From Bacteroidota bacterium (lineage in GTDB: Bacteria; Bacteroidota; Ignavibacteria; Ignavibacteriales; Melioribacteraceae), in NCBI GenBank assembly GCA_018818065.1, contig JAHISV010000010.1, forward strand, positions 1 through 64,000: 64,000 nt of DNA, in the 5' to 3' direction. Position 1 is the first letter of the stretch. Each line of letters begins with the position of its first letter. Positions 1 through 64,000 of the stretch are shown here, in pieces. Under the pieces are notes generated by a model, which made no database searches, was not told the origin of the DNA, and saw nothing but the letters and a program-made list of their open reading frames with translations. Made by a program: the position numbers and the translations under genes.

Positions 1-113
1 AAGTTATGCAACAAAATGCGCAATCGTTTGTGTTGATTTTGTATTGTTTTTCTTGCATTTAATAATATGCAGTTTCCAATAAAAATATTTTACCAAAATA
101 ATAATGGAAATAT

Positions 114-749
114 ATGAATTATATCCTCTGCGGAGTTATCGGTTATCTCCTTGGTTCATTTCCAACCGCCTTTATTCTTCTCAAAAAGTTTAAGTCTATT
201 GATATAAGAGAGCAAGGTTCAACAAACATAGGAGCGCTTAATTCGTTTCGTGTATCCAAATCCAAATTACTGGGCGTTTTGGTACTCCTGATTGATATGA
301 CAAAAGGAGCAGCCGCTGTCTGGATTTGCTGGCAGATCTTTGGAACAAATTTCCTTAATGGTAGTATATCACTTTTCTTTGCGGTATTGGCACATAATTA
401 CTCCCCCTGGCTTAAATTTAAGGGTGGAAGAGGATTAGCAACTACGGCAGGCGGAGCCTTGTTATTAAGTTTGCCGCTCCTCTTATTATGGTTGTTTTTT
501 TGGGTAGCTTCTTTTCTATTCAGGAGAAATATTCAGCTTTCAAGTATTATGTCGACTGTGTTAACAACAGCAATCATAATTACTTCTTACGAAAGAATAA
601 ATAGCTGGAGCGCTTACCCTGCTGAGAATCCCCTATGGTTAGCCATTATAATGGGAGGAGTTTTAATCTTGATTATGACAAAGCATATTGAGCCGCTTAA
701 GAACTATTTGAAGGGACAAAAACAAATTTTAAGGGATAATGAATTATGA
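114..749 (+). CDS. plsY: Glycerol-3-phosphate acyltransferase PlsY
   Basis: Integral membrane enzyme that transfers an acyl group from acyl-phosphate to glycerol-3-phosphate, the first acylation of phospholipid synthesis. The 211-residue length is normal for PlsY. Family motifs visible are GSFPTAFIL near the N-terminus, GSTNIGALN at about residues 36-44 and FKGGRGLATTAGG around 102-114; five or so hydrophobic segments surround them. The ATG follows TGGAAATAT. The stop overlaps the next start as ATGA, so it is translationally coupled to the DegQ-type protease. No PlsX is visible in the window, although the enzyme needs acyl-phosphate. Confidence 0.94.
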   Translation: MNYILCGVIGYLLGSFPTAFILLKKFKSIDIREQGSTNIGALNSFRVSKSKLLGVLVLLIDMTKGAAAVWICWQIFGTNFLNGSISLFFAVLAHNYSPWLKFKGGRGLATTAGGALLLSLPLLLLWLFFWVASFLFRRNIQLSSIMSTVLTTAIIITSYERINSWSAYPAENPLWLAIIMGGVLILIMTKHIEPLKNYLKGQKQILRDNEL

Positions 750-1924
750 AAGAAGTAAAATCAATTATTTTATCGTCCATTATAACTATTGCCGTCGTTT
801 CATTTGCGCTTGTATATATTTTCAATGTACAGGTTAATGATAATAGAGATAGCAGCGATGGCTCAGCCAAAGTGGTTAATGCTCTTCAGGTTGATGAAGC
901 CAACAGCAGTATAAATGCTTCCAGGAGAAATATTATAACTGAGACAGTTCAGAAAGTTTCACCCGCTGTCGTGGGGATAAATGTAACCGAGACAGTTCAG
1001 TACAGATATCGCTCTCCTTTCGCCTCCGATCCTTTTTGGAGTCAGTTTTTTCAGGATCAGGTAGTTCAGCGGCAATTAAAGGGACTTGGTTCCGGCGCCA
1101 TAATTTCACCCGATGGCTACATACTAACAAATGATCACGTGGCAGGTAACGCTTCAAAAGTAATTGTAACCATGACAGATGGTAAACACTACGATGCAAA
1201 AATAATTGGCACCGACCTTGTCTCAGATATTTGCGTATTAAAAATTGATGCTGAGAATCTTCCTTACATTTCTCTCGCAAAAACTGATGAATTATTAATT
1301 GGTGAATGGGTAATTGCACTTGGCAATCCATTCGGTTTATTTGCCATTAATGATAAACCAACTGTTACGGTTGGTGTAATCAGCGCGACTGGTATGAACC
1401 TGGGTGCGAACGAGGATCGCTACTACCCGAACATGATTCAGACTGACGCCTCAATAAACAATGGAAACAGCGGCGGGCCGCTTGTTAACGCCGTTGGCGA
1501 AATGATTGGCATGAATACACTCATTTACTCTAAGTCAGGCGGGAGTGTTGGTGTCGGTTTTGCTATACCTATTCAAAAGATAAAGTCCATTATTGAGGAG
1601 TTGAAAACCAAGGGACAGGTTGATAGAAAATTCTGGACCGGTCTTAGTATCCAGACAATTGACGAAAGAATTGCAAAATATTACAATCTAAAATCTGTAA
1701 GAGGGGTTATCGTAACGGTCGTAGCAAAAGATTCTCCTGCCTACAAAGCAGGAATAATGGTTGGCGATATAATTAATCAGGTTGAGGATTTTAGAATTAA
1801 TGATGATGCTACCTTAATCAGTATTCTTCAGGAATACCGCACTGACGATGTTATTACTTTTGAAATTGTTCGCGAGGGACAAGTTATTAAAAAACCATTA
1901 AAACTAGAGAGAAGAGATGATTAA
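746..1924 (+). CDS. DegQ/HtrA-type serine endoprotease, single PDZ
   Basis: Periplasmic quality-control protease of family S1C. Residues 7-28 form an N-terminal signal-anchor or uncleaved signal. The trypsin-like domain carries the triad His131 (TNDHV), Asp161 (SDICVLKID) and Ser242 (GNSGGPL). One PDZ domain follows from about residue 290 to the end, with the ligand-binding region around GVIVTVV. With one PDZ instead of two it resembles DegS/HhoA more than DegP. It overlaps plsY by 4 nt and purB by 8 nt, so the three genes form one transcript joining lipid synthesis, envelope proteolysis and purine synthesis. Confidence 0.93.
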   Translation: MKEVKSIILSSIITIAVVSFALVYIFNVQVNDNRDSSDGSAKVVNALQVDEANSSINASRRNIITETVQKVSPAVVGINVTETVQYRYRSPFASDPFWSQFFQDQVVQRQLKGLGSGAIISPDGYILTNDHVAGNASKVIVTMTDGKHYDAKIIGTDLVSDICVLKIDAENLPYISLAKTDELLIGEWVIALGNPFGLFAINDKPTVTVGVISATGMNLGANEDRYYPNMIQTDASINNGNSGGPLVNAVGEMIGMNTLIYSKSGGSVGVGFAIPIQKIKSIIEELKTKGQVDRKFWTGLSIQTIDERIAKYYNLKSVRGVIVTVVAKDSPAYKAGIMVGDIINQVEDFRINDDATLISILQEYRTDDVITFEIVREGQVIKKPLKLERRDD

Positions 1925-3218
1925 AAGATATACACGCCCTGAAATGGGCAAGTTGTTTGAGGATGAGTTTAAGTTTAGAACCTGGCTTGAGATAGAAATA
2001 CTTGCCTGTGAGGCAAGGGCCGAACTTGGCGAAATATCCAAAGAGGACGTAAAAGTAATTCGTGATAAGGCTGATTTTGAGGTTGAGCGAATACTGGAAA
2101 TTGAAGAAACAACTAAACACGATGTTATCGCCTTCCTTACTAATGTTGCTGAATATGTTGGACCCGAGTCACGTCACATACACTATGGTATGACCTCTTC
2201 GGATATTCTGGATACAACGCTCTCCTTCCAGATGAAATCTGCCGGTGAGTTATTGATGAAACGACTATTGACTTTTAAGGACGTATTAAAGAAACGCGCT
2301 CTTGAACATAAACGGAGCATTTGTGTTGGCAGGAGTCATGGTATTCACGCTGAACCGACATCCATGGGTCTTAAATTTGCTCTTTGGTATGAAGAGTGTA
2401 AACGTAACATAAAGCGTCTTGAAAGTGCCATTGAGACCATCAGCGTTGGACAGATAAGCGGCGCTGTCGGCACTTTTGAGCATCTCACTCCAAAGGTTGA
2501 AGAATATGTATGTGAAAAGATGGGATTAAAACCTGCTTCAGTTTCCACTCAGGTAATCCAACGGGATCGTCATGCTGAATTTTTAACTACCTTAAGTATT
2601 ATTGGTGCTTCACTGGAAAAAATTGCCATAGAAATCAGGCATCTCCAGCGGACTGAAGTTCTTGAGGCGGAAGAGTTTTTCTCTAAGGGACAAAAGGGCT
2701 CATCTGCAATGCCTCACAAGCGCAACCCTATAGTGAGTGAACGGGTTTCCGGATTAGCAAGACTGCTGCGTGGTAATGCCATGGCTGCCATTGAGAATGT
2801 TGCTCTCTGGCATGAGCGTGATATTTCTCATTCATCCGTTGAACGAGTTATTGTTCCTGATAGCTGCATCACCCTGGATTATATGCTGGATCTGATGATA
2901 AAGTTATCTGATAACCTGCTCGTTTATCCGGAAAACATGCTTAAAAATCTTCACCTTACTCGAGGACTGGTTTTCTCGCAATCCATACTCCTAAAACTTA
3001 CTGAGAAAGGGATGACAAGAGAAGATGCTTATGCGATTGTTCAGACCAGCGCAATGGCGGTATGGGCTGATAGTAATAAAAATCTTAAAACAGAACTGCT
3101 TGCCTCTGAAGAAGCTACAAAATTTTTATCGACTGAAGAAATTGATGAAATTTTTGACGAGAGCAAGATGCTTAAGAATGTGGATTATATTTTTGCGAGA
3201 TCAGTCGAAAAAGACTAA
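1917..3218 (+). CDS. purB: Adenylosuccinate lyase PurB
   Basis: Catalyses two fumarate-releasing steps: SAICAR to AICAR and adenylosuccinate to AMP. It belongs to the fumarase/aspartase superfamily: TSSDILDT near residue 88, the SHGIHAEP histidine region near 140, and the signature GSSAMPHKRNP at residues 261-271 whose flexible loop carries the catalytic serine (Ser262/263). The 433-residue length is typical of the short bacterial form. The start codon lies inside the end of the protease gene. A rho-independent terminator follows about 60 bp after the stop, closing the plsY-degQ-purB unit. Confidence 0.96.
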   Translation: MIKRYTRPEMGKLFEDEFKFRTWLEIEILACEARAELGEISKEDVKVIRDKADFEVERILEIEETTKHDVIAFLTNVAEYVGPESRHIHYGMTSSDILDTTLSFQMKSAGELLMKRLLTFKDVLKKRALEHKRSICVGRSHGIHAEPTSMGLKFALWYEECKRNIKRLESAIETISVGQISGAVGTFEHLTPKVEEYVCEKMGLKPASVSTQVIQRDRHAEFLTTLSIIGASLEKIAIEIRHLQRTEVLEAEEFFSKGQKGSSAMPHKRNPIVSERVSGLARLLRGNAMAAIENVALWHERDISHSSVERVIVPDSCITLDYMLDLMIKLSDNLLVYPENMLKNLHLTRGLVFSQSILLKLTEKGMTREDAYAIVQTSAMAVWADSNKNLKTELLASEEATKFLSTEEIDEIFDESKMLKNVDYIFARSVEKD

Positions 3219-3277
3219 AAGCAATAGAACACAGATGACGCAGATTATCATGATAAAAGCGGATTAAGAAATAAAAG

Positions 3278-3305
3278 AAGGCGCTTCACAGAGCGCCTTT
3301 CTTTT
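3278..3305 (+). terminator. Rho-independent terminator after purB
   Basis: Perfect 8-bp stem AAGGCGCT/AGCGCCTT with a 6-nt loop, followed by CTTTTT. It ends the plsY-degQ-purB transcript. Confidence 0.85.
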
Positions 3306-3341
3306 TGTAATTAATTTTATCTCTTTTTTTTAGCTATTCTT

Positions 3342-3425
3342 TTTCACTTTTCACTTTTCACTTTTCACTTTTCACTTTTTACTTTTCACTTTTTACTTTT
3401 TACTTTTTACTTTTTACTTTTTTAC
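3342..3425. repeat. 7-bp microsatellite (CACTTTT / TACTTTT)
   Basis: About twelve near-perfect tandem units of 7 bp, TTTTCAC on the left giving way to TTTTTAC on the right. The array runs into the stop codon of the RND permease gene (minus strand) at 3422. Related A/G-rich strings (AGTAAAAAGTGTAAAGT) recur beside tRNA-Ala at 61.6-61.9 kb, so this is probably a dispersed low-complexity family in this genome. It lies downstream of both flanking genes. Confidence 0.85.
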
Positions 3426-6400
3426 TGTTTCTTCCCATACGCCGGTTCCAGTTCTATCCGTGATTTTTTTCTATTAAATAATATTCTAAAATCACTAATC
3501 GCATACAATGCTGAGGGCAGCATCAGTAATGTTATGAATGTTCCAAATATCAGTCCGAATGCCACAGAAACAGCCATCGGCACTAAAAACTGTCCCTGCT
3601 CACTTGTTAATAAAATAATAGGAGCTAGTCCTGCCGCTGTTGTTATAGTTGTAAGAACAATTGGTCTGAACCGGGAAACCCCTGCCTCGTGAAGCGCCTC
3701 ACCGACATCAACTCCATTCGCGATAAGTTTATTAAACTTATCCACAAGCACAACGGAGTCATTAACAATAATACCGGCAAGGGCTACAATTCCCAGGAAT
3801 GAAAGGATCGAAATGGGAATACCAACTATATAGTGACCCAAAACCGCCCCGATGATTCCTAAAGGTATCAGACTCATTATTAATAATGTCTGCCAGTAAG
3901 ATTTGAAAAGAAACATAATGATAGTGAACATGACGACAAGGGCAATTGTCATAGAGTAAGTCATTGAACCGATCATCTTTTGAACACCTTCCTGCTGTCC
4001 TCCGTAGGCACGGGATACTCCTTCAACCTGATGAAGAATATTTGGAACAATAACTCCATCCAGTTCTTTTAATACAACAGCAAGATCGTTCTTTGAATAA
4101 TCCATGTTAGCATAAACGGTCAATGATCTCTCGCCGTTTTCATGCCTGATCCTCTGAATGCTTCGCTGGAGACTATAATTTGCCACTTCTCTGAATGGTA
4201 CATAATCTCCCTGTGGTGTTCTGACCTTAAGGTTTTCAACCTGACTGAGGGAAATCCTGTCCTCTTTAGTAAATCTCACCCAGATTTTTATTTCATCCCG
4301 CCCACGCTGCAGTCTCATAACTTCCCTGCCATAAAATCCGTCACGTAATTGCGAAGTTAAATCCCGTAAAGTAAATCCAAGAGCCTTTCCTTTCGGCTTA
4401 AGATCAACTACGAATTCATTATTACCCAGAGGGGTGTCATCACGAATATCTTTAATTCCTTCAATTAGTTTTAATTCATCTTTCAACAAATCTTTTGCCT
4501 TCATAAGCTGAGCGTAATCAGAGCTCTGGAATCTGACAGAAATTGGATTACCGCCAAAACTCCATCCGCCAACTGTTACGTTTTCCGCCTCAGGAACATC
4601 ACCAATATATTCACTCAGCTCATCTGAAAATTCACTCACTGTATAATCGCGGTCAGCTGAAGATGGAAGTACAAAAAAGATATTAATTGTCGACCCATTC
4701 ATCCAGGATGTAAAATTTTTGATAGGATTAGGGACATTATTTAAAGAGTCTGCCTTAGTTTTGCCAAAACTTAATGCACGTTCAATAAGGTCATTCCTAA
4801 CCCTGTTTGCAACCTCTGCTGAGGCGCCTGCAGGCATTTCTGCCTCAATTCTGGCATATGGCGACTCAATCTCCGGGAAAAACTGTGCCTTCACATGTGA
4901 GCCCTGAAAGAGCCCCGTAATAACGAATATAACAGCCAACACGCTTGCCGTTACAGCCCACCTGTTATTCAAACAAACTTTTAATACTTTCGAGTAAAGA
5001 CCATACATAAAATAATGAAGGAATTTATCCACACTCGCTCTTGCTCTATCAAAGAAATTATTCTTTTTCTCCTGAATACCAAGCGCTTTTGAATGAGCCA
5101 GGTGGACAGGTAAAATAATCATAGCCTCAAGAAGGGAAAATAGGAGTGAGATAATTACAACCGCCGCAATCTGCCAGACATATTTTCCCAGCATACCATA
5201 AAAATAAAAGTAAGGCACAAAGGCAACAATGGTAGTCAGGATGGAAATAGTAACCGGTTTAATAACTTCCAGCGTACCGTCAATAGCAGCCTGGATTGGT
5301 TTTTTCCCATACTTTTCCCACTGAGTGTAAATACTCTCACCAATGATAATTCCGTCATCGACAAGAATACCAATAACCATTATCATCCCGAACAGACTGA
5401 ACTGATTAATACTAATATCCAGAATCCAAAGGACAAAAAACATGCCGAGCAATGAAATTGGTATTCCCATTGCAACCCAAAAAGACATTCTTGTATTGAG
5501 AAAAACACCAAGTATTACAAGAACGAGAATCAAACCAATTAATCCGTTTGAAGAGAGGAGTTCAATTCTTTCCTGCAGTTCATCCACTTCTTTAATAAAT
5601 GTATTGAACTCAACCAGTCCTGCATATTTCTCCTCATATTCCCTGGCAAGTTTCGTTGTAATCTCATCAATCTTCAGTACATCTTCGTTATTATTGTACA
5701 TTACATTAAAACCGACAGATCTTTTTCCGTTATATTCTGAGAAAAACCGATTTTCGGGCCACTGCTCCTGAATAGTACAAATGTCAGAAAGAAGTATTCT
5801 CTGTCCGTTAATGGCGGAGACAATTTCCAGTCCTTCAAGATCAACAGCCTGGTATTTCTTATTATAGGAACGAATAAGAATCTCTTCATCACCAGTAAGT
5901 ACAGAACCGGATGAGATATTAAGATTGGAATTTTGAATGGCACTTGAAATATCCTGAATTGTCAATTTGTATTTCATAAGATTATCGGGTGAGATCTCGA
6001 TAGAAAACTCACGGGCAGGTATACCCCATATATTAACATTAGAAATTTCACCTGTTTTCAGGAGGTCATCACGAAATTCTTCAACAATTTTCTTCAGGGT
6101 ATTCAGATCAGTGGGACCATAAATACTTAGCATGATTGCCCTGTTCCAGGAAGTCCTTTGGTAAACAATTGGTTTTTCAGCGGCAGATGGATAAGAATTA
6201 ACAGAATTTACAGAATTTTTAACATCCTGCAGCGCCTTGTTCATATCATAATCCGGCATAAAATCGACACTTATCGAGCCATAATTATCGCGTGAAGATG
6301 AAGTAATCTTATCAATACCTTCCAACCCTCTAAGATTTTCCTCAATCTTGATTACAATCCCTTCCTCTATTTCACGGGCAGAAGCTCCGGGATAAGGAAG

Positions 6401-6550
6401 ATCAACTTCTACTCTTTCCAATTCAAATTTAGGATCAAGTCTCTTGTTCAGATTAAAAAGAGCGAATATACCTGCCAAACAGATAACCAGCATAATCCAG
6501 TTTGTTACAACCGAGTGCTTAATGAAATATTCTATAGTATTTTTTAACAT
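3422..6550 (-). CDS. RND-family efflux permease (HAE1-like)
   Basis: Inner-membrane proton-driven pump of the AcrB/MexB superfamily; 1042 residues is the normal size. There is one N-terminal helix, a large periplasmic loop beginning with YPGASAREIEEGI, a helix cluster at about 335-500, a second periplasmic loop, and a second cluster at about 865-1020. The proton-relay pair Asp398-Asp399 sits in VDDGIIIGES, and VNDSVVLVDKFN marks the second half. SD AAGG lies 7 nt before the ATG. It follows the adaptor gene by 42 bp. No TolC-type gene is adjacent, so the outer-membrane channel must be encoded elsewhere. Substrate cannot be told from sequence; lack of metal-site motifs favours organic compounds. 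Confidence 0.93.
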   Translation of the reverse strand: MLKNTIEYFIKHSVVTNWIMLVICLAGIFALFNLNKRLDPKFELERVEVDLPYPGASAREIEEGIVIKIEENLRGLEGIDKITSSSRDNYGSISVDFMPDYDMNKALQDVKNSVNSVNSYPSAAEKPIVYQRTSWNRAIMLSIYGPTDLNTLKKIVEEFRDDLLKTGEISNVNIWGIPAREFSIEISPDNLMKYKLTIQDISSAIQNSNLNISSGSVLTGDEEILIRSYNKKYQAVDLEGLEIVSAINGQRILLSDICTIQEQWPENRFFSEYNGKRSVGFNVMYNNNEDVLKIDEITTKLAREYEEKYAGLVEFNTFIKEVDELQERIELLSSNGLIGLILVLVILGVFLNTRMSFWVAMGIPISLLGMFFVLWILDISINQFSLFGMIMVIGILVDDGIIIGESIYTQWEKYGKKPIQAAIDGTLEVIKPVTISILTTIVAFVPYFYFYGMLGKYVWQIAAVVIISLLFSLLEAMIILPVHLAHSKALGIQEKKNNFFDRARASVDKFLHYFMYGLYSKVLKVCLNNRWAVTASVLAVIFVITGLFQGSHVKAQFFPEIESPYARIEAEMPAGASAEVANRVRNDLIERALSFGKTKADSLNNVPNPIKNFTSWMNGSTINIFFVLPSSADRDYTVSEFSDELSEYIGDVPEAENVTVGGWSFGGNPISVRFQSSDYAQLMKAKDLLKDELKLIEGIKDIRDDTPLGNNEFVVDLKPKGKALGFTLRDLTSQLRDGFYGREVMRLQRGRDEIKIWVRFTKEDRISLSQVENLKVRTPQGDYVPFREVANYSLQRSIQRIRHENGERSLTVYANMDYSKNDLAVVLKELDGVIVPNILHQVEGVSRAYGGQQEGVQKMIGSMTYSMTIALVVMFTIIMFLFKSYWQTLLIMSLIPLGIIGAVLGHYIVGIPISILSFLGIVALAGIIVNDSVVLVDKFNKLIANGVDVGEALHEAGVSRFRPIVLTTITTAAGLAPIILLTSEQGQFLVPMAVSVAFGLIFGTFITLLMLPSALYAISDFRILFNRKKSRIELEPAYGKKQ

Positions 6551-6592
6551 TTTTAAACCTTTTATTTCACTTAAAGTAAGGAGTTCTGAAAA

Positions 6593-7795
6593 TTAATTTG
6601 CAACCAGAGAATCATCTTCTACTTCTTTGGTTACTTCTTCCACATTCGCCTCTGCTTCATTCGAAGATTTAATATCCATCCCGATTAAAGGTTTCTGTAG
6701 AATTGTTGTAACAAATCTGGTTTCCATTGGTATGGAGTTATTAATAACAGCCTCATCCCCCTGCATGGCAACTATATCCACCTTAACCCTGTCGAGTTTC
6801 CCATTAACCATAGTTAACGCGTAACCATCATTATCAATTAAGTTGCGTTTCAGAAGAGTAACATCCTTTAACTGAGTTCCCTGAATAAAAACATCCACAT
6901 AATTACCCGGCAGATAATATGGATCCAGTGAATTATTAACGAACTGCACATATGCTTTCAGAGTTTGTGAGTTTCTGTCGAGATTGGTTTCTCTCCGCAC
7001 AATTCTGCCCGTAAAGTCTCTGGCTTCTTCTTTATCATTTGTAATTCGAACAAGCGGTCTATCCGAAAAATTAATAAGCTCAGCGTCTTCAACGTTTAAA
7101 GGGACTGCAATTTCGAGGTTGACAGCATCAATAAGAGTAAACAGCTCCTGTCCTTTTGAGACAAAGCCATTTTCAATAATTCCCCTCGATTGAATATATC
7201 CCGAAAACGGAGCAGAGATAAAGTGCTTAGATAGTAATACTTCCTGGTTCTTAACAGAGTAATATTTCGAAAAAATATTACGTGTACTAACCTTAATCTT
7301 TTCTTTAGAATCGGATAATTGAGGCAGAGTTGGAATATCTTCGTTTATATTGATACTTGTAAAATAGTTATACCATTTATCGTAAACTTCAGGATCCTCG
7401 ACCTTCAGATCCGGCAAAATTGACGCAACAGCATTTAAAAAATCAGATCGGAGTGAAAACAAAGTATTTTGCACCTCTGTAGGATCGACTTCTACAATCT
7501 GCTCCCCTTTTTCCACAAAAGTACCATCTTTCAAATTATTCTTTGCAAATAAAACTTTTCCGTTAGCCTCGGAAATGTACTTTAAAGTTTTTTGGGATTC
7601 GATAACACCGTTACCTTTAATTTCCAGGGCAAGATTAGAGAACTCAACTTTTTGTGTCTCAACACTTCTCACACTGGTTACAGCCTCTCTCTTACTGCTT
7701 TTTTTATCAGCAGATCCTAACAAACTCATACTTGTAAAACCCAGGACCACAATACCAACAATTACTGAAACCTTTATAAGTTTTTCTCTCTTCAT
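6593..7795 (-). CDS. RND periplasmic adaptor (membrane fusion protein)
   Basis: HlyD/AcrA-type adaptor that links the RND permease to an outer-membrane channel. It has an N-terminal membrane segment (residues 8-27), a lipoyl-like half motif around GKVLFAKNNLKDGTFVEKG at about 80-100, a helical insert rich in charged residues (about 110-185), the second lipoyl half APFSGYIQSRG near 195, and beta-barrel/membrane-proximal regions to about 360. The tail is acidic. SD AAAGAGG precedes the ATG. It is the first gene of a two-gene operon with the permease. No regulator gene flanks it, but an inverted repeat upstream looks like an operator. Confidence 0.9.
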   Translation of the reverse strand: MKREKLIKVSVIVGIVVLGFTSMSLLGSADKKSSKREAVTSVRSVETQKVEFSNLALEIKGNGVIESQKTLKYISEANGKVLFAKNNLKDGTFVEKGEQIVEVDPTEVQNTLFSLRSDFLNAVASILPDLKVEDPEVYDKWYNYFTSININEDIPTLPQLSDSKEKIKVSTRNIFSKYYSVKNQEVLLSKHFISAPFSGYIQSRGIIENGFVSKGQELFTLIDAVNLEIAVPLNVEDAELINFSDRPLVRITNDKEEARDFTGRIVRRETNLDRNSQTLKAYVQFVNNSLDPYYLPGNYVDVFIQGTQLKDVTLLKRNLIDNDGYALTMVNGKLDRVKVDIVAMQGDEAVINNSIPMETRFVTTILQKPLIGMDIKSSNEAEANVEEVTKEVEDDSLVAN

Positions 7796-7829
7796 GGATA
7801 ACCTCTTTCTCTTAAAATAATTACATAAC

Positions 7830-7870
7830 TTAGACGCAGAAGTGTCTAAAAAAGTTACACTAAATTAGAC
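7830..7870. promoter_or_regulatory. Candidate operator of the efflux operon (TTAGAC repeats)
   Basis: A perfect inverted repeat TTAGAC-N8-GTCTAA occupies 7830-7849 and a third TTAGAC lies at 7865-7870. Read on the minus strand, TTAGAC (7849-7844) followed 17 nt later by ATGTAA/TATGTA could be the promoter of the adaptor-permease operon, so a bound repressor would block it. This is inference from symmetry and position. Confidence 0.4.
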
Positions 7871-8046
7871 ATCTTATCACTTTATAATATTCAATTACTG
7901 CTTAAAATTCAAATTAAGACAGCAACATTTTTACTGTTTAAGGGAACATGATGAATCATTGTAGAGTAGAAAGCATCCAACAGATAAATGTTCATTAAAT
8001 AGATTGAAATGAGTGATTTTTGAGTCGATATGTTAATTATGACATC

Positions 8047-8075
8047 TTGACTTTTTTTTATATTTACCATATATT
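8047..8075 (+). promoter_or_regulatory. groESL promoter
   Basis: TTGACT at 8047-8052, a 17-bp spacer and TATATT at 8070-8075 form a near-consensus sigma-70 promoter. Its -10 overlaps the first two bases of the CIRCE operator. It is the best evidence in the window for the promoter type this organism uses. Confidence 0.7.
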
Positions 8076-8100
8076 AGCACTCGTGTAAAAAGAGTGCTAA
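8074..8100 (+). promoter_or_regulatory. CIRCE element (HrcA operator)
   Basis: TTAGCACTC-N9-GAGTGCTAA matches the CIRCE consensus exactly. HrcA, the heat-shock repressor, binds CIRCE in many bacteria; here it would cover the transcription start of groES-groEL. hrcA itself is not in the window. Confidence 0.95.
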
Positions 8101-8136
8101 TCACATTATTAATAAATTAATTGGAGTTAAAACGAA

Positions 8137-8433
8137 ATGGCAGATTTTAAAATTCAACCATTGGGCGACAGAGTTATAGTTCAGGCTGACAAAGCTGAAG
8201 AGACAACAAAGGGTGGTATCATATTACCTGATTCAGCAAGAGAAAAACCAAGTCAGGGTAAGATTGTTGCTGCTGGTGCAGGTGCAAGAAGTGATAGCGG
8301 TGAACTGATTGCTCTTACTGTTAAAGTAGGTGACGCAGTTCTTTATGGCAAATATTCCGGTACCGAAGTTACAATTGAAGGGGAAGAATATATGATTATG
8401 AGAGAAAGCGACATTTTTGGTATAGTAAAATAA
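8137..8433 (+). CDS. groS: Co-chaperonin GroES
   Basis: Ten-kDa lid of the GroEL chamber. The 98-residue protein shows the family opening ([10 protein letters not shown]), the mobile loop region [21 protein letters not shown] at about residues 20-40 that contacts GroEL, and the ending [18 protein letters not shown] lies 10 nt upstream of the ATG. It is transcribed from the CIRCE-controlled promoter and separated by 42 bp from groEL. Confidence 0.98.
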
Positions 8434-8454
8434 TTTAAGAAATTGAAAAAATAG

Positions 8455-10122
<1,668 letters not shown>

Positions 10123-10123
10123 G

Positions 10124-10177
10124 ATCAGACTGCTAGTAGCCAGACTGCTAGACGCTAGACGCTAGATAAAAGATAAA
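10124..10177. repeat. Short tandem duplications after groEL
   Basis: Direct repeats of CAGACTGCTAG (two copies), ACGCTAG (two) and ATAAAAG (two) stand back to back between the groEL stop and its terminator. This is noncoding low-complexity sequence with no visible function. Confidence 0.6.
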
Positions 10178-10188
10178 AGCAAAGAAAA

Positions 10189-10221
10189 GAAAGGCGGCTC
10201 AGAATTGGGTCGCCTTTTTTT
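10189..10221 (+). terminator. groESL terminator
   Basis: Stem AAAGGCG/CGCCTTT around a 14-nt loop, followed by a run of seven T. Confidence 0.8.
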
Positions 10222-10536
10222 GTCCTAGGATATGACTTAAGACTCCAGGTCTCACCCATACACAAACTCCGGACCCCGATCCGGAATCTAAAACTCCTTA
10301 AAAAGAAGATCCTGACCCCACGCCTTCGGCAGGCAAGTTGCGTCACCTGTGCGCCGCGGCGTAGGATGACATACTCCGCCCGAAATCCAAAAGCACACCG
10401 TCATTCCGGACGAGCCTGCCTGCCGAAAGCATGGATCCGGAATCTAAGATTTACTAATTCACTGAATCCAGCCAAAGACGGAGTGATGCATTCAGCTCAC
10501 ATCAAGGATATGTATGATTGATGATAATGGAGAGGT
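10222..10536. repeat. Gene-free stretch with dispersed-type repeats
   Basis: No credible gene. GATCCGGAATCTA occurs twice (10278-10290 and 10434-10446). The second copy pairs with ATTCCGG at 10403-10409, giving an interrupted palindrome; the first has CTCCGG just upstream at 10267-10272. The interior (CGCCTTCGGCAGGCAAG and GCCTGCCTGCCGAAAG) is locally G+C-rich, unlike the flanks. The layout resembles small dispersed intergenic repeats that can fold into hairpins. Confidence 0.55.
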
Positions 10537-10564
10537 AAAAAATAGACAGATTGAAAATCTGTCT
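10537..10564 (-). terminator. Terminator after the UXS gene
   Basis: Perfect 9-bp stem AGACAGATT/AATCTGTCT with a 3-nt loop; on the minus strand it is followed by ATTTTTT. It touches the stop codon of the gene it terminates. Confidence 0.85.
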
Positions 10565-11511
10565 TACGTAAGGTTTAATTCTTTTTTGAAGTAATCGATA
10601 GTGATTTTTAATCCCACTTCCCTGCTCACTTTAGGTTCCCATCCGAGTGTTCTTCTCGCCTTATCAATGTTAGGTTGCCTTACCTTAGGATCATCTTCTG
10701 GCAACTCAACAAATGATAATTTACTTGTAGAATCAGTGAGCGCAATTACCTCTTCGGCGAACTCTTTAATAGTAATTTCCGAAGGGTTACCAATGTTGGT
10801 TGGTTCTTTTTCGTCAGATAAAAGAAGCCTGTAAATACCATCTATAAGATCACTAACGTAACAGAAACTGCGTGTCTGAGATCCGTCTCCAAACACAGTA
10901 ATGTCCTGCCCGGATAATGCCTGGGAGACAAATGCAGGAAGCGCACGTCCGTCGTTCAGACGCATTCTCGGACCATATGTGTTGAAGATACGAACTATTC
11001 GTGTCTCAATCCCATGATACCGTTGATATGCCATTGTCATCGCTTCGGCAAACCGTTTAGCCTCATCATAAACACCACGAGGACCAACCGGATTTACGTT
11101 ACCCCAATACTCTTCAGGTTGAGGATGAATTTCGGGGTCGCCATACACTTCACTTGTTGAAGCAAGAAGAAACCTTGCCTTCTTTTCCTTTGCCAAACCA
11201 AGCGCCTTGTGAGTACCAAGTGATCCCACTTTCAGGGTTTGAATAGGAAGTTTCAAATAATCGATTGGACTTGCCGGCGAGGCAAAATGGAGAATATAAT
11301 CAACATCACCTGGTACGTGAATAAAGTTAGTGATGTCGTGGTTAACAAATTTAAATTTTTCATTCCCGAAAAGATGTTCAATATTCTTTAAGTTACCCGT
11401 AATCAGGTTATCGATGCATACGACATTCAAATCATTTTCAATAAGTTTATCACAAAGGTGCGAGCCAAGAAACCCGGCACCACCCATAACAACGGCAGTT
11501 TTTCTCCTCAT
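10564..11511 (-). CDS. UDP-glucuronate decarboxylase (UXS, SDR family)
   Basis: Extended short-chain dehydrogenase that oxidises and decarboxylates UDP-glucuronate to UDP-xylose. It shows the NAD-binding motif GGAGFLG at residues 10-16, the catalytic Ser/Thr region STSEVYGDP and Tyr-x3-Lys (YDEAK), plus the UXS hallmark [20 protein letters not shown] and [10 protein letters not shown]. Length 315 is typical. Its start overlaps the end of the Wzc-like kinase by 4 nt, so it is the last gene of the polysaccharide run and probably supplies a sugar nucleotide for the exported polymer. dTDP-glucose dehydratase is excluded by the UXS-specific N-terminal pattern. Confidence 0.9.
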
Positions 11512-13790
11512 GATTTACTGGTACCCTTAATTTTATAATTATCACCATAGGTATATGAATAACGATAGTAATATCCATTCCCCTTTTGAGGTGTGAATTT
11601 GTTAAGAATTACTCCCTGATAGGTTGAGCCCTCAAAGCTTAACAATTCGACAGCATGTTTTATTGAATCTAACTCGGTAGCACCCGAGTGAGTCACCAGG
11701 AAAGTACCATCGACAAGACGTGCCAGAATTTCTGAATCAGAAACAGCCAAAATCGGAGCTGAATCAATAATTACAAGATCGAAGTGATGTCTGATTTTTT
11801 CTAAAAACTCTTCCATTTTTTTTGAGCCAATAATTTCTGCCGGATTTGGAGGAAGAGCACCTGAAGTAATGTAGCTCAAATTTCTTCTGCCCGTTGATCT
11901 CAGTACATCCTTAAAGCTCTTTTCCCCGATAAAAAACTCCGTTAAACCAGGGGTTGATTTTGAATCAAAAAATTTGTGAACTCTTGGACGTCTTAAGTCG
12001 CAATCTATAAGTAATGTTTTTTTATTCGATAGAGCAAAACTACAGGCTAGATTTGAAGAGACAAAAGTTTTGCCTTCCTGTTCATTAGCGGAAGTAATTA
12101 AAATAACCTTCATTTCCTTATTCAATCTGGTTGAAAAGCGAATCCTTGTACGCAGCGTTCTGAAAGCTTCGCCTGCTGTGCTCTGTCCCTCGGAGTTATA
12201 AACAACTTCCGAAGTGCCGTTCTTATTAACACCCTCAACCAGAGGAACGTAGGAAATATAATTGAGATTATTATCCTGCAACTGTTCCGGAGTTCTTAAT
12301 TTTGTATCAAAATAATCCAAGACAAAGAGTACACCAAAGGCAACAACAAATCCCATTACCAAACCAACTAATAGAATGAGCTTCCTGTTGGGTTTCGCGG
12401 GCGACATAGACATTCTTGCCTTATCGATAATAATTACGTTACCGGGAATGGACTGTTCCTGAATCTGAGCTTCCTGATATTTTTCTTCGACAAGCATGTA
12501 TAATTTTTCGGTGGCTTTTTTCTCACGTTCAAGTCGTGCCAGTTCCATTGACTGCATAGGAATTTCATCAAATTTAGTCTCATACTTCGCAACCAGCGAA
12601 GACCATTCTTTAAAAGAAGATGTGAGGGCCTGGAATTTTATTCCCTCCTCAAGTACCTTTTGTGTCAGACTCTTTATTTCTTCCGGGCTGGAGGCAAAAA
12701 TACCAGCCTTATAGACATCAATTTTTTCGTTCAGCTTAATTTTCAAATCGTTAATCTTGTTGTCAAAATCTGTCAGAATACTCGAATTACTATTAACGAG
12801 CTTATTATTAAGCATAGCCAGATCTTTTTGAGACTCAAGCTTTGCAATCTGCTCCTGCAACGACTTTATGTACGGTTCAGTGGCAAAGCTCTCAAGGTAA
12901 TCCTTAATTCTCGGATCCTGATTAACTAATTCCTCCTTATACTTCGAGAGACTCTTTTCGGAGATGGTTAATTCTATTCTCGTGGCATTTTTCTTCGATT
13001 CAAAATCAGAGAGAAGATCAATTAAAGATTTTGCCTGATCTGTTAATTGTACTATTCCTTCCTTTTTCTGGTATGCCTCAAGCTGCTGCTCAGCCGTAAG
13101 GAGAACATCCAGTTTATCATCTCTCACTTCTCCCAAAAATTCTCTGTCCATAGAGAGGAATTGTCGGTTTAAAGAGAGATTGAGATCATGGTAAGACACA
13201 GCAATAATGTTTGTAAGAAGAGCGGCTTCGTATGCCGATCTTGAACTGGCAGTTATTTCAATAATATCCAGTCCACGCTTCTGTTTTGCCTCATATGTAT
13301 TTACGATAACATCAGGAAGGAAGTCTCTTTCCATCAGCTTAGGAGGATTAATAGGGTTACTGCCAAAGAGCGAACTTTCACTCTCTAATATGGAATAAAA
13401 CTCTCCCGGTCTCTCAGAAATCCTGAAAGAATCAGCAAGAACCATGGCTGCTTTTTCTCTAAGCCTATAACTTTTAAGTATCTCCAGCTCATTGGCAATA
13501 AACCTATCCTCACCAATGGATTGAAAACCTTGCATAAATGGACTGGTAAGTACTGATTCCTTCGACTTAGTTATCTTAATAACCGCCGTGGCCTCATATA
13601 TATCCGGTTTCAAATAAGCATAGACACCGCTTATAACAAAAATTACAAGCATGATTGAGATAAAAAGTAAAAGGTTTTTTCTTATTAAGGCATAAATATC
13701 CTTGAAAGATTTCCCCTCCTGTAGTGCATCATACTTAAAAGGGACATTACTTCCATTACTTCCGTTGTTTCCGTTGTTTCCAAAGTCCAA
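11508..13790 (-). CDS. Wzc-like polysaccharide co-polymerase / BY-kinase
   Basis: Inner-membrane protein controlling exopolysaccharide chain length and export through autophosphorylation. Residues 1-16 are a Gly/Asn/Ser repeat; a Wzz domain begins near 28 with a membrane helix at about 38-58; coiled coils fill 200-450; the second helix is at about 475-495. The bacterial tyrosine kinase domain has Walker [10 protein letters not shown] (567-575), Walker A' [10 protein letters not shown] and Walker B LVIIDSAP. The C-terminus has the expected Tyr cluster ([13 protein letters not shown]). It starts at TTG, with GGGGA 8 nt upstream, 3 bp after the SLBB gene. Kinase and transmembrane parts are fused as in proteobacterial Wzc. 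Confidence 0.92.
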
Positions 13791-13793
13791 GCT

Positions 13794-14315
13794 TTAATTC
13801 CCCGTAATATTTAGAACTAATAATGCGATTGTAACAAGCGTGCTGATAATTGAAAACGATACTGATAACCAATCCCTGAAAAATAATTTTGGTTCACCGG
13901 GAACAGATAAAATATCGCCCCCCTCGAGCTGAGGTAAATTCCGGTAGCTAACATCCAACTCGTCTTCCCATAATACATCCTGGTATGAAAATTTAATCAT
14001 TCTTTCCTTACCATCCGCGTCCTGTTTAATAACCCTTAATTCCTCTAAATCGGCAGCCTCAGAGGGCCCTCCCGCTAATGATAGTAAATCCGTAACTGTT
14101 GTATAAACAGGGACAATATATCTTCCCGGATATCTAACATACCCCCAAACATTAACACGCATATTAACTGATTCCGGATCAGAGTAATCAAAAAGCCCTG
14201 TCACAGTTCTATACCTGTCAAAAACACTCGTTCCTAACTCATAGTCCTTTGTTTGAGCATATGAAGATGAATAAACAGCCATAACCAGGAAAAATAATAA
14301 AAGAAGATTTTTCAT
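13794..14315 (-). CDS. Short SLBB-domain polysaccharide export protein
   Basis: A 173-residue exported protein with signal peptide (residues 1-20, ending YAQ) and one SLBB-like domain: VNVWGYVRYPGRYIVP, then TTVTDLLSLAGGPSEAAD. It ends with a hydrophobic helix (about 150-168). Full Wza-type proteins have an N-terminal PES domain and several SLBB repeats; the PES domain is not recognisable here. It may be a reduced partner for the kinase encoded next, acting in the periplasm. The AGAGGAG site is close to the ATG. Role inferred from domain and operon. Confidence 0.75.
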   Translation of the reverse strand: MKNLLLLFFLVMAVYSSSYAQTKDYELGTSVFDRYRTVTGLFDYSDPESVNMRVNVWGYVRYPGRYIVPVYTTVTDLLSLAGGPSEAADLEELRVIKQDADGKERMIKFSYQDVLWEDELDVSYRNLPQLEGGDILSVPGEPKLFFRDWLSVSFSIISTLVTIALLVLNITGN

Positions 14316-14338
14316 CTAACTCCTCTGAAAAATTAAAC

Positions 14339-15214
14339 TTAAGTTTGTGTGATTTTTAGGGATATACTTCTAGTTGATAATAAGCTACTTAAAAAACCAA
14401 GCAACCCCCCAACAAGTATTATTGAAATAAGATAATATTGATATGTTTCAATAATATTAAACCTGTAAAAACCTTCAAATACCTGAAGAAGAACAAATGT
14501 CATTATCAGACAAAAAGTTCCAGCTATTACACCAATCAGAATACCATTAATAATAATAGGTAACTTTATTGAGCTTATCTTTGCTCCAACCAACTTCATT
14601 GTGTTAAAATGCTTTTGTTTCGATAAGACCCACAATCTGTGAGTTGAATATACGAAATATAAAGCAATTAAAATTAAAACTGTGGTAAGAAAATAAATAG
14701 CGTAACTCCCTTTTTCCACAAAAGATAAAATTGATAAAGCGGTTTCAAAATCACATTTAACTTCATCAACTCCCTCCAATGTCTCGTATGTATCAATCGT
14801 ACCATGCAAATTACTCTCTGTAACATACTGCGACTTCAAACGAACAACAAAAGAGGCGGGCAAAGGGTTCAGATCGAGTACGGATCGAAAATCTTCCCCT
14901 GTCTGTTCAATAAATCTACCTACTGCCTCTTCCTGCGATATAAAAACAGCAGAACCAATAATATTATTTTCTCTTAAATGAATTTTCAGGGAGTCAATTT
15001 CAATTTCACTTATATCAGATTCAAGGAACACATTTATCTCAATATGCTTCTTCAATCGTTCGTTAATCGTATCAGATAAAAACAAAAATGTTACTGATAG
15101 TGTAATAAGTGCGACGGCAAATGTGGTGGAAATGATGGCAATAATAGAAGCAAGCGAGGCTCGTCTAAAAATTTTAAAAGCTTCCGATATATAAAATAGT
15201 ATCATTATTACCAC
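14339..15214 (-). CDS. ftsX: Cell-division ABC permease FtsX
   Basis: Membrane partner of the FtsE ATPase; it transmits ATP hydrolysis to periplasmic murein hydrolases. The 291 residues show one N-terminal helix (about 20-45), the FtsX extracellular domain (about 55-165, with FISQEEAVGRFIEQTGED), and three C-terminal helices (about 173-195, 220-245, 260-282). The GTG start at 15214 shares one base with the preceding stop; an in-frame ATG three codons on is an alternative. FtsE is not adjacent, which is unusual because the pair is normally co-transcribed. Confidence 0.85.
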   Translation of the reverse strand: MVIMILFYISEAFKIFRRASLASIIAIISTTFAVALITLSVTFLFLSDTINERLKKHIEINVFLESDISEIEIDSLKIHLRENNIIGSAVFISQEEAVGRFIEQTGEDFRSVLDLNPLPASFVVRLKSQYVTESNLHGTIDTYETLEGVDEVKCDFETALSILSFVEKGSYAIYFLTTVLILIALYFVYSTHRLWVLSKQKHFNTMKLVGAKISSIKLPIIINGILIGVIAGTFCLIMTFVLLQVFEGFYRFNIIETYQYYLISIILVGGLLGFLSSLLSTRSISLKITQT

Positions 15215-15714
15215 TAAAAATTAGATTCGTCAATCCAACGTTCAATCTGCCAACGGTTTTCTTCATCCCTACTCAGATCAAGGTTCACTCTTCCGTCAAT
15301 AAAAATAATGTCAGTTGGATTAAATGTAATAGTTAAATTAAAACTGCGTACTATATTGGAGGAATCTGATGTAATAGAGACAATGTTGTTCCATACAAGA
15401 TCCAGCCTTTGAGTATTACGAAACATTTGCTGAGAGATTCGTACTTCTTCATCCCTTCCCCATGAGACATCTGCCCCCAAATTATAATCGCGAAAAACAA
15501 AAATAAAGTTATCGCTCAATAATTGTCCATATATAGTCGTATCCTTAAACGCATAAGCATATTGAAAATTTTGAAATACACCCGGTATATTGCTCTGGTC
15601 ACTAATCAATGAACCAGAACTTTCCGGATTTTCATCCAACTTTGGCGCAAAAGGATTCACGCAACTAAAAAGGAGCATAGCAATAAAACAATATAGTAAG
15701 AATTTAAGTTTAAT
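15214..15714 (-). CDS. Lipoprotein, probable AUU start (paralogue of upstream gene)
   Basis: Function unknown. The first ATG (15678) would leave only MLLFSC before the lipobox Cys, too short for a signal peptide. Reading twelve codons upstream to ATT at 15714 gives KLKFLLYCFIAMLLFSC, a complete lipoprotein signal. An in-frame TGA lies just above, and no ATG, GTG or TTG occurs between. AAGGGA sits about 8 nt before this ATT, which overlaps the previous gene's TAA as ATTAA. The C-terminus (SRDEENRWQIERWID) matches the pattern RD-x4-W-x-I-x2-W-x-[DE] of the upstream lipoprotein, so the two look like tandem paralogues, perhaps NTF2-like. Confidence 0.75.
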   Translation of the reverse strand: MKLKFLLYCFIAMLLFSCVNPFAPKLDENPESSGSLISDQSNIPGVFQNFQYAYAFKDTTIYGQLLSDNFIFVFRDYNLGADVSWGRDEEVRISQQMFRNTQRLDLVWNNIVSITSDSSNIVRSFNLTITFNPTDIIFIDGRVNLDLSRDEENRWQIERWIDESNF

Positions 15715-16279
15715 AATATCTTCCCTTCAATTCACTCCAGCTGATGTGCCCCTCAATTTTAATATCCTCCCATTCGCCAATTGCCCACTGCTGACGACTA
15801 TCGCGATAAATCCTGAATAAAACGCTACCCTGATATTCGTTTGATCCTGATTCATCCACAACAGGAATCTGAAGACTATAATCGAATTGATATACAGCAC
15901 TATCACCTATTGGTTCCGATCTTTCATTATATAATGAAAGTAACATGGGGATATTCTCCCCAGGTATGGTACGCAAATTATTAAAATAACTTCGCTCGGC
16001 TTCGAGACTCCAATTTGCCAGTTCGGCAAACTGAGAAATTGAACCTGCAGCCGGAACAAATCTGTATTGCTTTTCTATATAATTCAGATCAACAAAACAG
16101 GAAATGTAATTCTCCAAAATCTTTTCCTCGAAGGAACTTATCAGATTTTGGAATAATATTTCGGGTGAGACCGGAACAATGTAGGAAGACCTTTCTATAA
16201 CTGGGTCTTCCGGATCGCGCGTGTTTAGCAAGTCGCAACTGGTAACAAGAGTCAATATGATAAACACAATTTTTTTCAT
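15710..16279 (-). CDS. Lipoprotein of unknown function
   Basis: 189 residues, beginning with a lipoprotein signal (MKKIVFIILTLVTSC, lipobox LVTSC). The body is mixed alpha/beta with an end segment YRDSRQQWAIGEWEDI resembling the next gene's terminus; the pattern fits small NTF2-like stress or ligand-binding lipoproteins, but I do not recognise the family. Its ATG overlaps the methyltransferase stop by 4 nt, and its own stop overlaps the downstream start, so it is co-translated within the recR-ftsX run. Confidence 0.75.
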   Translation of the reverse strand: MKKIVFIILTLVTSCDLLNTRDPEDPVIERSSYIVPVSPEILFQNLISSFEEKILENYISCFVDLNYIEKQYRFVPAAGSISQFAELANWSLEAERSYFNNLRTIPGENIPMLLSLYNERSEPIGDSAVYQFDYSLQIPVVDESGSNEYQGSVLFRIYRDSRQQWAIGEWEDIKIEGHISWSELKGRYY

Positions 16280-17010
16280 TTTCTAAAAATAATAATTGCC
16301 CGTGGGGAAATATTAATGTTGAATTCTTCGCCGTCGTAATTTCCAAATGCTTTTGTGAATTTGAAACCAATTTCGTTAAATTTTTCCAGCAGTTCCTCAA
16401 AAGTATATAACTTCACCGACTCAGTATACTTTCTATCAATTCCAGGTTTTTTAAGTGTAATGATTTTATTTACTCTGCCATTTTCAATTACTCTTTCCTC
16501 AATAATTGGAAAGCTACCCATAAGATTTTCAGATTTACTAACAAGGTTTTCTTCGAGATATTTTTTATTAAGAAAGTCTATGGCATAATAGCCACCGACT
16601 TTAATAAATTTGAATGCATTCTTTACAAAAGAGAAGTTCTCAGCATCTGTGTCAAAGTAACCAAAGCTGGTAAATAGATTTGTGACAAGATCAAATTCAG
16701 TCTCATAGATAATTGACCTTATGTCTCCTATTCTAAATTTTATTTCAAGTTTTTCTTCCTTTGCACGCTTATGTGCAATACTTAACAAGTTTTTACTAAG
16801 ATCAAAACCTTCAACTTTATAACCCTTTTGTGCGAATAGCCGGCAGTGACGCCCGGCTCCACAGGCTGCATCCAGAATTGATGATCCTTCGGGCAGCCCC
16901 GTTTCCCTAAGAATAAGATCCGTGAGCTTTATCGCGTCCTGATCATCTCTGTGATTGTAAACGAGTAAATAATCTTCAGAATCAAACCATTCTTTGTACC
17001 ATTCATTCAT
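16276..17010 (-). CDS. Class I SAM-dependent methyltransferase
   Basis: 244-residue Rossmann methyltransferase. Motif I is ILDAACGAGRHC at about residues 40-51, the acidic end of strand 2 is VEGFDLS, and motif II lies around DLVTNLFTSFGYF. This pattern resembles small-molecule (type 11/25) methyltransferases; the substrate is unknown. The ATG shares one base with the recR TAA. Its position between recR and two lipoproteins gives no clear hint of function. Confidence 0.85.
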   Translation of the reverse strand: MNEWYKEWFDSEDYLLVYNHRDDQDAIKLTDLILRETGLPEGSSILDAACGAGRHCRLFAQKGYKVEGFDLSKNLLSIAHKRAKEEKLEIKFRIGDIRSIIYETEFDLVTNLFTSFGYFDTDAENFSFVKNAFKFIKVGGYYAIDFLNKKYLEENLVSKSENLMGSFPIIEERVIENGRVNKIITLKKPGIDRKYTESVKLYTFEELLEKFNEIGFKFTKAFGNYDGEEFNINISPRAIIIFRK

Positions 17011-17606
17011 TATAGATTAATTCTCCCTAATACAGCCCGCCCGATTGTTGCGTCATCTGCAAATTCAAGATTACCACCAATCGGCAATCCACGTGCAATT
17101 CTGGTTACATTTACCTCGAGTGGTTTTAACACCTTGGCCAGGTAAAGTGAGGTAGTATCTCCCTCAGTATCAGGATTTAAGGCTAAAATAACTTCCTTAA
17201 CCTCTGTCACCTTTACTCTGGCAATCAGCTCTTTTATCTTAAGATCATCCGATCCAATACCCTTTAAAGGAGATAGTACACCTCCTAAAACATGATAAAC
17301 ACCGGAATACTCATTAGTCCTCTCGATGGCTATTATGTCACTCGCTTCCTCAACAACACAAATTATCGAATTGTCTCTCTTTGTACTCCTGCAGACATCG
17401 CAGGTTTCTTCCACAGAAATATTGAAACAGATTTTGCAGAATCTGATTTTAGTTTTCAATTCCAGCAAGGCATTAACAAGGTTTTTGACCTTATCTTCAT
17501 CTGTTTTTAAGATAAAAAGAGCAAGTCTTTGTGCAGATTTTTTACCAACAGAAGGAAGCTTACTCAATTCTTCAATGGCTTTTTGTAATGGCTCGGCTAT
17601 TTGCAA
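17010..17606 (-). CDS. recR: Recombination mediator RecR
   Basis: Works with RecF/RecO to load RecA on gapped DNA. It has the helix-hairpin-helix LSKLPSVGKKSAQRLA (about 14-29), a four-Cys zinc finger CKICFNISVEETCDVC (about 56-71), and the Toprim domain beginning ICVVEEASDIIAIE and including NPDTEGDTTSLYL. Length 198 is standard. It starts with TTG one base after the ybaB stop. The ybaB-recR order is conserved in bacteria; dnaX, the usual third member, is absent here. Confidence 0.96.
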   Translation of the reverse strand: MQIAEPLQKAIEELSKLPSVGKKSAQRLALFILKTDEDKVKNLVNALLELKTKIRFCKICFNISVEETCDVCRSTKRDNSIICVVEEASDIIAIERTNEYSGVYHVLGGVLSPLKGIGSDDLKIKELIARVKVTEVKEVILALNPDTEGDTTSLYLAKVLKPLEVNVTRIARGLPIGGNLEFADDATIGRAVLGRINL

Positions 17607-17607
17607 T

Positions 17608-17934
17608 TTAAAATCCCGGTATATTCATTCCCGGAGGAATCATTCCTTTAGTTACATTTGCTAAATCCTCTTCAGCCAACTTACCAGCTGATTCAAGCGC
17701 TTTATTTACAGCTGCAACAACAAGATCTTCCAGCATTTCTTTGTCGTCGGCATTAATTATTTCGTTATCAATTTGGATCGAGATAACCTCTTTTTTGCCA
17801 TTAGCTGTAGCTTTAACAACACCACCGCCGCTTTCTTCAGTAACCGTCTTATTTGCCAGTTCATTTTGCACTTTTTCCATATCCGCTTGCATTTTCTGGA
17901 TTTGCTTCATCATGCCTTGCATGCCACCTTTCAT
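17608..17934 (-). CDS. YbaB/EbfC nucleoid-associated protein
   Basis: Small dimeric DNA-binding protein, 108 residues, often encoded before recR. The N-terminus is Met/Gln-rich coiled coil (QGMMKQIQKMQADMEKVQNE), followed by the typical GGGVVKATANGKKEVISIQID and a C-terminal helix rich in Glu/Asp/Ala. GGAGG lies just upstream of the ATG. It is the first gene of the long minus-strand run down to the UXS gene and is divergent from psd. Confidence 0.94.
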   Translation of the reverse strand: MKGGMQGMMKQIQKMQADMEKVQNELANKTVTEESGGGVVKATANGKKEVISIQIDNEIINADDKEMLEDLVVAAVNKALESAGKLAEEDLANVTKGMIPPGMNIPGF

Positions 17935-18119
17935 TTATCCTCCGATGTTTTTATTATATTCAAAATATACTATCTAACTTCAATTTTTAACATATGTGTA
18001 AAAATAGCAAAAAATAACATATAATATTCTAAGAGAAACTATCAACAAAAAATATTACCTTTGCATTCAATTATATTTTGTATATTAACTCACATTTGTT
18101 GAACTAATTGAAAGAACCA

Positions 18120-18770
18120 ATGATAACAAAATATGGCTATAGTACTGCCGGAATTATTTTTCTCGCGGTAATTATTCTCTTTATAATTTCCTACTTTACG
18201 GCAAATGACTTGATCAGAATTATATTAATCTGTTTGGGTTTATTTGTTTCGGTCTTCACTTTAAATTTTTTCAGAGACCCTGAAAGAACCGCACCGATTG
18301 CAGAAAACATAGTTGTTTCTCCTGCAGACGGTAAAGTATTATTAATTAAAGATATAAAAGAAGAAAGATTTCTAGGCGGCGAAGCCAAACAGGTGTCTGT
18401 TTTCATGTCTCCCCTTAATGTTCACGTTAATAGAATACCGATAAATGGAACTGTAGATTATTTAGAATACCACAATGGTGAATATTTAGTTGCATTCCAT
18501 GACAAGGCTGACGAAAGAAACGAAAGAAGCGAGATTGGAATTCTTAGTAAATATGGTAAAGTTTTGTTCACTCAAGTTGCAGGATTTATAGCCAGAAGAA
18601 TTGTATACGAACTTTCAAAGGGAGATACGGTTAAGATGGGTGAAAGATTTGGTATGATTAAATTTGGAAGTCGTGTGGATGTTATTGTTGACCATAATTG
18701 GGATTTGAAGGTTAAAGAAGGCGATATTGTTAAAGCTGGTGAATCAATCTTATTCGAGTATAATAAATGA
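18120..18770 (+). CDS. psd: Phosphatidylserine decarboxylase (short form)
   Basis: Converts phosphatidylserine to phosphatidylethanolamine after self-cleavage that creates a pyruvoyl group. The cleavage site is Gly183-Ser184 in KFGSRVDV, giving a 183-residue beta and a 33-residue alpha chain; the 216-residue size marks the short, single-domain type. Two N-terminal helices (about 8-45) and SPADGKVLLI, SVFMSPLNVHVNRIP are diagnostic. A TTG four codons upstream (18108) is possible but has no SD; ATG at 18120 follows GAAAG. The stop overlaps pssA by 4 nt, linking successive pathway enzymes. Confidence 0.94.
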   Translation: MITKYGYSTAGIIFLAVIILFIISYFTANDLIRIILICLGLFVSVFTLNFFRDPERTAPIAENIVVSPADGKVLLIKDIKEERFLGGEAKQVSVFMSPLNVHVNRIPINGTVDYLEYHNGEYLVAFHDKADERNERSEIGILSKYGKVLFTQVAGFIARRIVYELSKGDTVKMGERFGMIKFGSRVDVIVDHNWDLKVKEGDIVKAGESILFEYNK

Positions 18771-19534
18771 AAAGAATTAATTTAAGCAAAGCTATAGTTC
18801 CGAATTCGTTAACAGCGTTTAATATTCTTTGTGGTTTTGCCTCAATGATTTTATCCGCTGAAGGTGATTTCCTCTTGGCAGCAATAATGATTTTTATTGC
18901 CGGTATTTTTGATGTTCTTGATGGTCTTTTAGCAAGAATGTTAAAAACCAGCAGTCAGTTTGGGGTTGAACTTGATTCCTTAGCTGATGTTGTTAGTTTT
19001 GGGGCAGCCCCTGCCTTTTTAATTTACTACAGTTACCTGATACATTATAGTTGGTTGGGTGCAGCCATCGCCTCAACATTACTTGTTTTTGGCGCCCTAA
19101 GGTTGGCTCGTTTTAACACACAGATTGAAGATGTTAGTATTAAAGTAGACTTTACCGGGTTACCGATTCCTATTTCGGCAATAATTGTTGCTTCCTTTGT
19201 GGTTGCTTTTTACCGTGACGGGGATATCCAAAGTCAATACCATCACTTTGTAATACCTTTGGTATTGCTCTGCTCTGCCTTAATGGTAAGTAATGTAAGA
19301 TATAATAAAATTCCTAAACCCTCCGATTTGTCCATTGGAGAAAAACTAACATTCTTATTCGTTATTGTTTTTGCAATACTTATGATAGTTGCCAGTGATG
19401 GTAAAGCTCTTTTTTATCTGTTTCTTTCCATGGTTCTATTTGGTATTTTTAGACACTTATTTTACATGTTTTTTCAGGATCGTTTTCCCTTAGGTAATAA
19501 ATCCAAAGAAGATCTAAGTGAAGATGATGAATAA
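18767..19534 (+). CDS. pssA: CDP-diacylglycerol-serine O-phosphatidyltransferase
   Basis: Makes phosphatidylserine from CDP-diacylglycerol and serine, the substrate of the preceding decarboxylase. It contains the complete CDP-alcohol phosphatidyltransferase signature D-G-x2-A-R-x8-G-x3-D-x3-D in DGLLARMLKTSSQFGVELDS and the following LAD (about residues 49-72). Six or more hydrophobic segments follow. The C-terminal tail is acidic (EDLSEDDE). Its ATG overlaps the psd stop, so the pair is co-translated. Confidence 0.95.
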   Translation: MKRINLSKAIVPNSLTAFNILCGFASMILSAEGDFLLAAIMIFIAGIFDVLDGLLARMLKTSSQFGVELDSLADVVSFGAAPAFLIYYSYLIHYSWLGAAIASTLLVFGALRLARFNTQIEDVSIKVDFTGLPIPISAIIVASFVVAFYRDGDIQSQYHHFVIPLVLLCSALMVSNVRYNKIPKPSDLSIGEKLTFLFVIVFAILMIVASDGKALFYLFLSMVLFGIFRHLFYMFFQDRFPLGNKSKEDLSEDDE

Positions 19535-19566
19535 TATAATAATTATAAATTTAGCAGAGGTTTAGC

Positions 19567-19758
19567 ATGTTTGGAAGTTTAGGTGCTACAGAAATTTTAC
19601 TTATTGTAATAGCTATATTAATTTTATTCGGAGCAAAAAGAATTCCTGAACTTGCAAAAGGGATTGGAAAAGGAATGAGAGAATTTAAGAAGGCAGTAAA
19701 TGACGTACAGGAAGATTTACAGATTGATGAGAAAGAAGATTCAAAGAAAGAAAAGTAA
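19567..19758 (+). CDS. tatA: Twin-arginine translocase TatA/E
   Basis: Pore-forming subunit of the Tat system that exports folded proteins. The 63 residues show the standard plan: a short N-terminus with [24 protein letters not shown] hinge region, then the amphipathic helix [14 protein letters not shown] and a charged tail. The Phe-Gly pair at the hinge (FGAKRIPEL) is intact. It stands alone between pssA and gatA; no tatC is in the window. Confidence 0.94.
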
Positions 19759-19806
19759 AACAATTCTCCCTGGCGCACATCGTTTAATCAAATCACGGAA
19801 ACTGAC

Positions 19807-21222
19807 TTGTTACCTTATAAAGATTTAAAAGAAAAGCAAGAGTTGATCAGAAATGGTCAACTCTCGTTAAAAGAAAATATACAATCCTTTCTGAAAAAAA
19901 TTGATCAACAAAGTGATCTTAATGCCTTCAATTTTGTATTTGCCGATTCAATTGAATTAGCAGATGCAATTGAAAAGAAAATTATTAATGGTTCAGCCGG
20001 CAAACTGGCAGGAATGGTAATTGCAGTAAAAGATGTTATTGCCATCAAGAATAAACCACTCACCTGCTCATCAAGAATTCTCGAAGGGTTCATTTCTATT
20101 TATAACGCTACTGTCGTTCAGAAACTAATTGAAGAAGATGCCCTCATAATTGGAAAAACTAATTGTGATGAATTTGCCATGGGAGGTTCAAACGAAAATT
20201 CAGCATTCGGGCCAGTCCTGAATCCCCTTAACAAGAAACATGTTCCTGGTGGATCCAGTGGCGGTTCAGCTGCTGCTGTTGCCGCACATTTATGTGATGC
20301 TGCCATAGGTACAGATACCGGAGGTTCAATTAGACAGCCTGCCTCATACTGTGGAATTCTTGGTTTGAAACCTACATACGGAAGAGTTTCGAGATACGGA
20401 TTAACTGCTTACGCTTCTTCATTCGACTCCATTGGTCCAATGGCAAAAAATGTTTACGACCTTGCTATCCTCCTTGAAGTAATGTCAGGGTACGACGAAA
20501 TGGATTCTACTTCAATCAATAAGCCTATTGACTCTTTTCATACTAAATTTAGAAGCCATGTAAAATTCAGGATAGGCATTGCCAAAGAACATTTTGACAA
20601 AGGATTAAGTATTGAAGTAAACGAAAACATTCAGCGTGTAATTGCCCAACTTAAAAACGACGGGCATGAAATTATTGAGGTGGAATTTCCTCATGCCGAA
20701 TATTCAATCGCCACCTATTATATTCTGGCAATGGCAGAAGCATCTGCAAACCTTTCGCGTTTTGATGGAGCTCGTTACGGACATAGATCTGATGATGGTA
20801 TTGATCTTGACGCAATGTACACAAACTCCAGGAGCGAGGGTTTTGGTGAAGAAGTTAAAAGGCGAATTATGCTTGGTACATATGCGCTTAGCACTGGGTA
20901 TTACGATGCTTATTATAAGAAGGCTCAGAAAGTAAGAAGATTAATTCAAAATGACTTTAATAAAGTTTTTGAAAAAGTTGATTTGGTTTTAACTCCAACT
21001 TCGCCAACAACAGCATTTGAGATTGGTGCTATGATTGACGATCCACTTCAAATGTATTTGATGGATATTTATACAACTCCCGCAAACCTTGCAGGAATTC
21101 CCGGAGTAAGTTTACCTATTGGGAATGATAGTAAGGGACTCCCTATTGGGTTACAATTTATGTCTGATCGCTTAGGTGAATTAAAACTTTTGCAAATAAC
21201 CAATCTGTTGGGTGAGCAATAA
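19807..21222 (+). CDS. gatA: Asp-tRNA(Asn)/Glu-tRNA(Gln) amidotransferase subunit GatA
   Basis: Amidase-signature subunit that releases ammonia from glutamine for tRNA-dependent Gln/Asn synthesis. The catalytic Ser-cisSer-Lys triad is visible: Lys in VIAVKDVI (about 77), Ser in GGSSGGSAAAVA and nucleophile Ser in TGGSIRQPASYCG. The start is TTG, with CACGGAAA upstream; no in-frame ATG comes before the conserved fold. The protein ends at LLQITNLLGEQ, slightly short of the usual C-terminus. GatB and GatC are not adjacent. Confidence 0.93.
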   Translation: MLPYKDLKEKQELIRNGQLSLKENIQSFLKKIDQQSDLNAFNFVFADSIELADAIEKKIINGSAGKLAGMVIAVKDVIAIKNKPLTCSSRILEGFISIYNATVVQKLIEEDALIIGKTNCDEFAMGGSNENSAFGPVLNPLNKKHVPGGSSGGSAAAVAAHLCDAAIGTDTGGSIRQPASYCGILGLKPTYGRVSRYGLTAYASSFDSIGPMAKNVYDLAILLEVMSGYDEMDSTSINKPIDSFHTKFRSHVKFRIGIAKEHFDKGLSIEVNENIQRVIAQLKNDGHEIIEVEFPHAEYSIATYYILAMAEASANLSRFDGARYGHRSDDGIDLDAMYTNSRSEGFGEEVKRRIMLGTYALSTGYYDAYYKKAQKVRRLIQNDFNKVFEKVDLVLTPTSPTTAFEIGAMIDDPLQMYLMDIYTTPANLAGIPGVSLPIGNDSKGLPIGLQFMSDRLGELKLLQITNLLGEQ

Positions 21223-21764
21223 AAATATTTTTTTAATGTTTCCACCTCTGTTTTCATTTCGCAGAATAAAATTTTATCATGCTAAAGGTGAAATTATATA
21301 TTTTTTTTTGACATGTTTTTTTCGTCATTGATAATAAGATATTTATTTTAAGCCTCTCAAATTTCCGCATCCCTTTTAGTTTTCATAATGCATTTTTTAT
21401 TTTTATTTTTGTATAGCAATAATGTTCAATGATTACAGGGGTACTATAAGCATATAACTAATTTTCTTATTCCTATTTTAGTACTCTATAACTTCTAAAG
21501 ATGTTCTCATACGAAACAAATATTTTTTGAGGTGATTTATAACCGACCATCTTTTAAATAGTGAGAAAAAATATTATTTAATACAGAACCTTAATAAATA
21601 AATGAATGTTCTTTATGTTGTTCAAGAAGTCAATAAGACTTCAATGCGTGAAATCAAGATGAAGAGTAAAGACGTTTTTTTTATTAGGTAAGTTGTAAAC
21701 TTTTTTTTATAATTTAGAATCATTTAGTAGAATTAATGAAAAAATAATTATAGGAACATTTCGA
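21223..21764. other. 542-bp AT-rich gap upstream of sucD
   Basis: No convincing gene on either strand. TTGACA at 21308-21313 with GATAAT 16 bp on (21330-21335) could be a promoter for sucD with a leader of over 400 nt. A second TATAAT is at 21708-21713 but lacks a good -35. A 6-bp inverted repeat GAAGTC-N5-GACTTC occupies 21626-21642. Runs of T are frequent. The long leader is the largest unexplained intergenic stretch in the first half of the window. Confidence 0.5.
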
Positions 21765-23036
21765 ATGAGTATATTGCTAGGAAAAGGTACTAAAGTTGTC
21801 GTTCAGGGAATCACTGGAAGTGAAGGATCTTTTCATACTGGTCAGATGATTGAGTACGGAACTAAAATAGTTGCAGGTGTTACTCCTGGTAAGGGTGGAA
21901 CAAATTTTCAAAATATTCCCATCTTCAATACTGTAGCCGATGCTGTTAAAAAAACCAAAGCCGAAGCTTCGGCCATTTTTGTACCACCACCATTTGCAGC
22001 AGATGCAATACTCGAAGCTTTCAATGCAGGTATAAAACTTATAGTGTGTATTACCGAAGGTATTCCTGCAGCAGATATGGTTAAGATATATAATGTTATT
22101 CGACACACTGATGTTAGATTGATTGGTCCAAACTGTCCTGGTTTGATTTCACCGGGGAAAGCAAAAATTGGTATTATGCCGGGCTTTATTCATAGAGCAG
22201 GTAAAATTGGTGTTGTTTCCCGCAGTGGCACACTTACCTACGAAGCCGTTAAACAATTATCAGATCTTAAAATTGGACAATCGACTTGTGTAGGTATTGG
22301 AGGAGATCCTGTAATTGGATCTCAGTTTATAGATATAATAAAACTTTTTAATGAAGATCCCAATACTGAAGGGATTGTGATGATTGGCGAAATTGGCGGC
22401 ACGGCTGAAGAAGAAGCTGCCGAGTATATTAAGAAAAATGTCAATAAACCAGTCGTCGGTTTTATCGCCGGTCAGACCGCACCTCCGGGGCGCCGAATGG
22501 GTCATGCAGGCGCTATTATTTCAGGAGGAAAAGGAACGGCTTCTGAGAAAATGAAAGTAATGAAAAATTGTGGTATAATAGTAGTCAATTCACCAGCAGA
22601 CATAGGAGTAACAATGAAGAAAGCAACAACAACAGCAAAAGCTACAAAAGTAGCTACAAAATCAACTGCAAAAAAAGCAGCTCCAAAAGCTAAAGCAGCT
22701 CCAAAAGCTAAAGCAGCTCCAAAAGCTAAAGCAGCTCCAAAAGCTAAAGCAGCTCCAAAAGCTAAAGCAGCTCCAAAGGCTAAAGCAGCTCCAAAAGCTA
22801 AAGCAGCTCCAAAGGCTAAAGCAGCTCCAAAGGCTAAAGCAGCTCCAAAGGCTAAAGCAGCTCCAAAAGCTAAAGCAGCTCCAAAGGCTAAAGCAGCTCC
22901 AAAAGCTAAAGCAGCTCCAAAAGCTAAAGCAGCTCCAAAAGCTAAAGCAGCTCCAAAGGCTAAAGCAGCTCCAAAGGCTAAAGCAGCTCCAAAGGCTAAA
23001 GTTGCTACTCCTAAGAAGAAAGCAGTAAAAAAATAA
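21765..23036 (+). CDS. sucD: Succinyl-CoA synthetase alpha subunit with Lys/Ala/Pro tail
   Basis: Residues 1-283 are a complete SucD: CoA-binding [20 protein letters not shown], the phosphohistidine His247 in MGHAGAI, and the normal ending [14 protein letters not shown]. The enzyme interconverts succinyl-CoA and succinate with nucleotide phosphorylation. Instead of stopping at about 290 the frame continues for about 135 residues of Lys, Ala and Pro, made of 18 repeats of APKAKA, like histone H1-type or AlgP-like basic domains that bind DNA. Met284 (ATG 22614) is preceded by AGGAG at 5 nt, so the tail may also be made as a separate 140-residue protein. sucC is not adjacent; a terminator follows. 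Confidence 0.9.
22604..22616 (+). promoter_or_regulatory. Internal ribosome-binding site and start inside sucD
   Basis: AGGAG (22604-22608), 5-nt spacer, ATG (22614-22616), in frame with sucD exactly where its conserved domain ends. It would start a 140-residue protein beginning [16 protein letters not shown]. Good spacing and position at the domain junction make in-frame internal initiation plausible; chance is not excluded. Confidence 0.5.
22680..23003 (+). repeat. 18-bp coding tandem repeat, 18 units
   Basis: Eighteen units of GCTCCAAARGCTAAAGCA, each encoding APKAKA; the last ends in AKV. The only variation between full units is a silent A/G in the first Lys codon. Such homogeneity suggests recent expansion or ongoing slippage. 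The reverse strand is also open by periodicity but is not a gene. Confidence 0.95.
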
Positions 23037-23091
23037 TTTTCTTGGGAACTTTGTCGCAAAAATAGGGTTATATGTAATCTAGTTGTTTATA

Positions 23092-23126
23092 AAAGTCACA
23101 CAATATTTTGTGTGACTTTCTTTTTA
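23092..23126 (+). terminator. Terminator after sucD
   Basis: Perfect 12-bp stem AAAGTCACACAA/TTGTGTGACTTT, loop TATT, then CTTTTT. Confidence 0.92.
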
Positions 23127-23173
23127 TGTAATTTAGTTTTACTTTAAAATCAATCATAATGAAAGGAGGAGCT

Positions 23174-23614
23174 TTGGGTAATAGAACATTTGCAATACTT
23201 AAACCTGACGCCATAGAAAAAAACATTTACGGTGATATCATTTCAAGAATTCAGGCAGATGGATTTAAGATTATCGGAATGAAAATGACCAAACTTAACG
23301 AAAGAACCGCCACCGGATTTTATGAAGTACACAAAGACAAACCATTTTTTCCCGGACTACTGGAGTACATGACTTCCGGTGCATGCATACCTATGGTACT
23401 AGTTAAAGAAAATGCTGTTGCGGATTTTAGAAAACTTATCGGTTCAACTGACCCAATAAAAGCCGACGAAGGAACTATCAGAAAAGATTTTGCTGACGAT
23501 ATTACTCATAATATTATTCATGGTTCTGACTCTGACGAAAATGCTGAGATAGAAATCGCATTCTTCTTCAACAGAGCTGAATTGATAGGTAATGCCGGAC
23601 TGAACTGTTGTTAA
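23174..23614 (+). CDS. ndk: Nucleoside diphosphate kinase
   Basis: Transfers phosphate from NTP to NDP through a phosphohistidine. The family opening RTFAILKPDA, the central DKPFFPGLLEYM and the active-site His in HNIIHGSDS are all present; 146 residues from this start. An ATG at 23159 is in frame, but the sequence just after it is a strong SD (AAAGGAGG) placed correctly for the TTG at 23174, so TTG is the likely start. It is the first gene after the sucD terminator and overlaps the Nudix gene by 7 nt. Confidence 0.95.
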   Translation: MGNRTFAILKPDAIEKNIYGDIISRIQADGFKIIGMKMTKLNERTATGFYEVHKDKPFFPGLLEYMTSGACIPMVLVKENAVADFRKLIGSTDPIKADEGTIRKDFADDITHNIIHGSDSDENAEIEIAFFFNRAELIGNAGLNCC

Positions 23615-24153
23615 AAAAATGGACTACTCTTTCCAGAAAAGTTGTAACAGAGAATAAATATTGGAGTTACATTCTAGATAAGTTTGAAATTGCGGGAGTG
23701 AGTCGGGGTGAATATCACTTCGTTCACACCGGCGGTTCCACTATGATAATTCCGATCACATCATCAAATAAAATTCTACTTGTAAACCAATATAGATATC
23801 TTAACGATAGAGAGAGTTTGGAATTCCCCTGCGGCTCTATTCAAAATAATATTTCGCCTAAGGAAAACGCTATTAAAGAACTGCGTGAAGAAACAGGATA
23901 TTCATGCAAACAGATTAATATTATTGGTGAGTTCTCTCCCTATTCCGGTGTGAGTGATGAAATGTGTTCAGTTTTTCTCGCGATACAGCTCTTTGAATCC
24001 CCCCTACCTTCTGATACCACTGAGGATTTCGAACTAAGTGAATATTCCATTGCTGAAATTGACGACTTAATTAAAGATGGTACAATTTGGGATGGGATGA
24101 GCATTGCCGCATGGCATTTATCCAGAGAACAAGCAATTAATCTTACTAAATAA
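23608..24153 (+). CDS. Nudix hydrolase (ADP-ribose pyrophosphatase-like)
   Basis: 181 residues with beta-rich N-terminal domain followed by a Nudix box, GSIQNNISPKENAIKELREE then TGY. The core helix with KELREETGY is intact, but Lys replaces the usual Arg before Glu and the spacing after the first Gly is longer than canonical; both occur in ADP-ribose pyrophosphatase-type members. It would hydrolyse a nucleoside diphosphate linked to another moiety, probably a sugar. TTG start inside the ndk end. Confidence 0.85.
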   Translation: MLKKWTTLSRKVVTENKYWSYILDKFEIAGVSRGEYHFVHTGGSTMIIPITSSNKILLVNQYRYLNDRESLEFPCGSIQNNISPKENAIKELREETGYSCKQINIIGEFSPYSGVSDEMCSVFLAIQLFESPLPSDTTEDFELSEYSIAEIDDLIKDGTIWDGMSIAAWHLSREQAINLTK

Positions 24154-24222
24154 ATCGAAAATACTTTCCCACACATTTACTAAATTACTTCATGAAAAAA
24201 TTCATTTTATTGAGGGCTTTTA

Positions 24223-25221
24223 ATGAAAAATATTGCGATTATGATTTTAGCAGGTGCTTTTTTATTCTCCTGTTCAAGTGACAAAAATAACGACAATTCA
24301 AAATCTGATGAACTTAGCAATGCATCCTTCTACCTGGGTTATAAGTTTGACAAGGGGCAAAAGCATTCATTTCTTTTAAGTACCGTCACCAGTCAAACAC
24401 AGGATATTAAAGGTGATACAGTGATGCTCTCGCAATCAGGGCAAACTGAAAATTACCGGATTGAAACTGAGGTTTTAAATTCATTCGATGATGGTAATAT
24501 TATTAAAGTTATCATACCACATATTGATATGACGGCCTCTATGAATGATCAGACTATGGCCTATGACTCTGACAAGGAGTTATCTAAAAAAGAAAAGCTT
24601 CAATTTATTGATTATGAAGCCCTTCTCAATTCACCATTCAAAATTGCATTTGGTATGAACGGTGACATAAGTAATATCATCGGTGCAGAAAGTATTATTG
24701 AAAAGATGATTACTATCAATGGAATCAGTGCTAAATTGTCCGATGAAGAGAAGAAGAATTATGCTTATGAATTAGCGGGCACAGCTCTAAAACCCCTTTG
24801 CCAACAAATTTACAGAAAATTACCTGACACCACTGTTTCAGTAGGTTCAGAATGGACAATAAGCTATGAATCTCAACTGGCTTCCTTTACCATTATGAAC
24901 AATGCGGTGTACAAATTAAGTGAAATCAGGGAAGTTAATGGAGATACTCTCTTGACCATCACTGCAACTTTAACAGCAAAAGTATCAGGTGAAAGAAGAG
25001 TTGAACAGAACAATTCCATTTATGTTTTCGAAAATCCAAATATTACCGGGAGTGGAACATCTACGTTCAACCTTAGCAAAGGTATTACGGAAGAATCAGA
25101 GACCATTATTCGTATTGAAATGTTTATTAAAGTATTGACAAAAGATGAATTCGGAAAAAATGTAGAAGTATTACGGAATGATCTTACTATTAATAAATAC
25201 AACACCAAACTTTTAGACTAA
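24223..25221 (+). CDS. Lipoprotein, DUF6263-like
   Basis: 332-residue lipoprotein of unknown function: signal MKNIAIMILAGAFLFSC with Cys17 as the lipidated residue, then an Asp/Asn/Ser-rich linker and a long beta-rich body with short repeats of the type GDTxMLSQSGQ. The overall plan (lipoprotein, all-beta, GSEWTISY near 205) resembles the DUF6263 family, but no active-site motif is visible. About 70 bp follow the Nudix stop, and a bidirectional terminator lies after it. Confidence 0.7.
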   Translation: MKNIAIMILAGAFLFSCSSDKNNDNSKSDELSNASFYLGYKFDKGQKHSFLLSTVTSQTQDIKGDTVMLSQSGQTENYRIETEVLNSFDDGNIIKVIIPHIDMTASMNDQTMAYDSDKELSKKEKLQFIDYEALLNSPFKIAFGMNGDISNIIGAESIIEKMITINGISAKLSDEEKKNYAYELAGTALKPLCQQIYRKLPDTTVSVGSEWTISYESQLASFTIMNNAVYKLSEIREVNGDTLLTITATLTAKVSGERRVEQNNSIYVFENPNITGSGTSTFNLSKGITEESETIIRIEMFIKVLTKDEFGKNVEVLRNDLTINKYNTKLLD

Positions 25222-25225
25222 TAAT

Positions 25226-25259
25226 AAAAAAATGCCGGGAACCGCCCCGGCATTTTTTT
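25226..25259. terminator. Bidirectional terminator
   Basis: Stem AATGCCGGG/CCCGGCATT with a 6-nt loop. An A-run on the left and a T-run on the right let it serve both the plus-strand lipoprotein and the minus-strand M28 peptidase. Confidence 0.92.
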
Positions 25260-26775
25260 ATTCAGTTTCCCTGCTAAGCTTGTGATCTAACTCTGATATT
25301 TTTCTTACAATTTTTTCAACAACGGTAGAAGTTTTTCCAATTTTATCATAATCTATTTTATCATAATCGTCCGTTGGCATATGAAGGTCGGACTCCATAT
25401 CATCACAAAGATCTATAACTGGGATACCAACGGCGGCAAAAGATGCATGATCACTGCTTCCCATCCCATCTGTCAAGCCTTTTTTAAGATCAAAGTCCAT
25501 ACTTGATTCATTATCAATCGATTTTACAATCTCGAATAGTTCACCACTTGTTTCCAAGGGGCCGCGAACAGTAATTGTATCAACCTTTCCACGACCACAC
25601 ATATCAATATTAATATTTACAATAAGGTTTTCTTTATCCCTCCATTCCCCAGCAAAGAATCTGGAGCCAAGTAAACCTTTCTCTTCAGCACCATAAAAAA
25701 TAACAGCCACATTACGTTTAAGTTGTTCTCCTGAGACTAAATTTCTTGCGGCTTCAAGAATTGCAACTGTTCCTGACGCATTATCGTCAGCGCCATTAAA
25801 AATCTCAGAATCAACCTTACCAATATGGTCGTAATGAGCACCAATTGTTATAACTTCATCTTTATTAAGACCTTCAATCAATCCAACAACATTTTTGCAA
25901 AAACCTCTTGTCTTAACCATGTCGAAATCAAGAATTATTTTTTTTCTCATAAGAAATTTATCCAACTTTTGACCTTCACCCGAGAGTGATTTAATTTTTT
26001 CAAAAGTAATTTCTTCTTCCAAGAAAAATTCATTACCCCGTTCCATTTTCAATCCCAGTGCAGGAAGCGGAAAAAAACTATCCTCTGGAGGATAACCAGC
26101 CAGGGTAAATTTATCCTCCGTGGTCATTTGGGCAAGCATGCCCCACATTTGTTCCAGAAGTTCATCAGGCACAAAAAATACAGCTTCAGCACCAGCGGTG
26201 GCTGCGACTTGAACTTTTAAGGCAGGAGAACGAAATCTGCCAAGGTTAACACCAGTCAAATTATCATGATATTTTTCCGAGGGTATTCCAAATGTTACAA
26301 CAGCAATTTTTCCTTTTAAGTCCAATCCCATATAATCATCGTATCCCGAAACTTCATCAGTAATTCCATATCCGCAAAATACCATTTCCAATGGGCTAGC
26401 AAGGATGTCTTCATTTAAATTCACTATCTCACCTACAAAATCCTTTATTGGTTCCAATGTAGTTGAAACAATTCCATCACCTGCCATTAATTTTATTGTG
26501 GAATTGATGGACATGCTATTCTTTAACACTTCGAATGATTGAAAATATGAACCTTCATCTCCAAACGCTTTTACTCCATATTTTTTCAACTCAGAGGCAA
26601 TAAATTGTGCTGATAACTCTTCATAGAATGTACCCGATTCTCTACCCATCAGCGCATCTGAGGCTAAAAACTCCATGTTCGCCTTTAAGATATTAACATC
26701 ATATGATTCTTGAGCGAAAGAGGAATGCAATTCCAAAATGAGAATCGAGATGATAAAAACAAATATTGATTTCAT
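25258..26775 (-). CDS. Secreted M28 metallopeptidase with PA-like insert
   Basis: Zinc aminopeptidase. The signal peptide is residues 1-21 (ending SSFAQ). A protease-associated region fills about 120-270. The M28 core shows the expected metal ligands and base: His in GAHYDHIG, Asp in NGADDNASG, Glu-Glu in GAEEKGLLGS, Asp in NINIDMCG, and His in LHMPTDDYD, with SDHASF between. The 505-residue size is usual for PA-containing members. GGAG is 5 nt before the ATG. Likely role is extracytoplasmic peptide or amino-acyl degradation. Confidence 0.92.
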   Translation of the reverse strand: MKSIFVFIISILILELHSSFAQESYDVNILKANMEFLASDALMGRESGTFYEELSAQFIASELKKYGVKAFGDEGSYFQSFEVLKNSMSINSTIKLMAGDGIVSTTLEPIKDFVGEIVNLNEDILASPLEMVFCGYGITDEVSGYDDYMGLDLKGKIAVVTFGIPSEKYHDNLTGVNLGRFRSPALKVQVAATAGAEAVFFVPDELLEQMWGMLAQMTTEDKFTLAGYPPEDSFFPLPALGLKMERGNEFFLEEEITFEKIKSLSGEGQKLDKFLMRKKIILDFDMVKTRGFCKNVVGLIEGLNKDEVITIGAHYDHIGKVDSEIFNGADDNASGTVAILEAARNLVSGEQLKRNVAVIFYGAEEKGLLGSRFFAGEWRDKENLIVNINIDMCGRGKVDTITVRGPLETSGELFEIVKSIDNESSMDFDLKKGLTDGMGSSDHASFAAVGIPVIDLCDDMESDLHMPTDDYDKIDYDKIGKTSTVVEKIVRKISELDHKLSRETE

Positions 26776-26866
26776 TATTTCTCCGGTTAATTAAGACTGT
26801 AATATTAGACCGGGTTATTTCTATTAGGTTACAATAGTAATATAGATTTGTCCAAGAAGTATAAGA

Positions 26867-26892
26867 AAGTGCCGGGAGAAGTCCCGGCACTT
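26867..26892 (-). terminator. Terminator of the 27-kb secreted protein gene
   Basis: Perfect 11-bp stem AAGTGCCGGGA/TCCCGGCACTT with a GAAG-type loop; the minus-strand tail TTCTTATACTTCTT is only moderately T-rich. Confidence 0.75.
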
Positions 26893-26939
26893 AATCTGTG
26901 ATATTCAATGAGACCACTTTTTAAATAAAGTCATTTTTT

Positions 26940-27785
26940 TTAGAAACCAGTCGCTCTTGTCTCGTGTACATCCCCCGGGGCAGCATGTCCTAAAGTGAAA
27001 GAGTAATACAACTGGTAAACAAGGCTTAACTGCATTGCAAGCCCTGGCATAACTACCATGTTATTGGGATCAGAGGATCCGGCAAACACCGCGATCAGAC
27101 TGACTTTCCCATCAATCTGTTCATACAAACTTTTTTGAGAACCATCTTGAGAAAGAAAGTTCACATCAGGTAACTCTTCGCCTAAAAACTTGTACCATTT
27201 AAGCTTACTTGCACCAAAATCGATAACAAGGGTATTTTTTGAATTCTTTGCCTCATTCTCCTTACCCAGACTTGTCTGCCATCCGCTAGCCTCATCTGGG
27301 GACTCGCTATCAATTGTGATGGCTTCCTCGCCATCAAGATTTAGAAGTAATTCCTCAATGAGCCTGGCAAAATTATCAGGCTGCAGGTTAAATACCTGCG
27401 AAAAAGCCCTGACTTTTTTCTTCCTGTCTGTAACGATAAATGAAAATGTATTTGCATTCAATTCGAGTTCAGAATCAACCTTGGATTCATATTTTTTACC
27501 TGACATGCTTTTTCCAAATAAGGAAATGTCAAATCCAGATGACTCTTTCAATTGCTTGTAAGTCGGATCAATGAATATTGGATAATCGATAGGTAATTCC
27601 ATTTGTCCTTTCAAAATTTCATTAACAACCGTATTTCCGGATTCCAAATTTTCTGATAGAATAACACCAATTACATTTAGCTCCGGAAGAGGTAGATTAT
27701 TACTATACCTGAAAAATTCCTGAGCGCAGATGGATGAGGTTAATTGGAGAAATAACATCAAAAAAAAGTAATTTTTAAAACTCAT
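26940..27785 (-). CDS. Secreted protein of unknown function
   Basis: 281 residues from this ATG; a TTG four codons earlier is in frame, but GAGG lies between the two, 6 nt before the ATG, which decides the start. Signal peptide MSFKNYFFLMLFLQLTSSICAQ. The body alternates Ser/Asp/Glu-rich linkers with beta-strand-like stretches, and shows NTLVIDFGASKLKWYKF followed by KVSLIAVFAGSSDPNN. No Cys-x2-Cys or other catalytic pattern remains. I do not recognise the family. It is monocistronic, flanked by a terminator. Confidence 0.7.
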   Translation of the reverse strand: MSFKNYFFLMLFLQLTSSICAQEFFRYSNNLPLPELNVIGVILSENLESGNTVVNEILKGQMELPIDYPIFIDPTYKQLKESSGFDISLFGKSMSGKKYESKVDSELELNANTFSFIVTDRKKKVRAFSQVFNLQPDNFARLIEELLLNLDGEEAITIDSESPDEASGWQTSLGKENEAKNSKNTLVIDFGASKLKWYKFLGEELPDVNFLSQDGSQKSLYEQIDGKVSLIAVFAGSSDPNNMVVMPGLAMQLSLVYQLYYSFTLGHAAPGDVHETRATGF

Positions 27786-28011
27786 TTTACACCTCAAAGT
27801 AAGTCGTGAAATCTTGTTGAATTTGCCTGTCTTTTCCCTGCTGTCTGAAGAGTTATAAGGTTATTTCCGATAAAATAATATGGAAACCAAGAATTAGCAA
27901 ATGTAATTAAATATTTTAAAACAAAGTAATAATCCATTTTTTTACCCTTTCACTTAAACTTTTAGTAAATAAAACCGATAATAAACTCGGTGTCAACTTT
28001 TACTGGAAAAA

Positions 28012-28284
28012 ATGATTCATTTATTAGAAAATACTTTTAATCTGATAATCCAAGAATATGGTATTGACCATGCTCTTTTGCTGGAATATGCGGAAAAAGG
28101 GTGCAGAATTAACCATAGAATTGTATTAAATGAATATATCTCTGAATTTCCTTCGATGCTTGAAAGTACTTCACAACAAGAAGAATTTTTGAATACAATA
28201 ATTTCGATAGGTATGGCAGATACGCTGCACGAAATAGTTAGTACTTCACCATTCCCAAAAATTAACTACCCCAAACCTAAATAA
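28012..28284 (+). CDS. Small hypothetical protein
   Basis: 90 residues, predicted mostly helical and acidic, with LLEYAEKGCRINHRIVLNEYISEF and a Pro/Lys-rich end (PFPKINYPKPK). No signal peptide or membrane segment. GGAAAAAA precedes the ATG. It lies 109 bp upstream of the ankyrin lipoprotein in the same direction. I recognise no family; the reading frame looks genuine from residue composition and start context. Confidence 0.5.
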   Translation: MIHLLENTFNLIIQEYGIDHALLLEYAEKGCRINHRIVLNEYISEFPSMLESTSQQEEFLNTIISIGMADTLHEIVSTSPFPKINYPKPK

Positions 28285-28392
28285 ACTCGCCTTCTGAGCT
28301 TTTCACCCATTTAGGGTAAAAATTCGTCCTATTTCAAATACAAAAATTTTATTTAATTTTCATTTTACTTTTATTTTTCATTCGAGCTGATT

Positions 28393-29727
28393 ATGAAAAA
28401 TCTTTGTTTACTATTTCTAATAACTCTGCTTACCGGATGTGCCGCCTATTATAGATTAATAAATGCAATTGAAGATGGCGACATAGAAGTTTTCTCGGAA
28501 TTAGTTGGACGGGAGGACGTAAAAGTAAATCATCAGGTGATGAGTGGAGAATCATTGCTTCACACGGCACTACGATACAACAGATTAGAAATGGTAGATT
28601 CCTTATTAAACAGGGGGGCAAATCCATTCGCTTTAAATGCAAGAGTTGAATCTCCTTTTCTTCTTATGTTATGGGAAATGAGACCCGAAATGTTAGAGCT
28701 AATTCATAAATACACTATTGATATTAATATCAGTAATGAGAAGAATAGAAATTTTTACTTCCTTATTATTGATAAATTTCATGAAGAACTGGAAGCCCAC
28801 AAGGAAAACTTAATTAAGTATAAAATCCTGAAAGAGGAATTCAAGAATGAACTTGATACGACAATTGTTCTTCGATATGACTTAGAACTTGATTCTCTTC
28901 AAACGAGAATGTCATTTTCTTTTCAACATTTATTGGATTTTGGATTAAATATCAACGCAACTGATGATTTTCAAAACACACCTTTTCTATACGCGGCAAA
29001 GCAAAATGAAATAGCACTGATTTCATTTATAAACTCTATTCTACCTGATAAGAATAAGATTAAATTAAAAAATGTTGTCAATGGTGCTGCCAGTTGCCTT
29101 ACCCCATCCGTGTTTAGTGCTCTCTCAAAATCCCTACATCATAATCATATTGATATAAACCATAATGATATTGAGGGGAATAACGCATTACTCTGCTCGG
29201 CTTTAGTATCAAAATCCTTAGTGCAAATACTCACAATGCTTGGGTCTGATCCCTACATTAAAAACTTCAATGGAGAAGGACTTACCTTTAAATCTGTAGA
29301 AGGTGGACACATAGAGTTATTAAAATACTCAATCGATAATTTGGGGAATGATATTAATGAATTGGATAATGCGGGCAATAATCTTCTGCATGTTTCTTCT
29401 CATGGTTATGATATATATAACAAATCAGCTCTGATAGAGATTATTCCTATTTTTGGAACGAATACAAATACAATGAATCCCTTTGAAAGAAGTGAAGAGC
29501 GTTTAAGTATTTTTTCCTACCTGGTTGAGAAAGGAATAAATATAAATCAACAAAACAATAATAAGGAAACCCCCTTAATTCTGTTTATTAAAAACAATTT
29601 GACACAAATGGCAGTGGAATTATTAAAACATAACCCTGACTTAAGTTGCGCAGATAGTAATGAAATGAAGGCAATTGACTATGCAAAGAAAAACAAACTA
29701 AATAAAATAATAGAAAAATTAGAATAA
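28393..29727 (+). CDS. Ankyrin-repeat lipoprotein
   Basis: 444 residues; lipoprotein signal MKNLCLLFLITLLTGC with lipobox LLTGC. Ankyrin-type repeats run through the whole mature protein: SLLHTALRYNRLEMVDSLLNRGANP near 50-75, FQNTPFLYAAKQNEIALISF near 195, GNNALLCSALVSKSLVQIL near 260, and KETPLILFIKNNLTQMAVELL towards the end, each ending in the usual GAD/GAN or related turn. Several are irregular, with a helical insert around 105-170. A membrane-anchored protein-binding scaffold is the likely role; a partner cannot be named. Confidence 0.8.
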   Translation: MKNLCLLFLITLLTGCAAYYRLINAIEDGDIEVFSELVGREDVKVNHQVMSGESLLHTALRYNRLEMVDSLLNRGANPFALNARVESPFLLMLWEMRPEMLELIHKYTIDINISNEKNRNFYFLIIDKFHEELEAHKENLIKYKILKEEFKNELDTTIVLRYDLELDSLQTRMSFSFQHLLDFGLNINATDDFQNTPFLYAAKQNEIALISFINSILPDKNKIKLKNVVNGAASCLTPSVFSALSKSLHHNHIDINHNDIEGNNALLCSALVSKSLVQILTMLGSDPYIKNFNGEGLTFKSVEGGHIELLKYSIDNLGNDINELDNAGNNLLHVSSHGYDIYNKSALIEIIPIFGTNTNTMNPFERSEERLSIFSYLVEKGININQQNNNKETPLILFIKNNLTQMAVELLKHNPDLSCADSNEMKAIDYAKKNKLNKIIEKLE

Positions 29728-29753
29728 CTTTAGGCAACAAAGGTATTTTAATC

Positions 29754-30893
29754 CTAATTTTCCGCTAAATTGGCACTAATTTCTGCAGCTGTTTCTGAAT
29801 TTTGATCTTTCTTTTTTTGCTCTGTAATATCACGAAAAACAGCAATAACCCCAAAATCAGTAAGCGAGGTCTTCGTGCTGATTAAAAATACTCTATCCAG
29901 ATACTCTAGTTCAAACGGTTGAGTATTATGTCCATTGAGGTTACTTGATATAATGCGCATAATATTCTTAAGCTTAATCTTGCTTAGGTGGTCTCTGGCT
30001 AACGAAACCGAATGTCTATTAATAACTTTATCTCTTTCCAAACTAGTCATTTTCAAAAAACTGGAGTTTACTTTTTGTACGTATCCTTTTTTATTTGCAT
30101 AAATTATTCCCTCATCAACACTCTCAAAAATATTGGCATAGTATTGTTTGCTAATGACAAGATCTTCCAGAATTTTTGTTTGCTCAGTTACATCCTGTAG
30201 AAGACAATGAGTATGTTTGAAACTGCCGGACTCATCACATACAACTTTTCCGTTAATACTAACAATAAGAATATCACCATTCTTCTTTATCATCTCAAAT
30301 TTAACATTCTCAATTATTTTACTCTTTTTGAAAGCAGGAAATGTTACAATAAATTTTTTGAGAGAATCCTTAGATAGAAAATTTCCGAACCAGTTACCGA
30401 TCACTTCATTTTTTGAGTATCCAAACGTATTAACAAATGTATCGTTGATATCTATAAATTTCCCTTCACTATCGAGTGATTGATAAATGAGAGGAGAATT
30501 ATTGAAAAATATTTCATATTTCAAATCATCCTCTTTATGAGGAGAAATTGATGAGCTTACAAATTTTTTATTTTCTTCAACAACTAAAGTTGAAGCAAAG
30601 TCGTACCTGGAATAAGTTGAATCCTCACAATTTTTTAATATTAGGCTAGTATATTCTTTTGTCCCCTCTAGCACTTTCTTTATATGATTCAAAAACGTTG
30701 ATTTGTCCTCTTGATCGAGAGCATCAAGAATTGAAGTTTTACCAAGATTTTTACAAATTTTTAAGAGAAGGGTTTTTGATTCAATATTCGATTTTACGAC
30801 TCTGCCTCTATTATCCATTATCAGCAAGGCAACAGGTAAGTTATCAAATATATTGTCCTGTGAATCAAGATGTTTTTTTGAGAAGAAATTCAT
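29754..30893 (-). CDS. Multi-PAS sensor protein without output domain
   Basis: 379 residues from ATG 30893 (a TTG 14 codons upstream lacks an SD). Three PAS-like domains in a row: about 10-110 (VALLIMDNRGRVVKSN), about 130-245 (the clearest, SPLIYQSLDSEGKFIDIND with FGYSKNEVIGNW and a PAC end LLQDVTEQTK), and about 255-365 (VDEGIIYANKKGYVQKVNSS, ending FRDITEQKKK). No kinase, GGDEF, HTH or other effector follows. It may relay a signal by protein contact, or a partner is elsewhere. Confidence 0.8.
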   Translation of the reverse strand: MNFFSKKHLDSQDNIFDNLPVALLIMDNRGRVVKSNIESKTLLLKICKNLGKTSILDALDQEDKSTFLNHIKKVLEGTKEYTSLILKNCEDSTYSRYDFASTLVVEENKKFVSSSISPHKEDDLKYEIFFNNSPLIYQSLDSEGKFIDINDTFVNTFGYSKNEVIGNWFGNFLSKDSLKKFIVTFPAFKKSKIIENVKFEMIKKNGDILIVSINGKVVCDESGSFKHTHCLLQDVTEQTKILEDLVISKQYYANIFESVDEGIIYANKKGYVQKVNSSFLKMTSLERDKVINRHSVSLARDHLSKIKLKNIMRIISSNLNGHNTQPFELEYLDRVFLISTKTSLTDFGVIAVFRDITEQKKKDQNSETAAEISANLAEN

Positions 30894-31015
30894 AGGATTT
30901 CCAAACAATTTTGTGATCAATAATAAGCCATTCAAAATGTATGCATGCGGATAAAATATAAATATTTATTCAACTTCAAAAGAAAATTTTCCTGCCTATG
31001 TTCCAGAACAAATAA

Positions 31016-32272
31016 TTATTTTCTTGCAATAGGCATCGTCATACATCGGCAGCCACCGCCCCCTCTCGATAATTCTGAACTATCAATAGTGACGACATAC
31101 TTACTATAATCATTAAGATTCTTTTTCCCTTTTATTATCTCTTTTGCAGGAATAATCTCATAACCATGATTGTTCATCTCTTCGAGAGTATAAACATTTC
31201 TACCGTAGCCTATTAATTTGCCAGGTCCCATAGCAAAGAAGTTTGCACCACTATGCCATTGCTCACGTTCCTGCACCCAGGGATCAGATTTGCCACCGCA
31301 AGAAATAGGTCTTAAATCAAAATTAATTTTCTTAAGCGCTTCCAGAAGATTGTTCTCTTCATTAATACGAACAGTTCTGTTCTCAACATTAATATGAATA
31401 GTTTTGTATCTGTTTGGATCAAGAATTACAGGTTCATAAATCATAACCTCATTTTCAGATAGAAATGTGAAAGTCATATCGAGATGAATGAAAGACTCAG
31501 GAGAATCAGGAAGTTCTTGAACAATAATATGTTTTATTCGATCACTATCTTTAACTTTATCGAGAATATAGTCTATACCTTCTGATGTAGTTCTGGCACT
31601 ATTACCAACCAACAAAACATCTTCTCTGGCAATAAGAATATCACCTCCCTCAATCGAAATTTTCTTATCAAAATTAATTTCATTGAGTGGGTTAAAAGTT
31701 CTGGTGGAAATTAAGGGATGATATTTAAATATCGCCTCCATGATAATTGCTTCGCGTTCGCGAACCGTGTTTGCCATTTTACCAATTAACACATTCTCAT
31801 TAACTGCTATCGAGGCATCTCTTGTAAAAAAAAAGTTATGCAGTGGACGAAGTGAATATCGTTCATTGCTAAGAAAACTTGTCAAATTTTCTCTGATAAG
31901 TGGAACACCCTGCAATAACTGACGGGCCAATTCACAGGATTCAATCTCCATCAAATCATTTTTTATGCAAATTATATCTTCATTCATGCAAATTTTTGTG
32001 AGAAGGCTATTCTTAATTGTATCATCTTTTAAAATAGTACAAAGTAAATCCACCACTTCCAGCGTTGTCGAATGTTTTTTTAGAATAGCTTTGAATTGAG
32101 AATATTCTTTTGAGGCCTCAGAAAGGTTAAGGATATCACTATATAATGCACGTTCAGCATTCTTTGGTGTCATATTCTCCACTTCAGGACCAGGAGTATG
32201 AATAATTACAGCCTCCAATTCGCCAACTTCCGAAGTCACATTAACTTTTATTTTATTCATTTTCTCTTTCAT
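31016..32272 (-). CDS. arcA: Arginine deiminase
   Basis: Hydrolyses arginine to citrulline and ammonia. Length 418 is typical. The guanidino-modifying fold shows AVIIHTPGPEVENMTP near the N-terminus, LRPLHNFFFTRDASI (substrate-binding Asp), IEGGDILI, HLDMTFT and, at the C-terminus, GGGGCRCMTMPI with catalytic Cys410. A second in-frame ATG four codons in is possible. Neither arcB (ornithine transcarbamoylase) nor arcC is adjacent, so whether it feeds ATP formation is unknown; citrulline could re-enter via the argG/argH genes at 56-58 kb. Confidence 0.93.
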   Translation of the reverse strand: MKEKMNKIKVNVTSEVGELEAVIIHTPGPEVENMTPKNAERALYSDILNLSEASKEYSQFKAILKKHSTTLEVVDLLCTILKDDTIKNSLLTKICMNEDIICIKNDLMEIESCELARQLLQGVPLIRENLTSFLSNERYSLRPLHNFFFTRDASIAVNENVLIGKMANTVREREAIIMEAIFKYHPLISTRTFNPLNEINFDKKISIEGGDILIAREDVLLVGNSARTTSEGIDYILDKVKDSDRIKHIIVQELPDSPESFIHLDMTFTFLSENEVMIYEPVILDPNRYKTIHINVENRTVRINEENNLLEALKKINFDLRPISCGGKSDPWVQEREQWHSGANFFAMGPGKLIGYGRNVYTLEEMNNHGYEIIPAKEIIKGKKNLNDYSKYVVTIDSSELSRGGGGCRCMTMPIARK

Positions 32273-32437
32273 ACGACCTTAATCTTCTTTTTTGATAGGT
32301 AAACTTAGTGAAAACTGATAAGTGACATTTATGTAAATCAAAACAACTTCAATCTGCATGGAGGTTATTCAAACAACCTTCTCCGTACTAAATGATGAAG
32401 AAATTAAAGATCATTCCTTTCTTCGGCAATTCTTTCC

Positions 32438-33748
32438 TTAACATTTAGTAACAACAACCTTAGAACCTGCAACCTCGATTACTTTGATTTTTTCTCCTTT
32501 GACAATATAGTCACCTTGAGTAACCACATCTAGTCTGCTATTATCAACAAGTGCAGTTCCTGAGGGTCTTAAATCAGTTAATGCCTCACCGGTTTTTGAT
32601 ACAAGATGTTCAAGATCGACCAAATCGGTAGTATACCCTGATTTTGCCTCAATGTTTGTCTGTAATATCAATTTATTCCAGGCTGTTGTTTTAGGTAGTA
32701 TTTTTGATAAGCCATAAACCACAACTAATGTGGCCAGAAGAGAGCCCGAAAGTTGAGCGAGGGCAGCTGAGATCATACTTGAGTCGACTAAATCAAAGCC
32801 TGATAGCAGACCTAAAAACAGACTTGCAATTATTGCAATTATTCCGGAAATACCAAATAGCCCGAATCCTGGGACTACAAACAATTCTATCAAAAGGAGA
32901 ATAACACCAAGTATAAAAACAAGAATCTCTACAATGGATGCTAATTCCAAAATATAACCGGCACCAAAAAAGAGTCCTAAGGCTATTAAAGCGGCTGTTC
33001 CGGGTAAACCCCATCCCGGAGTTTTAATTTCAGTAAACATACCTATGAGTCCTATCATAATTAATAGTGATGACATAATGGGGTGATTGAGAAAACGTAC
33101 AAACCCCTCAGCAAAGCTTGGTTCAAGTTCTATAACCCGGGCATTTTCCATATCGAGAGATTTAAGAACTTCATCAACCGAAGAATAAATGCCATCAGTC
33201 ATTCCATATTCCAAAGCTTCCTTAGATGTAAGAGTAACAAGTTGAGTACTATCAACCAAACCCTCAACAACAACACGTTCATCAACCATTGCTTCAGCAA
33301 TATCAGCTCTTCTTCCGTTTTTCTCGGCTGTGGATCTCATTTCAGATCGCATATAGGACTGATATTTTTCCGATTGTTTAGCACCTCCCTGGTCCACTAC
33401 AGTAGTTGCACCCATTGAGGCACCCGGCACCATGAAAACGGTCTGGCAGGAAAGAGAGATTAACGCGCCAGCTGAAATTGCTCGTTTATCAATAAACGCT
33501 ATAGTTTTAATTTTACTATCCATTATGGCATCTTTAATCTGGGTTGCAGCGTCTACTCTTCCGCCAAAAGTATTTACACGGAAGATAATTGCATCTGCAA
33601 AATCCTTTTCCGCGACTTCTATAATTCTTTTTACATATGGGGCCAGTCCGAGGTCAATATCACCCTCGATATGTGCAAGATATACTTTTTGGGCATTGCT
33701 TATATTTAGAAGAAATAGTATTCCTAAAAGTAACTGTAATTTTTTCAC
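32438..33748 (-). CDS. nfeD: NfeD-type membrane serine protease (ClpP class)
   Basis: 436-residue long NfeD (type 1b). Signal peptide 1-20; ClpP/SppA-like protease domain with catalytic Ser92 in RAISAGALISL and a downstream Lys (GAKQSEKYQS); four to five membrane helices at about 222-350; C-terminal OB-fold NfeD domain (RPSGTALVDNSRLDVVTQGD to the end). Long NfeDs cleave stomatin C-termini and normally pair with a stomatin/SPFH gene, which is not adjacent here. GTG start with GGAGG 6 nt upstream. It lies 37 bp after the agmatinase-family gene. Confidence 0.92.
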   Translation of the reverse strand: MKKLQLLLGILFLLNISNAQKVYLAHIEGDIDLGLAPYVKRIIEVAEKDFADAIIFRVNTFGGRVDAATQIKDAIMDSKIKTIAFIDKRAISAGALISLSCQTVFMVPGASMGATTVVDQGGAKQSEKYQSYMRSEMRSTAEKNGRRADIAEAMVDERVVVEGLVDSTQLVTLTSKEALEYGMTDGIYSSVDEVLKSLDMENARVIELEPSFAEGFVRFLNHPIMSSLLIMIGLIGMFTEIKTPGWGLPGTAALIALGLFFGAGYILELASIVEILVFILGVILLLIELFVVPGFGLFGISGIIAIIASLFLGLLSGFDLVDSSMISAALAQLSGSLLATLVVVYGLSKILPKTTAWNKLILQTNIEAKSGYTTDLVDLEHLVSKTGEALTDLRPSGTALVDNSRLDVVTQGDYIVKGEKIKVIEVAGSKVVVTKC

Positions 33749-33785
33749 TGCATTCCTCCACGACGTTAAATCAATTGCTCAATGA

Positions 33786-34676
33786 TTATTTGCCAATAAA
33801 AGCATAGTTAAGCATTTTATAAACCAGCTTTGCTGTCACAAAATTTGAGTGGCTGTGGTTCTCAGATGGCGCCAGTTCTACCACATCAAATCCGACAATG
33901 TTCTTATTTTCACCAACAAGTTTTAAAATATCCATAGTTTCATCCCAGAATAATCCGCCTGGTTCGGGGGTACCTGTCGCAGCTAATACGCTGGGATCAA
34001 AACCATCAACATCAAAAGTAATATATACATTTTCCCCCAGCTTTTTCAATACTTCATTCTTCCAATCCTGACCATAAATGCCGGTTCTTATTTCACGGGC
34101 ATAGAAAGTATTAATATGGTTTTCTTTTATAAAATCTGCTTCATCTTTACATTGGGCACGAATACCTACTTGCACAATATCCCTGGTTAATTCATACACT
34201 CTTGCCATTACAGAAGCATGTGAATACTTTGAACCCTCATAGCTGTCACGCAAATCAGAATGGGCATCAAATTGTAAAATTGTCAGTCTGCCAAATTTTT
34301 CGAGATGTGCTTTTACAGGAGCCAATGAGAGCGCATGTTCACCGCCAAGTGTTACAACAAACTTATCCTTAGCAAGATGGCTGGATACTTCCTCATAAAT
34401 TGATTCAATTGCTTTTTCTGAGGTCATTTCAGAAATGTCAAGCTCTTCAAGAGAACAAATTCCCTTTTCGAAACACAGTTCTCTATCCAACTCATCATCG
34501 TAAAATTCTACATAGTGAGAGGCTTTTAGTATTTCCGTAGGGCCTAAAACGGTACCCTCACCGTAACTAACAGTCTTTTCGAGAGGAGCAGAAACAATAA
34601 CGATTTCAGATTTATCATAAGTTGAGTACTCTTCTTCAAGAGCTAAAAAATTGGATGTAACATCAAGTACGTTCAT
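33786..34676 (-). CDS. Agmatinase / ureohydrolase family protein
   Basis: Mn-dependent ureohydrolase, 296 residues. Metal ligands are complete: His114 (GGEHALS), Asp137, His139 and Asp141 (FDAHSDLRD), Asp222 and Asp224 (FDVDGFDPS). The SpeB-like pattern GTPEPGGLFWDE favours agmatinase (agmatine to putrescine and urea) over arginase, but formiminoglutamase or guanidinobutyrase cannot be ruled out. No arginine decarboxylase is seen nearby. Together with arcA 1.5 kb away it suggests arginine-derived catabolism or polyamine synthesis. Confidence 0.88.
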   Translation of the reverse strand: MNVLDVTSNFLALEEEYSTYDKSEIVIVSAPLEKTVSYGEGTVLGPTEILKASHYVEFYDDELDRELCFEKGICSLEELDISEMTSEKAIESIYEEVSSHLAKDKFVVTLGGEHALSLAPVKAHLEKFGRLTILQFDAHSDLRDSYEGSKYSHASVMARVYELTRDIVQVGIRAQCKDEADFIKENHINTFYAREIRTGIYGQDWKNEVLKKLGENVYITFDVDGFDPSVLAATGTPEPGGLFWDETMDILKLVGENKNIVGFDVVELAPSENHSHSNFVTAKLVYKMLNYAFIGK

Positions 34677-34752
34677 TATAATTTTCCGAGGATAGTTTTA
34701 ATAAGTATAATAAATTTAATTGAATTGGTAAAGATATTTGGAAGGTAAAAGA

Positions 34753-34777
34753 GAGGAGGACTCAAAAAGCCCTCCTC
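34753..34777 (-). terminator. Terminator after yajC
   Basis: Stem GAGGAGG/CCTCCTC, extended by two more pairs across a mismatch, with a short A-rich loop; on the minus strand it is followed by CTCTTTTACC. It separates yajC-tgt from speB. Confidence 0.65.
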
Positions 34778-34784
34778 AACAAAA

Positions 34785-35108
34785 CTATTTTTCTTCGTCT
34801 TTTGCTCTTAGCACATTACCGATAGCTGTTCTATCTATCTTCAGTTTTACATTGTTTCCAACATCCACGAGAACAGTTTTTTCATCAAGTCCTGCGATTG
34901 TACCGTGGACACCGCCACTAGTAACAATTTTGTCGCCCTTTTGAACATCACCTAACATTGCTTCGCGTTCTTTTGCTCTCTTTTGCTGAGGTCTGATAAT
35001 CATAAAATAAAATATTGCGAAAATAGCACCGAACATGATAAGAGTACTTACCATACTTCCACCACCACCGTCACCGGCTGGTTGACCCATAGCTAATAAT
35101 AATTCCAC
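34785..35108 (-). CDS. yajC: Preprotein translocase accessory YajC
   Basis: 107-residue single-pass membrane protein of the Sec-DF-YajC complex. A Gly/Ser-rich start is followed by the helix TLIMFGAIFAIFYFMIIRP (about 22-40), then the typical RPQQKRAKEREAML and the small cytosolic domain GDKIVTSGGVHGTIAGL. GTG start with GGAGG 5 nt upstream. It begins one base after the tgt stop; the tgt-yajC pair is a widely conserved arrangement. Confidence 0.95.
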   Translation of the reverse strand: MELLLAMGQPAGDGGGGSMVSTLIMFGAIFAIFYFMIIRPQQKRAKEREAMLGDVQKGDKIVTSGGVHGTIAGLDEKTVLVDVGNNVKLKIDRTAIGNVLRAKDEEK

Positions 35109-36257
<1,149 letters not shown>

Positions 36258-36319
36258 TTACCACCATTATCATTAATTTGAATGGGAAAAATACGAAATT
36301 ATGAGCAAATATTAAGACA

Positions 36320-36715
36320 TCATGGAAGGAATAATTGTTTTTCATTCTGATTAGGGATAAAGCATGATTCCCTCTTTCCGAAAAGCCTGTATCTGTTTTT
36401 TGCAACAAGATCATATCCTTTGTCTCTAAAACATCTGGGCAGCAACCTGAAAATTAAACATAGCTTCCAGAATCCGCCAAGTATGGAAAATATTTCTAGA
36501 ACTGCCTCAGATTTTGTAAATATAATTCCATTATTAATTAGAATAACACTATCCGGAAGAATATCTTGCTGGTTAATATTTACAGTTTGTCTGAATGTAC
36601 TTGAATTGATGGGCGAAAATCGGAGTTTTTGTTTTTTATCAATCCGGATTAAGAATCTGATAGAAAAAATACAGGTTTTACAAATATCATCGTAAAAAAG
36701 GATTGGATTTTTCAT
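36320..36715 (-). CDS. DCC-family thiol-disulfide oxidoreductase-like protein
   Basis: 131 residues with the DUF393/DCC plan: FYDDICKTC near the N-terminus (a variant of DGxCxxC with Asp-Ile instead of Asp-Gly), LRFSPINS, and the terminal YDLVAKNRYRLFGKRESC. These proteins are thioredoxin-like by prediction but of unestablished substrate. The SD is weak. It is separate from the flanking tgt and sulfur genes, although a thiol-related role would suit the next operon. Confidence 0.75.
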   Translation of the reverse strand: MKNPILFYDDICKTCIFSIRFLIRIDKKQKLRFSPINSSTFRQTVNINQQDILPDSVILINNGIIFTKSEAVLEIFSILGGFWKLCLIFRLLPRCFRDKGYDLVAKNRYRLFGKRESCFIPNQNEKQLFLP

Positions 36716-36778
36716 TCTGTAATATACAACAGGATGAAATCAGGAACCAGTCCTGACTTCACCCTGATGTTTGAGGTA

Positions 36779-38212
36779 TCATGCAATTTCTAGTTCAATT
36801 TTCTTTTCTTGTTCGGTCATTAATCTGCCACCCTCCAGCATCCAGGCTGAAATGCCGCCTGTAAGGTTTATGACATTTTTAAAGCCATTTGCCATTAAAA
36901 GACTGGCAGCAATGCTTGATCTATCTCCACTGGCACAGTGAAGAACAATTTTTTTATCCAGTGAAATCTGATCTAAATTATCTAAAAGATAACCAGTGTG
37001 AATATTTTTGCTGCCGGAGATATGACCAACGGCATGCTCAGTATAACCACGGACATCGATAATCTCAACATCGTTAAATTCCAATTCTTTTCTTAATTCA
37101 GATACAGTAATTTGCTCCACTGTTTCGAGTTCATTACATGATGTTGAGGCCCAATTATCAATATCGGTTATATATCCATGAATATTATCGAGTCCAATTC
37201 TTATAAGTGCCTTAGTCAGATCATCTATTCTATGTTCTGGAGCAACAAGAACGAATGGAGTATCGTAATCGAGCAGCCAGCCGGCCCAGGTGCTAAAGGA
37301 AGAGTTATCCTGAATATTTATAGATTTACATAAATGACCGCCGGCAAATGATAATTTATCTCTTGTATCAACCAATGTTACATTAGAATCGATAGCTTTT
37401 TTGAAATTATTCATTGTTAACCTTGCAGGATGAGGAATGCCCCCCAATATTTCGGGGCCAACTTTATTAAGTTTTTTCATCATAGCAAAATACTTTGGAG
37501 GTTCGGGTTGTCCTTCCAGAAGCGCGTTAACAAATTCAGTCTCATCTTCAATTTTCAATCCCCAATTTGTAAGTTTCTCGTAACCTACTGTTGAACTTGG
37601 AATAGCGCCAAGTGCTTTCCCACATGCCGATCCCGCTCCATGACCTGGCCAAACCTGAATATGATCAGCCAATGCCTTAAATTTTTTCAGTGAAACAAAC
37701 ATATCCAGGGCACCTTTTACTCTGGTTCCTACCATTCCGGCAGCTTTTTCAAGAAGATCTGGTCGACCAATATCACCGACAAAAACAAAATCTCCAGAAA
37801 AAATCATAATGGGATGTTCACTAACTACGGTATCAGTTAGCAAAAAGCTGATATGCTCCGGTGTATGCCCAGGTGTGTGGAGCACGTCAAAATTTAAGTT
37901 GCCAACCTTAAAGCTATCACCTTCTCTAAGCCCCTTATGCTCAAATTGATATTCCCAATCGGCGCCACCTTCATCAGAAAGTAATATTTCTGCACCGGTT
38001 GCAGTTGCTAACTCTCTTGAGCCACTCAAGAAATCAGCATGAATGTGCGTTTCGGTGATGTATTTTATTTTAAGATTTTCCTGCTCTGCAATTTCTAAAT
38101 AAATGCTAATATCTCTTCTGGGATCTATTACGATAGCCTCCTTAGTTGACTGACAACCAACAAGATAGCTCGCTTGTGCTAAACCTTTCTCATATATATT
38201 CTGGAAAAACAT
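36779..38212 (-). CDS. MBL-fold persulfide dioxygenase-rhodanese fusion (CstB-like)
   Basis: 477 residues in three parts. The metallo-beta-lactamase domain (1-245) has the ETHE1/CstB-type iron site: THIHADFLSG (His56, His58, Asp60), HTPGHTPEH and SGDFVFVGDIGRPD. Then comes a rhodanese-like domain (about 265-360) lacking the active Cys (DYDTPFVLVAPEHR), and a second one (about 375-465) with Cys426 in HCASGDRS. CstB oxidises low-molecular-weight persulfides and makes thiosulfate. AAGGAG precedes the ATG. It is the last gene of the tauE-rhodanese-cstB operon. Confidence 0.88.
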   Translation of the reverse strand: MFFQNIYEKGLAQASYLVGCQSTKEAIVIDPRRDISIYLEIAEQENLKIKYITETHIHADFLSGSRELATATGAEILLSDEGGADWEYQFEHKGLREGDSFKVGNLNFDVLHTPGHTPEHISFLLTDTVVSEHPIMIFSGDFVFVGDIGRPDLLEKAAGMVGTRVKGALDMFVSLKKFKALADHIQVWPGHGAGSACGKALGAIPSSTVGYEKLTNWGLKIEDETEFVNALLEGQPEPPKYFAMMKKLNKVGPEILGGIPHPARLTMNNFKKAIDSNVTLVDTRDKLSFAGGHLCKSINIQDNSSFSTWAGWLLDYDTPFVLVAPEHRIDDLTKALIRIGLDNIHGYITDIDNWASTSCNELETVEQITVSELRKELEFNDVEIIDVRGYTEHAVGHISGSKNIHTGYLLDNLDQISLDKKIVLHCASGDRSSIAASLLMANGFKNVINLTGGISAWMLEGGRLMTEQEKKIELEIA

Positions 38213-38242
38213 AGACTTAACTCCTTTTATATAATAAAATTT

Positions 38243-38596
38243 TTATCCTTGTTCAACTTCGCCGTACCAGCTAATAATGCCGGAAGCAAGATTGTAAACA
38301 TTCTCGAAACCCAACTGAACCATCGTTAAACCAGCATGATAACTTCTGCTTCCACTGCGGCAATAAAGATAATACTCTTTAGTTTTATCTAAGGATTCAA
38401 GTTTGCTTCTAAAATCCGGGGCATATATGTCCATTAATATAGAATTTGGAAGTCTTACTTCATCATGCTCCGGTCTTGTTCTCACATCCACTAAAATTCC
38501 TTCGTTCTCAGATTTTATTTTTTCATCGAAAGCTTCAGAATCGAGGTTAACTACCGTGAATCCAGTTGTTTGAACAGGTGAAAATACTGATCTCAT
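38243..38596 (-). CDS. Single-domain rhodanese
   Basis: 117-residue sulfurtransferase with the active loop CRSGSRS (Cys79) and the CH2A-type motif ILVDVRTRPEH. It would carry sulfane sulfur as a Cys persulfide between enzymes. AAGGAG lies 7 nt upstream. It sits between the exporter and the persulfide dioxygenase with 15- and 30-bp gaps, so all three are one operon. Confidence 0.9.
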   Translation of the reverse strand: MRSVFSPVQTTGFTVVNLDSEAFDEKIKSENEGILVDVRTRPEHDEVRLPNSILMDIYAPDFRSKLESLDKTKEYYLYCRSGSRSYHAGLTMVQLGFENVYNLASGIISWYGEVEQG

Positions 38597-38611
38597 TTTG
38601 TGCTCCTTGTT

Positions 38612-39409
38612 TTATAATATTTTAGAAATTTCTTTTCCAATTATGAATACGCCCATCACAAGAACAAACCACCCAAAGGCAGGTTTTAATTTAGATCCGG
38701 GAATAAATTTTGTCATTCTGCTCCCCATGAAAATCCCAATAACGGCAATTCCGCTCATTAGCATCAAAAACATCCAGTCAATTACCATATTTGCGCCAAA
38801 AGCTCCCATGAATCCGATTAAAGAGTTTGCAGAGATTATCATTAAAGATGTGCCAATCGCTCTTTTCATATCTAGGTTTGCAAATAAGACAAGCGTTGGA
38901 ATAATCATAAATCCGCCACCTGCTCCCACTAAACCTGTTAAGAAACCTACTATAATACCTTGCAGGGCTAGAAATATAAAATCTCTTTTACCATGATTTA
39001 CTTTAGGCTTCACACTTATTTTTTTAATCATTGAGTAGGATGCACCTAGCATTAAGAATGCAAATACTATCATTATCATCAAGTCACGGGAAAAAACGAT
39101 ACCCGAAAATTCAAAAAGAATATCAGGAATGGCAGGAACAATAAATCGCCTTGTAAGATAAACGGTTAAAAATGCCGGGATGGCAAATAAGAAAGCAGTT
39201 TTATATGCTACTTCTCCTCTTTTCATATAAGCGGCTGCGCCGGCAAGGCTTGTTACGCCAACAATAAAGAGAGAATAAGCAGTAGCCGAAGTAGGATCAA
39301 TGTGAAAAATGTAAACCAGAACCGGCACTGTAAGAATAGATCCTCCTCCTCCAATCAACCCGAGTGAAACACCTATCAATATTGCTAATATGTAACCAAC
39401 AATTTCCAT
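38612..39409 (-). CDS. TauE/SafE-family sulfite or sulfur-compound exporter
   Basis: 265 residues, eight or so hydrophobic helices in two repeats that share the family motif GLIGGGGSILTVPVLVY (about 18-34) and GLVGAGGGFMIIPTLVLF (about 162-179). TauE proteins export small sulfur oxyanions. As first gene of the operon with a rhodanese and a CstB-like enzyme, it probably removes sulfite or thiosulfate made in persulfide clean-up. Upstream, ATTTATAAA occurs twice 23 bp apart (39427 and 39450), a possible operator. No CsoR/CstR-type repressor is encoded beside it. Confidence 0.87.
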   Translation of the reverse strand: MEIVGYILAILIGVSLGLIGGGGSILTVPVLVYIFHIDPTSATAYSLFIVGVTSLAGAAAYMKRGEVAYKTAFLFAIPAFLTVYLTRRFIVPAIPDILFEFSGIVFSRDLMIMIVFAFLMLGASYSMIKKISVKPKVNHGKRDFIFLALQGIIVGFLTGLVGAGGGFMIIPTLVLFANLDMKRAIGTSLMIISANSLIGFMGAFGANMVIDWMFLMLMSGIAVIGIFMGSRMTKFIPGSKLKPAFGWFVLVMGVFIIGKEISKIL

Positions 39410-39493
39410 TTTCCCATCGAACGATTATTTATAAACTATACGATGTCCTATTTATAAAAAGGATTCCTGGTCTTTTATATTGGAGATTGTGTT

Positions 39494-40729
39494 TTAATTC
39501 GAGGGTGTGCTAATCCACATGCGGACTAAATCTAGCTTGGTTTTATCGGATTTTATAATGAGAAACTGGAGGTCATCAATGGTCACTTTTTCACCTTTTT
39601 GAGGAATTCGGCCAAGCGCACTTGTAATAAAACCACCAATTGTGGCATAATCTCCTTCCGGAATGTTTAAGCCTTCCTGATCATTCAAGGTATCAACTTC
39701 AACTTTGGCACTGACAATATAACTGAATTCATCAATTTTTTTAAAAATATCTTCATCAATATCATATTCGTCTCTTATTTCACCCAGCATTTCCTCAATA
39801 ATATCTTCAACCGTAACAATACCGGCAGTGCCGCCAAATTCATCAACTACAATCGCAATCGACATTTGCTTAGCAAGTAATTCATTTAATGTATCAAGAA
39901 TTTGCTTTGTTTCAGGAACAAAACCGACTTCTCTGATAATAGAGCTTAAATTTTCAGGATATTTGAACATATCATAAGTTATTACAATGCCTTTAATGTT
40001 ATCAAGATTCTCCTCAAATACCGGAAGTTTACTATATCCACTCTCAACAAATGCATTGATAACATCCTCAACTGAGCTATTTATTTCAACACCAACAACA
40101 TCTGTCCTGGGTGTCATTACATCATAAACCTTCTGCTCTCTTAATTCGAGAATTGTATTAATTATATCAAATTCCTCCTGTTGCACGTGCCCCGCTTCAG
40201 TGCTTTCAGATAAAATAGTTTGAAACTGTTCCTTATCAAAAAATTCTTCTTTATCCAATATCTCATCTTCCTCTCGCATAAACAAGGCAGACGAAACAGT
40301 CGAGATTAATTTAACAACAGGATAAATAACTATGGTTATTACTCTTATTGGAATTGCCGCCAGCAAGATGAAGACATCAGCAAACTCTCTTGCCAGGTAT
40401 TTTGGTATTAGTTCGCCAATCAAAAGCAGAAGAACTGTCGTGATTAAGAGTATTTCCAATTCACCCAGTTTAAAGATGGTTCCCAGAAAAAATGCGATTA
40501 ATGAAGAGAATGCAATATTTACGACATTATTTGAAATAAGGATAGTAGAGTAAAATATTTGAGGATTATTTATATAATAAAATACATTTTTTGCCGTAAC
40601 ATTATTCTTTCGCGAGCGTAACTCAATCTTTATCTTATTTGCAATTACGAAGGCAAATTCGGAGGCAGAAAAGAAGGAACTTAATAATAGTAAAATAGCA
40701 AGCCCGATAATTTCAGAAGTTACACTCAT
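39494..40729 (-). CDS. CNNM/CorC-type transporter (HlyC/CorC family)
   Basis: 411 residues: an N-terminal DUF21/CNNM membrane domain with four helices (1-150), a CBS pair (about 205-320, with VMTPRTDVVGVE and VDEFGGTAGIVTVEDIIEEMLGE region), and the CorC/HlyC domain (about 335-405). The family handles Mg2+/Co2+ efflux or membrane integrity rather than haemolysis. The start overlaps the lipoprotein stop by 4 nt (ATGA), so it follows that gene and the UbiA gene in one operon. Confidence 0.9.
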   Translation of the reverse strand: MSVTSEIIGLAILLLLSSFFSASEFAFVIANKIKIELRSRKNNVTAKNVFYYINNPQIFYSTILISNNVVNIAFSSLIAFFLGTIFKLGELEILLITTVLLLLIGELIPKYLAREFADVFILLAAIPIRVITIVIYPVVKLISTVSSALFMREEDEILDKEEFFDKEQFQTILSESTEAGHVQQEEFDIINTILELREQKVYDVMTPRTDVVGVEINSSVEDVINAFVESGYSKLPVFEENLDNIKGIVITYDMFKYPENLSSIIREVGFVPETKQILDTLNELLAKQMSIAIVVDEFGGTAGIVTVEDIIEEMLGEIRDEYDIDEDIFKKIDEFSYIVSAKVEVDTLNDQEGLNIPEGDYATIGGFITSALGRIPQKGEKVTIDDLQFLIIKSDKTKLDLVRMWISTPSN

Positions 40730-41202
40730 TCAACTCTCGTTATTGAAATGTCATTAATTTTATGAATTAGTAAATCCCCTGCCTCTTCAAAAACGATAAC
40801 CATTTCAACCGGCTTATTAGGATCCAATTTCAGTGAGGCAATTACACCCTTAATGGTTGAAAAGATCAGTATTTTTGATTTATTCGAAAATTCAGAATTC
40901 TCAAATCTAGATACCGGAATAATGCGGGAAATTAATCTTAATTGCTGAAATATCTGAATCTCATTCAATCTAAGAAAGTCCAACTCGTAGCGGCTGGAAG
41001 GAAATATTTCGATTTCGCCGGAAATATTTAGTCTGTTACTATTTTCTTTCTCGACCAACCACGCGTTAACTTTTTTGGTCCTTAAATGAAGATCTGGGAT
41101 CATCATATCTGCCTGATCGAGGTCAATATTACCGTTATTCCCCGAGCCAGAGCATCCCGTGATTAGCAATAGCACTAAAAATGCCATTATACACTTTTTC
41201 AT
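40726..41202 (-). CDS. Lipoprotein of unknown function
   Basis: 158 residues with a clear lipoprotein signal (MKKCIMAFLVLLLITGC, Cys17) and a Gly/Asn linker. The rest is beta-rich with no recognisable catalytic motif; a weak resemblance to LptC-type or periplasmic jelly-roll proteins is possible from size and beta content only. It overlaps both neighbours by 4 nt, so it is firmly part of the UbiA-lipoprotein-CorC operon. Confidence 0.65.
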   Translation of the reverse strand: MKKCIMAFLVLLLITGCSGSGNNGNIDLDQADMMIPDLHLRTKKVNAWLVEKENSNRLNISGEIEIFPSSRYELDFLRLNEIQIFQQLRLISRIIPVSRFENSEFSNKSKILIFSTIKGVIASLKLDPNKPVEMVIVFEEAGDLLIHKINDISITRVE

Positions 41203-42068
41203 GAGAAGTACATTAAAATAACTATAGAAACTGTATAAAGAACCACATTAACTATGATGGGAATATCTTTAACTATCTCTTTTGTCGGGTCTTCCCCTTT
41301 GTTCTTATGATATACAATATACATATACCTGAATATTCCAAAAATAACAAAAATTGTTGTATAAATAAGAGATTCAGAATTAAAATAACTCACTGTTCGC
41401 TCAGCAACAGTATAGATTGCGTAACAAATTATTACTGCTCCGGCCGAAATTGTACCAATCTGATCAATGAAGCTATAAGAGTAGTCTTCAAGCACTTTTC
41501 TCGTGTCAATATTTTCGAATGAAATATTCAGCTCCGATCTTCTTTTCATCACAGCTAAAAATAGAGATAAAAACAAAGTTGTCAGGATTAGCCAATTCGA
41601 AATATACACCTCAATAATAAAAGCACCACCGATAACACGAAGAATGAAGCCGGCTGCGATAATCATAATATCAAGAATAACAATGTGCTTAAGTTTTATG
41701 CTATAGAGGATATTTATAACAATATAAAGTAATACAATTATTGTAAATAGTTTATTAGCCAACATTAGTGAGGAACTGACTAACACAAGCAGCAACGCTA
41801 TTAAAAAATAGGCAAAACTTAATGAAAATTTTCCGGAGGCAATAGGCCTGTTTTTCTTTACCGGGTGGTTTTTATCAGCATCTCTATCAATGATATCATT
41901 GAATATATAAACTATGCTGGATGCGAGCGAAAATGACACAAAGGCTAATCCACTTAATAGGATTTTATTACCGTCATCCAGTGATTTAGAGAAAATTAAG
42001 GGTACAAAAACAAAGGTGTTTTTTACCCAATGCGAGACCCTGATTAGTTTTGTAAAGTCTCTAAACAT
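41199..42068 (-). CDS. UbiA-family prenyltransferase, DPPR-synthase-like
   Basis: 289 residues and about eight membrane helices. The opening RVSHWVKNTFVFVPLIFSKS and the Asp-rich site NDIIDRDADKNHPVKKNRPI are those of decaprenyl-phosphate phosphoribosyltransferase-like members, which attach phosphoribose to a polyprenyl phosphate as a precursor for arabinose-type sugars. Ubiquinone or menaquinone prenyltransferases have a different N-terminus. ATG at 42068 overlaps the upstream TGA as TGATG; a TTG one codon earlier is possible. The partner oxidoreductases are not in the window. Confidence 0.82.
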   Translation of the reverse strand: MFRDFTKLIRVSHWVKNTFVFVPLIFSKSLDDGNKILLSGLAFVSFSLASSIVYIFNDIIDRDADKNHPVKKNRPIASGKFSLSFAYFLIALLLVLVSSSLMLANKLFTIIVLLYIVINILYSIKLKHIVILDIMIIAAGFILRVIGGAFIIEVYISNWLILTTLFLSLFLAVMKRRSELNISFENIDTRKVLEDYSYSFIDQIGTISAGAVIICYAIYTVAERTVSYFNSESLIYTTIFVIFGIFRYMYIVYHKNKGEDPTKEIVKDIPIIVNVVLYTVSIVILMYFS

Positions 42069-43723
42069 CAAAATACCGCTGATTCTTCATAAATACCGAA
42101 ATGCTTTTTCAATTCGCTTACCATTTCACCCAGAGTTACATTATTTTCCGCAGCTTTGATAAAAACCGGCATCAGGTTCTTACTATTTATGGCGGCATCT
42201 GTAATTTCATTCAGACTCGCTTTAACCAGTTCAACGTTTCTACTCTGCTTTAATTCTCTTAATTGTTCAACCTGGCGTTTTTCTACCTCAGGAGAAACCT
42301 GTAGGATAGGAATATCAACTTTTTCCCCCTCTTCAACAAATTCATTTACACCAACAACAAATTTTTCTTTATTCTCAAGCTCCTTCTGATAACGATAGGC
42401 CGCATCCGAAATATGCTTTTGAAAATAACCAATTTCAATTGCCGGAATAACCCCGCCGAGAGAATCAATTTCATCAAAAATCTTATTAGCCTCTTCTTCC
42501 ATCTTGTTAGTTAGCGACTCTACATAATAACTTCCTCCCAGAGGATCCACACTGTTAATTACGCCAGTTTCATAAGCTAGTACTTGCTGGGTACGCAAGG
42601 CAATTTTTACAGCTTTTTCACTTGGCAAAGCCAGTGTCTCATCCATAGAATTAGTATGAAGTGATTGCGTACCGCCAAGTACTGCAGCAAGAGCCTGAAA
42701 TGCTGTACGAACAATATTGTTTTCCGGCTGCTGGGCTGTAAGAGTACAGCCTGCTGTCTGAGTATGGAACCTCAGCCACCATGATCTGGCATTCTTAGCC
42801 CCATATTTTTCTTTCATTCTTCTAGCATAGATTCTTTTTGCTGCCCTGAATTTTGCGATTTCTTCAAAAAAGTCCAAATGAGAGTTAAAGAAGTACGAAA
42901 TTCTTGGCGCAAAATCATCCACATCCATCCCTCTTGCCATACATTCTTCCACGTAGGCAAAACCATCTGCTAAAGTATATGCCAGTTCCTGAACTGCAGT
43001 TGAGCCGGCTTCTCTTATATGGTAACCACTTACAGAGACCGGATTCCATTGCGGAACTTCCCTGGTGCAATATTCAATCATATCTGCAATTATTCTCATA
43101 GATTGACGCGGTGGATATATATATTCTTTTTGAGCAATATATTCCTTTAGAATATCATTTTGAAGAGTCCCCCTAAGCTTATCAAAACCAATCCCCTGTT
43201 TTTTTGCCACTGCCAGATAAAAGGCAAATATCATTGCCGCAGGCGAATTTATGGTCATAGATGTTGAGACTTTGTCCAAAGGAATTCCATCAAGAAGTGT
43301 ACTCATATCCTGTAATGATGATATTGCAACCCCGCAAATACCAACCTCACCTTCAGAAAGATCGGCATCAGAATCGTAACCCATTAACGTTGGCAAATCG
43401 AAAGCCACACTCAGTCCCGTTTGCCCTTTGCTCAGCAAGTACTTAAAACGACTGTTTGTATCCTCAGGAGAACCAAAACCAGCAAACTGTCTCATTGTCC
43501 ATATTTTTCCACGATAACCATTTGGATGAATTCCCCGTGTAAATGGATACTCACCCGGGAAACCGATGTCATGCAAATAATTTATTTCATGTACTTCCTC
43601 TGGCGTATACAAAACCTGAACATCTTCACCGGAAACTGAAGTAAACTTCATCCCGTTGGTCTTTAGCTTAACAGACTGCTCAAAGTATTCATTTTTTGCT
43701 CTTTTAAAATCATTGTTTATCAT
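42068..43723 (-). CDS. Acyl-CoA mutase large subunit, isobutyryl-CoA mutase (IcmA) type
   Basis: 551-residue catalytic subunit of a B12-dependent acyl-CoA mutase, without the C-terminal cobalamin-binding domain, so a small subunit is needed; it is not in the window. The TIM barrel is intact (LSVAFDLPTLMGYDSD, GTLQNDILKEY, LRFHTQTAGCTLTAQQP, FGGTQ-type LGGTQSLHTNS). Residues that set specificity are Phe80 (MRQFAGF) and Gln198 (EYIAQKE). Methylmalonyl-CoA mutases have Tyr89 and Arg207 at these sites, while isobutyryl-CoA mutase has Phe80 and Gln198, so isomerisation of isobutyryl-/butyryl-CoA is more likely. SD AAAGG is 5 nt from the ATG. Confidence 0.88.
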   Translation of the reverse strand: MINNDFKRAKNEYFEQSVKLKTNGMKFTSVSGEDVQVLYTPEEVHEINYLHDIGFPGEYPFTRGIHPNGYRGKIWTMRQFAGFGSPEDTNSRFKYLLSKGQTGLSVAFDLPTLMGYDSDADLSEGEVGICGVAISSLQDMSTLLDGIPLDKVSTSMTINSPAAMIFAFYLAVAKKQGIGFDKLRGTLQNDILKEYIAQKEYIYPPRQSMRIIADMIEYCTREVPQWNPVSVSGYHIREAGSTAVQELAYTLADGFAYVEECMARGMDVDDFAPRISYFFNSHLDFFEEIAKFRAAKRIYARRMKEKYGAKNARSWWLRFHTQTAGCTLTAQQPENNIVRTAFQALAAVLGGTQSLHTNSMDETLALPSEKAVKIALRTQQVLAYETGVINSVDPLGGSYYVESLTNKMEEEANKIFDEIDSLGGVIPAIEIGYFQKHISDAAYRYQKELENKEKFVVGVNEFVEEGEKVDIPILQVSPEVEKRQVEQLRELKQSRNVELVKASLNEITDAAINSKNLMPVFIKAAENNVTLGEMVSELKKHFGIYEESAVF

Positions 43724-43751
43724 AGTAACCTTTCAGTATAACTAATTCTTA

Positions 43752-45626
43752 TTATGTTCTTCCGAATCTCTTATCAAATTCCGTTAGGGGAATTTTGATA
43801 ACAATCGGTCTGCCATGCGGACAGACATAGGGCATTGATGTTGCAAATAGTTGATCAACTAAAAGTCTCATTTCTTTATCTGCAAGTTTATCCCCGGCTT
43901 TTATTGCTGCTTTACAGGAGTATGATTTCGCAATGTTGTCTCTAATTTCAAGATTCTTTTCCCGCTCATTTATCCTATACTCCTGAAGAAGATCCTTTAA
44001 GACATATACTTCAGACCCAACTTTAATATCCCCAGGAACCCCAATAATAGAAACAGTATTTTTGCTAAAAAATTTCAATTCGAACCCTATTTTTATAATA
44101 TAAGGCTCCAATTCCTTTAATAGCTCAAAATCTGCAGGATCTACCTGGAAAGTTTGAGGGAATAATAGTTGCTGAGAAAATGGCATATTTGCTTCGAAAG
44201 ACTTAATTGCTTTTTCATAGAGGATTCTTTCGTGCGCAACATGGGCATCAATTATCATTAATCCTGTTCTTATCTGCGATAATATATATTTATTATGCAG
44301 TGCGACTATAAAGGAAGATTCTTCTGAAATGCCATCAGTAGATGCGACGGGAGAATGATGAATTTCGTTAGGTTCATCACCCGGGGAACCACCGAAGGGT
44401 GGATTTCCTTCACCCGAATGGGTCGTTGTGCTTTTAATACCGTCATTAATAGAACTAAAGAGTAAATCAATTTCATTATCTGAAAAAGATGGTGTTTTTT
44501 CTCTTCCTTGTCCCTGTCCGCCAAACATCGGTCTGTCTGTAAAATCGCTTCGTGATGTTGCCGAATGATTCGAAAAACCCAACTTCTCATTTCCTGTTGA
44601 GGGAACATCCGAGAATGACATGTTCGGAACAAGATCGAAGCTGCCAAGACTCTTTTTAATTACTGCCTGAACAAATGTATAGATATCCTTTTCATCATCA
44701 AATTTAACTTCCAGCTTTTGAGGATGGACATTCACATCGATCTTTTTGGGATTTATTTTAAGCATAAGTACAAAGAATGGATAATCTCCCTTGTCAAGTA
44801 TATGCTCATAGGCAGAAAATACGGCATGGCTGACAGTTCGGCTAATTACAAACCTGTTATTGATGAAGAAATATTGTTCGCCTCTGTTCTTGGCTAAAAA
44901 ATTGGGTTTGGCTATATAGCCATTCAGGCTAATAAAATCTGTCTCTTCTTTCACTTCAATTACTGCATCAAGAATATTATCAGCAAATACTGACTGCAAG
45001 CGTTCAGGGAACGATCCTTTAGGATAATCAAATATCAGATCGTCATCATTATACAATTTAAAAGCCACATTTGGATATGTGATAGAAATCCTTTTAAAAT
45101 TATCGAGAATATGCTTTAATTCAGTAGCGTTCGTCTTCAGAAAATTTCTTCTAGCCGGTGTATTGTAGAACAAATTCTTTACGGCTATTGATGTCCCTTT
45201 GGAATAAGCACCTCTCTCCTTTTGAAGTTCGCCCGTTGTATCAATTCTAATAAATGTGCCTAGTTCATCAGCCTGCTGCTCAGTTTTTAATTCAAAGGCA
45301 CTAACTGCGGCAATTGAACTTAGAGCTTCACCTCTAAAACCAAATGTATTTAATTTTTCAAGATCTTCAAATTTTTCAATTTTACTCGTCGCATGCCTTT
45401 TTATACACTCTAAAGCATCATCTTCACTCATCCCGGAACCATCATCAACAACTTGAATAAGTGATTTACCTGCCCGCTTTATGTATACATCAATATTTTC
45501 AGCTCCGGCATCAAGTGAATTTTCAAGAAGTTCTTTAATTACAGAGGCCGGTCTTTGAACTACCTCGCCGGCAGCGATTTTATTTGTTATGCTTTGTGGT
45601 AATAATATTATTTTGTTTTTAGTCAT
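43752..45626 (-). CDS. mutL: DNA mismatch repair protein MutL
   Basis: GHKL ATPase that couples mismatch recognition to strand removal. From ATG 45626 it is 624 residues (a TTG five codons earlier is the alternative). The ATPase motifs ELLENSLDAGA, VVDDGSGM and TFGFRGEALSSIAAVS are complete. The C-terminal half has endonuclease-type motifs: DAHVAHERILYE at residues 460-471 (usual form DQHA), SCKAAIKAGD and CPHGRP, so it is probably a nicking MutL as in bacteria without MutH. The linker (about 345-430) is Ser/Gly/Pro-rich. Confidence 0.95.
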   Translation of the reverse strand: MTKNKIILLPQSITNKIAAGEVVQRPASVIKELLENSLDAGAENIDVYIKRAGKSLIQVVDDGSGMSEDDALECIKRHATSKIEKFEDLEKLNTFGFRGEALSSIAAVSAFELKTEQQADELGTFIRIDTTGELQKERGAYSKGTSIAVKNLFYNTPARRNFLKTNATELKHILDNFKRISITYPNVAFKLYNDDDLIFDYPKGSFPERLQSVFADNILDAVIEVKEETDFISLNGYIAKPNFLAKNRGEQYFFINNRFVISRTVSHAVFSAYEHILDKGDYPFFVLMLKINPKKIDVNVHPQKLEVKFDDEKDIYTFVQAVIKKSLGSFDLVPNMSFSDVPSTGNEKLGFSNHSATSRSDFTDRPMFGGQGQGREKTPSFSDNEIDLLFSSINDGIKSTTTHSGEGNPPFGGSPGDEPNEIHHSPVASTDGISEESSFIVALHNKYILSQIRTGLMIIDAHVAHERILYEKAIKSFEANMPFSQQLLFPQTFQVDPADFELLKELEPYIIKIGFELKFFSKNTVSIIGVPGDIKVGSEVYVLKDLLQEYRINEREKNLEIRDNIAKSYSCKAAIKAGDKLADKEMRLLVDQLFATSMPYVCPHGRPIVIKIPLTEFDKRFGRT

Positions 45627-45674
45627 ATTGAGAATAATCAATCTATTTTATCATTTGTGAAAGATACTAAAAAC

Positions 45675-46202
45675 CTAGCTTTGTTTTCTAAGGTAGGTTT
45701 CTATATCAAAATCTATTTTTTTTTCAATTGTGATAAGCTCCCACTCATCCACATTGTAATCCGGGAAATAAGTGTCCCCAATAGTTTCAATGTTGATCCG
45801 GGAAATTATTAATTTATCTGCCAAGGGAAGGGTTTCTTTATAAACTTTTTCACCACCAATAATGAAAACTTTTTCCAAATTCCTTTTGTTACAGGTATTA
45901 AAGGCGTTCTCGATATTATCCGTTACAATAAAATTTTCACTCAGGTGCAGCGGCAATTTTTTGCTTAGAACAATATTCAAACGACCTTCCAGAAGCATTC
46001 CTATTGACTCATACGTTGTTCTCCCCATGATAACAGGAAAACCATATGTTGTGTTTTTAAAGTGTCGGAGCTCCTCCTTAACAGTCCAGGGGATGGATCC
46101 ACGATTACCGATAACGTTGTTTTTAGAAACCGCCGCTATAATAATCTTCGATAGAGATTTGTTCGGTCCAATTAACTCTGTATTCAACTTTACTGCCCTC
46201 AT
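45675..46202 (-). CDS. folA: Dihydrofolate reductase
   Basis: NADPH-dependent reduction of dihydrofolate. IIIAAVSKNNVIG, IPWTVKEELRHFK and VIMGRTTYESIG identify the family, with IIGGEKVYKETL for the cofactor loop. The true start is uncertain. ATG 46202 adds an 18-residue leader and overlaps the PEGA gene by 80 nt without an SD; TTG 46187 has GAGGG 8 nt upstream and is a good candidate. It lies about 50 bp before mutL and two genes downstream of thyX, so folate and thymidylate synthesis are clustered. Confidence 0.92.
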   Translation of the reverse strand: MRAVKLNTELIGPNKSLSKIIIAAVSKNNVIGNRGSIPWTVKEELRHFKNTTYGFPVIMGRTTYESIGMLLEGRLNIVLSKKLPLHLSENFIVTDNIENAFNTCNKRNLEKVFIIGGEKVYKETLPLADKLIISRINIETIGDTYFPDYNVDEWELITIEKKIDFDIETYLRKQS

Positions 46203-46467
46203 GAAGAAGTACCTGAAATGTAGTATCCGCTAGATCCAGAAAAGCCAGCCTGATCCTATATATACCAGGAATCAAATTTGTAACACTATCAGGTGTAATC
46301 TTATTTAAGAATACACCATCTAAATATATCCTTGAGCCCTCAGGTTCTGTTAAAAGAACTATTGATCCCCGATCATTAGGATCTCCAAAAGGCTCAACGC
46401 TTTTATCTCTACAAGCAGAAAATATTGTTATGGTGATGATAAAAGAAATCACAGAAAAAGCTTTCAA
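46123..46467 (-). CDS. PEGA-domain lipoprotein
   Basis: 114 residues: lipoprotein signal ending IFSAC, then one PEGA domain (GSIVLLTEPEGSRIYLDG and GIYRIRLAFLDL). PEGA domains sit on surface or envelope proteins and bind carbohydrate or protein; no function is assigned. TTG start with GGGGG just upstream. It overlaps the annotated folA start region by up to 80 nt, which suggests translational coupling or an incorrect folA start. Confidence 0.75.
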   Translation of the reverse strand: MKAFSVISFIITITIFSACRDKSVEPFGDPNDRGSIVLLTEPEGSRIYLDGVFLNKITPDSVTNLIPGIYRIRLAFLDLADTTFQVLLHEGSKVEYRVNWTEQISIEDYYSGGF

Positions 46468-46565
46468 GATACCCCCTTCTTCAAATAAAGTACTTCAGAG
46501 ATACTAATTTCCTGGCTTCAATACAATCCATAAATTTAGGAGTACTTGATATTGACACTTTCCTA

Positions 46566-47489
46566 CTACCAAGGGATATCCATGCCAAAATGTTTCAATT
46601 TATCTTCAAACTCATCTCTTTCCCTGTTGCGTTTTAAAGAACCATCAGCCTTTTTATCCAACCACTTCATCGAGCCGGCCTTGGTCAATAAATTCTCTTT
46701 ATCTCCCTTGGTGATATAACTAATAAGCTCAATTTCGAAAGCAGAAAGGGACATTGAATTATTAAGGTAATCATTAAAAGCTTCCCAGGTAATAGGGCAC
46801 CACAATTTAAGTATTTCGTCCCCAATAACTTTAGCGTATTCTCTAATCTCATACTGAGCGTGAGGATGAATTCGCAATCTTAGAAAATGTAATAAATTAT
46901 GTAAATCCAGTTTCCAATATGCTTCAGTATAAGTTGAAAGGGGCAAATCTTTTCGAGCCAGTTCGCGAGCAATTCCTTTCTCCAGTCGGGAGTCGTACAT
47001 TTCCCGGGCGTAAGTATGAAATTTTTCCTCTTCCCTTGTTAATTCAGCTCCAATTTCCGGATCAGCAAACCCTTCACTTCCCTGTTTGTTGTCCTGGGAT
47101 TGCAGTCTCCATTCACCAGGCAAAGTTTTATTTGCAGAATCAATAGCAATTGAATACCGTGTGGAATACTCGTTAACATTTGCGGTTCTATGTCGTATCC
47201 ACTGTCTCCATATATCCATAGGAACCCGAACGTGAAATTTGATTTCGCACATTTCAAATGGACTTGTATGCTTATTGCGTAATAAATATCTGATAAGTCC
47301 GCGGTCTTCACTTACCTGCTTAGTACCGCTTCCATAAGATACGCGTGCAGCCTGAACAATAGCATTGTCTGATCCCATATAATCAACAACCCTAACAAAA
47401 CCGTCATCCAGTACTTTGAACTGTTTGCCCAGGATATCATTTAACTCAGGGACATTTATTCTTTCAATTCTTTCAAATTTTTCTGTCAT
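46566..47489 (-). CDS. thyX: Flavin-dependent thymidylate synthase ThyX
   Basis: Methylates dUMP using FAD, NADPH and methylene-tetrahydrofolate, releasing tetrahydrofolate. The ThyX motif RHRTANVNEYSTRYS is intact, and LLRNKHTSPFEMCEIKFHVR and LRIHPHAQYEIREYA confirm the family. At 307 residues it is longer than the usual 220-250; the extra is a C-terminal helical extension ending KRNRERDEFEDKLKHFGMDIPW-like basic/acidic sequence. GGAG is 5 nt before the ATG. Confidence 0.95.
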   Translation of the reverse strand: MTEKFERIERINVPELNDILGKQFKVLDDGFVRVVDYMGSDNAIVQAARVSYGSGTKQVSEDRGLIRYLLRNKHTSPFEMCEIKFHVRVPMDIWRQWIRHRTANVNEYSTRYSIAIDSANKTLPGEWRLQSQDNKQGSEGFADPEIGAELTREEEKFHTYAREMYDSRLEKGIARELARKDLPLSTYTEAYWKLDLHNLLHFLRLRIHPHAQYEIREYAKVIGDEILKLWCPITWEAFNDYLNNSMSLSAFEIELISYITKGDKENLLTKAGSMKWLDKKADGSLKRNRERDEFEDKLKHFGMDIPW

Positions 47490-47521
47490 AAATACTCCAA
47501 ATTGAAGATAGAAGTAAAAAT

Positions 47522-48034
47522 TTACTTCCCTTCTAAATTTATTTCGCTAATAGCTTTTATAATGTTCTGCTTTGTTTTCAACAAGTCCTGAGAAATAACC
47601 CTAACCTCGCCCAACATGGGCATAAAATTGGTATCACCAGTCCACCTTGGAACTACATGAAAATGAATATGGTCATCTATTCCTGCACCGGCAGCTTTGC
47701 CCAGATTTGCACCATAATTAAATCCATGCGGCTTCATAGAAAGAGCAAGGGCTTTAAGTACAAGCTGGACAAATCTCATCATCTCGGCAAGTTCATCACC
47801 TGTAAGCAGTGTAAGATCAGAAATATGCCTGTTGGGCACAATCATCAGATGTCCGCTATTGTAAGGATAAAGGTTCAGTACTATAAAAGAGTATTCCCCT
47901 TTATAAACAACAAGTGAGTTATCATCCTCAATGTTATCATCGACAGCTTTACAAAAAATACATCCGGCATCCGAGTCATCGGATTTAAATGCTTCAATAT
48001 ACTGGGATCTCCATGGTGACCAGAGTTTTTCCAT
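47522..48034 (-). CDS. HIT-family hydrolase (Ap4A-type)
   Basis: 170 residues from ATG 48034, chosen because GGAG lies 6 nt before it; an earlier TTG/ATG would begin in the terminator. The histidine triad is DDHIHFHVVPRW, and CIFCK near residue 30 is part of a zinc site typical of the Fhit/AP4A-like branch. It would cleave diadenosine polyphosphates or AMP-linked compounds. Located just downstream of the EF-G-2 terminator. Confidence 0.9.
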   Translation of the reverse strand: MEKLWSPWRSQYIEAFKSDDSDAGCIFCKAVDDNIEDDNSLVVYKGEYSFIVLNLYPYNSGHLMIVPNRHISDLTLLTGDELAEMMRFVQLVLKALALSMKPHGFNYGANLGKAAGAGIDDHIHFHVVPRWTGDTNFMPMLGEVRVISQDLLKTKQNIIKAISEINLEGK

Positions 48035-48050
48035 TTTCAACTCCATAAAC

Positions 48051-48077
48051 AAAAAAGGCGGGAGAATACCTCCCGCC
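48051..48077 (-). terminator. Terminator after EF-G-2 gene
   Basis: 8-bp stem GGCGGGAG/CTCCCGCC with loop AATAC; on the minus strand it is followed by a six-T run. The HIT gene starts immediately beyond it, so HIT relies on read-through or a promoter within the terminator region. Confidence 0.85.
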
Positions 48078-48099
48078 CATAAAATGAATAAAGAGAGTT

Positions 48100-50184
48100 T
48101 TACTCTTCTTCTCTTGATTTCTGATATTCTGCAATAATTTTAGCTTCAACATCTTTAGGTACTTCTTCATATTGCGCAAATTCGCGGGAATGAGTACCTC
48201 TGCCTTGTGTTAAAGAACGAAGATGAGTAGAATACTTGTATAATTCTGATAGAGGAACAGTAGCACGAATAATCTGGAAAGGTCCTTCAGTATCCATTCC
48301 GGCAATTTTTCCTCTTCTACCAGAAATATCACCCATAACATCACCCATATATTCTTCGGGCACTTTAATAGTAATTTTATAAATAGGTTCAAGAATTACC
48401 GGTTTTGAGGCGAGAAACCCTTTTTTAAAAGCTTGTGATGCGGCTATTTTGAAGGATACTTCATCAGAATCCACAGCATGAAAACTACCAAAATGCAACG
48501 TTGCTTTCACGTCAATTACTTTTGAACCTGTAAGAACACCTTTTGTCATTATCTCATTCAAACCTTTTTCAACAGCCGGGATAAATCTGCCGGGAACAAC
48601 ACCACCAACAATGGCATCAACAAATTCAAATCCGGTGCCGCGAGGCTGCGGTTCTAATTTAAGAACAACATGTCCATACTGACCACGACCGCCCGATTGC
48701 TTTTTATGCTTAAACTCAGCAGAATCACAACTTCCCTTAATGGTTTCTCTATAAGGTATTCTTGGTTCTGTAAGTTCTACATCAACATTATATCTGTCTT
48801 TCAATAATTTCACAGCTAAATTCATCTGTAATTCACCTTGGCCAGTGAGAATTGTCTGACCTAACTCCGGTTCGAAACGAACAGATAATGTAGGATCTTC
48901 CTCATGAGCAGTATGCAAACCGGAAGAAATTTTGTCTTCATCACCCTTTGCTTTTGCATGAACGGCACCCCGGATAACTGACTCGGGATATTCGATAGGT
49001 TTAATAACAACACTATAATTTTTTGAAGCCAAAGTATTGCCAGTGTGGCTATCCTTTAATTTAACAACAGCACCAATATCTCCGGCAACCATTTTCGTTA
49101 CTTCTTTTCTATTCTTTCCGTTAAGGGTAAATAGCTGACCTAATCTTTCGGTTTTACCATTAGAAGTGTTAATCATATCTAATCCGGCATGTATCGATCC
49201 GGAGTAAACTTTATAAATAGATAATTCGCCCACGTGCTGCTCAGAGAGTGATTTAAATATCAACAGCGCTGGCTCGCCATTGGCATCAACTTTAATTTCA
49301 ACATCATTATCATCAAGTTTAGCTTTCATTGGTTTAGCTTCTGCTGGAGATGGGAAATAAGAAGTAGCAAAATCAAGAAAGCTGTTAATACCAATTAGTT
49401 TAGTTGCAGACAAAGCAAACACTGGTACTAATGAGGCATTAACGATCGCTGCTTTAAGTCCTTTTTCAAGATCTTCATCACTTAAAGCTCCGGCCTCAAA
49501 ATATTTATTCATAAGCTCTTCATCTGACTCAGCAACTTTTTCAATCAATTCTTCTCTTAAGCTTTCTGCTTTGCTTAATAAATCTCCACTTAAATCTGCT
49601 TCAGTTACACTTTTAGACCCGGCTTCACCATAAGTGATTTCTTTCATTTTGATGATATCAACAATAGATTTAAAATTGACACCTTCAGCTGTCGGGAAAG
49701 TGATAATTGTTGCATCTTTGGTAAGACGATCTTTTGCTAATTCAAGGGTTTCTTCAAATTTTGAATGCTCATTATCAACTTTGTTGATGATAATAGCAGC
49801 TGGCATATTATTTTTCCTGACCATTTCCCAAGTTGTTTCAGTACCAACTTCAATTCCTTCAGCACTTTTTACCATCGAGACAGCTAAATCAGCAACATGT
49901 AAACTGCTAATTACCTGACCAATAAAATCTGAATAGCCAGGGGTATCAATAAAATTAATTTTTCTACTGTTCCATTCAACGTGAAGAGGAGAGGCATTTA
50001 TTGAAATATTTCTCTCAATTTCATTAGGATTAAAATCTGAAGTGGTGTTACCTTCTTCTATTTTACCGATTCTATTGATTTCTCCGCCCTGAAAAAGGAT
50101 TGCTTCCGAAAGCGAAGTTTTACCACTACCACCATGACCAATAAAGGTAATATTGCGAATAGCATCTGAATTATACTCTTTCAA
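48100..50184 (-). CDS. EF-G-like translation GTPase (EF-G-2 type)
   Basis: 694 residues with all five EF-G domains. The P-loop is GHGGSGKTS rather than the AHIDAGKTT of canonical EF-G, switch II region is FIDTPGYSDF, and G4 is NKVD. This places it in the second EF-G group (as in Thermus EF-G-2), whose in-vivo role is not settled. Domain IV (GGRGQYGHVVLKLEP) is complete, so translocase or recycling activity is possible. TTG start with AGGAG 6 nt upstream. Canonical fusA is not in the window. Confidence 0.9.
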   Translation of the reverse strand: MKEYNSDAIRNITFIGHGGSGKTSLSEAILFQGGEINRIGKIEEGNTTSDFNPNEIERNISINASPLHVEWNSRKINFIDTPGYSDFIGQVISSLHVADLAVSMVKSAEGIEVGTETTWEMVRKNNMPAAIIINKVDNEHSKFEETLELAKDRLTKDATIITFPTAEGVNFKSIVDIIKMKEITYGEAGSKSVTEADLSGDLLSKAESLREELIEKVAESDEELMNKYFEAGALSDEDLEKGLKAAIVNASLVPVFALSATKLIGINSFLDFATSYFPSPAEAKPMKAKLDDNDVEIKVDANGEPALLIFKSLSEQHVGELSIYKVYSGSIHAGLDMINTSNGKTERLGQLFTLNGKNRKEVTKMVAGDIGAVVKLKDSHTGNTLASKNYSVVIKPIEYPESVIRGAVHAKAKGDEDKISSGLHTAHEEDPTLSVRFEPELGQTILTGQGELQMNLAVKLLKDRYNVDVELTEPRIPYRETIKGSCDSAEFKHKKQSGGRGQYGHVVLKLEPQPRGTGFEFVDAIVGGVVPGRFIPAVEKGLNEIMTKGVLTGSKVIDVKATLHFGSFHAVDSDEVSFKIAASQAFKKGFLASKPVILEPIYKITIKVPEEYMGDVMGDISGRRGKIAGMDTEGPFQIIRATVPLSELYKYSTHLRSLTQGRGTHSREFAQYEEVPKDVEAKIIAEYQKSREEE

Positions 50185-50223
50185 TGTTCTCTCCTATTAT
50201 AGTAACTCTGAATATTTATTAAA

Positions 50224-50607
50224 TTAATTCCTAAAATTCGTCCAAAAAGCTGTTATTCCTCTTGAAATGGCTTTGAGATTTCTAATAAAATCTTCTATAG
50301 GATTTTGTGGTGATGTTGCACCACTGCTCTTTCCGAAACCAGAAACTTTATCCTTAACTCTTTCAATGGAGGATGAAATATCCCTCCAATAGAGTTCGGC
50401 TTCGGATGTTACTTTTGTTGCCCGCTCTGATATTTCCGTTAAATTTTGAAGTAATGGCACAGCATTTTCATAAAGATCGTGAACATCTTTTTGCATAACC
50501 TTTATGCTCTCATTAAGCTTCTTAAGCGAGATAACAAGATAAATGCATAGAGCAATTGCAGCTAATATCAGGACAACGAGTAGTATATCAATTATCATAA
50601 TTATCAT
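50224..50607 (-). CDS. DUF948-like membrane protein
   Basis: 127 residues: N-terminal helix (about 4-26), then a long coiled coil (SLKKLNESIKVMQKDVHDL and on) and a Pro/Asn linker. This is the plan of DUF948 proteins, which often pair with YtxH-family genes; function unknown. It starts two bases after the ytxH stop. Confidence 0.8.
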   Translation of the reverse strand: MIIMIIDILLVVLILAAIALCIYLVISLKKLNESIKVMQKDVHDLYENAVPLLQNLTEISERATKVTSEAELYWRDISSSIERVKDKVSGFGKSSGATSPQNPIEDFIRNLKAISRGITAFWTNFRN

Positions 50608-51024
50608 TTATGAATTTTTTTCTTTTTTGTAAGTGTCAAGACCAGCTTTTACTGCATTTTTTATCTTGTCACCCTCTTCATCAAATTTTTCTTTACTGGC
50701 ACCTACAACTTCTCCGGCTCTATTTTTTGCAGAATTTAAAATCTCTTCTGCTTCCTTCAATAGACCGTCAACTTTTACTTTTGCATCGGCTACTAATCTT
50801 TCCGATTTTTTCTTACCATCGTTGATAAGATCGTTCGCACGATCTCTAGCCTGCTCAACATAATTTTCGGCATCCGTCCTTAATTCACCAGTTTTCTGTC
50901 CAATTTCTTCTCTTAATTCTTTACCTGATTTTGGCGCGTACAATAGTGCAAAGATTGAACCTACTACTGTTCCTGCTAAAAAACCTACTAGTATACCTTT
51001 TCCAATTCCGTTATCATCTGCCAT
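50608..51024 (-). CDS. YtxH-domain protein
   Basis: 138 residues. A Gly-rich membrane segment KGILVGFLAGTVVGSIFALLYAPKSGKELRE (about 9-40) is the YtxH signature, followed by a charged, Ala/Lys/Glu-rich amphipathic helix with repeated KxxxEE patterns as in LEA-type stress proteins. GGAGG is 6 nt upstream. Paired with the DUF948 gene; stress-related role is inferred from the family. Confidence 0.88.
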   Translation of the reverse strand: MADDNGIGKGILVGFLAGTVVGSIFALLYAPKSGKELREEIGQKTGELRTDAENYVEQARDRANDLINDGKKKSERLVADAKVKVDGLLKEAEEILNSAKNRAGEVVGASKEKFDEEGDKIKNAVKAGLDTYKKEKNS

Positions 51025-51041
51025 TAGAAACCTCCATTGAG

Positions 51042-51230
51042 TTATTTTACATCTTTGTTAAAATAATAAGAGGGTATTCGAAAATCAAGGAAATCGAACC
51101 CATCGAAATAATAATATATACTATTTTCGGATAGAATATAGGTTAATTCATTTACTCCTTCTTGTCTAATGCAAGGAACAAATATATCTCCCAAACGCAC
51201 TTCAACCCGTTTTTTAAAAAAAATCTCCAA
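51042..51230 (-). CDS. Small ORF of doubtful coding status
   Basis: 62 codons from a TTG without an SD, ending 17 bp before ytxH in the same direction. The predicted peptide is aromatic-rich (SENSIYYYFDGFDFLDF) with one Cys, and matches no family I know. Spacing suits an operon, but start context is poor and the gap from 51231 to 51395 holds nothing recognisable. Confidence 0.25.
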   Translation of the reverse strand: MEIFFKKRVEVRLGDIFVPCIRQEGVNELTYILSENSIYYYFDGFDFLDFRIPSYYFNKDVK

Positions 51231-51395
51231 TTAAAATAGAATCTGTAATAAAGCTATCAGAAATGTCCACTTACTTTTCCTTTGGACAACTCTTACCAAT
51301 TTTTGTTTCTAAAATTAACCAATACTTATTTATTACCATAAAATTCGAATTGAATAAGTCGTTACATTTTTCTTAAAATAAATCACAAAAAAAAT

Positions 51396-52343
51396 CTAAG
51401 TGGATTTAATTTTACCGATTCTTTTTTGCAACAAGAAAAGGCTAATGGCACCAATAAAAATTGCAAACCATAAAGTTGCTACTCGAATAATAAACGTCGC
51501 AAGAATAGCAATATCAGTGCTAAATCCAGCATCACTAATCAGGAAGGTTAATGATCCTTCTGTAATCCCTAACCCTCCGGGGAAGAATGACAAAGCCCCA
51601 GCCACGGTTGAAAATGCATAGATAAATGATGACCACATCACTGTTATCTGAGGATTAAAAACTTCTAATACCAGATACAGAGAAAAACATTCAAAGAACC
51701 AACTAACAATGCTGATCAGGATCATGATTGATAAGGGTTTTGGACTAACCATCTTTTGGATACTATCATGTGATTCTCTAATCTTTTCCATATGCTTTCT
51801 TAACGGAGATATTCTGCCAAGTAGAGAGAACATAAATTCTGAAAATTTTTTATTCCCCGGCAGTAGTATTACCAGTATGAGTAACACGCCCACTACAGCC
51901 AATGTATAGGATGAATATTTAACAAAGAAAAGACTAAATAAAGCAATCATGACAAGTCCGAGAAAGTCGAGCAAACGCTCAACAAGAACAACTGGAATTG
52001 TTTTTGCAACAGAATCCCCGGTTATTTTATTAATAAGATAGGGCTTCAGTATTTCCCCAAGTTTCCCTGGCGTTATACTCATGACCAACCCTGAGAAGAA
52101 AACAAGATGAGATTCTAACCACGGCAATTTGATTTCAATTTTGTAAAGGTAGTAATGCCAGCGAAGAAAACGGAGATAATAGTTTGCGAGCGAAAGAAGG
52201 AGAAGGACAGGAATCAGCTTCCAACTGAAAGTTTCAAGCGCTCTGAGAAACAGGCTATAATCTGCATAAAGAATGAATAGAAAATAGACTACAGCGCCAA
52301 TTGATATTCCTACTAATAATTTATTTAACAGTTTTGGAGGCAA
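51396..52343 (-). CDS. AglD/UPF0104-family membrane protein
   Basis: 315 residues, eight to nine membrane helices, with the conserved LEAHL-type segment (LPWLESHLVFFSGLVMSITPGKLGEILKPYL), VLVERLLDFLGL and FPGGLGITEGSL. These are hallmarks of the lysylphosphatidylglycerol synthetase N-terminal/AglD family of putative lipid flippases or glycosyl-lipid handling proteins; no catalytic domain follows. TTG start one base after the maf stop. Confidence 0.87.
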   Translation of the reverse strand: MPPKLLNKLLVGISIGAVVYFLFILYADYSLFLRALETFSWKLIPVLLLLSLANYYLRFLRWHYYLYKIEIKLPWLESHLVFFSGLVMSITPGKLGEILKPYLINKITGDSVAKTIPVVLVERLLDFLGLVMIALFSLFFVKYSSYTLAVVGVLLILVILLPGNKKFSEFMFSLLGRISPLRKHMEKIRESHDSIQKMVSPKPLSIMILISIVSWFFECFSLYLVLEVFNPQITVMWSSFIYAFSTVAGALSFFPGGLGITEGSLTFLISDAGFSTDIAILATFIIRVATLWFAIFIGAISLFLLQKRIGKIKST

Positions 52344-52344
52344 T

Positions 52345-52923
52345 TTAAACCATTTTCAAGAGTGATTGATAAACCTTTGCTAGCGGAAGACCAACTACAT
52401 TATAATAACAGCCATTAATTTTTTTTATAAACACAGATCCAAAATCATCCTGAATGCCATAGGCACCGGCTTTGTCCATAGGGCTGCCCCCCTCAATATA
52501 ATCCATTATCTCCTTCGGCTGTAGTTCTCTGAAAGTCACTGAGGTTTTCTCATAGCTAATAATTTCTCTACCATTACTAACGTTCTTAACCACAAAGCCT
52601 GTGTATACATTATGTTTGTTTCCACTCAACTTGCTCAAAATTTCAAACGCGTTTTTCTTTGATATTGGTTTGCCAATAACTTCTTTATCAAGAACGACTA
52701 TAGTGTCAGCAGTAATAATTATCCCTTTTTCTACACGTTTTTCAGCCAAAGCCATCTTTTCAGCTGCCAGACGTTTAACCGTTTTAATGGGATGCTCGCC
52801 ATCCAATATTTCTTCCTTCAATTCAACTGAAAAAGATTTAAAAGTTAGATTTATCTGCTTGAGTAATTTTTTTCTTCTTGGCGATTTTGAAGCTAAATAT
52901 ATAGCTGTACCAGAATTGAACAT
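52345..52923 (-). CDS. maf: Maf-family nucleotide pyrophosphatase
   Basis: 192 residues. ASKSPRRKKLL (about 11-21), the active-site ITADTIVVLDKEVIGKP and DKAGAYGIQ are the Maf signatures. Maf proteins hydrolyse dTTP, UTP or modified nucleotides and affect septum formation. AAGGA is 6 nt from the ATG. Co-transcribed with the AglD-like gene that follows. Confidence 0.93.
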   Translation of the reverse strand: MFNSGTAIYLASKSPRRKKLLKQINLTFKSFSVELKEEILDGEHPIKTVKRLAAEKMALAEKRVEKGIIITADTIVVLDKEVIGKPISKKNAFEILSKLSGNKHNVYTGFVVKNVSNGREIISYEKTSVTFRELQPKEIMDYIEGGSPMDKAGAYGIQDDFGSVFIKKINGCYYNVVGLPLAKVYQSLLKMV

Positions 52924-52982
52924 TTGTCATCCTTATTGAATTAAATTAATTTGAGTGAATTTTTTGGAAAGAAAATAAACGA

Positions 52983-53393
52983 CTATCTGAATAAGGCTTT
53001 GATACTTCCCCATGTTCTTCGAACGCTTGATACATTGTGTAATACGGAAGCTTCACCGGAATGACTAACTGACCCGCTTGTTTCAACAATACTTAATCTA
53101 TAGATATAAACAGCGTCTTCGGTTTTATATGCATTCCTATCAACATACTCGTAATATTGATCATCTTCGGGACTCATTGTCGCAATCTGAATAAATTCTC
53201 CATCTGAGGCTTTTCTTTCAACAATAAAACTTTGTAGATTTTCTTCTGATGTGGTTTGCCAGGTAAGTTTAACACTTTGCCCGTCACTAACAGCAGTTAG
53301 TCCAGGTTCCGCTATCATGGCACCAGCAAAAACTAAGTTAAACTGAGCGATGAATATGGCTAAAACGATCGATTTTATGAATTTTTTATTCAT
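52983..53393 (-). CDS. Secreted FnIII-like protein
   Basis: 136 residues from ATG 53393, which begins a normal signal peptide (MNKKFIKSIVLAIFIAQFNLVFAG). The mature part looks like a single fibronectin-III-type beta sandwich (SVKLTWQTTSEENLQSFIVE, YIYRLSIVE). No function assigned; it may be a small adhesin or envelope protein. An upstream in-frame start at 53456 overlaps the MATE stop but adds a segment without a signal-like sequence. Confidence 0.7.
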   Translation of the reverse strand: MNKKFIKSIVLAIFIAQFNLVFAGAMIAEPGLTAVSDGQSVKLTWQTTSEENLQSFIVERKASDGEFIQIATMSPEDDQYYEYVDRNAYKTEDAVYIYRLSIVETSGSVSHSGEASVLHNVSSVRRTWGSIKALFR

Positions 53394-53452
53394 GGGGATA
53401 ATATATTTCAAAATAAAAAGAGAGTCAAGTTTATTTTCATATAAAATGTCAC

Positions 53453-54802
53453 TCAATTTTTGAGAGTGTTCATTTTGTCAGACTTAAATTTTACAAAAAT
53501 TATTACCGAGTATAATATTACATAGAATGGAAGTGCTGCCCAGGCACCTTCAAGACCATATCCTAGCACAACTCCCAGCAAATAAGCAAGCGGGACAAAT
53601 ACAACCCAGTTAACAAGTACTTCTGCCATCATTACAAAAAAAGTTCTTCCGGCTGCTTGTAAGCCGTTAGAAAGAACAATTCCAACGGCATAAAACACTT
53701 GACCAAATCCTACAATTCTAAGAGCCGGAGTAGCAGCCTCAATAACATCAGAATCATTGGTAACAAGAACAAGAATAAATTGTGGAGCTATTAAAAATAT
53801 AATAGCGACTATTGTTGTATAATATGTTGCCAGTTTACTTGTGACGTAACCAAAGTGTTTTGCCTTTAGAACATTTTTTTCACCCAGACTATTTCCTACC
53901 AATGTTTGGATGGCTATTCCGAACCCGTTACACGGCATAAATGAAATCATAAGTGCCGATATAACTATTTGAGATGCCGCTTGCTCCAGGGTTCCAATTA
54001 AACCGGTAATTGCGACGAAGGAGAGAAATCCGACTAAGATAAAAACATTCTGAAATGAGACAGGTAGAGATATTCTTAAAATTTTCTCGGCAATTTCCCG
54101 GTTGAAACGGAATGACTTAAAATAATGATACCGGCTACGGTATTGCACAAAGGAACTTACAACAAGGTAGAAGATAGCATCGCAAATTGTGGCAATGGTA
54201 GAACCTAAACCGGCACCGGCAAGTCCCATTCCCTCGTAACCAAAAGCACCGAAAATAAACATGTAGTTAAAGGTGATATTCAGGAAATTGACCAGTATTC
54301 CAGAGATCATAAAAATTTTAGTCTTCCCTATCCCAAAGAAAAATCCTCTGTACGATACAGTAATAAGGAAGAAAGGAATACCCATAAATCTATAATAGAG
54401 ATAATCACCCGCATATATTCCTACCTGATCGTCAGCAGCAAAGAAATCTGAAATAAGATAAGCATTTGTAACCACCAAGAGTGATACAACTACTCCTAAA
54501 ACCATTCCTATGATAATAGAAGTGTTTAAAACCTCTCCACAATGCTCGTAATTTTTTTGCCCAAAACCACGTGCAATAAGAACGTGAGTGCCGGTGGCAA
54601 GGCTTGAGAAAAAGCTGATGATAGCCCAGGTTGCCAAAACTCCTAAGCCCATGGCGGCAAGATAAAATTCCGCATTGGGCAGACGACCAACCATTGCAGT
54701 GTCAACAAGAGAAACGATCATCTGTGTAGATAAACCGGCTATTGCGGGAAGTGCCAGTTTAAGTATATATTTATCTGTCTTGAAATCATTAAATATATTC
54801 AT
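53453..54802 (-). CDS. MATE-family efflux transporter
   Basis: 449 residues with twelve predicted helices in two related halves. The N-terminal half begins LALPAIAGLSTQMIVSLVDTAMVGRL, the NorM/DinF signature. It would exchange organic cations or other compounds for Na+ or H+. The second half repeats with LRISLPVSFQNVFILVGFLSF. Gene direction is divergent from the double-HTH regulator, whose possible operator is between them. Confidence 0.92.
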   Translation of the reverse strand: MNIFNDFKTDKYILKLALPAIAGLSTQMIVSLVDTAMVGRLPNAEFYLAAMGLGVLATWAIISFFSSLATGTHVLIARGFGQKNYEHCGEVLNTSIIIGMVLGVVVSLLVVTNAYLISDFFAADDQVGIYAGDYLYYRFMGIPFFLITVSYRGFFFGIGKTKIFMISGILVNFLNITFNYMFIFGAFGYEGMGLAGAGLGSTIATICDAIFYLVVSSFVQYRSRYHYFKSFRFNREIAEKILRISLPVSFQNVFILVGFLSFVAITGLIGTLEQAASQIVISALMISFMPCNGFGIAIQTLVGNSLGEKNVLKAKHFGYVTSKLATYYTTIVAIIFLIAPQFILVLVTNDSDVIEAATPALRIVGFGQVFYAVGIVLSNGLQAAGRTFFVMMAEVLVNWVVFVPLAYLLGVVLGYGLEGAWAALPFYVILYSVIIFVKFKSDKMNTLKN

Positions 54803-54882
54803 AAGATGTGTTGAACTATTCTTATGTGAGTAATTTTCGTAATTGAAAATGTAAAATATGGAAATTGCAAGAAAGTTACCTG

Positions 54883-54930
54883 TTAACTTATAGTTGTCAT
54901 TTCTAATAATGGACTTAACTATTTAGTTAA
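54883..54930. promoter_or_regulatory. Candidate promoter/operator between MATE and HTH genes
   Basis: Perfect inverted repeat TTAACT-ATTT-AGTTAA at 54915-54930, plus another TTAACT at 54883-54888. TTGTCA (54894-54899) with TAACTA 16 bp on (54916-54921) may be the regulator's promoter, overlapping the repeat. Autoregulation or control of the divergent MATE gene is inferred. Confidence 0.4.
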
Positions 54931-54987
54931 ATTTTGTTATCTTCATGCTTATTTGAATAGAATATTCAACTGCGGAGGATCACTCTG

Positions 54988-55530
54988 ATGACAACACAGG
55001 AAGAAGTAAGAAAGTTAGTTGAAACTAACGGAATTCACCTTACCTGGATTGCTGAAAAACTCTCAATTAAAAAGAGCACTTTAAAGTATATTCTATATGA
55101 AAGTCCAAAACAGGATGATGCCCTTCTTGAACAAATAAAAGAATTGATAGAGTCTTTCCAGTTTGAGCTAAATCTTTTTGAAGATGCAGATGACGATCCT
55201 GATCTTTTCTCCGAAGAAGAACTTCATATGGGAATCGGAGAAAGGATAAGACTATTTGCAAAGCGCAAATATGGCACCTTAAAAAAACTGGCTGACGCCA
55301 TGCTCATATCCCCACAGCAGCTTCAACAATATATTAGCGGCAAAAGAGAGCCCGGCTCAAGAATTCTTATCAAACTCCTAAAACTGGGATGTGATATAAA
55401 CTGGTTGCTTGGGGGTAAAGAAAGAGCTGAATCTTACAGAGTTTACAAGCTGGAAACTGAACTAAGAACTCTGCAACACAATCTTAAACAAATTGTCCAG
55501 ATAACAAACAAGCTCGAAAAACATCTTTAG
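54988..55530 (+). CDS. Double helix-turn-helix regulator
   Basis: 180 residues. A first HTH-like segment (HLTWIAEKLSIKKSTLKYIL, about 17-36) is followed by an acidic linker, then a Cro/C1-type HTH (about 80-140: LKKLADAMLISPQQLQQYISGKREPG, ending CDINWLLGG), and a C-terminal coiled coil (LETELRTLQHNLKQIVQITN) that probably dimerises. GGAGG is 9 nt before the ATG. The last four bases overlap the convergent argH stop. Confidence 0.8.
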   Translation: MTTQEEVRKLVETNGIHLTWIAEKLSIKKSTLKYILYESPKQDDALLEQIKELIESFQFELNLFEDADDDPDLFSEEELHMGIGERIRLFAKRKYGTLKKLADAMLISPQQLQQYISGKREPGSRILIKLLKLGCDINWLLGGKERAESYRVYKLETELRTLQHNLKQIVQITNKLEKHL

Positions 55531-56906
55531 GCGGATTCTAAGTTAAGTTTGCGCTTCCATTTTTCAATTTCTTCCCTAACAAATTCAGGATTGGTTGAAC
55601 CTGTTGTTTTCTTTCGTTCAAATGCGCCTCTTAAACTTATAGCTTCCAGAGCACTTGCATCAAATATCTGATCGAATATTTTCAAATGTTCCAATGTCAT
55701 TTTAGAAAAACTTACCTTCTTCTCCTCACAATCAAGCACTATTCTTCCAACTAAATCATGTGCCTTCCGGAAAGGAATGTTTTTCATCACAAGCCAATCT
55801 GCCAAATCCGTTGACAGTGTAAAATCATTATTCAATTCCTCTACAAATCTATCCTCATTGAATGATAACCCATTAATAATTCCAGCCATCAATTTAACTG
55901 ACATATAAAAAGTATCGAATGAGTCGAACAACGCCTCTTTATCTTCCTGCAAATCCCTATTATAACCAAAAGGCATTGCTTTAAGAGTTGTAGATAAAGA
56001 GAGGTAGTTTCCACTAGCCCGTCCCGTTTTTCCCCGTATTAATTCGGCAATATCAGGATTCCTTTTCTGCGGCATTAAAGAAGATCCGGTTGTGAACTCC
56101 TCAGATATTTTCACAAAATCCCATTCCTTTGTCGACCAAAGAATAATCTCCTCAGCGAGCGAACTTAGATGTATCATCCCAACGGAAGAAGCGTGAAGCA
56201 TGTCCAGAATATAATCCCTTTGATTAGTGGAATCAGTCGCGTTCTCTGAAACCGAACTAAATCCTAATTTTTTACCTACTGATCCCCTATCCAGAGGGAG
56301 TGTCGAACCGGCAATGGCGCCGGAGCCAAGAGGACATTTATCAATCTGGCTTAAAACAAATCCTAGTCTCTCAATATCACGTTCAAGCTTATAGATATGA
56401 GATAACATATGGAAGGCTAGTGACACCGGCTGAGCCCTCTGTAAATGTGTATAAGATGGTATTAAAACCTGCTGATGTGCTTCTGCTTTCCTCAATATTA
56501 TCAACTGTAGAAATTTAATCTCTTTTATAAGAGTATTGACATTCTCACGCATCCACATCATAACCGAGGTAACCACAAGATCATTTCTGCTTCTGCCCGA
56601 ATGTATTTTTAAGGCAACTGAACCAATTTTATCAAAAAGAGTTTTTTCAATGAAGGAATGGATATCCTCATATTCCCCCTCAACTGATTTGCCTAATTTG
56701 ACAAATTCATCTTCAATGGAATTAAGTCCATCTGTAATTTCTACTAATTCTTTCCCTTCGATAATTCCAATTTCATTCAGCATCTCAACATGAGCGGTAT
56801 TAACCTTTAACTCGTACTTAAGTAGCCTGAAATCAAAGTGAAAAGAAGAAGAAAACCTGAGTGCCATGGCATCAGGTCCCTGTTGAAATCGTCCGCCCCA
56901 AAGCAT
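55527..56906 (-). CDS. argH: Argininosuccinate lyase
   Basis: Last step of arginine synthesis, releasing fumarate and arginine. The superfamily signature GSSLMPQKRNP is intact, and the start MLWGGRF is the family's usual opening. ATG 56906 is preferred to TTG 56912 because GGAG is 7 nt upstream. It overlaps argG by 35 nt, an unusually long overlap, so the two are translated in concert. Length 459 is typical. Confidence 0.96.
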   Translation of the reverse strand: MLWGGRFQQGPDAMALRFSSSFHFDFRLLKYELKVNTAHVEMLNEIGIIEGKELVEITDGLNSIEDEFVKLGKSVEGEYEDIHSFIEKTLFDKIGSVALKIHSGRSRNDLVVTSVMMWMRENVNTLIKEIKFLQLIILRKAEAHQQVLIPSYTHLQRAQPVSLAFHMLSHIYKLERDIERLGFVLSQIDKCPLGSGAIAGSTLPLDRGSVGKKLGFSSVSENATDSTNQRDYILDMLHASSVGMIHLSSLAEEIILWSTKEWDFVKISEEFTTGSSLMPQKRNPDIAELIRGKTGRASGNYLSLSTTLKAMPFGYNRDLQEDKEALFDSFDTFYMSVKLMAGIINGLSFNEDRFVEELNNDFTLSTDLADWLVMKNIPFRKAHDLVGRIVLDCEEKKVSFSKMTLEHLKIFDQIFDASALEAISLRGAFERKKTTGSTNPEFVREEIEKWKRKLNLESA

Positions 56907-58104
56907 TGGCAAGCTCCATTTTTTTCATGGCTAAAGTTCTATAAGGGAGTGAATATATCTTAATGAATCCTTCGCTATCCTTATGATTAAAAGTATCCTC
57001 TATGGTATATGTAGCAAGTTCCTTGCTGTATAAGCTGTACCTGGAACTTCTGGAAGTTACCCAGACATTCCCCTTATACAGCTGTAGTTTTACACTGCCT
57101 GTAACATTAACCTGTGTCTCATTAACAAATGCCATAAGCGATTTGAAGAGTGGCGTAATCCACTGACCGTCATAAATCATATTTGCAATCTTGTTGGAAA
57201 TATTCTGTTTATACCTGAAGGTCTCCCTGTCAATAACGAGCTTTTCCAGTTCATAATGAGCCTGATGTAAAACAGTAGCCGCGGGTGCCTCGTAAATTTC
57301 TCTCGACTTTATTCCAACCAGCCTGTTTTCAATTTGATCCAGCCTGCCAATACCATGTTTACTTCCAACTATGTTCAGGTACTCAACAAGTTCCACCGGA
57401 TCGTATTCAACACCATTAATACTCTTCGGGATCCCTGATTCAAACTCAATCTCAATAACCTGTGGAAGGTCAACAGCATCAATTGGATTTTTTGTGATTT
57501 GAAAAGCATCCTCTGGGGCAGCGAGCGTCTCCTCCTCCAAGATTCCACACTCTGTTGCAATACCCCAGAGGTTGCCATCGATAGAATAAGGTCTGTCTCG
57601 CGTAACCGTTACAGGAATATTATTCTCTATGGCAAAAGTAATTTCTTCTTCCCTGCTCTTAAATTCCCATGTCCTTAAGGGAGCAATTACATCCAGATGA
57701 GGCGCCAGAGCTGCAATACTAAGTTCAAACCTTACCTGGTCATTCCCCTTGCCTGTACAGCCATGTGCGATTGTATCGCAGCCTTCTTTAAGTGCCACAT
57801 CAACCAATAATTTTGCAAGAAGTGGGCGACCAATTGCTGTAGCAAGCGCATATTTCCCTTCATATAAAGCACCGGCTTTAAGGGCACTGTATGCATATTC
57901 TTTTATAAATTCTTCTCTAAGGTCAACGTTGTAAACTTTCGAAGCACCTGTCGCCTTTGCTTTTTCTTCTAATCCTTCCAGTTCACCAACCTGACCTAAA
58001 TTACCAGTTACCGTTATAATTTCGCAATCATATTTGTTCTTTAACCATTTTACCATTACCGAAGTATCAAGACCTCCAGAATATGCTACAGCTATTTTCT
58101 TCAA
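56872..58104 (-). CDS. argG: Argininosuccinate synthase
   Basis: Joins citrulline and aspartate with ATP. P-loop-like AYSGGLDTSV at residues 7-16, AHGCTGKGNDQVRFE and the C-terminal SLMAFVNETQVNVTGSVKLQLYKG are diagnostic. TTG start with GGAG 7 nt upstream. It follows argR by 16 bp, so argR-argG-argH form an operon controlled by ArgR. Confidence 0.97.
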   Translation of the reverse strand: MKKIAVAYSGGLDTSVMVKWLKNKYDCEIITVTGNLGQVGELEGLEEKAKATGASKVYNVDLREEFIKEYAYSALKAGALYEGKYALATAIGRPLLAKLLVDVALKEGCDTIAHGCTGKGNDQVRFELSIAALAPHLDVIAPLRTWEFKSREEEITFAIENNIPVTVTRDRPYSIDGNLWGIATECGILEEETLAAPEDAFQITKNPIDAVDLPQVIEIEFESGIPKSINGVEYDPVELVEYLNIVGSKHGIGRLDQIENRLVGIKSREIYEAPAATVLHQAHYELEKLVIDRETFRYKQNISNKIANMIYDGQWITPLFKSLMAFVNETQVNVTGSVKLQLYKGNVWVTSRSSRYSLYSKELATYTIEDTFNHKDSEGFIKIYSLPYRTLAMKKMELANALGRTISTGT

Positions 58105-58120
58105 TTTATTTCTCCAAACT

Positions 58121-58573
58121 TTATGTGTCTTCAGTTAAGTAGTTACCAATTTGCTGAACAATTTTTTTGATATCCTTTACAGATTTAGGAATGATAAGCA
58201 CGGTATCATCACCGCCAAGAGTACCCATAATCTCGGGAATATGTGTACGGTCGATAAAATGCGCAACCCCCTGGGCACGCCCGGCGAGCGTTCTAATCAT
58301 AACTACAGATTCATTATGCTCAATACCAAGCACCTCGAAACCAATAATCTTTACAATGTCTCTGCCAGTTTCATCCGCGCTAACAGAATACTTCATACCT
58401 TTTTCCGTAATAGTTTTAATGATGCCCATGGCTGCAAAATCACGACTTAAGGTAGCCTGTGTAATTTCGATATCTTCTTTGGCAAGATACTCTAATAACT
58501 CCTCGTGACTAGCTATCTGATGCTTCTGAACTAATTCTTTTATCTTGCTTTGTCGTCGTAATTTGGTTGTCAT
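58121..58573 (-). CDS. argR: Arginine repressor ArgR
   Basis: 150-residue arginine-dependent regulator. The N-terminal winged helix (RRQSKIKELVQKHQIASHEE and ITQATLSRDFAAMGI) binds DNA; the C-terminal hexamerisation domain has the arginine site around GTLGGDDTVLII. GGAG is 7 nt from the ATG. It heads its own operon with argG and argH, and palindromes resembling ARG boxes lie directly upstream. Confidence 0.95.
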   Translation of the reverse strand: MTTKLRRQSKIKELVQKHQIASHEELLEYLAKEDIEITQATLSRDFAAMGIIKTITEKGMKYSVSADETGRDIVKIIGFEVLGIEHNESVVMIRTLAGRAQGVAHFIDRTHIPEIMGTLGGDDTVLIIPKSVKDIKKIVQQIGNYLTEDT

Positions 58574-58638
58574 GGTTTACTCCAAATGTTGAGTAATTGT
58601 TTTTTAATTTGGTAATACTATAGAAATAAATTGAAGCA

Positions 58639-58667
58639 AACTTACGGGAATGAGAGGAGGATGTCAA
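58639..58667 (-). promoter_or_regulatory. argR promoter
   Basis: TTGACA (58667-58662), 17-bp spacer, TAAGTT (58644-58639), read on the minus strand. The -35 is adjacent to the ARG-box cluster. A TATAAT at 58706-58701 lies inside the second box and could be the -10 of another promoter. Confidence 0.65.
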
Positions 58668-58675
58668 GAAGTTTT

Positions 58676-58750
58676 TGCATAATTATGCATTTATTTGCAT
58701 ATTATATCAGTTTTCTAACCTTATCATGTATATTATTGCATAATTCTACA
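58676..58750 (-). promoter_or_regulatory. ARG-box-like operator cluster
   Basis: Box 1 is a perfect 14-bp palindrome TGCATAATTATGCA (58676-58689). Box 2 TGCATATTATATCA begins exactly 20 bp on (58696). Box 3 TGCATAATTCTACA is at 58737-58750. ArgR boxes normally come in pairs with a centre spacing of 20-21 bp. Binding by the adjacent argR product is inferred. Confidence 0.6.
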
Positions 58751-58839
58751 TGGCTTTGCAGCGGTAAATAAATCGTTATTCTTTTCTGGTTTTCACACGC
58801 TCCGGGGATTATATATCAACCTTAGATGGAACAGTTCAC

Positions 58840-59268
58840 TTACATCCGGTCATACAATTCCATCATTTTATTATATTCATCAGTGAATGATGTTTTTCTA
58901 TGAAACGCTTTCTGATTTTCAATATATTTGAAAACTTTTTCGACCCGCGATTCACTCACCGAAAAAACACCGTAGCCTTTCTGCCAGGCGAATTTCTTTT
59001 CAATAATTTCATTTTGGTTTATCCAATTAGAAGTCGATTCTTGTATCTGCTTAATAGTATCCGCGATTGTCTTATTTGGATTATGTAAAAACAATAAATG
59101 CACATGGTCAGACATACCATTAATAATGCGTACGGGGCATTTCTCTTCAAGCAATAGCTTTCTCATGTATTCGAATATTGTGTTTTCCGCAATCGGAGAT
59201 ATTAAAGGCTTTCTGCCTTGGGTGGAAAAAACAATATGCAGCCATATTCTGGAAAATGAATGTGACAT
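58840..59268 (-). CDS. IS200/IS605-type Y1 transposase
   Basis: 142 residues, normal for TnpA. The HUH motif is DHVHLLF (about residues 59-65), and the Y1 catalytic Tyr is in VFKYIENQKAFH (about 119), preceded by WQKGYGVFSVS. Strand-specific HUH chemistry is the known mode. No accessory TnpB is present. Terminal hairpins are not certain; minus-strand upstream sequence 59309-59337 (TGAAACCGTTGAACATAGCC region) may be an end or a REP-like site. It could be a domesticated REP-associated transposase. Confidence 0.85.
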   Translation of the reverse strand: MSHSFSRIWLHIVFSTQGRKPLISPIAENTIFEYMRKLLLEEKCPVRIINGMSDHVHLLFLHNPNKTIADTIKQIQESTSNWINQNEIIEKKFAWQKGYGVFSVSESRVEKVFKYIENQKAFHRKTSFTDEYNKMMELYDRM

Positions 59269-59308
59269 AATTTAATCCGTTATATTATTTGTGGTTATAT
59301 CATTTATT

Positions 59309-59351
59309 TGAAACCGTTGAACATAGCCCGGGATTTACTTGTCCGCCGTAG
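59309..59351. repeat. Repeat fragments upstream of the transposase
   Basis: Sequence rich in short palindromic halves (AACCGTTGAA, GCCCGGGAT). It includes CTTGTCCGCCGTAG (59338-59351), identical over 14 nt to one arm of the hairpin element inserted in the tRNA-Ala relics at 61656-61669. It may be a trace of a mobile hairpin repeat. Confidence 0.5.
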
Positions 59352-59353
59352 CC

Positions 59354-59582
59354 CTAATAAGCTTTATAATATTCATACTCTTCTTTTGAAAGGGTGAAGG
59401 CGGAATCCACAACCCGTACCTCTTCCCACGTTAAGTCGTAAAGGTTGTTGATTTCGTTTTCATTCATCCTGCTTACGAGCTTAACATGATTTTTTAAAAT
59501 CATCAATATCAGATCTGATGGATTTTGCCATAAGATATGCTTCGTCAAGAGCCTGTTTAGGTCTATGGTAAGAAACTATCAT
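59354..59582 (-). pseudogene. Short ORF with a probable frameshift
   Basis: An ATG at 59582 opens a 33-codon frame (MIVSYHRPKQALDEAYLMAK...) that stops at 59481. A second frame, open to 59354, continues with SRMNENEINNLYDLTWEEVR and ends EEYEYYKAY. The two join if one base is lost or gained in an A6 run near 59490-59497. The segment LYxLTxEEVxxV resembles the C-terminal end of type IIG methylase-like proteins, but this is weak. It may be a genuine small gene, a relic, or a sequencing error. Confidence 0.4.
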
Positions 59583-59909
59583 TCAATTCCCCAATAAAAG
59601 AATTGCAATATGTGTGGGTTAAGGTAAGTCATTTCGCTAAAAAAGTAAACTGCAAATCTATACTAATTAACTACATTAAAATAAAGAGAGTGAAATTCTG
59701 TTCAAATATGGTGAACCTGTTTTAAAAAATACCCTTGCGAGTATTTCTCTTACAAGGGTAGTGAGCAAATGCCTGATTGAAATTCTTCTACGTTCGTTTC
59801 AGCATAATAAAGAGAATTATTCAGGATTATGTGATGCTGCAAATATGATATTCTAAAACTGTATGCAACTAAAAAACATTTTATCAAAAGGACATCGCTT
59901 CTTTAAAAA
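59583..59909. other. Gene-free stretch containing a minus-strand terminator
   Basis: No gene seen. The hairpin TACCCTTG-N15-CAAGGGTA (59730-59760) is followed on the minus strand by ATTTTTT, and probably terminates the transglutaminase-like gene. Confidence 0.6.
59724..59760 (-). terminator. Terminator of the transglutaminase-like gene
   Basis: Perfect 8-bp stem TACCCTTG/CAAGGGTA with a 15-nt loop and a T6 run on the minus strand, about 150 bp past the stop codon. Confidence 0.65.
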
Positions 59910-61379
59910 TTATAGTTTCTTTATTCTAATCATCGCAACATATTCAATTTCGCCATCTATTCTGCTGAACAGGTAAAGATAGTATGCCCCGTTTTCTTCC
60001 GGCAGCACTTCAAATATTGTGGTGTTAACGCCTCGTTTGGTTTTTACACCGGGGACTTTTGTATTGTCATCAGTTCTTAGAGTTGCTGCAAGTTCTGCCC
60101 CGGCAGGTTTTTCGATTGTAAATACAAGGGGCACATCATTTGCAAACTCGATCTCTTTAACAGGAGTTAAAAACTTGTAACCTCTTCTATGAAACAACTC
60201 GTGTATCTTGGTATACTGCTCTGGTAAAATTGAACTGCGGTCCACATCTTTTTTTGTGAAATATAGCTCGTTATCTGTTACATAAATATCTGAGGCATAC
60301 TCTTCACTGATAAGGAAATAGTTATTCTCACGGTAGTTATCCGTTTTGTCGTGCAATCCTTTACCGGCATTCAGCGTTACATCAATATAGTACCATTGCC
60401 AGTTAAACATTATTTTGTTCCAGGCATAGGGTTCGCTACTGATCATGTCAATATCCCAATCTTCATCACGGGTTAGGGTATAATAACTTCCCTTTTCCTT
60501 GTAGAGGTGTATACCTGCCAAATGGGTGAGATCGCGAAACATATTTGTAAAACCGCCGCAGTAGCATCTTAACTTCTGAAAGAGTTCGGAAAGACTCCCT
60601 GCATAGTTAACGGATTGTTGATTAGACTTCCCTGTTAAATCATGTTCAAAATTATAGGAGATAAAATCGTAGATTATTTTCAGCCGTACCATGTGGTCGG
60701 TTTCACCTTTAAGGAGCTCCTTCAAAAAATCGTGCTTACAATTATTATAATCGAATTTCAGTCTTTCTATATACTTGTCAAATACCTGGATTCCATGCTG
60801 CGAGTAATCAAGTATCCTTACCTCTTCCGGCTTGTATTTAGAAAAGTTATTCTGCCCTTTGTAATCTTTTTTCCTGTAGGTAATTCCAAACTTAAACTCT
60901 GATATATCGGTGAGATCAGGTATAATTACTCCCCTCGGTCCAAGAACTCTCTTACTGTCCCATTCAAGCATACTTATGGAAAAATTCTTCTTAGCTTCAA
61001 AAAAAAAGGAGTTATTTATGGAATCTTTCTTCAGGTTGAACTCTTGCTTATTACAATAGATTAGCGCATCAAAATCAGGATTGTCATAAAACCTGAACTG
61101 AATAGAACCATTATAGTCCGGCCAGTAACTGAGATACATCGAGGTCCCCTTCAGAGGAATAATTATCTTCTGCATATAAGAACGGTCATACGTTTCCATT
61201 TTGTAATAGGCGGTATCCAGAACTGCAGTAAAGGGTTTGCCTTTATACTTTGCCTTAAGAACGCCAAGGATATAAATTTCACCTGGAGACAAAACCGTCG
61301 CCGGTTTACCAAATTCCTCCCAGGTCTGTGCCGAAAGAAGTGAACAGAGGAACAGAAGTGCAACAAATAGCTTTTTCAT
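59910..61379 (-). CDS. Secreted transglutaminase-like protein, catalytic His replaced
   Basis: 489 residues; signal peptide MKKLFVALLFLCSLLSAQ. The transglutaminase/kyphoscoliosis-peptidase core is at about 240-340: the Cys region CYCGGFTNMFRDLTHLAGI with Cys274, and the Asp region WYYIDVTLN with Asp333. The usual HAWN is PYAWN here (Tyr318), so the third catalytic residue is missing. C-terminal Ig-like domains follow (about 395-489). It may be a binding protein rather than an enzyme. Monocistronic. Confidence 0.75.
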   Translation of the reverse strand: MKKLFVALLFLCSLLSAQTWEEFGKPATVLSPGEIYILGVLKAKYKGKPFTAVLDTAYYKMETYDRSYMQKIIIPLKGTSMYLSYWPDYNGSIQFRFYDNPDFDALIYCNKQEFNLKKDSINNSFFFEAKKNFSISMLEWDSKRVLGPRGVIIPDLTDISEFKFGITYRKKDYKGQNNFSKYKPEEVRILDYSQHGIQVFDKYIERLKFDYNNCKHDFLKELLKGETDHMVRLKIIYDFISYNFEHDLTGKSNQQSVNYAGSLSELFQKLRCYCGGFTNMFRDLTHLAGIHLYKEKGSYYTLTRDEDWDIDMISSEPYAWNKIMFNWQWYYIDVTLNAGKGLHDKTDNYRENNYFLISEEYASDIYVTDNELYFTKKDVDRSSILPEQYTKIHELFHRRGYKFLTPVKEIEFANDVPLVFTIEKPAGAELAATLRTDDNTKVPGVKTKRGVNTTIFEVLPEENGAYYLYLFSRIDGEIEYVAMIRIKKL

Positions 61380-61490
61380 AGATAATCCGGTTTTAGCTAA
61401 ATCAACGGCAGAAAATAATTATCAATTATAATTAAAGCAATTATAAATTGGCTAAAAACAGGGATGAAGTGGTAAAGGAAGTAGAGTAAT

Positions 61491-61518
61491 AAAAAAGGCT
61501 AACATAGTAGTTAACCTT
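61491..61518 (-). terminator. Terminator after tRNA-Ala
   Basis: 9-bp stem AAGGTTAAC/GTTAGCCTT (one wobble pair), loop TACTAT, followed by TTTT on the minus strand. Confidence 0.85.
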
Positions 61519-61524
61519 TAGGTG

Positions 61525-61597
61525 TGGAGCTAAGCGGGTTCGAACCGCTGACCTCTTGGCTGCCAGCCAAGCGCTCTCCCAACTGAGCTATAGCCCC
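61525..61597 (-). tRNA. tRNA-Ala (GGC)
   Basis: A complete 73-nt cloverleaf: acceptor GGGGCTA/TAGCTCC, D-arm AGTTGGGA region, anticodon stem CTTGG/CCAAG with loop CTGGCAG (anticodon GGC, reading GCC/GCU), T-arm with TTCGAAC and discriminator A73. The G3-U70 wobble pair, the alanine identity element, is present. CCA is not encoded. It is isolated between two secreted-protein genes and has its own terminator. Confidence 0.97.
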
Positions 61598-61636
61598 ATA
61601 AAAGAAAAGTACAAAGTAAAAAGGTAAAAGTAAAAA

Positions 61637-61702
61637 CAAAGAGCTAATCCAACTGCTTGTCCGCCGTAGTTTTTTTTCTACGAAGGCGGAAGCTATAGCC
61701 CC
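61637..61702 (-). pseudogene. Partial tRNA-Ala relic 1 with hairpin insertion
   Basis: On the minus strand GGGGCTATAGCT matches the first 12 nt of tRNA-Ala. It is followed by a hairpin element (TCCGCC...CTACGGCGGA, A8 loop), then CAGTTGGATTAGCTCTTTG, which resumes the D-arm sequence CAGTTGGGAGAGCGCTTGG with changes. The tRNA then ends. Confidence 0.8.
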
Positions 61703-61760
61703 ATAAAAGATAGTAAAAAGTGTAAAGTAACAAGTTAAAAGTAAATGCATTAAAAAAATA

Positions 61761-61827
61761 CAAAGAGCTCTCCAAACTGCCTGTCCGCCGTAGTTTGTTT
61801 TTCTACGAAGGCGGAAGCTATAGCCCC
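61761..61827 (-). pseudogene. Partial tRNA-Ala relic 2 with hairpin insertion
   Basis: Same structure as relic 1, 125 bp further on. GGGGCTATAGCT, the hairpin element (A5CAAA loop), then CAGTTTGGAGAGCTCTTTG, which is closer to the intact D-arm and anticodon stem. The insertion is at the identical position, so the element was already present before the tandem duplication. Confidence 0.8.
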
Positions 61828-61882
61828 GTAAAAAGACAGTAAAAAGTGTAAAGTAACAAGTTAAAAGTAAAAGCAAATACAA

Positions 61883-62000
61883 AAGAACAAAAAATAAAAA
61901 CTAAAACTCAAATCTAACCCTTCAACAGGCTCAGGGCAAGCTACTCCTTACTAAAATCAGGAGTGTAAATGTAAATAACTTTTGTTTCTATTTCAACGTG
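61883..62000. other. Gene-free stretch with REP-like motif
   Basis: Contains CCCTTCAACAGGCTCAGGG (61918-61936), a form of the widespread intergenic motif CCCTTCGACAAGCTCAGGG, and ACTCCT-N10-AGGAGT, a short inverted repeat. No gene seen. Confidence 0.5.
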
Positions 62001-63329
62001 CTATTTATATTTTAATTCATCTTCGGTAATTTCGTATACCCATTCTTCGTTGCCATGGCTGTCAATAACCCGGCAGGTTAGTTTTCTTTCTTTACTCTTA
62101 CCCGAGATTTTGATTTCCGCGAAGTTGTGCTTGAATAATTGCGTACCTTCAATAAGTAAGGGATTCTTCGACATCTCTTTGGGTGTTATGCCTGATGTTA
62201 AAGGTGAAATGGTGAAATCATAAAACGGGTATGCTTTTTTCCTATTAAGTCTGCTCAACTCAGTTCTATGCACATCACCTGATAAAAAAACCACACCTTC
62301 AATTTTTTCGGAATGGATAAGTTCAAACAATTTAGCTCTTTCTTCCTTGAAAGCGCTGTAGCTCTCGGCATTGTTTGCGGGATTAAGTACCTGGCTGCCA
62401 ATAACAACAAATTTGAAGGGCGCTTGTGATGTTACAAGTCCATCTATCAACCAGTCCATTTGAGCATCGCCTATAAATTCTCTTTTCGTATTCATGCGCT
62501 TATCAGGTGTTCTGAAAGTTCTGTTATCGAGCAGGAAGAAATCGCAATCAGCCCATTGAAAAAATGAGGTCGCGCATTTTTGGTCATTAAAACCATAACT
62601 CCAGTTTCCCCACATCATTTCAAAAACTTCCAGGGTTGTTTTTTTATTCCAGAATCCCCTGTCACTGTTATCAGGTCCATAGTCATGGTCATCCCAAATG
62701 GCGTAATGATGCATGGCACCTAACATGGGCTGCATCTCGGGTATCGCCCTGTCGTGAGTGTATCGTTTAATTATACCGCTTCTGGAGTTCCAGTCAGCTT
62801 CCCGTAAATAGACATTGTCCCCTAGCCATAGCATAAAATCAGGAGTAGTCTCATAAATAGCGCTAAATATTTGATAATCGCTTCCGTAGGGCGTGCCCGG
62901 TCTGTCGTACTCAGGCTCGTTTATGTAAGCGCAGCTGCCGGTGGCAAAAGTAAACTCCGCCGGATCCTCGCGCCATTGCCATAGTTTCTGTGTCTGGAAT
63001 TCCTGCCTGTACTCAGGAAGAATTTCGGTACCATCAACACAAAGTACATATTCATAAACATTACCCGGTTCTAAGTTATCAACAATTATTTTGGCTATAA
63101 ATGCTTCCTTTTTAATTGTCTGATAGTTTGATGTATAAAAATATCGCTCACTTCCTTTCTCATTGTATTTAAATTTTATTGCAGCCTGTTTTGTTGTCTG
63201 AACCCAAATCATTACTTCCCGCATAGTGGAGTAGCCAACCATGGGACCTGAATTTATCAGTTTTTCCTGAGCTACAGTAAAAGATGAGATAGTTAAAATA
63301 AAGCAGGCAACAAGAATTTTTCGGAACAT
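62001..63329 (-). CDS. PhoD-like alkaline phosphatase
   Basis: 442 residues with a Sec signal peptide (ending FTVAQ). An N-terminal Ig-like domain (about 20-110) precedes the metallophosphatase core: ATGSCAYINEPEYD, WLGDNVYLREADW, YAIWDDHDYGPDNSD and FLSGDVHRTE, the metal-ligand motifs of the PhoD family. Most PhoD proteins use a Tat signal; this one has no twin arginine. The cleaved ester could be a phosphodiester or monoester. Confidence 0.9.
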   Translation of the reverse strand: MFRKILVACFILTISSFTVAQEKLINSGPMVGYSTMREVMIWVQTTKQAAIKFKYNEKGSERYFYTSNYQTIKKEAFIAKIIVDNLEPGNVYEYVLCVDGTEILPEYRQEFQTQKLWQWREDPAEFTFATGSCAYINEPEYDRPGTPYGSDYQIFSAIYETTPDFMLWLGDNVYLREADWNSRSGIIKRYTHDRAIPEMQPMLGAMHHYAIWDDHDYGPDNSDRGFWNKKTTLEVFEMMWGNWSYGFNDQKCATSFFQWADCDFFLLDNRTFRTPDKRMNTKREFIGDAQMDWLIDGLVTSQAPFKFVVIGSQVLNPANNAESYSAFKEERAKLFELIHSEKIEGVVFLSGDVHRTELSRLNRKKAYPFYDFTISPLTSGITPKEMSKNPLLIEGTQLFKHNFAEIKISGKSKERKLTCRVIDSHGNEEWVYEITEDELKYK

Positions 63330-63418
63330 TCTAACCTCCAGAAGGTTTTAATGGCAATGTAACTAATTCATTTGTAATTATGCTACTAAGAAGATATTTT
63401 TGAATAAAAAAAATAGTC

Positions 63419-63823
63419 ATGAAAAAAACAGACCTTACCATTTTATCGCTTCTTACACTTCTTTTGATAACAGTGGTTTCTTGTGATGACACTATAACCG
63501 GTACGGAGATTGACAAGATTCAAATCCCCGGTCGGAATGTAAGTTACCAGGAATATATCGAACCCGTGCTTCAGATAAAGTGCGCAAATAATGGCTGCCA
63601 CGACGCTATTAGTGGCGCGGGCGGTATTGTTCTGGTTACACATGCACACACAACACGTGATGTTTCCATAGTCTTTCCCTACAACCCTGATAACAGCCGT
63701 TTGGTTTGGGCAATTGAAGGTCAGACTGGTACAATAATGCCGCCGTTAGGCTATTATCCACTAACCGCCAACCAGGTGGAAGGAATCAAAACATGGATTT
63801 CGGAAGGTGCACAAAATAATTAA
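63419..63823 (+). CDS. Cytochrome c-like lipoprotein
   Basis: 134 residues: lipoprotein signal ending VVSC (Cys22), then a single-heme-like domain. CANNGCHD is a CX4CH variant of the heme motif; MPP (TGTIMPPLGYYPLT) could supply the distal Met, and VEGIKTWISEGAQNN is the usual end. Such domains are common in Bacteroidota-type envelope proteins. No partner oxidoreductase is adjacent. Confidence 0.8.
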   Translation: MKKTDLTILSLLTLLLITVVSCDDTITGTEIDKIQIPGRNVSYQEYIEPVLQIKCANNGCHDAISGAGGIVLVTHAHTTRDVSIVFPYNPDNSRLVWAIEGQTGTIMPPLGYYPLTANQVEGIKTWISEGAQNN

Positions 63824-64000
63824 TTCAGATTCAGGCATTTATTTGTTGGAAATTTATGCCGCGATAAAATTCAAAATAGATATAAAAAGATATTCCCACA
63901 TAATCTTCCCTCCGGGATATTATTACTACACAGGTAGTGCTCAAAAAAATCTTTTGAAAAGAATAGAACGACACTGCAGTAAAAGTAAAACCATTCATTG
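63807..64000 (+). CDS. GIY-YIG (DUF123-type) nuclease-like protein, truncated by window end
   Basis: The frame runs off the window. SGIYLLEIYAAIKFKI, FPPGYYYYTGSAQKN and LLKRIERHCSKSKTIHW are the DUF123 GIY-YIG pattern (GIY, YTGSA, R-x2-RH, HW). The GTG at 63807 overlaps the preceding gene by 17 nt and gives a complete N-terminus; an ATT at 63819 is another possibility. Confidence 0.75.
   Translation, partial: MHKIINSDSGIYLLEIYAAIKFKIDIKRYSHIIFPPGYYYYTGSAQKNLLKRIERHCSKSKTIH

Follow-up and report, generated by a model that had tools for sequence, protein, structure and literature searches.

The tRNA-Ala locus of the window (the whole stretch of 64,000 nucleotides analyzed here) raises the question of how two fragments of a tRNA gene came to be interrupted at an identical position by a short palindrome, right beside an intact gene of the same kind. 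ARAGORN detected a single tRNA gene in the window, an intact tRNA-Ala with anticodon GGC (61524 to 61597, reverse strand). Directly upstream of its 5′ end lie two units of ∼125 bp, each of which reads, in the sense of the tRNA, GGGGCTATAGCT, then a hairpin, and then CAGTT....

Anatomy of the split tRNA-Ala relics

The two units, each composed of relic, hairpin, and spacer, form a tandem array with a period of ∼125 bp (61632 to 61891), which TRF reported with a period of 126 and 89% matches; a repeat search placed the relic units 124 to 125 bp apart. In relic 1, nucleotides 1 to 12 of tRNA-Ala (GGGGCTATAGCT, 61691 to 61702, reverse strand) were identified by repeat search and alignment. They are followed by the first insert, CTTGTCCGCCGTAGTTTTTTTTCTACGAAGGCGGA (61656 to 61690, predicted folding energy of −13.6 kcal/mol), and by the D-arm piece past the split (61639 to 61655, reverse strand), which aligned exactly only for CAGTTGG. 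Relic 2 is built alike, with nucleotides 1 to 12 at 61816 to 61827 (reverse strand, again GGGGCTATAGCT, the adjoining upstream base being changed), the second insert, CCTGTCCGCCGTAGTTTGTTTTTCTACGAAGGCGGA, at 61780 to 61815 (−12.7 kcal/mol), and a D-arm piece at 61763 to 61779 (reverse strand) with 15 of 17 positions identical. In both relics, the split follows nucleotide 12 of the tRNA and precedes nucleotide 13, within the D stem (an earlier note on this DNA had described D arms broken at one and the same base), and the inserts of 35 and 36 bp share the ends CYTGTCCGCC...GGCGGA.

The note had also held that the pieces rejoin once the insert is taken out. Without it, GGGGCTATAGCT^CAGTTGG of relic 1 was identical to tRNA-Ala at 19 of 19 nucleotides and GGGGCTATAGCT^CAGTTTGGAGAGCTCTT of relic 2 at 27 of 29, and the alignment score against tRNA-Ala rose from 24 to 38 (relic 1) and 48 (relic 2). 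Shuffling of the left flank never produced either rejoined score (0 of 2,000), so the split match is better than chance. Taken by itself, the left piece of relic 1 is weak (7 nt, equaled by 159 of 5,000 shuffles), and that of relic 2 is strong (0 of 5,000). Both relics comprise the 5′ part of the tRNA only. As the anticodon and T arms are absent, excision of the insert would yield no full tRNA of the kind expected from an interrupted, intron-bearing gene, and a group I or other intron was set aside because the insert is too short and the remainder of the tRNA is absent. The relics matched no Rfam family, and a distant search of plasmids with the relic as the query gave no match.

The A-rich spacer of unit 1 (61703 to 61755) resembles the 5′ flank of the tRNA; together with the second spacer (61828 to 61891), it also resembles heptamer-like repeats (TTTTCAC/TTTTTAC) found at 3341 to 3431 and elsewhere in the genome. 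Two further searches returned what appear to be chance matches: none of 44 matches to CAACTGCYTGTCCGCC in viral contigs was followed by the hairpin, as judged by eye, and the split D-arm pattern without the hairpin sequence gave four matches in 391 genomes, chance-like by eye and none of them hairpin bearing.

Copies in the same genome and in related genomes

Full copies of the GTAG type (TCCGCCGTAG) numbered only four in the 3.95-Mb genome, and three of them lie inside tRNA relics, namely, the two of tRNA-Ala and one of tRNA-Cys on another contig. The fourth copy lies in the window at 59338 to 59404, has a longer loop, and is flanked by GGGATTTA^ATCC. Here, a lone arm at 59338 to 59351 beside an IS200-type transposase had been noticed previously. 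The neighborhood was confirmed, as the start of a Y1 transposase gene (IS200-like, HUH, 142 amino acids; 58840 to 59268, reverse strand; PF01797, E value of 5.8e-26) is ∼70 bp from position 59338; the arm, on the other hand, is not single, since a wider-gap pattern search located its partner GGCGGA at 59399 to 59404, with 63 nt between the outer ends of the two arms (three further genome matches to this pattern were not element-like, and the backward control gave one match per strand). The tRNA-Cys copy, on contig 15, sits in a duplicate of the 3′ part of tRNA-Cys(GCA), with flanks that match the intact gene at L018:4855-4929. It interrupts the T stem (CCG^ACCGC), 3.1 kb from the intact gene.

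Within the family, a less strict pattern, TGTCCGCC..GGCGGA, matched 43 of 79 genomes, many of the matches being simple hairpins of short length or what appeared to be coding sequence. tRNA fragments split by the hairpin were nevertheless present in at least five related genomes: a tRNA-Asp fragment in G062, a tRNA-Gly fragment in G031, a tRNA-Ser fragment in G602, a pair of tRNA-Gly fragments in G636, 114 bp apart in tandem and carrying identical hairpins, and, in a member of another family of the same order (G236), a full-length tRNA-Ala pseudogene with the hairpin at the same D-stem site. Another hairpin replaces the anticodon arm of that pseudogene, no intact tRNA was found in the 19 kb examined, and its only Rfam match was to tmRNA, below threshold (23 versus 47 bits). 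In a sixth genome (G614), the hairpin and AGCTATAGCCCC lie ∼22 bp from an intact tRNA-Ala, and the locus is orthologous, with relatives of the window's PhoD and 134-amino-acid genes alongside. Where a tRNA is split, the sequence without the insert reads G^A, with no target duplication. The idea that the hairpin might have no other copies thus failed in its own genome as well as in relatives.

tRNA matches that cross the insertion junction with a score of at least 35 were found at 10 of 93 distinct hairpin sites (scores of 35 to 66; one of the ten, L201, is ambiguous, as the hairpin there abuts an intact tRNA-Ser at its 3′ end; G614 and a further relative, G621, fall outside the count under its rule). 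Among the controls, 2 of 279 scored 24 to 25 and none reached 30.

In four genomes of different groups (L029/L201 of G214, L033, L045, and L058), an intact tRNA-Ser gene has the same hairpin right at its 3′ end, and a second related hairpin then follows. In G214, whose locus came from the phylum search, the hairpin and its flank occur again 476 bp away without a tRNA.

Wider distribution and nesting in REP sequences

A strict scan of genome contigs, the sample being biased by the demand for intact TCCGCC/GGCGGA arms, recovered at least 119 stretches from Bradyrhizobium, Patescibacteria, Verrucomicrobia, Bacteroidetes, and others. Among the strict copies listed, the same borders recur: CT or CC precedes TGTCC, and A is the commonest base after GGCGGA. 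In other phyla, the hairpin also lies within REP loops: forty of the 119 copies listed interrupt known REP-type motifs, for example GTAGGGTGGGCAAAGCGA^AGCGTGCCCACC, these nested copies being mostly from one genus. Outer stems of at least 7 nt across the insert were present at 31 of the 119 copies listed, against 5.35 expected from shuffles. The joined flanks folded more strongly than random sites when all listed copies were included (P = 1e-6) and less markedly so when the REP-nested copies were left out (P = 0.008); outside REPs, the sites show a modest structural preference. tRNA genes within 150 bp of the genome-contig loci comprised three tRNA-Ser, one tRNA-Met, and one tRNA-Gly, compared with 15 of 1,190 control sites, and at the tRNA-Ser neighbors the hairpin abuts the tRNA 3′ end.

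REPs of the GTAG and CGTC families have been described as short palindromes with variable loops, some of them inserted within other palindromes, and the GTAG-14 REPs of Bradyrhizobium possess large self-complementary "GCGG/CCGC type loops" of up to 27 bp (PMC3733652). These GTAG-14 elements are probably REPs that carry the present hairpin, and the nested copies found here are probably their loops, viewed as an element apart, a reading that would account for large self-complementary REP loops.

Origin of the hairpin and alternative explanations

The explanation that we consider probable is that a small palindromic mobile element enters DNA able to form a hairpin, is tolerated in redundant tRNA copies, and is later duplicated in tandem with them. 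The element would be a non-coding, non-autonomous palindrome, usually of ∼31 to 36 bp, bounded by CYTGTCCGCC...GGCGGA, with an inner stem and a loop that vary. It would insert without target duplication (at G^A where the target is a tRNA) and would prefer targets that can fold, tRNA arms here and REP loops elsewhere, perhaps recognized as single strands or cruciforms. In the tRNA-Ala case, it would have entered the D stem (nucleotides 12/13) of an extra 5′ fragment, and the 125-bp unit would have been duplicated afterward, as in G636. Insertion into a tRNA copy and ∼125-bp duplication, as proposed in the earlier note, are well supported, with duplication probably the later event: the two units share site, element, and spacer, and the G636 tandem provides a parallel. 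The exact split, the clean borders of the insert, its presence in tRNAs of several identities and genera, and its nesting in REP loops are observations, whereas mobility is inferred. A bias of survival may explain why the insertions observed in tRNA genes are confined to redundant partial copies, as a hit in a sole essential gene would be lethal. Against this reading, other hairpin types are present in these relics as well, and decaying tRNA copies may generally tend to gain palindromes. A bolder version, which we regard as rather doubtful, holds that a widespread class of mini hairpins recognizes folded DNA and not sequence, with tRNA cloverleaf arms and REP loops as preferred targets, and that the partial duplication of the tRNA may be a product of the insertion itself, the working gene staying intact. 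tRNA arms have a known folded shape with fixed coordinates; as the same tRNA position is hit in different tRNAs and genera, structure-guided insertion of a mini-element becomes directly testable. The hairpin-split relics would also constitute a natural record of the loss of redundant tRNA copies.

An unlikely alternative is that the hairpins are REP sequences mobilized by the neighboring Y1 (RAYT/IS200-like) transposase. Insertion without target duplication agrees with the known chemistry of Y1 enzymes, and single-strand chemistry of this type would fit as the mobilizer; the association, however, is weak, with one gene beside one copy. Only one of the eight Y1 genes of the genome lies near a hairpin, and only one of the four hairpins lies near such a gene. 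Moreover, when five of the genome's own Y1 proteins were combined into a profile, it found no Y1 open reading frame in 229 loci, nearly all of them hairpin bearing, so that the nearby Y1 gene, which the earlier note had proposed to test for binding, is not supported as the mobilizer. A MITE derived from IS200/IS605 would have the ends of a complete IS present in its genome; here, a copy of the hairpin flanks the Y1 gene on a single side. The hairpins are REP-like in being short palindromes with variable loops, nested in other palindromes, and at 31 to 36 bp they fall within the 20 to 40 bp of imperfect REP palindromes (one copy, with arms that span 63 nt from outer end to outer end, is longer). 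A GTAG is present after the outer stem; it is, however, internal and not at the end of the palindrome, and is replaced by ATAG or GAAG in relatives. The copy number, four in this genome instead of hundreds, and the location in tRNA fragments likewise set them apart from REPs, as may the RAYT linkage, for which one Y1 gene beside one copy stands against none in 229 loci.

That the relics are leftovers of integrative elements using tRNA attachment sites, with the hairpins as their debris, seems more unlikely still. tRNA genes are classic integration sites, tRNA-targeted genomic islands also leave partial tRNA copies near intact tRNAs, and the 3′ half of tRNA-Cys is repeated ∼3.1 kb from the intact gene with genes in between. 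In contrast to such islands, with their direct repeat of the tRNA 3′ end, cargo, and integrase, the Ala and Gly relics are tandem 5′ fragments; they and the Ser relic consist of the 5′ part beside an intact gene with no cargo in between, and no integrase was seen at tRNA-Ala. Around the tRNA-Cys repeats, inspection by eye of the open reading frames of at least 90 amino acids revealed no integrase, and the hairpin borders are identical to those of copies in REP loops far from tRNAs.

We consider it improbable that the 5′ fragment and hairpin form a functional leader, a tRNA mimic upstream of the tRNA gene, under selection. The tRNA-Ala locus of G614 shows this anatomy again among shared neighbors, even though PhoD there is only 50% identical, and the inner hairpin stem differs among copies. 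The pattern is patchy, however: two near-complete genomes of the G614 genus (G445 and G503) gave no hairpin-pattern match, and copies occupy various tRNA arms and positions surrounded by decay. In addition, no run of U follows the hairpin, so that it is no intrinsic terminator, a role that was set aside. Chance resemblance or an assembly artifact is strongly disfavored and scarcely credible: the sequence comes from a draft assembly (86.6% complete, 16 contigs), but the shuffle tests, the controls, and the independent recurrence in other carrier genomes, most of them 93 to 99% complete, argue against it.

A literature search found no report of such hairpins in tRNA fragments, which does not prove their absence, and a text search of papers for the hairpin letters returned only unrelated titles among the matches listed. 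Rickettsia palindromic elements resemble the hairpins as palindromes inside genes, but those elements have been reported as in-frame insertions within protein genes, whereas the hairpins here lie in tRNA fragments. The GC clusters of yeast mitochondria are tiny non-coding mobile hairpins with a minimal target of AG for GC42 (PMC4478555), and some mobile hairpins of organelles, namely, GC clusters (PMC4478555) and RHEs of sponges (PMC2800124), lie inside rRNA genes. Both are similar to the present element as tiny hairpins without coding capacity but are mitochondrial and give no sign of common descent; by analogy, the yeast GC clusters with their AG target (PMC4478555) are its closest functional counterpart.

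Other hairpins were also observed in decayed tRNA copies. Between the intact tRNA-Cys and its relic, a second tRNA-Cys fragment bears a different hairpin, CCCGGCTTTGCCGGG. tRNA-Cys relics with several different hairpins occur at L276:895-1020 (G031) and at L018:5003-5040 and 8010-8160, where a single position, following GTCTGCAA, holds stems that differ yet remain self-complementary (CCCGGCTTTGCCGGG and CCCGCCTTAGGCGGG). A wider class of elements, bounded by TGTCC...GGA, may include these inserts. Beside the tRNA-Cys relic lies a duplicate of 54 bp from within a transporter-like gene (L018:7949-8002 and 9242-9294, 94% identical), which suggests mosaic local duplications. In G621, a tRNA-Leu copy is likely split by a similar hairpin, and a cluster of decayed tRNA-Leu-like copies, some with inserts, surrounds one intact tRNA-Leu (L282 and L325).
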